Virus record (IMG/VR): IMGVR_UViG_3300032676_001454
Span: 1 to 29,688 of that record
Length of the DNA: 29,688 nucleotides
DNA from: a virus
Direction: 5' to 3' (one strand)
The stretch's first letter is position 1; each line of letters opens with the position of its first letter. Positions 1-29,688 of the stretch are shown piece after piece. The notes under the pieces are model-generated. The model was given only the letters and a program-made list of their open reading frames with translations. It was not told the DNA's origin and ran no database searches. A program made the translations under genes and the position numbers.

Positions 1-22
1 AAAACCCTAGCCAGAGAGGGTT
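1..22 (-). terminator. Possible terminator of the leftward gene cluster
   Basis: Read on the minus strand, six-base arms (AACCCT and AGGGTT) flank an 8-base loop and are followed by a short T run at the window edge. The hairpin overlaps the stop codon of the adjacent leftward gene. The stem is short and only half GC, and the window ends here, so the call is weak. Confidence 0.35.
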
Positions 23-530
23 AGAACAAATCTCCCAGCAACGCATCGGTGTCGATGGGGGTTTTCGGGGCCCCGCGTTCGATCTTGAGGGTTTCGATAA
101 TCTCCGCGATCCGGGGCACGTTGCGGAGAGCGAGCTGCTCCGAACGGGTTTTGGAGTCATAGAGGGCCTTGATCTTTTCGGCGGTTGGCGGGGTTTTGGC
201 TTTTTTGGCGATTGCCTGCTCATTGGCCCATTGCTCAAATGCACGGAGAATCAGGCCGGAAACCGGGCTGGTTCCATCGCTAGAGCGTTTTGACCATTCG
301 CCGTTGATAAGGTTGTCCCGAACGGCCGTCATAGCGGCAAATTTGTCGGTTTCGGTTGCACCCTTGGTCATAGCGGCTGCATCGCAAATTTTTTGCCGGA
401 GGCCATGGAGCAGGGCGAGATTATGGACCTCCTCGGAGAGGGTGTTGGCGTCGATGGAGAGATTGCCAACACCTTCGATAGCAATCGAGAGAGTGGAACC
501 AGTGATGGTGGTTTTGATAATACGTGCCAT
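21..530 (-). CDS. Phage protein of unknown function, paralogue of the 2988-3605 product
   Basis: The 169-residue product is not a family I recognise. It aligns by eye with the protein encoded on the opposite strand at 2988-3605 in three blocks: a GEW segment followed by GTS and an L-(I/L)-LRA helix, a segment with IKA..D.K...E.LALR, and the C-terminal IDTDALLGDLF, which is identical in both. The protein looks mostly helical and soluble, with no signal peptide or membrane segment. The start is preceded by AAAAGGATATCTATC, a good ribosome site. It is the last gene of a three-gene leftward cluster. The conserved C-terminal tail suggests a shared partner, but that is inference. Confidence 0.85.
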   Translation of the reverse strand: MARIIKTTITGSTLSIAIEGVGNLSIDANTLSEEVHNLALLHGLRQKICDAAAMTKGATETDKFAAMTAVRDNLINGEWSKRSSDGTSPVSGLILRAFEQWANEQAIAKKAKTPPTAEKIKALYDSKTRSEQLALRNVPRIAEIIETLKIERGAPKTPIDTDALLGDLF

Positions 531-560
531 GATAGATATCCTTTTAAATGAATTGGCGAA

Positions 561-758
561 TTAGACCGTTTGATAACGGCGAATACGCTCTGCCTGTGAA
601 CGAAGCGCCATAGACCGATTCACACAGCGAGCGATATGATAGATATTCAAATCCGCGAACTCATACGTAGCACGAGCCACATTTTCGTATTCTATTGCGG
701 CGACTTCAAGTGCCCGAACCAGAGCTTCATAAGAAGGGTCCAAAGTGGTATGTGTCAT
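561..758 (-). CDS. Small phage protein of unknown function
   Basis: This encodes 65 residues starting MTHTTLDPSYEAL. A longer open frame runs to 992, but its extra N-terminus is arginine- and cysteine-rich, overlaps the upstream gene 842-1084 and lacks a ribosome site. The ATG at 758 has AAGGA at good spacing. The product is helical, with an alanine/tyrosine-rich middle (IEYENVARATYEFADLNIYHIA) and a basic C-terminus (RSQAERIRRYQTV). No family is recognised. It is the middle gene of the leftward cluster. Confidence 0.7.
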   Translation of the reverse strand: MTHTTLDPSYEALVRALEVAAIEYENVARATYEFADLNIYHIARCVNRSMALRSQAERIRRYQTV

Positions 759-785
759 TGTATTTATTCCTTTATCAGGTGGTTT

Positions 786-841
786 GATGCACCATTGCAT
801 CGATTGCACTAGGCGGACCCGGTGCAACCATTGGAATGGTT
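786..841. repeat. Two small inverted repeats between leftward genes
   Basis: GATGC at 786-790 pairs with GCATC at 797-801. AACCATT at 826-832 pairs with AATGGTT at 835-841, ending right beside the stop codon of gene 842-1084. These could be a weak processing or termination structure or a protein site; there is no T tract on either strand to support a classic terminator. Confidence 0.3.
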
Positions 842-1084
842 TTAACCTTTTGCATTCAATGCCGCTACGGCTTTGGCAATCGCGGTTTTGTGGGCGGATT
901 TGACTTTCAAAACCCGGCAATTTTTCCCGGCATTCCGGCCTTGTTCGAACCGATTGGAATAGATGCAATCGTCTCGTTCGAAATGAACACATTCCTTGTC
1001 ATAGTCGCCGAACTCAACGGTCCATTCGCCGTTACCGGCTGGGGTGGTGTCACGAGCTACTAGAACGTAGTAGGGGCGGGCCAT
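842..1084 (-). CDS. Small phage protein, YYVLVARD type, function unknown
   Basis: The product is 80 residues from MARPYYVLVARDTTPAGNG. The open frame extends to 1234, but the ATG at 1084 has a clear ribosome site (CGGAGATAGCCC) while the upstream part is unlike a phage protein and covers the putative promoter. The N-terminus (YYVLVARD, then GEWTVEFGDYDKE and FERDD) resembles small phage proteins of unknown function built as one short alpha/beta domain. The C-terminus is Lys/Ala-rich (KSAHKTAIAKAVAALNAKG). It is the first gene of the leftward cluster, so probably expressed early. Confidence 0.75.
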   Translation of the reverse strand: MARPYYVLVARDTTPAGNGEWTVEFGDYDKECVHFERDDCIYSNRFEQGRNAGKNCRVLKVKSAHKTAIAKAVAALNAKG

Positions 1085-1119
1085 TGGGCTATCTCCGTTT
1101 TGTGTTGAATTGAGCTGCC

Positions 1120-1147
1120 TACATAGAGCCATGGGAGGGTATTGCAA
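1120..1147 (-). promoter_or_regulatory. Candidate leftward promoter with direct repeats
   Basis: On the minus strand a TTGCAA box (plus-strand 1142-1147) is followed 16 bases later by TATGTA (1120-1125), upstream of gene 842-1084. The word TTGCAACC on the plus strand occurs at 1142-1149 and again at 1156-1163, a 14-base repeat that overlaps the -35 box and could be a regulator site. Confidence 0.4.
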
Positions 1148-1401
1148 CCAGTTTTTTGCAACCCATCGAAAATAATTTGCGCGCCGATTAGGCGCTGGGC
1201 CTCCGACTAACCATCCCCTCTCAAATCTCGCCAATCCACCACCCCAGCTAGGTAATGTTATCTCATATCATAGCTGATCATCCCCCATCGATCGAAAATT
1301 GCGCCAGCCAGCAATAAAAGTTCAATCCGAGTCTAAGCTTAGAGAAATCCCTCTTATTACTGAATGGCAAAATCGGGAGATTTTCATAAGGCGAAAAAGC
1401 T

Positions 1402-1433
1402 CCGGGGATTTGGAGGGGCAAACCGCCGGGGAT
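1402..1433 (+). repeat. Tandem CCGGGGAT words
   Basis: CCGGGGAT occurs at 1402-1409 and 1426-1433, 24 bases apart. The same word recurs at 1553, 3635, 3716 and 7522, and inverted at 7542. All these copies are in intergenic DNA. Confidence 0.5.
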
Positions 1434-1519
1434 GACCTTCTAATCAGCGCGGGCGGGCGCGACGCGCGTAGGTTCTGGGATTAAGCAAGTCAAATGGAAT
1501 TGAAAGAGAGGGAATGTAG

Positions 1520-1549
1520 TTGACCTCGAACCCGTGATTTAACTATGAA
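1520..1549 (+). promoter_or_regulatory. Candidate sigma70-type promoter for the rightward early genes
   Basis: TTGACC at 1520-1525 is followed by an 18-base spacer and TATGAA at 1544-1549. It lies 43 bases before the first rightward gene and just upstream of a short dyad. The match to host housekeeping-sigma consensus is good at -35 and moderate at -10. Confidence 0.55.
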
Positions 1550-1553
1550 TATC

Positions 1554-1568
1554 CGGGGATTGACCCCG
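1554..1568 (+). repeat. Short inverted repeat at the expected transcription start
   Basis: CGGGG (1554-1558), ATTGA, CCCCG (1564-1568). It sits 5 bases after the -10 box, so it could be an operator or a hairpin at the mRNA 5' end. It contains one copy of CCGGGGAT. Confidence 0.45.
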
Positions 1569-1591
1569 AATTGATTAAGGAACCTTTTCTC

Positions 1592-1888
1592 ATGGCAACG
1601 CAACCTGATGAAACAACGACAACCGAAACTGCAGATGCTACAATCGGAACCCTGGCTCCGGGTGAAGCCTCGGCAATCAATCCGCCGACTGATCTTCGGG
1701 CTGAGCCAGCCAGGATTGGAATGGGAGGGTATTTGATCCAGGTGTTTGACTACAACTCAGGAACTGCTCATGTCATCGGGGTTTATACGACTCTCGAAGA
1801 AGCTCAGGAACAGATCGAAGGCTATCAACTCAATCCGGCGCAACTGATCTGTTCTGTGCCTGTCAGCTGCTTCAAAGCCAGGGATTAA
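1592..1888 (+). CDS. Small early protein, function unknown
   Basis: The product is 98 residues. The start is set at ATG 1592, with AAGGAA upstream, rather than the TTG at 1571, which lies inside the leader. The first 30 or so residues are Thr/Glu-rich and probably disordered (MATQPDETTTTETADAT). The rest looks like one small alpha/beta unit (GGYLIQVFDYN, HVIGVYTTLEEAQEQIEGYQ), with two cysteines near the end (ICSVPVSCF). It is the first gene behind the rightward promoter and is followed by a strong terminator, so it may be a separate unit. Confidence 0.75.
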   Translation: MATQPDETTTTETADATIGTLAPGEASAINPPTDLRAEPARIGMGGYLIQVFDYNSGTAHVIGVYTTLEEAQEQIEGYQLNPAQLICSVPVSCFKARD

Positions 1889-1902
1889 TCTCTGGCCGAA
1901 GG

Positions 1903-1955
1903 CTGGCGGGCCTGAGGATTCTCCATCCACGAAGCTCTCAGGCCCGCCAGTTTCT
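1903..1955 (+). terminator. Strong Rho-independent terminator
   Basis: CTGGCGGGCCTGAG at 1903-1916 pairs perfectly over 14 bases with 1937-1950, followed by TTTCTATT. The stem is very GC-rich; the T tract is interrupted. Confidence 0.75.
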
Positions 1956-1983
1956 ATTCCCACCTGTCCAAGGAAATCCCTCA

Positions 1984-2397
1984 ATGTCAAAGAATAACCG
2001 CGAGAATGCTCAGCTCCTAGCAATCTGGAAGAAGGCCCTCGAAGCCCATCCAGAGCGCTTGGAACTCAAATTCACCCATTCCTCAAACGCAACCAGCATT
2101 CGGCTCAAACTCTACCACGTTATCAAGCCCTTCCGTCTCGGTGAGGTCTTCGACTCTCAGCTCGAAGAAGCCGCCGACAAACTCATGATCCGGGTTGAAA
2201 AGCGTGATGGTGCTCACTTCGTTGTCTTTCTGCCGAAGACAATGAGAACTGAACTCGATGAGGCTCTTCGCTCCATCGGCATTGAAGTCGAAGATGTTGA
2301 GGCAGTGAAAACAGCTGCTGCTCTCGAAGCTGAAGCCTCGCTGCAGAAGCTTCTGGAACTCCGTGAGAGCCCTTCAACTCCATTTTATGAAAGGTAA
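1984..2397 (+). CDS. Early phage protein of unknown function
   Basis: The product is 137 residues. The start has AAGGAAATCCCTC upstream. It opens with a helix (NRENAQLLAIWKKALEAHPERLELKF), then a beta-rich middle (ATSIRLKLYHVIKPFRLG, KLMIRVEKRDGAHFVVFLPK) and ends in a charged alanine-rich helix. No catalytic motif is visible. Codon choice is typical of the rightward block. It heads a group of three closely spaced genes. Confidence 0.75.
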   Translation: MSKNNRENAQLLAIWKKALEAHPERLELKFTHSSNATSIRLKLYHVIKPFRLGEVFDSQLEEAADKLMIRVEKRDGAHFVVFLPKTMRTELDEALRSIGIEVEDVEAVKTAAALEAEASLQKLLELRESPSTPFYER

Positions 2398-2403
2398 TTC
2401 CCA

Positions 2404-2535
2404 ATGCTGCAGAGATTCCTATGCTGGCTGGGATTTCATCCCCGAAACGAAGTCACTATATCTATTATGTACGAAGAAGGCTTTTGGGAAGAATACGAAA
2501 TTTACCGATGCGGTAAATGCGGAAGGACCTTTTGA
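2404..2535 (+). CDS. 43-residue zinc-ribbon-like micro-protein
   Basis: This small gene starts at ATG 2404, preceded by GAAAGGTAATTCCC, and stops two bases before the next ATG (TGAccATG). The product begins MLQRFLCWLGFHPRNE and ends YRCGKCGRTF. Cys7, His12, Cys36 and Cys39 could hold one zinc ion. This C-x4-H then C-x2-C plan is seen in tiny phage and prophage proteins of unknown role (DUF1660-like is a guess). Its close fit between two genes and its good ribosome site support it. Confidence 0.65.
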   Translation: MLQRFLCWLGFHPRNEVTISIMYEEGFWEEYEIYRCGKCGRTF

Positions 2536-2537
2536 CC

Positions 2538-2855
2538 ATGGGCTGGCATTATCAGCATCCTGACCAATTCCCAAGCTTCTTCCACTCAGCTATGAGAATG
2601 GCCCACCAGTCGCCGGAAGAGAAAATTCTTCTTTCCCAGAACCGCAGTTATACTACCCTCAAGCGACTTCAGGGAGAGTTCAACCGTTTCCGCTGGTGCG
2701 TTCGGCAAACACCCAGTTCGCCATTGTTCCACATCGAAGAGTCCAACATCATCCGAACCCGGATTATCTGCGATGAACCTAACTCCGGTTACTGGAACCT
2801 CTGGCTTACAGTCCGAACTAAGCCGCTTCTCGATCTCGAAGCCTCGGCGGCATAA
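2538..2855 (+). CDS. Early phage protein of unknown function
   Basis: The product is 105 residues from MGWHYQHPDQFPSFFHSAM. ATG 2538 is chosen over 2517 because it directly follows the stop of the zinc-ribbon gene, suggesting coupled translation. The middle is basic and aromatic (LQGEFNRFRWCVRQ) and the C-terminus has a tryptophan-rich strand (NSGYWNLWLTVRTK). It could be a small nucleic-acid-binding protein, but no family is recognised. Confidence 0.65.
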   Translation: MGWHYQHPDQFPSFFHSAMRMAHQSPEEKILLSQNRSYTTLKRLQGEFNRFRWCVRQTPSSPLFHIEESNIIRTRIICDEPNSGYWNLWLTVRTKPLLDLEASAA

Positions 2856-2916
2856 TTCCATCGGATTGTCAAATTCTAAATTCGCGGCCCGCCGACCTCG
2901 CAGCCACTAATACCAT

Positions 2917-2946
2917 TTGACACTCTCCCCAATTCTCCACTATCTC
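2917..2946 (+). promoter_or_regulatory. Candidate promoter with consensus -35
   Basis: A perfect TTGACA at 2917-2922 is followed by 18 bases and TATCTC (2941-2946), 41 bases before gene 2988-3605. The -10 is weak, but together with a strong terminator after that gene it makes a likely single-gene unit. Confidence 0.45.
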
Positions 2947-2987
2947 TGCATCTCCGAAACCGGAAACCAACCAAAGGAACCCTTCCA

Positions 2988-3605
2988 ATGACCGAAGCTG
3001 CCAAAACCCCTGCCGCCTCCAAGACCGAAAAGACCCCGATCACAATGTCGGATGGTCGGATCGTTGACTTCACTGCCAAGCAGAAACTCGTCAAGGAAAG
3101 CCTGATCAATCCCGAAACCGGCGTCATCATCACGCGCCTGGACTTCCGTAACGGCCAGACCCGCTCGCTGACAATCCCCGAAAACATGATCCTTCGCTTC
3201 GCAGCCCACGGCGCGGAACAAAAGCTCGGTGACGCAATCGCCGGCGAGAAGGACTTCGACGACGCTGTTCTGGCCGTTGAAGCCCTGATCAAGCGCCTGG
3301 AAGAAGGCGAATGGAACGTCGCGCGCGAAGCCGGAGCCTTCACCGGAACTTCCATCCTGCTCCGGGCTCTCGTCGAAGTCTCGGGCAAGACTGTCGAGCA
3401 GATCAAGGCCTTCCTCGATACCAAGTCGGCGGCCGAAAAGCTTGCTCTCCGTCGCTCTGCCAAGCTCGAACCGACCATCAAGAAGCTCGAAGCCGAGAAG
3501 GCTGCCAAGTCCGGCAACAAGATCGACACCGATGCGCTGCTTGGTGATCTGTTCGGGGACGAGCCGGAAGCCGAAACCCCGGCCCACAAGCACACGAAGA
3601 AGTAA
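2988..3605 (+). CDS. Probably abundant early protein, paralogue of the 21-530 product
   Basis: The product is 205 residues; the start has AAAGGAACCCTTCC upstream. It has an Ala/Thr/Lys-rich N-terminus, a beta-rich segment (ITMSDGRIVDFTAKQKLV, VIITRLDFRNGQTRSLTIP), then helices. From about residue 105 it matches the leftward protein 21-530: EEGEWN then GTSILLRALVE, VEQIKAFLDTKSAAEKLALR, and the identical IDTDALLGDLF, here followed by a 16-residue charged tail. Codons are strongly biased to C-ending forms, more than in neighbours, which suggests high expression. It has its own promoter candidate and a strong terminator. The function is unknown; a DNA-binding or host-takeover role is only a guess. 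Confidence 0.85.
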   Translation: MTEAAKTPAASKTEKTPITMSDGRIVDFTAKQKLVKESLINPETGVIITRLDFRNGQTRSLTIPENMILRFAAHGAEQKLGDAIAGEKDFDDAVLAVEALIKRLEEGEWNVAREAGAFTGTSILLRALVEVSGKTVEQIKAFLDTKSAAEKLALRRSAKLEPTIKKLEAEKAAKSGNKIDTDALLGDLFGDEPEAETPAHKHTKK

Positions 3606-3628
3606 CCCTTCTTCTCCGTCAACCCGCT

Positions 3629-3664
3629 CGCAGACCGGGGATCATACTCCTGATCTAGTCTGCG
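3629..3664 (+). repeat. Compound hairpin upstream of a terminator
   Basis: Outer arms CGCAGAC (3629-3635) and GTCTGCG (3658-3664) enclose inner arms GATCA (3640-3644) and TGATC (3651-3655). A CCGGGGAT word spans 3635-3642. There is no T tract, so this is not a simple terminator. Confidence 0.5.
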
Positions 3665-3692
3665 GCTTTGTCAAGCGTGCCCCCCAAGACTT

Positions 3693-3729
3693 CCCCGGAA
3701 CCCTCACCCCAGGTTCCGGGGATTTTTTG
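3693..3729 (+). terminator. Rho-independent terminator
   Basis: CCCCGGAACC (3693-3702) and GGTTCCGGGG (3712-3721) form a perfect 10-bp stem with a 9-base loop, followed by ATTTTTTG. It ends the 2988-3605 unit. Confidence 0.85.
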
Positions 3730-3753
3730 TGTTCTTAGGGCTGGCAAAATGAT

Positions 3754-3782
3754 TTGCATAACCCCCGGTATTTTGCTATGCC
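3754..3782 (+). promoter_or_regulatory. Weak candidate promoter after the terminator
   Basis: TTGCAT (3754-3759), a 17-base spacer and TATGCC (3777-3782) lie between the terminator and gene 3829. The position is right for restarting transcription of the next long operon. A small inverted repeat (CGGCT at 3790, AGCCG at 3800) follows in the leader. Sequence match is modest. Confidence 0.35.
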
Positions 3783-3828
3783 AAATCACCGGCTATTCCA
3801 GCCGTGGAACACTTAGGAAACTTCTCCA

Positions 3829-4053
3829 ATGGCAAAGAAGCAAAAAGGCGCCCCGAAAGACTCTTCCTATTCGATGAAGCGCCGTCGTGGGCTTGTCCCT
3901 CACCAGTACGATCCCAACTCCCGGTCTTACCAGCTCGGTGCCCATAAGCATTGGGGTCGGCTCTCGGACAAAGATCGAATGATCCAGGGTCGCCGGGACA
4001 CCCATAACTTCCCTGCTCGCGGGCAGACCTTCCCTTCCCACCACGAAGTATAA
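3829..4053 (+). CDS. Small basic phage protein
   Basis: The product is 74 residues and strongly basic (MAKKQKGAPKDSSYSMKRRRGLVPHQYDPNSRSYQ...). It has no predicted membrane segment and low hydrophobic content, so it may be disordered or bind nucleic acid. The ribosome site is TAGGAAACTTCTCC. It is the first gene of the long rightward operon. The family is not recognised. Confidence 0.7.
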   Translation: MAKKQKGAPKDSSYSMKRRRGLVPHQYDPNSRSYQLGAHKHWGRLSDKDRMIQGRRDTHNFPARGQTFPSHHEV

Positions 4054-4086
4054 AAACAACCAGCACGCTTGACAGGAGATAATCCA

Positions 4087-4599
4087 ATGGACTTCCTCGA
4101 AGAACTCAACGCAGAGCTTGCTTCCGTCCTCGACAAGCAAAAGCGCAAGACCGAAGCCGAAAAGCTCCGCCGGAAATCAAAGGACTTCCGCCAGACAACC
4201 GAAGGCCGCGCAGCCGCTCATGCCAAGGCCTCAGTTCTCGAAGCTGAAATCGAAGCTGAGCGCTGGCAGATCATTGCAACCGGGGCTTTGTTCCATCACC
4301 AGCATTGCACTGGTTGTGACTCTGATCACCAGGTCTTTGTTCAATTCATGGAGCATCATCAGCTGATTTCTAAGCCCACAACAATGAAGTGGGTTAGATC
4401 AATTGCTCTCAGGCCCACGCTTCCACGCGAGACTCTGATCCAGTCCACCACCACCCCGATCTGCCCAAATTGCGCCCTTGACCACGGCTTCTGTCTCGAA
4501 GATCCTGACAAGATCGAAAGAACAGTCGCTGGCATTGGGCCTTCGGCTTCCTACCAACCAACTGATCCCAACTCTGAATTCGAAGAGGAGGCAGCATAA
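4087..4599 (+). CDS. Coiled-coil protein with two cysteine/histidine clusters
   Basis: The product is 170 residues from MDFLEELNAELASVL; ATG 4087 has GACAGGAGATAATCC upstream. Residues 1-75 form a highly charged helix (EKLRRKSKDFRQTTEGRAAAHAKASVLEAEIEAER). Then HHQHCTGCDSDH and, some 50 residues on, CPNCALDHGFC, which together could bind zinc as a split ribbon. It ends with an acidic tail (EFEEEAA). No family is recognised; a zinc-stabilised adaptor or nucleic-acid protein is possible. Its stop overlaps the next start (TAATG). Confidence 0.75.
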   Translation: MDFLEELNAELASVLDKQKRKTEAEKLRRKSKDFRQTTEGRAAAHAKASVLEAEIEAERWQIIATGALFHHQHCTGCDSDHQVFVQFMEHHQLISKPTTMKWVRSIALRPTLPRETLIQSTTTPICPNCALDHGFCLEDPDKIERTVAGIGPSASYQPTDPNSEFEEEAA

Positions 4600-4838
4600 T
4601 GCCACGTAATCTTTCTGATATCGCCAAGGAAATCCGCAAAGAGTGGAAAGCTCCTTACTTTGGAGCAGTTCCTTATATTGACGCAATGAAAGAGCTGAAT
4701 AAGCTCACCGACAAATACTTCGCTGACTCGGCGGAAGCCATCGTTCGCTACTTCCTTGCAAACGCGGCAACTTGGCGCGGGGAAGCTGCTCGACGGATCA
4801 AAGCCGAACTCAATGCCATGCTGAAGGAGCGGAACTAA
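4599..4838 (+). CDS. Small helical phage protein
   Basis: The product is 79 residues (MPRNLSDIAKEIRKEWKAPYFGAVPYIDAMKELNKL...). It looks entirely helical. The pattern with AKEIRKEW, GAVPYIDAM and RRIKAELNAMLKERN is of a kind often found in phage early regions without known role. GAGGAGG lies before the start, which overlaps the previous stop by one base; its own stop does the same with the next gene. Confidence 0.8.
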   Translation: MPRNLSDIAKEIRKEWKAPYFGAVPYIDAMKELNKLTDKYFADSAEAIVRYFLANAATWRGEAARRIKAELNAMLKERN

Positions 4839-5023
4839 TGCCACGCATCAAAAAGATCGATCGCCCGAAGCGCGTCGAGGTTCAACTCCCTGAGTCCGTC
4901 AAACTCAAGGTCGATATGGAGCTTTACTCCGAACTTGAAGGGAAGGTACCTTTTGGGAAGTTCTCTGAGCTTGTGACAGAACTCCTCGGGGATTGGCTGC
5001 GAGCAAGGGGAGTTGCGCTGTGA
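4838..5023 (+). CDS. Small protein, possibly ribbon-helix-helix-like
   Basis: The product is 61 residues from MPRIKKIDRPKRVEVQLPE. The start at 4838 forms TAATG with the previous stop and has AAGGAGCGGAAC upstream; a longer frame from 4772 would overlap the upstream gene. A basic N-terminus, a VEVQLPESVKLKVD strand-like stretch and two amphipathic helices (ELYSELEGK, FSELVTELLGDWLRA) are compatible with a small DNA-binding fold such as ribbon-helix-helix, but I cannot confirm this. Confidence 0.65.
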   Translation: MPRIKKIDRPKRVEVQLPESVKLKVDMELYSELEGKVPFGKFSELVTELLGDWLRARGVAL

Positions 5024-5355
5024 GTAAAGTCGATCTGAACAAGCACGCCGAGGCGATGTTAGAGGCTTTCGATTGCCACGTATTTGGCGACACCTTGGAA
5101 GCATATTGGGAGCGTCGTCGCGCCGCCATCCTCACCGCCTGCGCAGCGCTGGCAGATGATGCGCGGAAGAAGGCCGAGGCAGATGCTGCCCGGTATCGCT
5201 GGCTGCGCGATGATAGCTGCCCGCCGCACAACTTTTACGTGTCGGTGCCTGATAAATTTCATGGCGTTAAATACGCACCAGCAGACGTTGACGCCTATAT
5301 CGACGCCGCCATCCGCGCAATCGATCCCGCCAGCCTGAGAGGGGAGAAGTTATGA
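5020..5355 (+). CDS. RYRWLRD-motif phage protein
   Basis: The product is 111 residues starting at GTG 5020 (reads VSKVDLNKHAEAM), overlapping the previous stop as GTGA, with AAGGGGAG at good spacing. The signature ARYRWLRDDSCPPHNFYVS and the end VDAYIDAAIRAIDPA are a recurring but uncharacterised phage/prophage theme. Codons are richer in GCC/GCG than in neighbours, so this gene may have entered from another phage. Its stop overlaps the next start (ATGA). Confidence 0.7.
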   Translation: MSKVDLNKHAEAMLEAFDCHVFGDTLEAYWERRRAAILTACAALADDARKKAEADAARYRWLRDDSCPPHNFYVSVPDKFHGVKYAPADVDAYIDAAIRAIDPASLRGEKL

Positions 5356-5516
5356 CCTTTGTGCGTCGCAGATCAGCCCAGGAGCGTCTCATTTGGGGTG
5401 ACGAAATGAGACGCTTTAACACAGAAGCGCGGAATAGATATCGAAAGGTCCAATCGGACAGACATTGTCCCAGCAGGCCCGCTCCTGGAGACTGGGATAC
5501 GGAAGACTGCGTATGA
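5352..5516 (+). CDS. 54-residue basic micro-protein
   Basis: This small gene starts at ATG 5352, overlapping the previous stop (ATGA), with GGGGAGAAG upstream. The product is arginine-rich (MTFVRRRSAQERLIWGDEM..., ARNRYRKVQSD), with two cysteines near the end. A further 12-codon ORF (5513-5551) overlaps its stop in the same way but is too short to call. Support comes from coupling and ribosome site only. Confidence 0.5.
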   Translation: MTFVRRRSAQERLIWGDEMRRFNTEARNRYRKVQSDRHCPSRPAPGDWDTEDCV

Positions 5517-5561
5517 ACCAAGCAGCCACGGAAACCCCTTCTACCACGTAGGACCCCTGCC

Positions 5562-5849
5562 ATGACCTCAATCAGCTTCCGGGCTCAGGCCCAACGCTCC
5601 GACGGCACGAAGTTCATCGACTGCGAGCTTCACCAAGCCACTTCCTTCGCAGTCATCAAGACAGAAAAGTTCATCCGCTACGGTCAGCAGTATACCGTCC
5701 ACCGCGTAGTCGAACGCTGCAAGACGCTAACAATCGCCCTGGCCTCAGCCAATGCCAGAACCAAAGTCCTCATGCCTCCTGATCGAAAGTTCGTTCTCGG
5801 GGGCCGTTATCCTGCAGGAGGTAAGCCACTCTACCCGAAGACCAAGTGA
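5562..5849 (+). CDS. Phage protein of unknown function
   Basis: The product is 95 residues (MTSISFRAQAQRSDGTKFIDCELHQATSF...). It appears beta-rich in the first half (FIRYGQQYTVHRVVERC), with a Gly/Pro/Lys-rich C-terminus (GGRYPAGGKPLYPKTK). The ribosome site TAGGACCCCTGCC is acceptable. No motif is recognised. Confidence 0.7.
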   Translation: MTSISFRAQAQRSDGTKFIDCELHQATSFAVIKTEKFIRYGQQYTVHRVVERCKTLTIALASANARTKVLMPPDRKFVLGGRYPAGGKPLYPKTK

Positions 5850-5876
5850 AAACTCTCATCCGAAAAGGAATTTTTT

Positions 5877-6209
5877 ATGAAAAACCTGCCAACAACAATT
5901 TCTGACGAACTCAAGATTTTTCTTCAAGATTACTATGCTTGGGCTGTTGGGCCTCAGGGCGCTGCCAGCCCTAAAGGCATAGACTATAGGGATTTTTCTG
6001 GCCTATGCTTTAATCTCCGAATATTCTGCCGAGAGACGATTGGAGGCTGGCCAGAGAGCTACGAAATCGAAGAAGAGCTTTGGGAACTCCTTCGCACCAC
6101 GATGGGCGATTCTGTATACCCCTTTGGTGGGATTTACAAGAATGCTCACAAAAACCCCAAGCGCCTTACCTGGATCAGTACCATCCTCGGAGGTCTGACC
6201 AATGTCTGA
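5877..6209 (+). CDS. Small acidic/aromatic phage protein
   Basis: The product is 110 residues (MKNLPTTISDELKIFLQDYYAWA...). The ribosome site AAAAGGAATTTTTT is clear. A helical first part, a cysteine-containing middle (FSGLCFNLRIFCRETIGGWPESYEIEEELWELL) and a C-terminus with YPFGGIYKNAHKNPKRLTWI resemble small phage early proteins without known function. It overlaps the helicase start by 8 bases, so the two are probably co-translated. Confidence 0.75.
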   Translation: MKNLPTTISDELKIFLQDYYAWAVGPQGAASPKGIDYRDFSGLCFNLRIFCRETIGGWPESYEIEEELWELLRTTMGDSVYPFGGIYKNAHKNPKRLTWISTILGGLTNV

Positions 6210-7497
6210 GCCCGAAGCCACCGCTCCCGCCCTCACAGGTGACCAGGCCGAAGCCATCCGTCAAATCTCTGATTGGTGGCAGGACTTTCAATCCGACAAT
6301 GACTGCCCCTGCTTCGTCCTCGGAGGCTATGCTGGCACCGGTAAGTCCTTCTGCATCAGCTTCTTCGCGAAATCTGGTCTGATCAAACCCCGGCGGATTG
6401 CCTTCACCGCCCCAACAAACAAAGCTGCTAAAGTCCTCCGGGGCTACCTCACTGAAGCTGGTCTTGGCGACTGCTCCATCGGGACCATTTATTCCCTGCT
6501 CGGTCTCAGCCTCCAAGCCAACGGTGAGGTCAAGGAACTCGCTTCCCCCGAAGAGCCCGTCGACTTGTCCAAGTACGACCTCATAGTCGTAGACGAAGCC
6601 TCAATGATTAACAAGTTCCTCTATGCCGAAATCCTCCGGGCTTCCGCCGACTGGAACGTCCCCTTCCTCTTCATGGGCGATCCTGCCCAGCTCCCACCCG
6701 TCGGCGAAATCACTTCTCCAATCTGGAAGATCGAGCAAAAGACCCAGCTCACTAAGGTCCTCCGCTACGGGTCTTCGATGCTCGAACTCGCGACTTCCAT
6801 CCGAAATATCGTTGATTCCCCTTTCCCCTCCCTCAAGATCGCAAACGACCCTCCTGTCCACCGCGTCGATCGGGCCGAGTGGTCAGCAAAGGCCCTCGAA
6901 CATCTCGAAATGTTCAAAGTCGGTGAGGCGAAGATCATTGCCTGGCGGAACATAACAGTCGACAAATACAACTCCTGGATGCGAGGTCATATCCATGGTC
7001 GGGTGCAGGCTCTTCAAAACCCTTGGCTCGCTGGGGATAAGATCGTCGCCACTGCGATGCTCGTTGACATCGAAGGCAATATCTTCATGCGCACTGACGA
7101 GGAAGCTACTGTTCTCGAATGTCTGATCGGTGAGCATCCACTTTACACTGAATACGAAATCTTCCGACTTCTCTGCCAACAGGATGACGGAAAAAAGGTC
7201 ACGATCCGAACCCTTACCCCGCGGGGCCAGCGTGACCTCAACAACAAGCTTAATGAACTCTCGGCCCAGGCCAAGGCTGGCAAAAAGTATCTCTGGCGGG
7301 AGTTCTGGAAGCTCAAAGAAGCCTTTAACGAAATCCGACACTCTTATGCCATAACTTCCCACCGCTCTCAGGGCTCGTCCTACCTCAAGGTCTGGATCGA
7401 TCTGGAAGACATCATGCTGAACCGTAATCGGCAGGAAGCCTTCCGCTCCCTCTACGTCGCTTGCACCCGACAACGGGAAGAGCTTTATATCGCCTGA
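6202..7497 (+). CDS. Superfamily 1 DNA helicase, Dda/RecD2-like
   Basis: This 431-residue ATP-dependent 5'-3' type DNA helicase probably acts at the replication fork or in recombination. Walker A is GYAGTGKS (residues 42-49), with FTAPTNKAAKVLR (motif Ia) after it. Walker B/DEAD-like is LIVVDEAS (D131, E132). Motif III is FMGDPAQLPPVGE (157-169) and motif IV LTKVLRYG. Near the C-terminus ITSHRSQGSSY and YVACTRQREELYI are motifs V and VI as in UvrD_C_2. Length fits phage Dda-type enzymes. It overlaps the preceding gene and is followed by a promoter/operator-like region. Confidence 0.92.
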   Translation: MSEPEATAPALTGDQAEAIRQISDWWQDFQSDNDCPCFVLGGYAGTGKSFCISFFAKSGLIKPRRIAFTAPTNKAAKVLRGYLTEAGLGDCSIGTIYSLLGLSLQANGEVKELASPEEPVDLSKYDLIVVDEASMINKFLYAEILRASADWNVPFLFMGDPAQLPPVGEITSPIWKIEQKTQLTKVLRYGSSMLELATSIRNIVDSPFPSLKIANDPPVHRVDRAEWSAKALEHLEMFKVGEAKIIAWRNITVDKYNSWMRGHIHGRVQALQNPWLAGDKIVATAMLVDIEGNIFMRTDEEATVLECLIGEHPLYTEYEIFRLLCQQDDGKKVTIRTLTPRGQRDLNNKLNELSAQAKAGKKYLWREFWKLKEAFNEIRHSYAITSHRSQGSSYLKVWIDLEDIMLNRNRQEAFRSLYVACTRQREELYIA

Positions 7498-7506
7498 TGA
7501 AACCAT

Positions 7507-7535
7507 TTGACCCGAAATCAACCGGGGATTATACA
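7507..7535 (+). promoter_or_regulatory. Candidate promoter for the nuclease/recombination unit
   Basis: TTGACC (7507-7512), an exact 17-base spacer and TATACA (7530-7535). It lies 40 bases before gene 7575. The spacer and -10 are covered by the left arm and loop of an inverted repeat, a classic operator arrangement. Confidence 0.6.
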
Positions 7536-7551
7536 AATCAAATCCCCGGTT
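7520..7551 (+). repeat. 11-bp inverted repeat overlapping a promoter (operator-like)
   Basis: AACCGGGGATT (7520-7530) and AATCCCCGGTT (7541-7551) are perfect arms around a 10-base A/T-rich centre. Each arm holds CCGGGGAT. As RNA it could also form a hairpin, but only a broken T tract (TTAATTTCTCTC) follows, so an operator is favoured over a terminator. Confidence 0.6.
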
Positions 7552-7574
7552 AATTTCTCTCTAAGGAGATTCCC

Positions 7575-7787
7575 TTGTCCATTCCCACACCTGAAGCCAT
7601 CACCCGCATCGCGGAACTTCGACAAAAAGCCCGCGAAGGCACTCTGACCATGGACGAAATGCGTGAGGGGATTCTCTTCCTCCGCGCAGAGCGTCTCGCC
7701 ATGCCGCCACCTTCTTCCAAATCATCAGCAAAGTCCAAAGCCCCAGCTCCGAATGCTGATGACCTTCTCGGAGAACTCGGACTATGA
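7575..7787 (+). CDS. Small protein with C-terminal DDLLGELGL tail
   Basis: The product is 70 residues, starting at TTG 7575 with AAGGAG at good spacing (MSIPTPEAITRIAELRQKA...). The first 45 residues are helical (REGTLTMDEMREGILFLRAERLAM), then a Pro/Ser/Lys-rich linker, and the end NADDLLGELGL echoes the IDTDALLGDLF ending of the 21-530 and 2988-3605 products. The stop overlaps the nuclease start (ATGA). It may be a partner or loader of the nuclease, by position only. Confidence 0.75.
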   Translation: MSIPTPEAITRIAELRQKAREGTLTMDEMREGILFLRAERLAMPPPSSKSSAKSKAPAPNADDLLGELGL

Positions 7788-8737
7788 CTGCCCAACGTCC
7801 TTTCTTCCCCATCGCCATCGACTCCACTTTCCTCGGAACCTTTCGTTCCTGTCCCCAAAAGGCCTTTCGTCAATATGTCCAACATTGGAAACCCGCTTCC
7901 GAATCCGTCCACCTCATTGCCGGCGGAGCCTTTGCTTCCGGAGTGGAAGCTGCTCGAAGAGCTTTTTACGAAGATGGACTGGCAACAGAAGAAGCCATTG
8001 GCCTCGGCCTGGCTGCGCTTATCAAGCACTATGGAGACTTCGAGTGCCCACCCGACTCCGCGAAGTCTCTGGAGCGCACTTGCGGCGCTCTCGAATTTTA
8101 CTTTGCTTCATACCCTCTCGGAGCAGACGGGGCTAAGCCGCTTATCTTCCCCAATGGAAAATCTGGCATTGAGTTCAGCTTCGCTCAGCCTCTCGGAATC
8201 AATCACCCGGTTACTGGCGACCCTCTACTCTACACAGGCCGATCAGATATGATCGCGGAAGCCTATGGCGGTGTTTATATCTACGACGAAAAGACGACGA
8301 CTTCCCTCGGGCAGTCCTGGGCCCGCCAGTGGGACATGCGAAGCCAGTTCACCGGCTACTGCTGGTCAGCCCGCGAACTCGGCTTCAAGCCCGCTGGCGT
8401 CTGCATCCGTGGCGTCTCAATCCTCAAGACCAAGTTCGACACCCAGCAAGTTCTCACCTATCGCTCTGATTACGAAATCGATCGCTGGCTCGAACAGACC
8501 CATCGCGACATCGAGCGGATGATTAAGTGCTGGCAGGAAGGCTATTGGGACTGGAACCTCGACCATTCCTGTGCCGACTATGGCGGTTGTGCGCTTCAAA
8601 CTGTCTGCAAGTCTCCGAACCCGGAAACCTGGCTCGAAGCCTATTTCATCAAAAGAGTTTGGGACCCGTTGGCCCGACAGGAAATCTCCGTCGAGCAGTA
8701 CGAAGCCAATATGGCTGAGTTCCTCCATCGTGGTTGA
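7784..8737 (+). CDS. PD-(D/E)XK exonuclease, RecB/Cas4-like, probable Fe-S
   Basis: The product is 317 residues. It reads as a RecB-family nuclease: GRSDMI (D155), YDEKTTT (E169, K170) and SQFTGY (Q188, Y192) give the D-ExK-QxxxY core, with a glutamate (E130) before it. One cysteine near the N-terminus (SCPQKAF, C23) and three near the C-terminus (C263, C269, C275) match the AddB/Cas4 plan in which four cysteines hold a 4Fe-4S cluster, though the spacing here is C-x5-C-x5-C. It would supply 3'-tailed DNA for the Sak4-like ATPase and SSB-like protein that follow. There are no CRISPR genes around, so this is not an adaptation Cas4. Confidence 0.88.
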   Translation: MTAQRPFFPIAIDSTFLGTFRSCPQKAFRQYVQHWKPASESVHLIAGGAFASGVEAARRAFYEDGLATEEAIGLGLAALIKHYGDFECPPDSAKSLERTCGALEFYFASYPLGADGAKPLIFPNGKSGIEFSFAQPLGINHPVTGDPLLYTGRSDMIAEAYGGVYIYDEKTTTSLGQSWARQWDMRSQFTGYCWSARELGFKPAGVCIRGVSILKTKFDTQQVLTYRSDYEIDRWLEQTHRDIERMIKCWQEGYWDWNLDHSCADYGGCALQTVCKSPNPETWLEAYFIKRVWDPLARQEISVEQYEANMAEFLHRG

Positions 8738-9086
8738 TCTCCAATGGCATATAAAGGAAGGATTCCGCCAGTATGACTTCACCAATCTTCCCGATTCTCG
8801 TTGGCTTGGCACTTCTCATTCATGGGTATGCACTGGCTGTGGATTGGTCTACTCACAAGCGAGGTGTTTCGTTGAAAGCCAGCTACGAATCTTCTCAATT
8901 CATGCGGGACTATGCCTTGATTGTGCTTCTCACGGTAATCGCTGGCATGTCCCTGGTTCGTTGGAATGTCTGCACTTAGTAGGTTGGCCTGTGCCAAAAG
9001 AAGTCCTCGAATACCAGCTGGAAATCGAGCTTGACTTCCTCTCCCATCCCAATCATCCATACAACAGTCAGGAAGATAACACATGA
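8730..9086 (+). CDS. Zinc-ribbon protein of unknown function
   Basis: The product is 118 residues from GTG 8730 (VVDLQWHIKEGFRQYDFTN...), overlapping the nuclease stop by 8 bases; the ribosome site is poor, so coupling is assumed and the start is uncertain. The sequence HSWVCTGCGLVYSQARC and, later, CLDCASHG form a likely zinc ribbon. The rest (WPVPKEVLEYQLEIELDF) is helical. The stop overlaps the next start (ATGA), which supports this frame as the main gene here. Confidence 0.65.
   Translation: MVDLQWHIKEGFRQYDFTNLPDSRWLGTSHSWVCTGCGLVYSQARCFVESQLRIFSIHAGLCLDCASHGNRWHVPGSLECLHLVGWPVPKEVLEYQLEIELDFLSHPNHPYNSQEDNT
8773..8979 (+). CDS. Possible embedded gene for a two-helix membrane protein
   Basis: This 68-residue ORF lies wholly inside 8730-9086 in another frame. 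It has its own ATG with AAGGAAGGA ten bases upstream. The product has two hydrophobic spans (FPILVGLALLIHGYALAV and YALIVLLTVIAGMSLV) joined by a polar loop (DWSTHKRGVSLKASYESSQFMRD), typical of a small inner-membrane phage protein. Codons look ordinary for this phage. It may be a real overprinted gene or chance; the surrounding frame explains more of the context. Confidence 0.4.
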   Translation: MTSPIFPILVGLALLIHGYALAVDWSTHKRGVSLKASYESSQFMRDYALIVLLTVIAGMSLVRWNVCT

Positions 9087-9256
9087 CATCTTTGCAAAGA
9101 AAGCTTCGTCGCTCACGTCTCGGGGCAAACAAACCCAAGGCACAAGAGCAGCCCTATCAGCTTATGCCCGACGGAAGCTTCCGCATCTATCACGCTACCA
9201 GGGGTTTCAAACGCATCTGCGCTGCCAGAATGCATCTTTACTTCGGAGGTAACTGA
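9083..9256 (+). CDS. 57-residue basic micro-protein
   Basis: This gene starts at ATG 9083 (ATGA overlap with the previous stop) and stops one base before the ATPase start. The product is Arg/Lys-rich at both ends (MTSLQRKLRRSRLGANKPKA..., RGFKRICAARMHLYFGGN), with a central LMPDGSFRIYHA strand. It may bind nucleic acid. It fills an otherwise gene-free gap with tight spacing, which supports it. Confidence 0.6.
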   Translation: MTSLQRKLRRSRLGANKPKAQEQPYQLMPDGSFRIYHATRGFKRICAARMHLYFGGN

Positions 9257-9257
9257 T

Positions 9258-10094
9258 ATGAACATCGAACCGCCTTTCACCCTGCCCGGCGTGAATGTTC
9301 TTCTCATGGGGCCAAGCGGCACCGGGAAAACCTACTCCATCGCGACAGCAGTCGAACTCGGGGTTGAGGTTTTTTACCTTGCCCTTGAATCCGGCATGGA
9401 ATCGCTTCTCGGCTATTGGAAGGACCAGGGCAAAGAAGTCCCGGCCAACCTCCACTGGCATCGAATCTCTGCCCCAGCAGCTGATTTCACCTCCATGATC
9501 GCGACGGCGAAGTCCGTCAACTCTCTCAGCCTCGACGCTCTGGCCAAAATGGCCGACCCGAATCGCTCGAAGCACAACCAATTCGTCGCGATTCTCGAAG
9601 CTCTCAACAACTTCCCCGATGACCGCACTGGGGAAAAGTATGGACCAGTCAACAGCTGGGATCAGAGCCGTCTTTTGGTTATCGATGGCGCTACAGGTAT
9701 TTCAACAGCTGCTCTGTCTCTTGTGGTTGGTGGAAAGGCTGTCCGAAGCCAAAGTGATTGGGGCATCGCTCAAGATCAAGTTGAAAAACTTATTCGTATG
9801 CTCTGCGATAACTGCCCTTGTCACTTTGTTATGCTTGCACATGTTGAGCGAGAAGTCGACGCTGTTCTCGGCGGGGTGAAGCTCATGGTCTCAACCCTCG
9901 GCAAGGCTCTTGCCCCAAAATTCCCTGCAATGTTTTCTGACGTCATTCTGACTGTCCGAACCGGCTCTTCCTGGAAGTGGGATACAGCCTCGGGCCTCGC
10001 TGATGTCAAGACCCGAAATCTGCCAATCTCGGCGGATAACAAGCCGGACTTTAAGCTTATCTTTGATAAGTGGATGGCCCGGAATAAAGCGTAA
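9258..10094 (+). CDS. Sak4-like RecA-fold ATPase (AAA_24 type)
   Basis: The product is 278 residues. Walker A is GPSGTGKT (18-25), followed by the FYLALESGMESL strand-helix. Walker B is LLVIDGATG (D143), and FVMLAHVERE (H195) looks like the sensor strand. The C-terminal part (MVSTLGKALAPKFPAMFSDVILTV) is typical of phage Sak4/AAA_24 proteins, which promote strand annealing or exchange with an SSB. The SSB-like gene follows directly and a nuclease precedes, a standard phage recombination set. The ribosome site GGAGGTAACTGAT is strong. Confidence 0.85.
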   Translation: MNIEPPFTLPGVNVLLMGPSGTGKTYSIATAVELGVEVFYLALESGMESLLGYWKDQGKEVPANLHWHRISAPAADFTSMIATAKSVNSLSLDALAKMADPNRSKHNQFVAILEALNNFPDDRTGEKYGPVNSWDQSRLLVIDGATGISTAALSLVVGGKAVRSQSDWGIAQDQVEKLIRMLCDNCPCHFVMLAHVEREVDAVLGGVKLMVSTLGKALAPKFPAMFSDVILTVRTGSSWKWDTASGLADVKTRNLPISADNKPDFKLIFDKWMARNKA

Positions 10095-10123
10095 CCTCAA
10101 CTCTACTCTGAAGGAACTTTCTC

Positions 10124-10573
10124 ATGTCTTTCGATCCAGCAACTTTCCTCAACACCGAAGTCTCTGAAGCTCTCGACACCAAGGTTGTTCCCTGCCCTGT
10201 TGGCGAATACCTTGCCCTCGCCGACAAGATCGACGTCAAGACCTGGTCGACCAAGGATGGCTCCAAATCCGGCGTGAAGCTTGAAATTCTCTGGGACGTT
10301 CAGGATGAAAATGTCAAGGCCCTGCTCAGCCGCGACAAGGTCGTCGTCCAGCAGACTGTCATGCTCGACACCACCGAAGCCGGCACTCTCGACCTCGGCA
10401 AGGGGAAGAACATCGGTCTGGGCCGTCTTCGTGAAGCTCTCGACCTCAACGTCGCGGGCCAGGCTTTCAGCTTCCCGATGATCACTGGCCGACTGGCGAC
10501 TGTCATCGTCAGCCATCGTGTCGACGGCGAAGACATCTATGCGGAAATTCGCAAGGTCGCGAAGCCGAAGTAA
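10124..10573 (+). CDS. Probable single-stranded DNA-binding protein
   Basis: The product is 149 residues. It appears beta-rich, compatible with an OB fold (EYLALADKIDVKTWSTKDGSK..., VKLEILWDVQ, VVVQQTVML), and has a GKGKNIGLGRLREALDL segment seen in phage proteins paired with Sak4-type ATPases. It lacks the usual acidic SSB tail and ends basic (IRKVAKPK). Codon use is strongly biased, as expected for an abundant protein. It is followed by a strong terminator. Assignment rests on context and fold impression. Confidence 0.65.
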   Translation: MSFDPATFLNTEVSEALDTKVVPCPVGEYLALADKIDVKTWSTKDGSKSGVKLEILWDVQDENVKALLSRDKVVVQQTVMLDTTEAGTLDLGKGKNIGLGRLREALDLNVAGQAFSFPMITGRLATVIVSHRVDGEDIYAEIRKVAKPK

Positions 10574-10590
10574 CCTACCAACTTCATCGA

Positions 10591-10619
10591 GCCAGGGGTC
10601 TAACCACCCCTGGCTTTTT
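10591..10619 (+). terminator. Rho-independent terminator
   Basis: GCCAGGGGT (10591-10599) and ACCCCTGGC (10606-10614), a 6-base loop and TTTTT. It would end transcription after the SSB-like gene or reduce it into the polymerase block. Confidence 0.88.
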
Positions 10620-10638
10620 GCCCTTTAGGAGAAGCCTC

Positions 10639-11058
10639 ATGTCTGTCTCAATGGCTCACGCTACTGGCATTGTTCTCAACATGCTTTGCCAGGAAATTCA
10701 CCAAGCCCAGGTCGATGCCGGCTGGTACAAAGACCCTGTTACCGGCCGAAAGAAAGACCGCAATATCGCCAAAATGCTGGCCCTGGTCCACTCCGAAGTC
10801 TCTGAAGGCCTCGAAGGCTTCCGCAAGACTCTCCATGATGACAAGCTTCCTGCCCACATGATGCTGACTGTCGAGATGGCTGATACCTTCATCCGCATCT
10901 TCGACCTTCTCGGTTACATCATGGCGAATCCTGACAAGTTCCCCGAATACAACGGCATGAATTTCGGCCAGGCTTTCATCGAGAAGCTTCAATTCAATGC
11001 CTCGCGGGCCGATCACAAGCTTTCCAACCGCGCCGGGGCCAACGGTAAAAAGTTTTAA
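10639..11058 (+). CDS. MazG-like nucleotide pyrophosphohydrolase
   Basis: The product is 139 residues from MSVSMAHATG; ATG 10639 has TTTAGGAGAAGCC upstream. The four-helix MazG/dUTPase-like all-alpha signature is present: HSEVSEGLEGFRK (E53, E56) and VEMADTFIRIFDLLG (E79, D82), the ExxE and ExxD that hold magnesium. Such enzymes hydrolyse (d)NTPs to monophosphates; phages use them to shape the nucleotide pool or to lower host alarmones. The substrate cannot be told from sequence alone. Confidence 0.8.
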   Translation: MSVSMAHATGIVLNMLCQEIHQAQVDAGWYKDPVTGRKKDRNIAKMLALVHSEVSEGLEGFRKTLHDDKLPAHMMLTVEMADTFIRIFDLLGYIMANPDKFPEYNGMNFGQAFIEKLQFNASRADHKLSNRAGANGKKF

Positions 11059-11070
11059 GGAGCATCTCCC

Positions 11071-12399
11071 ATGGTACAGAAAATCCTCCGAGACTCTCTC
11101 ATTATCTCTGCTGATCGCCAGCGTCAAGACTTCGATCCGGAGGCTCTGACCGATCTCAGCAATTCAATCCTTATGCGGGGATTGTTGCACCCGATTGTAT
11201 GCCGGGAAACCCATCTAGGGTTCGCTCTCGTGGCCGGAGAGCGCCGATTGCGCGCCATGGCGGACCTATGGGCCATGGGGGAGAGTATCCGTTGCAATGG
11301 GGCTCTATTCGCGCCCTATGAGGTGCCAATCGTCACCCTTGGCGAACTCTCCGAACTCGAAGCCGAAGAAGCTGAACTCGATGAGAACTTCCGCCGGAAG
11401 GATCTGACTTGGCAGGAACAATCCGCAGCCATTGCTCGGTTGCATAAACTCCGACAGGCTCAGGCTGAAGCCTTCGGTAATCAGCACGAGAAACATGAAA
11501 CCGTCACTGAAGTCGTCTCTCTCGGCACTCTGACCAAAGATCGCACGACGGCCCACCAGTCTCTCGTCCTCGCTGATCACCTCTCTAACCCCCTGGTTGC
11601 TCGCGCTGCCACTGCCAAAGATGCTTTCAAAATTCTCAAGCGGGAGGAGGAAACCAAAAAGAATGCTGCTCTTGCCGAGCGCGTGGGCCGAACTTACAAC
11701 TCATCCTCCCACAAGCTTCTCCACGTTGATTGCATCGAATGGATGCAGGAATGCCCAGACAACACTTTCGATGTCATCCTGACCGACCCTCCCTACGGCA
11801 TGGGGGCGGACACCTTTGGTGATGGTGGCGGAAAGATGGTTAATTCCGAACACCACTACCAAGACAGCTATGCCAACTGGCAGCATTTGATGTTGGAATT
11901 CTGTCCTCTGGCTTTTCGCATCACAAAGCCCCAGGCCCACGCCTATATCTTCTGCGACTTTGACCGCTTCGCAGAACTCAAGCGCATGATGCTTGACGCT
12001 GGCTGGTACGTCTTCCGAACCCCTCTCGTCGTCTACAAAACTGATTCTGGTCGCGTACCCCTCCCTGAACATGGTCCTCGCCGGCAGTATGAACTCTGCC
12101 TCTATGCCATCAAGGGCAATAAGCCCGTCACAGGAATCTATTCCGATGTCTTACCCTGCCGTCTCGAAGAGAATATCGGCCATGGTGCTAACAAGCCCAT
12201 TGAACTCTTTGTTGATCTGCTCCGACGCAGCACACGTCCGGGTGACACAATCCTTGATGCGTTCGCGGGCACAGGTACTATCTTCCCTGCTGCCCATTCA
12301 CTCAAACTCTACGCAACAGGACTTGAACTGAATGCTGAATACTATGGCATTTGTGTTCAACGTCTGAACAAACTCGATGAGCAAGTGGAGTTGATCTGA
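11071..12399 (+). CDS. ParB-like domain fused to a DNA (N4/N6) methyltransferase
   Basis: The product is 442 residues. Residues 1-130 match ParB/sulfiredoxin-type domains: LTDLSNSILMRGLLHPIVCRE, then VAGERRLRAM (54-63) and a LDENFRRKDLTWQEQ helix. Residues 205-442 are an amino-methyltransferase of the beta order: catalytic DPPYG (239-243) comes before the AdoMet loop DAFAGTGT (397-403), as in N6_N4_Mtase enzymes. It would methylate adenine N6 or cytosine N4 on phage DNA to avoid host restriction; no partner endonuclease is nearby. The ribosome site is AAGGAGCATCTCCC. The stop overlaps the polymerase start (TGATG). Confidence 0.88.
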   Translation: MVQKILRDSLIISADRQRQDFDPEALTDLSNSILMRGLLHPIVCRETHLGFALVAGERRLRAMADLWAMGESIRCNGALFAPYEVPIVTLGELSELEAEEAELDENFRRKDLTWQEQSAAIARLHKLRQAQAEAFGNQHEKHETVTEVVSLGTLTKDRTTAHQSLVLADHLSNPLVARAATAKDAFKILKREEETKKNAALAERVGRTYNSSSHKLLHVDCIEWMQECPDNTFDVILTDPPYGMGADTFGDGGGKMVNSEHHYQDSYANWQHLMLEFCPLAFRITKPQAHAYIFCDFDRFAELKRMMLDAGWYVFRTPLVVYKTDSGRVPLPEHGPRRQYELCLYAIKGNKPVTGIYSDVLPCRLEENIGHGANKPIELFVDLLRRSTRPGDTILDAFAGTGTIFPAAHSLKLYATGLELNAEYYGICVQRLNKLDEQVELI

Positions 12400-14774
12400 T
12401 GCTCCGAGGTCGCGGGGACACCAACGCAGCTCTTATGATTGTCTCAGACTGCGTTACCCACAGAGACATCAACTCTAACTCCATTCTCTCAGACCGAGAG
12501 TTCTCCAATATGGCCCGCGAGGCAGGCATCGATCCCTATGCCTGCTTCATCACCTCACTGATCAAAGGAACCATCCATGCCCAAGACCCCGACCTCCTCA
12601 TTGCGCGAACCAAAGGCGAGATCACTCCGATCCATCGCCCTCTCTGGGACCGCTATGTCAAACCCGAATTTTTATTGGGCCTTGATACGCTCAACCGTGA
12701 AATCGATGCTGTCAGGCCCAAAGTCATACTCTGCTTCGGAAATGCGGTCCTCTTCGCCCTCACAGGGAAATTCGGAATAAAGTCCTGGCGATCCTCCATC
12801 CTTAAGTACACAACTCCTGCCGGTCATTCCTGCTATGTCATACCAACTTATACACCCGGATATATCTACGCCGTTTGGAAAGACCGTCAGGTCTGCGTAC
12901 ACGATTATCGTCGGGCAGCAAAGCTTGCATTTGATCCTTCACCAGTCAGCGAGCCTGACTATCAATTCGAAGTCGAACCGAGCTTTAGTATCGTCGCTAT
13001 GCGTTTACAGGCACTCCAATCCCGAGCAGAAAAAGCCCAACTCGACTTATCTGTTGATGTGGAAACACGGTCAGGACATCTGGCCTGTGTGGGAATAGCC
13101 TGGTCGGAAACCGAAGCCATCTGCATTCCTCTCATGCGAGCGAACTTCGACCCTTCCCGCGTGAATTATTGGCTTGAAGTCGAAGAAGCCTTCATAGCTT
13201 TCAAACTCTACAAGCTTCTCACTCACCCCAATGTCAGGGTTATTGGTCAGAATTTCATCTACGATGCGCAGTACTTCTACCGTTGGTTGCTTTTCATACC
13301 GAACTTCGCCCGTGATACCATGCTGGCTCAGCATTCCATCTTCTCCTCCATGCCAAAGGGTCTCGATTTCCTCTCTTCCATGTATGCTGCCTACCATGTC
13401 TACTGGAAGGATGAATCCAAAAACTGGGACCCGAAACTCGGTGAGCGCCAGCTCTGGATTTACAACTGCAAAGACTGCTGCATCACCTTTGAAATCGACA
13501 AGGTCGAACAGACCATGATCGATCAGTTCACTGCCTCTTCCTGGCCCGAACTCCGTTCAGTCTCCGACTTCCAGCAATCGATGTTCTGGCCTGTCCTTGA
13601 AACAATGAACCGGGGGATAAGAGTCAACAATGAGTCAAAGACCAGCCTTTCCCGAGATCTTGAAAGCGCGATCCTTGAGGCCAATGCCTGGATTAAAACT
13701 CTGCTTGGTTTCGAGCTTAATATCAAATCCCCAAAGCAGATGCAGGATTTATTCTACCGATTACTTGACCAACGGCCTGTTATTTCGCGCAAAACTGGCA
13801 ATCCCACCACCGATGATGCTGCTCTTGAAAAGCTCGGAGATAGAGAACCTCTGCTCAGGCCTCTTACCAACCGAATCCGCGAGCTGCGTAGTCTCAATGT
13901 ATTCCGGGCTACGTTTCTGGAAGCTCCCGTGGACACTGACGAACGGATGCGATGCAGCTTTAACATCGCCGGAACTGAAACATATCGATTTAGCAGTTCT
14001 GAAAACGCTTTCGGTTCGGGAATGAACCTTCAGAACATTCCTTCCGGCGATGAAGCCTCGGGTCTTCCGAATGTCAGGAAGCTTTTCATCACTGATCCTG
14101 GCATGGAGTTCTTCGACATCGACCTGGATTCTGCCGACCTTCGCATTGTCGTCTGGGAATCTGACTGCAAGGAAATGAAGGCCATGCTGGCCGAGGGCCT
14201 CAAGCCCTATGTCGAAGTCGCAAAGGAATACTACCATGACCCTTCCATCACCAAGCATCATCCCTCCTACAAGCTCTTCAAGGCCCTTTGCCACGGCACC
14301 AACTACCTTGGAACAGCTTCTGGCCTCTCCAGTCGAATTGGGCTTCTTACTCATGAAGTGGAACGCATTCAGCGATGGTATTATGGGAAGTTCCCTGAGA
14401 TCGAAAAGTGGCAAGAGCGTGTTAAGCATGAGGTCGCTTCTAGAAGATATGTCCAAAATATCTTCGGATACCGCTCCTACTTCTTCGATCGTATTGAAGG
14501 GACCATCTTTAAGCAAGCTGTGGCTTGGATTCCTCAATCTACCGTGGGATGCCTTATCAATCGAGGGTATCGAAATCTCTATGAGAAAGAACCTCAAATC
14601 CAAGTTCTCCTTCAAGTTCACGATTCTCTCGCAGGACAATACCCGGCACATCTTCGAGACGAAAGTATCCGAAAGATTATTCATCACTGCTCTGTGGAAC
14701 TTCCTTACCCGGAGCCGATGACTGTTCCTGTCGGTATCAAGACCTCACCGATCAGCTGGGGAGATTGCCAGTGA
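12399..14774 (+). CDS. Family A DNA polymerase with N-terminal uracil-glycosylase-like domain
   Basis: The product is 791 residues. Residues 1-175 resemble the UDG-like domain found at the N-terminus of SPO1-type polymerases (ALMIVSD, ITSLIKG, PKVILCFGNAV, CYVIPTYTPGYIY), but the expected catalytic motifs look degraded. Residues 210-370 are the 3'-5' exonuclease: DVET (D220, E222), NFIYD (N285, D289), YNCKD (Y355, D359). The polymerase has motif A DLDSADLR (D575), motif B around K628 (YKLFKALCHGTNYLG) and motif C VHDS (D742). It is the replicative enzyme of this phage. Oddities are Asp for the usual Glu in motif A, His at the fingers aromatic position and Ser for Glu after the motif C Asp. 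Confidence 0.93.
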   Translation: MLRGRGDTNAALMIVSDCVTHRDINSNSILSDREFSNMAREAGIDPYACFITSLIKGTIHAQDPDLLIARTKGEITPIHRPLWDRYVKPEFLLGLDTLNREIDAVRPKVILCFGNAVLFALTGKFGIKSWRSSILKYTTPAGHSCYVIPTYTPGYIYAVWKDRQVCVHDYRRAAKLAFDPSPVSEPDYQFEVEPSFSIVAMRLQALQSRAEKAQLDLSVDVETRSGHLACVGIAWSETEAICIPLMRANFDPSRVNYWLEVEEAFIAFKLYKLLTHPNVRVIGQNFIYDAQYFYRWLLFIPNFARDTMLAQHSIFSSMPKGLDFLSSMYAAYHVYWKDESKNWDPKLGERQLWIYNCKDCCITFEIDKVEQTMIDQFTASSWPELRSVSDFQQSMFWPVLETMNRGIRVNNESKTSLSRDLESAILEANAWIKTLLGFELNIKSPKQMQDLFYRLLDQRPVISRKTGNPTTDDAALEKLGDREPLLRPLTNRIRELRSLNVFRATFLEAPVDTDERMRCSFNIAGTETYRFSSSENAFGSGMNLQNIPSGDEASGLPNVRKLFITDPGMEFFDIDLDSADLRIVVWESDCKEMKAMLAEGLKPYVEVAKEYYHDPSITKHHPSYKLFKALCHGTNYLGTASGLSSRIGLLTHEVERIQRWYYGKFPEIEKWQERVKHEVASRRYVQNIFGYRSYFFDRIEGTIFKQAVAWIPQSTVGCLINRGYRNLYEKEPQIQVLLQVHDSLAGQYPAHLRDESIRKIIHHCSVELPYPEPMTVPVGIKTSPISWGDCQ

Positions 14775-15985
14775 AACGCCGATTAGGGAATTGGATTTCA
14801 GCTTACATGGAGTATTCGGCTTACTCCGAAGCGCCCAAACACATGCACTTCTGGGTTGCAGTCTCCACCATTGCTGGGGCGCTGCGCCGACAAGTCTGGT
14901 TAGACATGGGATACTTCCAATGGTATCCGAACTTCTACATCATTCTCGTCGCACCGCCTGGAATCGTCTCCAAATCAACCACTGCCGATATCGGCATGTC
15001 TCTGCTCAAAAAGGTGCCAGATGTCAAATTCGGACCAGACGTTGTTACGTGGCAGGCTCTTGTCGGGGCTTTTGCAGAATCCACACTGGCGTTTGAATAC
15101 AATTCTGAATATCATGCGATGTCAGCGCTTACTATCCTGTCCTCAGAATTTGGAAATCTTCTTGATCCGAGAGACACCGCAATGGTTGACCTTTTCGTTA
15201 CTCTCTGGGACGGACGCCAGGGTGCATTTGAAAAGAAGACCAAGGGATCTGGTAATGACACAGTGGAAAATCCCTGGATCAATCTCATTGCTTGCACTAC
15301 GCCGTCGTGGATAGCAGGGAATTTCCCAGAATACATGGTCGGAGGGGGCTTTACCTCTCGATGTATCTTCGTCTATGCTGAGAAGAAACAACGCCTTGTA
15401 GCCTACCCTCAGGAAATCATCCCTGAAGGCTGGAAGGAAAAAGCCCAGCACCTTCTCGACGACCTAACCCTGATCTCAATGATGAAGGGCAAGTTCACCA
15501 TGACCCCTGAGGCCCTCAAGTACGGTCATGCCTGGTATGAGGCCCACTACGCCTCCAAGCATCTCCACCTCGACGAGGATCGCTTCGGGGGTTACCTGGC
15601 CCGCAAGCAAACTCATATCCACAAACTTGCTATGGTTCTCTCAGCCGCTGAATCAGACTCCCTGATCATCACCGCTGAACACCTCGCTTTGGCCAACCAG
15701 ATGGTCACTGACCTCGAACCTGAAATGCAGTTCGTCTTCTCAAAGATTGGAAAATCTGAAGAAGCCCTTTTCGCTGAGCGTCTCATCTGGTACGTTGCCA
15801 AACGCGGAAAGGTCGAGTGGGCCGAAGCCTACCGCTACGTTCATGCCCACTTTCCAAAGATCCAGGACTTCGAATCCATCATCAACGGGGCCATCCGCTC
15901 TGGACAACTCCGGATGCAACAACAAGGCAATACACTCTATCTCTTTCCAGGGATCACTGTATCTGATGTAAACCCTGAAAACTGA
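14771..15985 (+). CDS. DUF3987-like replication protein with unusual P-loop
   Basis: The product is 404 residues from GTG 14771, overlapping the polymerase stop (GTGA). An open frame with TTG at 14765 adds two residues; the GTG fits coupling better. The text AYSEAPKHMHFWVAVSTIAGALRRQVW is typical of phage DUF3987/helicase-like proteins. The P-loop position reads APPGIVSKSTT, with Ser where Walker A has Gly before Lys. A possible Walker B is LTILSSEFGNLL. The C-terminal part (FAERLIWYVAKRGKVEWAEAYRYV) looks like a winged helix. It probably acts as primase-helicase or loader with the polymerase. It is the last gene of the rightward operon. Confidence 0.75.
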   Translation: MKRRLGNWISAYMEYSAYSEAPKHMHFWVAVSTIAGALRRQVWLDMGYFQWYPNFYIILVAPPGIVSKSTTADIGMSLLKKVPDVKFGPDVVTWQALVGAFAESTLAFEYNSEYHAMSALTILSSEFGNLLDPRDTAMVDLFVTLWDGRQGAFEKKTKGSGNDTVENPWINLIACTTPSWIAGNFPEYMVGGGFTSRCIFVYAEKKQRLVAYPQEIIPEGWKEKAQHLLDDLTLISMMKGKFTMTPEALKYGHAWYEAHYASKHLHLDEDRFGGYLARKQTHIHKLAMVLSAAESDSLIITAEHLALANQMVTDLEPEMQFVFSKIGKSEEALFAERLIWYVAKRGKVEWAEAYRYVHAHFPKIQDFESIINGAIRSGQLRMQQQGNTLYLFPGITVSDVNPEN

Positions 15986-15986
15986 A

Positions 15987-16026
15987 AAACCCCCGTTAGT
16001 TTGCCAATTCAAACTAACGGGGGTTT
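15987..16026. terminator. Two-way terminator between convergent operons
   Basis: A perfect 17-bp stem (15987-16003 with 16010-16026) closes a 6-base loop. On the minus strand it is followed by TTTTTCAG; on the plus strand by CATTTTG. It can stop both the replication operon and the late operon. The 89 bases from 16027 to the next gene hold nothing else I can call. Confidence 0.88.
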
Positions 16027-16115
16027 CATTTTGTCAAAATTTGAAGTTAAAACTTATTCTCAATGCCCCTCGTCAAACAGCCTGTCGATCGGCTCCCATG
16101 CAAGGACAAGTAGCA

Positions 16116-18371
16116 CTATTGCACCTCCAAAGTTTCAATCCGTGCCACCACGTCCCAGGCATCCGTATTGCTGGTCGGGGGCGTAAACGAAATGTTCAGG
16201 CACCCCAATGCTGTGTCCGCAGTTGCTGCAATTGTGGCCCCAGTCACGGTGCCGTTGGTCAACGGCGTCGGTGTGGCGTTCATCTGAATTGCAGTTGTGG
16301 CTGCACTGGCACCACGGACAAGCAAGCCATCCCACGTGCCCCAGCTCATGCTTTTTGAAGGCGTCGTGTGGTCGATGGCGGCGATCCGCATAGATAGCTG
16401 GTAAGCGGAGTTGTTGGGGATTACCCCGCACGTAAACGTGGTTGGCGATGCGGAGCCGTCTGCATCGACGCGAAACGCTGACGCAGTTGAGCCCGTGCCG
16501 TGCCAGACAAACAGTTCTGTCTGGGCATCGCCCTGCACGTTGAAAAGGCCGCCAGCGAACACCTGGGCAGCGTAGTGCTGCCGGTCAGTGCCCTGGTAGC
16601 CACCGCTCGCCGAACCATAAGCGCCTGCAATCGTATTGTTTTTGCCACCGCCAGTGAAGCCGTTGCTTGATGTGCTCAGGATGAAATTATTCGATCCGCC
16701 TGCCATAAACCCACGGACGCCTGCGTTGGTCCCGGTTTCTCCAAAATAAAAGCCGCCGAAGCCAATACACCCCGAGGTGGGGAGAGCCTGGCCCGACAAG
16801 GCATATGCTGACCAGCAGGAGGTACTATCCCCCGAAAACGCCAGTCCTTGCTGAAATCCGTAGGGCGCAGTGATGTGGCTGCCTGGCCCACCGAACGGAT
16901 CGGAAATGTTGTTCGATTTATCGACATGCAGGACTTTGTTATAAGTCGCTGGTGTGGGTACAGTCACCGTATACGTGTCGCCGGTAACCGCCGTTCCGGT
17001 GACGGGAATAATCATGTCTTTGAAGTTGATGGCTCCCCCAGAAACTGCAATGCCACTCTGTGAGTTGCCCCCGGCAGGAGCCGCAATGTTGAAGGTGGTG
17101 CTAGTAGCAGCCGTGATAGTGTAAACGCCAGGCGCAGCGGAAGGGTTAATGCCTATACCAAAGGTGCAGGTCTGCCCGCTTGCCACGCCGTTGATGCCGC
17201 CAGCATAGATTGGGTTCCGTGCGAGGCTCACTGTCGTAGCCGTCACCGCCGTCACATAAGTCTCGGGATAAATCCCCCCTGAGACACCACCGCAGGACAC
17301 AGTTTGGCCGATAGTAACGCCGGACACGCTTGCGAAGTTGAGGGCCGAAGTCGTGTAGTCAGATGCAGCGTTTGTCGCCAACGACACCGGATTATAGGCC
17401 AACGTGCCCGCGTTGCCTCCAGTCACCACAAAAGTCGCACCCTGCACAAAGCCCTGAGACCACACAGGCGCTCCGGTCAGGCCGATCAGGTTGTCATAGC
17501 AGTGGCCGTTCGTCGCCACGCCGGAGGGCGGGGTATATGCTGTATTGGCGCAGACGACCGGGCTTCCCGTTGTCGCAGTTCCATACTTGTAGGCATAAAT
17601 TTCATCGATCCGGTTGGTGTCATCGTTACCGAGCACCAGACCGTCGCCGGTACCATAAAAAACGCCAATATAATGAAATCGGTTATAGCTGGTATTCCAG
17701 GATGATCCCGATCCATTATCCAGGACAAGGCCGCTGGCCGCATAAGATGCATTGATATTTCGCGTGCCGATCCACGCATCATTCTGCTGGTTACCTGGCG
17801 CCGGTGTCGCCGTATCCCACAGCACACCCGTCTTGCGAGCTTCACCCTGCGTAAACGCCCATGTGCCATACGATACGGACTGGAGATGTACGCATGTATC
17901 CACGAGCGAACCACAGTCGATGCCGATACCAATCAATCCGTTTCCGTACAGGCCCTGCGCGCCCGTGGCCTTGAACTCGATAAACGGGCCGGCCTCGGCA
18001 GTCCCATTATACGTGATTTTCGTGACGGTCTGGATGGACGAACTAACCGCGTTGTCGCGGGGGAAGCCGTAGCCTGCACCTTGGATGACAACCCCGCTGG
18101 CATTGACTGACAGATTGGTCGCTGCATAATAGCTGCCCGCAGGAACAACCACCACCGCACCGGGGGTGATTGCCGCCTTGGTTGCTGCCGCGTTTATGCA
18201 AGGCATGACGTCGTGACTGGTAGAGCCGTCCCAGACACAGCCGTATGTGTTGGCATAGATCTGGATTGGATTCTTATTTGCCGCAGCCAGCCCTTCGGCA
18301 ATCGGATCCGTCGCTGCCAACGCAGGTGCAGCGAACAGTGCCAAGACTGCGAAAAGTGGTTTGTAAAGCAT
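16116..18371 (-). CDS. Pectate-lyase-like tail spike with N-terminal signal peptide
   Basis: The product is 751 residues from ATG 18371, with GGGGGAGG upstream. Residues 1-19 (MLYKPLFAVLALFAAPALA, then ATDP) are a classic Sec signal with AxA cleavage, very odd for a virion spike. Residues 35-110 show the start of a right-handed beta-helix (DVMPCINAAATKAA, VVVVPAGSYYA, VVIQGAGYG), as in Pectate_lyase_3 depolymerases. The middle is Thr/Val/Gly-rich. The last 190 residues (SASGG, RQHYAAQVFAGGLFNVQGDAQ) match a domain common at the C-terminus of phage fibres. Base composition is more GC-rich than the tail genes. The start overlaps the upstream stop. Confidence 0.85.
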   Translation of the reverse strand: MLYKPLFAVLALFAAPALAATDPIAEGLAAANKNPIQIYANTYGCVWDGSTSHDVMPCINAAATKAAITPGAVVVVPAGSYYAATNLSVNASGVVIQGAGYGFPRDNAVSSSIQTVTKITYNGTAEAGPFIEFKATGAQGLYGNGLIGIGIDCGSLVDTCVHLQSVSYGTWAFTQGEARKTGVLWDTATPAPGNQQNDAWIGTRNINASYAASGLVLDNGSGSSWNTSYNRFHYIGVFYGTGDGLVLGNDDTNRIDEIYAYKYGTATTGSPVVCANTAYTPPSGVATNGHCYDNLIGLTGAPVWSQGFVQGATFVVTGGNAGTLAYNPVSLATNAASDYTTSALNFASVSGVTIGQTVSCGGVSGGIYPETYVTAVTATTVSLARNPIYAGGINGVASGQTCTFGIGINPSAAPGVYTITAATSTTFNIAAPAGGNSQSGIAVSGGAINFKDMIIPVTGTAVTGDTYTVTVPTPATYNKVLHVDKSNNISDPFGGPGSHITAPYGFQQGLAFSGDSTSCWSAYALSGQALPTSGCIGFGGFYFGETGTNAGVRGFMAGGSNNFILSTSSNGFTGGGKNNTIAGAYGSASGGYQGTDRQHYAAQVFAGGLFNVQGDAQTELFVWHGTGSTASAFRVDADGSASPTTFTCGVIPNNSAYQLSMRIAAIDHTTPSKSMSWGTWDGLLVRGASAATTAIQMNATPTPLTNGTVTGATIAATADTALGCLNISFTPPTSNTDAWDVVARIETLEVQ

Positions 18372-18736
18372 CACTGGCCTCCCCCGATAAAGCAAGTCCC
18401 ACCCGTTAATGTAATTTGTACCCACCGATACCCAGGCATGGTGTATACACCAGCAGAACTGATAACTGAAGTCGTGCTGATACTTCCAGAATTGTTCAGA
18501 ATAAGTGTTTGCACGACGAAATCACTGGCATTATCTGGACTGGCTGCCAGACTACCAGCACTTGGAGCAGTCGTGCAGTTCAGCATTACTACTCCATAAT
18601 CTCTGAAGTCGATGATCTGCCCACTGACAACAGCCTGCGGATATCTGACTGGGTTATTTGGAAAAACAACTTGCTGAGCTTCCACTTGTATGGGCAGCGC
18701 TAGCAGTGACCAACCAAAAAGAATTTTTCTCAGCAT
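18371..18736 (-). CDS. Small exported beta-rich protein coupled to the spike
   Basis: The product is 121 residues from ATG 18736, with GTAGGAGC upstream. Residues 1-20 (MLRKILFGWSLLALPIQVEA, then QQVVF) form a signal peptide. The mature part is beta-rich with two cysteines (MLNCTTAP and GGTCFIGGG), which could pair in the periplasm, and a VYTMPGYRWVQITLTGG segment reminiscent of small phage fibre domains. The stop overlaps the spike start by one base (TGATG). It could be a partner or chaperone of the spike, or an outer-surface exclusion factor; these are guesses. Confidence 0.7.
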   Translation of the reverse strand: MLRKILFGWSLLALPIQVEAQQVVFPNNPVRYPQAVVSGQIIDFRDYGVVMLNCTTAPSAGSLAASPDNASDFVVQTLILNNSGSISTTSVISSAGVYTMPGYRWVQITLTGGTCFIGGGQ

Positions 18737-18747
18737 ATTATCTGCTC

Positions 18748-18984
18748 CTACTTCGAAGGTGCTTTCGGACAACGATCCTGACAGACACAGGCATATCTCT
18801 CGTCGAAGTCCAAAATTTCTTTCTGCGTCTCTTGCGTATCACCCTTCCCGCTAAAGGTCATCGGCTTCGCAATCTGACAAAAATCACTGACCGTTGGTAT
18901 CGCGGTCGTACTCACTGCGCAGTTGCTGATCAAGGGCAGGATCAGACCCAGGAACAATAGTCTCAGCTTTTTCAACCTCTGCAT
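18748..18984 (-). CDS. Outer-membrane spanin-like lipoprotein (Rz1-like)
   Basis: The product is 78 residues. MQRLKKLRLLFLGLILPLISNC gives a basic N-terminus, hydrophobic core and candidate lipobox cysteine C22, though Asn at -1 is not typical. After it come DFCQIAKPMTFSGKGDTQETQKEILDFDERYACVC, which resembles small Rz1-like proteins of proteobacterial phages. It overlaps the preceding gene by 101 bases in another frame, as Rz/Rz1 pairs do. Role: fuse inner and outer membranes at the end of lysis. The ribosome site is CAGGAGAAAGTC. Confidence 0.65.
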   Translation of the reverse strand: MQRLKKLRLLFLGLILPLISNCAVSTTAIPTVSDFCQIAKPMTFSGKGDTQETQKEILDFDERYACVCQDRCPKAPSK

Positions 18985-19105
18985 TGACTTTCTCCTGAAC
19001 TTTCACTTGTTGCGCGTCAGCTCCAGCTTGCTCCAATTGGCGGTTCTGAAGAAACCCCAGAACCGCCTTTAGAAGATCCAGAGCAGCTGTTAGCCACCCC
19101 GGCAC
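18884..19105 (-). CDS. Short inner-membrane spanin-like protein
   Basis: The product is 73 residues from GTG 19105 (VPGWLTAALDLLKAVLGFLQ...). It has a short N-terminal hydrophobic helix and a charged coiled-coil-like stretch (NRQLEQAGADAQQVKVQEKVNAEVEKAET). This is the plan of an inner-membrane spanin but shorter than most. It lies between holin and lipoprotein genes and overlaps the latter, which is the main support. It may instead be an unrelated small membrane protein. Confidence 0.55.
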   Translation of the reverse strand: MPGWLTAALDLLKAVLGFLQNRQLEQAGADAQQVKVQEKVNAEVEKAETIVPGSDPALDQQLRSEYDRDTNGQ

Positions 19106-19108
19106 TGG

Positions 19109-19276
19109 TCAGCTCGAAGCCGAAGTCGTGACGCCATTCCGCAAAAACGCTGCCAGAACCGCCGTTGAGATTGGCCCGATGGCTGCCTGCCAGGTCATCT
19201 GACCTTCCAGAACAGTCGCGACGACACCGAGAACTGTCAGCCCTGCGGTGATGTAAGTCTTATAACCTGAAAGCAT
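19109..19276 (-). CDS. Small holin-like membrane protein
   Basis: The product is 55 residues from ATG 19276, with GAGGAAAAGATC upstream; an earlier ATG at 19303 would overlap the endolysin. The sequence (MLSGYKTYITAGLTVLGVVATVLEG..., IGPISTAVLAAFLRNGVTTSASS) has two hydrophobic helices and is very like a known class of small phage holins. With the larger holin upstream, it may act as holin, antiholin or pinholin. Confidence 0.7.
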   Translation of the reverse strand: MLSGYKTYITAGLTVLGVVATVLEGQMTWQAAIGPISTAVLAAFLRNGVTTSASS

Positions 19277-19289
19277 GATCTTTTCCTCT

Positions 19290-19703
19290 TCAGAGTTTGC
19301 CACCGGCTTCGAAGTAACTCAGAGGATGCCCGCCGGTGAATTGGAAGTGAGGCATCTCTTTGAACCGAGGCCAATCAAAGCCCCATTCAAACCCTAGGGA
19401 CTTGAAGATCCCTGCAATAACATGCCACTCAGGACGAGTGCCAGTGAAATCAGGCTTACCACCAATGACAGGATAGATATCCAGAGCGCAACCGTATTGG
19501 TGCATTGATTGTCCTGCTCGGGCATTGGTTATAACCCTTCCTGGCTCTGTCCGACCCTGGGCAAAGAGTTGATTCTGCTCTTCCCCTGTCCGCAGGGTAC
19601 AAGTTACCAGAACATCAATCCCCTTGGCTTTGCACTCCGCCAGAGCCTGCTCCGCCTTGTCCCGAACTATCGGATGAAGATCGTTCAGATTTCGATCGGC
19701 CAT
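19290..19703 (-). CDS. M15-family peptidase endolysin
   Basis: The product is 137 residues from ATG 19703, with GGAAAGG upstream. The zinc-site motifs are SMHQYGCALDI (H68, D75) and EMPHFQF (E116, H119), as in phage L-alanyl-D-glutamate / VanY-like peptidases such as the T5 endolysin. It cuts the peptide cross-bridges of peptidoglycan. There is no signal peptide, so it needs a holin. It overlaps the holin gene by 89 bases. Confidence 0.88.
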   Translation of the reverse strand: MADRNLNDLHPIVRDKAEQALAECKAKGIDVLVTCTLRTGEEQNQLFAQGRTEPGRVITNARAGQSMHQYGCALDIYPVIGGKPDFTGTRPEWHVIAGIFKSLGFEWGFDWPRFKEMPHFQFTGGHPLSYFEAGGKL

Positions 19704-20016
19704 TGCTTTGGACCTTTCCAAATTTCATATCAGCCCATCGGCTGAAGATCGTATCAATCCCATACGGACCAAGATAACCCGTGATGATCGCGATAGAAAC
19801 TGTTGGATTCCAGCCTAAGTTCCACCAGTTACAAAGGCCAAGAGCAATCCAACCCGTTCCTAATGCGATGGGAATATCCCAGAACAGTGCCCATGACAAG
19901 GGCTTAACTTGGCCCGCTTGGGCGAGTTTCGCATGGAACATAAGTCGTCCTAACATACCAGCACAGCCTGTAAAGAACCAAGGTGCTACTTCGTCAATCA
20001 ACTCTTTTTGAGCCAT
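19615..20016 (-). CDS. LydA-type phage holin
   Basis: The product is 133 residues. MLGRLMFHAKLAQAGQVKPLSWALFWDIPIALGTGWIALG and NPTVSIAIITGYLGPYGIDTIF give a GRL signature and about three hydrophobic helices, as in the LydA/Phage_holin_3 families. The last 30 residues are Ser/Gly/Gln-rich (GRSKSERSSSDSSGQGG) and are encoded over the start of the endolysin gene, so the tail may simply be a by-product of the overlap. The ribosome site is AAGGTGCAAA. Confidence 0.75.
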   Translation of the reverse strand: MAQKELIDEVAPWFFTGCAGMLGRLMFHAKLAQAGQVKPLSWALFWDIPIALGTGWIALGLCNWWNLGWNPTVSIAIITGYLGPYGIDTIFSRWADMKFGKVQSNGRSKSERSSSDSSGQGGAGSGGVQSQGD

Positions 20017-20024
20017 TTTGCACC

Positions 20025-20654
20025 TTATGTATATGAAAAGACAATTTGGCCAATACCACCTGATCCTCCGGGAGGACTGGAATGCGCAGCGCCTATAGCA
20101 CCACCAGCACCCCCGCCGCCTGGAGGATTACCAGCAGCCCCAGAAGTTGTTTGAGAGGCTCCGCCATTAGGAGCTGCTGCGCCAGAGCCTCCAAAATTCC
20201 CTTGGACGCCGCCATTGCCAGCAGTATTAGTGTCACCACCACTTCCAACAGTAGCTGCTAACCCGGCTGTTCCAACAGCATTTGAACCAGGCCCACCAGC
20301 GCCGCCCCCATTGGCTGTGCAAGTCGTCAGACTGAAAGTCCCACTAGAGACAGAACTTCCTGTTCCATTATTTCCTGAAGAAGCTTGCCCAGCAGCTGTA
20401 TAATTCAGTGTCTTTCCCCAGTTAGCAGATGTAAGCGCAATGGTTTTTTGAAAGTACCCTCCAGAACCACCACCACCCCCATTACAATCTGCATCCAGCA
20501 CGCCAGAACCACTTCCTCCAGCCCCACCGCCACCCCATCCTTGAATCACAACAGAACTTGCACCAGAAGGTATAACCTCTGTTCCACTAGTACCCTGGTA
20601 AGTCCTAGAGGTCGGGGTAAAGCCCCCAAAGAATGTCATAAGAATTCCTGACAT
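20025..20654 (-). CDS. Glycine-rich tail adhesin
   Basis: The product is 209 residues. After a short N-terminal strand region (SRTYQGTSGTEVIPSGASSVVIQGWG) the chain is dominated by glycine runs (GGGGAGGSGSG, GGGGGSGGYF, NPPGGGGAGGA) separated by short polar loops, and closes with GGIGQIVFSYT. This resembles glycine-rich-domain adhesins that cap phage fibres and set host range by packing polyglycine II helices. The start could be 20654 or, with a better AGGA site, 20639. It lies directly after the tail fibre gene. Confidence 0.75.
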   Translation of the reverse strand: MSGILMTFFGGFTPTSRTYQGTSGTEVIPSGASSVVIQGWGGGGAGGSGSGVLDADCNGGGGGSGGYFQKTIALTSANWGKTLNYTAAGQASSGNNGTGSSVSSGTFSLTTCTANGGGAGGPGSNAVGTAGLAATVGSGGDTNTAGNGGVQGNFGGSGAAAPNGGASQTTSGAAGNPPGGGGAGGAIGAAHSSPPGGSGGIGQIVFSYT

Positions 20655-20655
20655 T

Positions 20656-22107
20656 TTAAGTCACCCCACTGCCAGCAATAACCCAAGTCGTAGCTGCCAC
20701 CTTTAATAGCGTGGCAAGCCCATAGCCAGCTAAAGTTCTTGTACCAGTATTTGAAGTTCCGGCTTGATAAAGAGTATCTGTCGTGATCGAGATCGACTGA
20801 TTTGAACTACTGTTATTAAAGATTGTAATCGCGGAGCCTATGGGAAAAGCTACTGAACTATTTGCAGGAATCGTCACACCACCAGTCGTGATACTGATAT
20901 GCTTGCCCATATCACTGAAAGCAAGCGTATAGCCAGAAGTTTGATAGTTCTGCGGAAGTCCTTTATACCCAAAGGTATCCACTACTGCTGGGATTGTGAT
21001 TGACCCTCCCGAAGTAATCACCAGCACATTTTGCGATGTCGCCTGATTGTATATGTAAAAAGTATCCGCACCTGCTGTTCCAGGATCCGTCCCGATTTCG
21101 AACTTCGTTGCCCCATTGGACTGAAAACGAACATTCGCCTTCCAGGAAGTTCCTGTGGTATTATTCAATAGCAGAGCCGGAATTTGCCCAGAAGCTGCTA
21201 CTGATCTGATCGTGCCATTAACGTCCAGAGGCACTACTGGAGCCGCTATGCCAATCCCAACATAACCTCCAATAGGCTGAAGACACAGATTATAGATCGT
21301 TGAAGATCCGCTGGTGGTGAAAGCCGATTGCAGCCATTGAGTATACAGTGAACCTACGTCGAACTGTCCAGAGAGGAGAAAGTTTCCCCCAGTTCCGCCG
21401 AGAAAAGCTGCAGAATAGGTTGAAAGATTAGCAGAAGTCAGACTTCCCGCAGCTACTTGCGAAACCCCATAACCGATATTTGATTGTCCAACTGCCTGAA
21501 AAGGCATAGTTGGCGAAGCTGTTCCCAATCCAAAGTAACCTGCAGAAGTCAGTACCATAGCACTATTCGTACTGTTAGCTACTGACCAATAATGGCCTGT
21601 CGAAGACACATGACGAAGTGCTTGCGCTCTGATATAAATTGAATCGTCCGGTGCCACACCAAAGGTCAGCATTCGAGAATCTGATGAGGTAAAGGTAAGC
21701 CCAGAAGTGGCTGTTCCTAGAAGACTAAAGCACTCTCCAGCATCATAACTTGCGGGGGAAGCCGAAACAGCACTGAAAAAAGAGGCTGACTTCTCACCTG
21801 AACTCACAACCTGCAAAGGAAGAGTTGGAGTTGTAATACCTACACCAAGATAGCCACTTACAGAGCCATTAGCAGCAATCGCCAGGCTCTGCGCACTCAA
21901 AGCATTGACTGCTGAAAGATTCTGGTTATTCCAACCAATTGGACCTGAAGGTTTTCCTTGCCCATCCCTGGTTAAGACCATACTCATCGCTGCAGCCAGA
22001 TCATTGATGACCTGATTGTAGTAAGAAGATGAAATGTTCGTGTTTGTGATCGCGGGAAACGCTGGGCTTACCGGGGGAGTATAATTCCCTGAACCATCAA
22101 AAGGCAT
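20656..22107 (-). CDS. Tail fibre protein
   Basis: The product is 483 residues. The N-terminus MPFDGSGNYTPPVSPAFPAI and the segment YYNQVINDLAAAMSMVLTRDGQG are typical of podovirus tail fibres that attach to the virion. The body carries three copies of a GIG-x3-P-x2-PLxV strand motif at about residues 87-100, 193-206 and 283-296, a repeat known from trimeric fibres. The C-terminus (KVAATTWVIAGSGVT) is a common fibre ending. Start and previous stop overlap (TAATG). It would connect the tail to the glycine-rich adhesin. Confidence 0.82.
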   Translation of the reverse strand: MPFDGSGNYTPPVSPAFPAITNTNISSSYYNQVINDLAAAMSMVLTRDGQGKPSGPIGWNNQNLSAVNALSAQSLAIAANGSVSGYLGVGITTPTLPLQVVSSGEKSASFFSAVSASPASYDAGECFSLLGTATSGLTFTSSDSRMLTFGVAPDDSIYIRAQALRHVSSTGHYWSVANSTNSAMVLTSAGYFGLGTASPTMPFQAVGQSNIGYGVSQVAAGSLTSANLSTYSAAFLGGTGGNFLLSGQFDVGSLYTQWLQSAFTTSGSSTIYNLCLQPIGGYVGIGIAAPVVPLDVNGTIRSVAASGQIPALLLNNTTGTSWKANVRFQSNGATKFEIGTDPGTAGADTFYIYNQATSQNVLVITSGGSITIPAVVDTFGYKGLPQNYQTSGYTLAFSDMGKHISITTGGVTIPANSSVAFPIGSAITIFNNSSSNQSISITTDTLYQAGTSNTGTRTLAGYGLATLLKVAATTWVIAGSGVT

Positions 22108-24794
22108 TACTTATCTCCGAGTTTATTGGCAATCAGAGCTGCCACGAGCTGAGCCATAACATCCTTAGCAATCGGTGGAGCATTGACAGCATCAGGGGCA
22201 ATGCCGATACCTTTGGAGAGTAGGGCTCTAGTGACCTGGCGGGCCCCCGGCGCATAGAGCGCAGCCATAGCTGGAACCCCAAGAAGAGTTTCCAAACCCA
22301 ATGCTGCACCTTGATGACCCGAAGCCTCTGCCCCCGCAGCAAGCAAATGAGGAAGTCCGAGAACCCCAGCTGTTTTCCAGAAGTTTAAAGAACTCGGAGC
22401 AGCTTTCTGTCCCATGATCCTCTGGCCAGCCTCAGCATAAGCTTGGTCAAAGGCCCGTCCGGTTGCACTATTTACCTTGTTTGGAGAATTATCCATCTTC
22501 CTAATTGAGGCATCATACTGCGTTGGAGAGTTGAGATTATCAGGATTCGAGCCTGCTCGATTGGTGGCATCATAGACAACTTGACTTCGAGCATAAGCCC
22601 GATCAAGAGCTTGGAGTTGTGGGCCTTCCACAGGATTCTGTCTCACAATCATGTCTTGAAGATGCTGCTTGATGTCCCCAACATGACCAAGCATTTCACG
22701 AGCCTGCTGTGGTGTCATAACTCGATTGTCCATATTCAGGCTCGAATCAGCGAGACTACGAAGCTGATCCTCTACCCCACCGAGTTGTCCGCGGGTTGCC
22801 TTGTAGGAAGCTCCGGTATACCCACCATTCTGATCCAGCAGTGTCCCTTCCAGTGGCCGAACATTCTGCACATAGTAGCTAAAAGGCTTCCGACCCATCT
22901 GGGCAATATCTTGCTCTTTCCCTACCATTCCGAGCCCAAAAGTATTATCCCTCGTCCCCGAGATATTAGGAAGCAAGTTATCATAAGCCTGATCCAGTCT
23001 ATCACGCATGATAGCATTTCCAGCCGTTCCAGGCTCTGTCCCTGGAGGCATCGTCGCATCGACTTGTGGGCTAGGAAGCCCCTCATTTGCAAGAGCCAAT
23101 GTCCGCTCATTATTATTCAGATTATAAGAACCCTCCGCATTTTCCCTGGCTCCCCGGACAATAGGTACATCCAGCAGCATCTCTTCCAGCCGTCCTGCGC
23201 CAATCGCTTGAGGCGTCGTCAGATCAACCCCTTTCAATTGCGCTAGATCAGCAAGCTGCTTCTCACCCATGAACCCTTGGGCGCCTCGCACGGCAAATCG
23301 CCCGCCAACGGCTCCTAGGGCGCCAATCCCGCCACTAGCGGCGATGTCCCCTAGCGAACCTCCATTATCCGCCGTGGTGAGGCTCCCATGCCCCGCATTC
23401 GCCGCTACGTCCGCAATCACCGCCCTCTTAGCCGGATCATAAAGCAGCTTCGGTAGAACAGCCCCTCCAACCTCAGCAGCTTTTCCGAGCCCGGCTGAGA
23501 TTAGTTTATCCCCTCCGAGAATCCCGGTGATTTGACCTGCCAAACTCCCGGTAGTTGAAGCCGTCGGATTGGCCTCGTTGGCCAGTTGTCCAGCTTCTTT
23601 CTGCTTGTCTGTTTCCAGCAGATGGGAAATATCAGCCGTAGCAGAATCAGCATAGTTGCGGAGGAAAGTCGGGAGAGGCTTCGACCCTTCTACAGCCGAA
23701 TACTGTTCCTGTGGAGTCAGGGTTCTGATTGGATCAGGAATCCGTGTCGTGATGTGATTGGAAGGATCGTTAAACCCTTCCACAAACTTCTGAACCTCAG
23801 GATTGCTTGGGTCAAGAGGTTGAGCAGAACCTGGCAGATATTTCTGCTGCAAAGCATTCCGCATATCAACGTACATTTCTGGTGTCAGCTTCCCGCGAGG
23901 GATTGAAGCCAGAAACGCTGCGTGTTCCTGTTGAAGCCCATCAGGCCATTTGCCTGCTTGTTCCGTAGTAGAAGTTTGATTATTCGGAGCTTCTGCCTGT
24001 CCATTGGGAAGATAATGCTGTTGTGCAAGCGTTGCTGGAATACCTTGAATATTCTTATAATAATCCATAGCCTCTGGTGGAAGCGCGTATTTATCAAACA
24101 TGAGTTTCCCAGCACCAGATTGCACAATTGCTCTGGAAGCCAGATTATTCCAATTACCAAAGGTATTTCCAATCTCCTTTGGTGTATCTGCAGGAGTTAT
24201 GCCATAAATCCCAAGATTGACTATACCTTCTTCTGGAGAATATCTTGCACCGGCTACGTGGGCAGCGGCTTCCAGAGCCCCCTTGAAAGATTTATAAGCT
24301 TCTAAACGATCTTCGGCTCTTGCAGGCTCATAATGATTCAGGTAGTAAGTTCGGGCAGTCAGTTGCTGCTGGAAAGGGGTTTCACCCGGAGCCAAGGGCC
24401 CAAGATGCTGAGCAAAAGCCTCTTCCCCATAGCTGGGCTGTAAAAGTGTTGGATCTTTCTTATAAATATCGTGCATAGTTGAGAGGCTGCGAAGAAGCTG
24501 AACAGCCACACCAGCTGCTCTGCGCTCCTCGGCATCAGTAGTGATACCACCTTGTGCACTTCTTGCAAGCGCATCTGACTGCGCCTTTGCGGCTTCTGCT
24601 GCTGTTGAGACCTGCTCATGGGCAATGCTTCCGCCCTTTTGGGCGTTACTCAGAGTATAGTCTGGACTATCTGGCAGTACAACATTCGGATTGAAGCCTC
24701 CAGGAGGAGATACCACAACAGGTCGCGGGGCTGCTTGCCGGGCCCTTGCCGCAGCCAACACCGCTTGCACATCAGGAGGAAGTTGATCAGCCAT
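22107..24794 (-). CDS. Large internal virion / DNA-ejection protein candidate
   Basis: The product is 895 residues from ATG 24794 (MADQLPPDVQAVLAAARARQA...), with GGGGAATTAAG upstream; a start at 24818 would overlap the upstream gene. It is Ala/Gln/Gly-rich, mainly helical, with small-residue hydrophobic stretches (SLAGQITGILGGDKLISAGLGKAAEVGGAVL, GIGALGAVGGRFAV) and another near the C-terminus. No lytic transglycosylase motif is seen. Size, composition and position before the fibre gene match the place of T7 gp16-like ejection proteins. The function is inferred from order, not from motif. Confidence 0.6.
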   Translation of the reverse strand: MADQLPPDVQAVLAAARARQAAPRPVVVSPPGGFNPNVVLPDSPDYTLSNAQKGGSIAHEQVSTAAEAAKAQSDALARSAQGGITTDAEERRAAGVAVQLLRSLSTMHDIYKKDPTLLQPSYGEEAFAQHLGPLAPGETPFQQQLTARTYYLNHYEPARAEDRLEAYKSFKGALEAAAHVAGARYSPEEGIVNLGIYGITPADTPKEIGNTFGNWNNLASRAIVQSGAGKLMFDKYALPPEAMDYYKNIQGIPATLAQQHYLPNGQAEAPNNQTSTTEQAGKWPDGLQQEHAAFLASIPRGKLTPEMYVDMRNALQQKYLPGSAQPLDPSNPEVQKFVEGFNDPSNHITTRIPDPIRTLTPQEQYSAVEGSKPLPTFLRNYADSATADISHLLETDKQKEAGQLANEANPTASTTGSLAGQITGILGGDKLISAGLGKAAEVGGAVLPKLLYDPAKRAVIADVAANAGHGSLTTADNGGSLGDIAASGGIGALGAVGGRFAVRGAQGFMGEKQLADLAQLKGVDLTTPQAIGAGRLEEMLLDVPIVRGARENAEGSYNLNNNERTLALANEGLPSPQVDATMPPGTEPGTAGNAIMRDRLDQAYDNLLPNISGTRDNTFGLGMVGKEQDIAQMGRKPFSYYVQNVRPLEGTLLDQNGGYTGASYKATRGQLGGVEDQLRSLADSSLNMDNRVMTPQQAREMLGHVGDIKQHLQDMIVRQNPVEGPQLQALDRAYARSQVVYDATNRAGSNPDNLNSPTQYDASIRKMDNSPNKVNSATGRAFDQAYAEAGQRIMGQKAAPSSLNFWKTAGVLGLPHLLAAGAEASGHQGAALGLETLLGVPAMAALYAPGARQVTRALLSKGIGIAPDAVNAPPIAKDVMAQLVAALIANKLGDK

Positions 24795-24795
24795 C

Positions 24796-25818
24796 TTAAT
24801 TCCCCACAGAAATTCCATTTGAAGCCAGCCAGCTATCCGCCGACTGCTTGCCGAGAGTTGATGTCAGATGCTGATACCCCATCGGATCGATGCGACGAGC
24901 AGACTTGGCTTGGACCATAATCGACCCAGCCGTATCAAAAGGATCAGCAGCTGCTGCTTGTGGTTGAGCAGTTGGTGCCACAGGCGTCAGAGGGTTACCA
25001 TTCGGAACACTCTGGATTGGAGCAACTGGTGCAGCAGGAGCAGCTGCCGAGCCAGGAAGCCCACCATTGTTGATAAACCCATTCGCGACTGGATCAGCTT
25101 GTTGCGGGCCTCCTGAAGGCGGTGTTGGAAGTCCTGCGCCAGTCCTTCCCGTCCGCATACCATAGATTGCCGGAAGGTTATAAGTCACAGAACCATCAGG
25201 ATTTCTTGTCGTATTTGCTGATGGATCACTGGGAAGTACAGCACCTGGCTTCAGCAGAGCCGGATCAAGTGCAATACCTCCGATATTTTTCAGATCGTTC
25301 GGAGTCGTCAACTGCCCACCAGCGAAACTGTGAACACCACCAGCCTTGTCGAGCCCCATCGTAACCCTCATTGGACCATTAAGCCCTTGAGCGATCAGAT
25401 CCGTCGGAGAGACCTCTGTCTTATTTTCTTGAAGCTTCTTCGCCCCAGCCTCAAACTGCCCCAAGACTGGCTGCACCCAAGGGTTTTGCCCCCATTTCAG
25501 TGTCAGTTGATCCGCGGGCATACCTGCCTGAACATCCTTGGTAAAGTCCTGCATAGCCTGCTGCCGCGTGCCCATCATGGCCTGGGTTAATCCAGCATAG
25601 CCAGCATTATTCGCCTTGTCCATCTTCTTCGCCATCAAGGCCTGGACAAGACTGGCAATCGGTTGCAGGTAGGAAGTCTGATTTGGCCCACCGCCTTCTA
25701 AAGCCTTCTGACGAAGCTCTTGAGCGATCTGCATCCGCTGCATGAGCTTCTGCTGATCTGCCTCATACCCCGTAGGAAGTACAAGCTTTGGAATCGAGAC
25801 ATCACCGATATCAGCCAT
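24796..25818 (-). CDS. Internal virion protein candidate
   Basis: The product is 340 residues (MADIGDVSIPKLVLPTGYEADQQKLMQRMQIAQELRQKALE...). The N-terminal third is a Gln/Met/Lys-rich helical region, and the last third is low-complexity Pro/Ala/Gly (GSAAAPAAPVAPIQSVPNG). The motif PTGYEADQQKLMQRMQIAQ is of a type found in podovirus ejection proteins. It lies between two other such candidates and may play a gp15-like role. The ribosome site is AGGATAGTTCAG. Confidence 0.6.
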   Translation of the reverse strand: MADIGDVSIPKLVLPTGYEADQQKLMQRMQIAQELRQKALEGGGPNQTSYLQPIASLVQALMAKKMDKANNAGYAGLTQAMMGTRQQAMQDFTKDVQAGMPADQLTLKWGQNPWVQPVLGQFEAGAKKLQENKTEVSPTDLIAQGLNGPMRVTMGLDKAGGVHSFAGGQLTTPNDLKNIGGIALDPALLKPGAVLPSDPSANTTRNPDGSVTYNLPAIYGMRTGRTGAGLPTPPSGGPQQADPVANGFINNGGLPGSAAAPAAPVAPIQSVPNGNPLTPVAPTAQPQAAAADPFDTAGSIMVQAKSARRIDPMGYQHLTSTLGKQSADSWLASNGISVGN

Positions 25819-25832
25819 CTGAACTATCCTAA

Positions 25833-26879
25833 TTAAGCCATAATGGCGGCAGAACCAATACCGCTCAGACCAGAAAGCATTCCACTATACTGATTCATCT
25901 GCATCTGGTACTGTTGCAATGCCGCCGAATACTGACTCTGTGCAGCCTGCATGAGTGGGGCCGATTGAGCTTGTGCTCCTCCAGCCACATTCCCAAATGT
26001 CGGGTTTTGAACCTGCCCACCAGTTCTCAGAGCATTCAGTGTATTCAGTGGCTCAGTCTGGAAGTAAGCACCTTCCTGAATTGCCTGCTGTTGTGCCTGG
26101 TTTGCAAACTGACTACCAGCAAGACCTTGGTTAAACTCTTGATTCTGAGCCAGGTTCTGCTGATTAGCACTGGAAAGGTTCTGCGCATAATTCTGTTGCT
26201 GAGTTTGCAGCGCATCCTGGATCTGGTTCTGAGCTTGTTGCTGGCCAGCAACAACTGCTGCGGCTTTTTGCTGAGCTTGATTTGAAGCAAGTTGTGTATT
26301 CGCATAACCAGCAGCTTCTGATCCACCCTCAATACCCTGATTTGCCAGCTGAGCTGCAAGTTGCTCGCTCTGCTGCTGCTGACTTGGAGCCATCTGCGTC
26401 AGCATAGCCTGTGTGACAGCATTGGCATTGGCTGTATAATCGGCAGGATTAATAGCTGAGGTCGTCGTCGGAGCGACCGAACCTTGAACTTGCGTCGGAG
26501 TTGCAGCCAGTCCCTGTGTCAGTGGATTAAACTGACTCGCATTCAGTGGTGTACTTGCAGCATTTACAACTGCTGGCATAGTCCCTAGAGCTGCTGAGTT
26601 CAGTCCCGTCGACAGACTTGTATTCTGGTTAAACAGCTGCTGCTCTGCCGGCGACAGACTCGTCGTGGCAGTTGCTTGGGGAATATAATTCCCATTCTTA
26701 TCTGTATAACCCTGGCCTGAACCTGGTTGCGAATAGCTATAAGTCAGATTACCATAAGGAGTAATCTGATTATCTTGATTAAGCTGATTGTTCGCAACCG
26801 CAGTCTGCGTATTCGCAGATCCCTGCGCAACGGCTGCTGCTGTATAGTCAGGTGCTGCTGGAGCGCTTGGTTTGCCCAC
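25833..26879 (-). CDS. Gln-rich internal virion protein candidate (gp14-like position)
   Basis: The product is 348 residues from GTG 26879, with AAGGGAAAAATATC upstream. It opens with APAAPDYTAAAVAQGSANTQTA and QITPYGNLTYSY, a start I associate with podovirus internal/DNA-transfer proteins, and continues as a very Gln/Asn/Ala-rich helix (QQQQSEQLAAQLANQGIEGG, ANQQNLAQNQEF) ending in a small-residue hydrophobic tail (SGMLSGLSGIGSAAIMA). It overlaps the preceding gene by 32 bases. It probably forms part of the ejectosome that crosses the envelope during DNA entry. Confidence 0.7.
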   Translation of the reverse strand: MGKPSAPAAPDYTAAAVAQGSANTQTAVANNQLNQDNQITPYGNLTYSYSQPGSGQGYTDKNGNYIPQATATTSLSPAEQQLFNQNTSLSTGLNSAALGTMPAVVNAASTPLNASQFNPLTQGLAATPTQVQGSVAPTTTSAINPADYTANANAVTQAMLTQMAPSQQQQSEQLAAQLANQGIEGGSEAAGYANTQLASNQAQQKAAAVVAGQQQAQNQIQDALQTQQQNYAQNLSSANQQNLAQNQEFNQGLAGSQFANQAQQQAIQEGAYFQTEPLNTLNALRTGGQVQNPTFGNVAGGAQAQSAPLMQAAQSQYSAALQQYQMQMNQYSGMLSGLSGIGSAAIMA

Positions 26880-27306
26880 GATATTTTTCCCTTAAGGATA
26901 GCCATTTGCACTGATCTTTTCCCAGAGTATAGATCAGTAAATCCCCTTTCGGGCTGGCATCCTTGAGGGTAGCCTCAAGCGAGAAACCGATGTTCTCAAT
27001 AAAATTCCTGGAATCGAAATTCTCTGACTCAACAGGAGAGATTATCTTATTAACTTTCAACTGCTCGAAAGGATAGTAAAAGCAAAACCAGAGAAATTCT
27101 CTATTCAGCCAAATTCTACCCTCTCCGACACAATGAAGCATGACACTCGCCCCATTGCAACCTTCAAATAAACAAGCTGCAATAGGCCCGACGCCATCTT
27201 GCCAGAGGCCAATAATAGATCCTCTACCAGGATGCCATTCCATATGAAGTCTCTGGGCAATCCAAGGACCATAAAGATCCTCTTGTCCTATGAGAATCCG
27301 CTTCAC
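26848..27306 (-). CDS. GNAT-like acetyltransferase-fold protein (gp13-like position)
   Basis: The product is 152 residues from GTG 27306, overlapping the previous stop (GTGA). The sequence ASVMLHCVGEGRIWLNREFLWFCFYYPFEQLKVNKIISPVES, then IENIGFSLEATLKDASPKGDLLIYTLGK fits the end of a GNAT fold (late strand, N..F..N.GF, substrate lid). The acetyl-CoA loop is not obvious, so catalysis is uncertain. In T7-like genomes gene 13 lies between tail tube and gene 14 and has a GNAT-like fold with an assembly role; the position here is the same. Confidence 0.72.
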   Translation of the reverse strand: MKRILIGQEDLYGPWIAQRLHMEWHPGRGSIIGLWQDGVGPIAACLFEGCNGASVMLHCVGEGRIWLNREFLWFCFYYPFEQLKVNKIISPVESENFDSRNFIENIGFSLEATLKDASPKGDLLIYTLGKDQCKWLSLREKYRGQTKRSSST

Positions 27307-28901
27307 AGAAAGCCAGCTGGTTTAACAAGTAACTGTGTTGCTGTCCAAGCAATATTACCGGTCGAGGAAGTTATCTGCATTCTCAAAGAGTGCATAAATC
27401 CAGGTTTGGAGGGAACTGTCATCCACTGAGGGACTACAAAATCCGTGGAGTTAATATCCCCAGTGCTGGACCATTCTGCTTGATCCCAGAGAGATATGTC
27501 CCAAGCAGCTGATTGAATTTGATAAGTTTGAAGATTATTAGCCGCAGAAGTTACGAAGTCTGTATCTACCGCATAGCTGATAGCCAGTTGTCCACTGGCC
27601 TGAATATAAGGCATTATTGAAGTTATCTGAAGACCAGAATTCGAACCGAAGTTATTATAAGCTTGCGCAATAGTCCCTTGAATTGCAGAACCCGAATCAC
27701 TAACTCCAGACCAACCTTGGTAAACCACATGCCCAGATGCGAAGAAGAAGTTCCCTTGATATTCTGCCAGACAACTAGCATTCCAACCAGTAAACCTACA
27801 CCAAGCTTTTGTAATCGTATTCATTACGAACTGATAGCTAACACTATCCGTCGCAACAGGTATATTTACAATCAGAGCACTGGCTGACTTATGCACAACC
27901 ATATCCCAATCAGGGTTGCTTCCATAAGTCTGGGCTGCGGCTAGAAAAGCCCCATCGATCTGAAAGCTTACATTCAGCGAGTGATCAATCACAACAGATT
28001 GCATCAACTTACTAAGAGGAAGAATCCCATTCTGACTAAGATATAAAAGATCACCACCATAATCGCAAAAACACTTATTACCAAGAGGCGGAGGGCAATC
28101 AAAAACACCCACCAGAGCCCAAGTCGAACTCGAACTCGGGTCAGTCCCTTGGTAGACAGCAAGCTCTCCCATAGTCGTAACAATGATGAAGAAGTCATCT
28201 GGACCAGCTCCTGAATCTAGTGACCAAGTTCCCATAGCGACGAGGGAACCACCCTTCTTGAATAGATGGCCTACGGGAAAGACTGAAGCAGCCCCAGCAA
28301 TACTCTCTACAGGAAGATACCAAAGATTCATGGTTCCTTCCTGGATCATCCAGAGGCGAACTTTATGAGAGAGAAGCTGCGAGATGTTGGAAGTGTTTAC
28401 ACCTGTAATAGCATAAGGAGTACTTACCCCGGTAACGCTGTAAAATGAAGTTCCATCGTAAATGAACATCGGATCAGTGCCATTGGCTCCAATCAGAAAC
28501 TGCCCCCCAGGGGTTGCGAAGTTCTGGGCCCGCCATCTCCCATTGGAACAGCTCAGCAGAGAACTACCAAAAGCCCCTGCGTTCGTTGCATCATAAATTC
28601 CTGTATTAGTCGCCGCAAAGAGTTTCCCACCAAACTGAGCTTGATAACTCAGCAAACTTCGAATATTCCCTGGTGCACCAGTCCTCCAGGAAGTTGATCC
28701 TGGTCGCAGTGTCAATGACTGTACCCCAGGAAAACAATTATCCAGCACATAGGCGTCAAGAGGCTTCATATCTGCTGGATTACCAACAGCATTCCAGCCA
28801 TTATAAGGACAGGGAAGAGCAATCTTCTGTGCATCGACCTCAGGTTGTACCTGAATCGGTCGAGTACCACCTCGGTTGCCTGTGCGGTTCCGGCCTCTCA
28901 C
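27303..28901 (-). CDS. Tail tubular protein B-like / tail nozzle
   Basis: The product is 532 residues from GTG 28901 (VRGRNRTGNRGGTRPIQVQP...), overlapping the stop of the upstream gene (GTGA). The segment NGWNAVGNPADMKPLDAYVLDNCFPGVQSLTLRPGS is a hallmark of podovirus tail nozzle/stabilisation proteins, and the many YDGTSF / LSYQAQFGGKLFAATNTGIYD strands fit a beta-propeller. It would form the tail tip below the adaptor ring. The order adaptor then nozzle matches T7 genes 11 and 12. Confidence 0.82.
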   Translation of the reverse strand: MRGRNRTGNRGGTRPIQVQPEVDAQKIALPCPYNGWNAVGNPADMKPLDAYVLDNCFPGVQSLTLRPGSTSWRTGAPGNIRSLLSYQAQFGGKLFAATNTGIYDATNAGAFGSSLLSCSNGRWRAQNFATPGGQFLIGANGTDPMFIYDGTSFYSVTGVSTPYAITGVNTSNISQLLSHKVRLWMIQEGTMNLWYLPVESIAGAASVFPVGHLFKKGGSLVAMGTWSLDSGAGPDDFFIIVTTMGELAVYQGTDPSSSSTWALVGVFDCPPPLGNKCFCDYGGDLLYLSQNGILPLSKLMQSVVIDHSLNVSFQIDGAFLAAAQTYGSNPDWDMVVHKSASALIVNIPVATDSVSYQFVMNTITKAWCRFTGWNASCLAEYQGNFFFASGHVVYQGWSGVSDSGSAIQGTIAQAYNNFGSNSGLQITSIMPYIQASGQLAISYAVDTDFVTSAANNLQTYQIQSAAWDISLWDQAEWSSTGDINSTDFVVPQWMTVPSKPGFMHSLRMQITSSTGNIAWTATQLLVKPAGFL

Positions 28902-29620
28902 CGGACATTCCAGTTACCAGAGGGGACAAAGATGCCTGGGCCGACATCTGTGAGCTTATCTTCGCTGACATTGATCTTCCTGGCGGTTTTGTTTCTCGCC
29001 ACGAAGTTGTTAAGCATATCGAAGTATCGGGTCTGATCCTCGGTATAGGGTAGACCCTTGATCTGCTTCCACCGATAAGCTAAACCTTTCGCTACGATTG
29101 CTTCAGGAAATACAAACAGATCAGTATCATGAAGTGGCGTTGCCTGAGCTGTTCCTGAAACACTGGTCGTAAACCAGCTGCTGATATACTCAAAGGCTAT
29201 CTGGCTGAAACCGCCTGAAGAGGATGGAACTGGATTGATAAGCAAATTTCCACCACGAATGCGGTACTTATAATTTGGAAGTGAGTTTGGCAGAGCCTTT
29301 AACTGCTGCCATTCCACCTCATTCATCGGACCAATCAGGGGCAGCATTCTGGTCCTGTCATAGAATGTGTCATTGACAGCCCACTGATAGCCATTCGGAC
29401 AAAGCGTCGTCATGGCTCCTTGGCTCTCAGTGCCAGTCAATGTAAATAACGCTTCCTGAGTAAGAACCTGAAACTTAGATTCCTGTACTGTCTCGCTAAG
29501 AACATCCAGCAATGCCGCATAGATCTGTTGCACAGTCGTATCCTGACTGTTGATTACAGACGTCGGCACAACCAGACCATGAAGGCGGCAGAAGTTCTGA
29601 ACAACAGTCAGGATTGACAT
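28898..29620 (-). CDS. Tail tubular protein A-like head-tail adaptor
   Basis: The product is 240 residues from ATG 29620, with AAGGATTTGTC upstream. Helical N-terminus (LTVVQNFCRLHGLVVPTSVINSQDTTVQQI), a WAVNDTFYDRTRMLPLIGPMNEVEWQQLKA segment, a beta hairpin (YKYRIRGGNLLINPVP), then EAIVAKGLAYRWKQIKGLPYTEDQTRYFDMLNNFVAR, the usual ending of podovirus gp11-like adaptors. It would sit between portal and nozzle. Confidence 0.82.
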   Translation of the reverse strand: MSILTVVQNFCRLHGLVVPTSVINSQDTTVQQIYAALLDVLSETVQESKFQVLTQEALFTLTGTESQGAMTTLCPNGYQWAVNDTFYDRTRMLPLIGPMNEVEWQQLKALPNSLPNYKYRIRGGNLLINPVPSSSGGFSQIAFEYISSWFTTSVSGTAQATPLHDTDLFVFPEAIVAKGLAYRWKQIKGLPYTEDQTRYFDMLNNFVARNKTARKINVSEDKLTDVGPGIFVPSGNWNVR

Positions 29621-29629
29621 GACAAATCC

Positions 29630-29688
29630 TTACTTACGAGTGGAGACGAGTTGGGGTTCTGTCTGGGCAGCCTGCAGAGAAGTCAGGG
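29630..29688 (-). CDS. C-terminal end of a gene running off the window, probable capsid protein
   Basis: Only the last 18 or so residues are present (LTSLQAAQTEPQLVSTRK, then TAA). The frame is open to the window edge. In T7-like gene order the gene before tail tubular A is the major capsid protein, so that is the likeliest identity, but this fragment cannot show it. Confidence 0.55.
   Translation of the reverse strand, partial: LTSLQAAQTEPQLVSTRK

Follow-up and report, generated by a model that had tools for sequence, protein, structure and literature searches.

A short-tailed phage (podovirus), known only from metagenomes, ends its late operon with a gene for a spike-like protein that begins with a predicted Sec signal peptide and has no recognisable virion anchor. 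Export of this protein from the cytoplasm is well supported, because the start and the signal are sound, no anchor can be recognised, the phage has a separate fibre, and a fibre-like protein of a related phage also bears a signal. Export in place of cytoplasmic virion assembly had been proposed in a preliminary description of this DNA, and the same lines of evidence now support that prediction well. Our current working hypothesis, which on balance we favour, is that the product is a non-virion spike that is exported by Sec, folds in the periplasm, is freed at lysis and acts on host glycans. The features that bear on it are listed in Table 1; the window is the whole stretch analysed, a 29.7-kb IMG/VR virus record.

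Table 1. Features of the spike gene and its surroundings, with positions in the 29.7-kb window
Feature	Position	Strand	Evidence or remark
DNA primase, convergent, border of the accessory slot	14765..15985	plus	phrog_14296, E=3e-84; 71-73% identical in relatives
Bidirectional terminator, late operon/primase gene	15986..16027	.	strong
Spike-like protein CDS, 751 aa, 12 Cys	16116..18371	minus	open frame, supported start
Segment with weak right-handed beta-helix similarity, residues 49-112	18036..18227	minus	phmmer, PHROG
Predicted Sec signal peptide, 19 codons, MLYKPLFAVLALFAAPALA	18315..18371	minus	sequence, rule-based score, shuffles; predicted signal peptidase I cleavage before ATD
TGATG overlap of the upstream stop with the spike start (translational coupling)	18369..18373	minus	
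Small partner gene, 121 aa, 2 Cys	18371..18736	minus	predicted signal MLRKILFGWSLLALPIQVEA before QQV, weaker
Shine-Dalgarno sequence GGGGGAGG	18378..18385	minus	6 nt before ATG 18371
Rz1-like lipoprotein spanin	18748..18984	minus	phrog_1275 Rz-like spanin, E=3.5e-8; homologues in relatives
Probable inner-membrane spanin (Rz), overlapping Rz1	18884..19105	minus	position; homologues in loci L026 and L028
M15 peptidase endolysin	19290..19721	minus	PF13539, E=9e-14; phrog_2649 endolysin, E=4e-32
Probable ordinary anchored fibre, beginning MPFDGSGNYTPP	20656..22107	minus	conserved N-terminal domain, as in many related phages

The frame is open without interruption from 18371 to 16116 on the minus strand and the plus frame is interrupted by many stops; together with the GGAGG ribosome site that precedes the ATG, this establishes the 751-residue reading frame proposed earlier as a real gene of the minus strand. 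The in-frame starts at 18344, 18338, 18320 and 18206 have no Shine-Dalgarno sequence, that at 18290 has no well-placed one, and that at 18152 has a weak 4-base match but lies inside the beta-helix-like region. A downstream start that would drop the signal, as raised in the preliminary description, can be ruled out, since the near candidates have no usable ribosome site; 18371 is the best-supported start and the signal stays within the reading frame.

In the N-terminus lie a single Lys, a hydrophobic stretch and the cleavage site A-L-A, so that a positive n-region, a hydrophobic core and small residues at -3 and -1, the full set expected of a Sec/signal peptidase I substrate, are present at the true start. 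A twin Arg and a lipobox were looked for in the spike N-terminus and neither is present, which rules out a Tat or a lipoprotein signal. Scored from 18371 with our own rule set, the signal reaches 4.7, a value that 0.2% of sequences attain when the N-terminus is shuffled and 0.02% when the whole protein is. When the same rule-based score was computed for the non-redundant ORFs of 250 aa or more in the loci of related phages (659 ORFs), it exceeded 3.5 in only two, the spike and the fibre-like protein discussed below. Motif, start, score and shuffles thus agree on the N-terminal cleavable signal that had been suggested, with cleavage as a prediction from the sequence. Apart from identical copies, no homologue of the spike was found in phages, plasmids, bacterial genomes or IMG/VR, and conservation of the signal in divergent copies therefore cannot be shown.

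In its size, and in a beta-helix start that is weakly supported here, the spike resembles the beta-helix tailspikes of podophages (P22 and LKA1 type); those, however, carry an N-terminal virion anchor, are folded in the cytoplasm and form part of the virion, whereas the spike starts with a Sec signal. Residues 49-112 gave a weak phmmer match to inulin fructotransferase 9j4i of the PDB (E=0.008), and roughly the same segment matched a PHROG tail-protein family weakly (E=0.0094). Such matches are in keeping with how a right-handed beta-helix usually begins, but do not prove that one is present. Of the beta-helix lyase-like region described previously, the beta-helix thus retains weak matches in one segment (E about 0.01), and catalytic activity cannot be inferred. 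Otherwise Pfam, NCBIfam and PHROGs gave no match or weak matches only, and a single-sequence AlphaFold model (pLDDT 32) was useless as a fold. The phage-fibre C-terminal domain of the preliminary description was confirmed by none of the tools, with no credible match in any search; a C-terminal fibre repeat and cap are a resemblance by eye, unsupported by tools, and are not claimed here.

No virion or head-binding anchor domain is recognisable at the spike N-terminus, where Pfam and PHROG families gave no match, and the stretch of about 25 residues between the predicted cleavage site and the beta-helix-like start would be too short for the usual anchor domain. Nor does the N-terminus match the N-terminal domain of the phage's own fibre (MPFDGSGNY...), a domain common to many related phages, which makes that protein the probable ordinary anchored fibre of this phage. 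We consider it improbable that the protein is a virion spike after all, whether because its hydrophobic segment stays uncleaved or because exported, mature protein joins virions after lysis. Its spike-like architecture and the orientation that its gene shares with the virion genes would suit that role, and late attachment has a precedent in P22, whose free tailspikes can join heads in vitro; but the protein has a complete signal peptidase I signal with A-L-A and no anchor-like N-terminal domain, the conserved N-terminal domain sits on the separate fibre, and the gene is absent from relatives with the same tail genes.

The late operon runs from the tail genes through the injection protein, the fibre, a Gly-rich protein, a holin-like gene, the M15 endolysin and the spanins to the gene at 18371-18736 and the spike gene, which therefore lies co-directionally behind the spanins and, as had been noted, is the last gene before a strong bidirectional terminator. 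The spike gene and the gene just upstream of it together fill the slot bounded by Rz1 and the primase gene. The 121-aa partner is probably also exported, its predicted signal having been found by a looser rule and missed by a stricter one; no database relative of it was found, and its single-sequence AlphaFold model has a pLDDT of 38.

According to the hypothesis that we favour, the spike would be made late, from the last gene at the lysis end of the late operon, alongside its small, translationally coupled and probably exported partner. Sec would move it to the periplasm, signal peptidase I would remove the signal, and the protein would fold there, presumably as a trimeric beta-helix and possibly with disulfides between some of its 12 Cys. 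The Rz1-like spanins point to a diderm host, the outer membrane of which would retain the spike until the spanins disrupt that membrane; the freed spike would then bind or cut host surface polysaccharide, its presumed glycan target, probably to the benefit of the phage. A further activity of the spike, before lysis, may be the trimming of polysaccharide in transit through the periplasm. The Cys residues of the spike (12) and its partner (2) are closely paired (P=0.04, in a spacing test made post hoc), which gives a hint of disulfides in the spike. Some fibres without a signal reach the same Cys richness (1.8-2.8%), and given this and the post hoc nature of the spacing test, Cys content was discarded as proof of export.

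A free spike in the cytoplasm would also be released at lysis, so that what is gained by export is hard to see, unless folding or the periplasm matters. A free depolymerase, a receptor blocker and surface display, all put forward in the preliminary description, are not separable by sequence, and surface display is the least likely of them, since no autotransporter barrel, lipobox, membrane anchor or other outer-membrane feature was seen in the spike. It is also possible, if unlikely, that the exported protein acts on the envelope before lysis as a receptor blocker or in superinfection exclusion, masking or trimming receptor polysaccharide in the periplasm or outer membrane, so that progeny are spared readsorption to the producing cell or its debris. 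Exported phage proteins that reside at the cell surface are known, namely lambda Lom and T5 Llp. Like the spike, lambda Lom and Bor and T5 Llp are products of exported accessory genes in phage genomes; they are outer-membrane proteins or lipoproteins, however, whereas the spike has a soluble, cleavable-signal architecture with no lipobox, membrane anchor or outer-membrane barrel, and Llp is expressed early, whereas the spike gene stands at the end of the late operon. An exported spike could act on polymers crossing the periplasm, as has been proposed for the bacterial protein WceF (PMC7949094).

Judged from sequence, the spike is an accessory addition to the phage, since relatives have no counterpart in the slot and its GC3 is set apart from that of the large late genes. 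The loci of relatives were taken from IMG/VR with the primase gene as anchor (67 loci); among those that have the fibre and lysis genes in common with this phage, no counterpart of the spike was found by position or sequence search between the lysis genes and the primase gene, the slot being either empty or occupied by short or unrelated genes. The different base composition claimed previously is borne out, the spike gene (GC 0.572) having a GC3 of 0.627, compared with 0.377 for the fibre gene and with 0.427 and 0.387 for the genes of the injection and tail-stabilisation proteins, respectively; the partner gene, at 0.413, has late-gene composition. Composition and the lack of a phage homologue would be expected of a recently captured bacterial gene that encodes an exported beta-helix protein and has no established function in the phage, yet we give this explanation little credence: homologues are equally absent from bacteria and plasmids, early genes of the same phage have a similar GC3 (0.55-0.66), the gene has a good Shine-Dalgarno sequence and is translationally coupled, and an unrelated second case exists. 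It also recurs in two further IMG/VR contigs, 3300032117_000067, with an identical copy of the protein, and 3300032605_000286, in which residues 1-582 are identical.

The nearest working parallel to the spike appears to be WceF of Pantoea stewartii (PDB 6TGF), a native trimer of tailspike fold with a Tat signal and no head-binding domain, which is a glycosidase active on stewartan and may act during periplasmic transfer of the polysaccharide (PMC7949094). Both proteins combine an export signal with a tailspike-like protein of roughly 700 aa that has no head-binding domain, and the working model of WceF, in which polysaccharide is trimmed in the periplasm or outside, is shared with our proposal. 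In contrast to the spike, WceF is encoded by a bacterial gene in an exopolysaccharide cluster, uses Tat rather than Sec, and has a solved trimer and a measured activity; 6TGF was absent among the phmmer matches of the spike up to E=10. Proteins of the lysis region that use host Sec before lysis are represented by the Sec-exported Lys44 of fOg44 and by SAR endolysins (PMC6116005), but these are peptidoglycan hydrolases, whereas no lysis domain was detected in the spike-like protein. EBPR podovirus 2 likewise has a large protein, the hypothetical 702-aa gp38 (JF412295; 24504-26612 in locus L009), whose gene follows immediately on small overlapping genes at the spanin position, so that another large protein takes up the same slot there; unlike the spike, gp38 has no signal peptide, and it shows no detected sequence similarity to the spike. 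The parts are therefore known, in the form of Sec signals on phage endolysins, free depolymerases and exported accessory proteins, but their combination has no description in the open-access literature searched, where no phage spike with a signal peptide was found, although this is not proof of absence.

The second case comes from a related phage, at 11928-12962 (minus strand) of 3300037258_000827 (locus L084), where a 344-aa protein in the lysis region starts with MKKLISILLLFALVGTAQA, followed by QRYPYF. It has the highest signal score of the survey and 8 Cys, is fibre-like in that repeats are seen by eye, and is unrelated to the spike; no sequence relatives of it were found. The ATG of its gene falls at the end of the preceding gene. 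A fibre-like protein with a predicted signal as strong as that of the spike is new here. Four small proteins with predicted Sec signals and 2 Cys each were also detected, at L069 7310-7753 (minus), L076 1268-1630 (plus), L084 10613-11017 (minus) and L089 4551-4997 (minus), one of which gave a weak fibronectin type III match (E=0.001, below the Pfam cut-off). Signal-bearing fibre-like or beta-sandwich-like proteins thus appear to recur in this phage group, and several of them adjoin lysis genes. We suggest tentatively, as a possibility somewhat short of probable, that this podovirus group has on more than one occasion swapped the virion anchor of spike- or fibre-like proteins for a Sec signal, giving a class of exported, non-virion spikes whose genes adjoin the lysis genes, and that the small fibronectin type III-like exported proteins may share the strategy. 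If our hypothesis is correct, there are phages that spend resources on a spike which stays out of the virion and is exported before lysis; this would suggest a role for spikes as free agents directed against host polysaccharide or debris, and would provide a source of naturally exported depolymerase candidates. Screening fibre and spike genes for an export signal at their true start is a simple sequence test that could be applied to all phage genomes.

The window overlaps 3300032117_000067 and 3300032605_000286 at 99.99-100% identity. The former contig (39,386 b) has ends that overlap by 208 b at 99.5% and therefore probably represents a complete genome, read circularly, of about 39.2 kb. Ten early-side ORFs, among them a DNA polymerase, the primase and a Dda-like helicase, were compared with PHROGs, and no integrase was found. 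The tail protein at 27303-28901 (minus strand) relates the phage to podoviruses including Sulfitobacter phages pCB2047-A/C and phiGT1 and EBPR podovirus 2; phrog_5107 and several records call members of its family 'amidase', others tail tubular or phage stabilisation protein, and the lysis label looks wrong. On the plus strand, the ORF at 11071-12399 matches both ParB-like and DNA methyltransferase families and is apparently a fusion. Contig VRUF01000001.1 (locus L041), which has been assigned to a Planctomycetota MAG, encodes the phage primase, with 52% identity, at 8001-9173 and may be a mis-binned phage contig.
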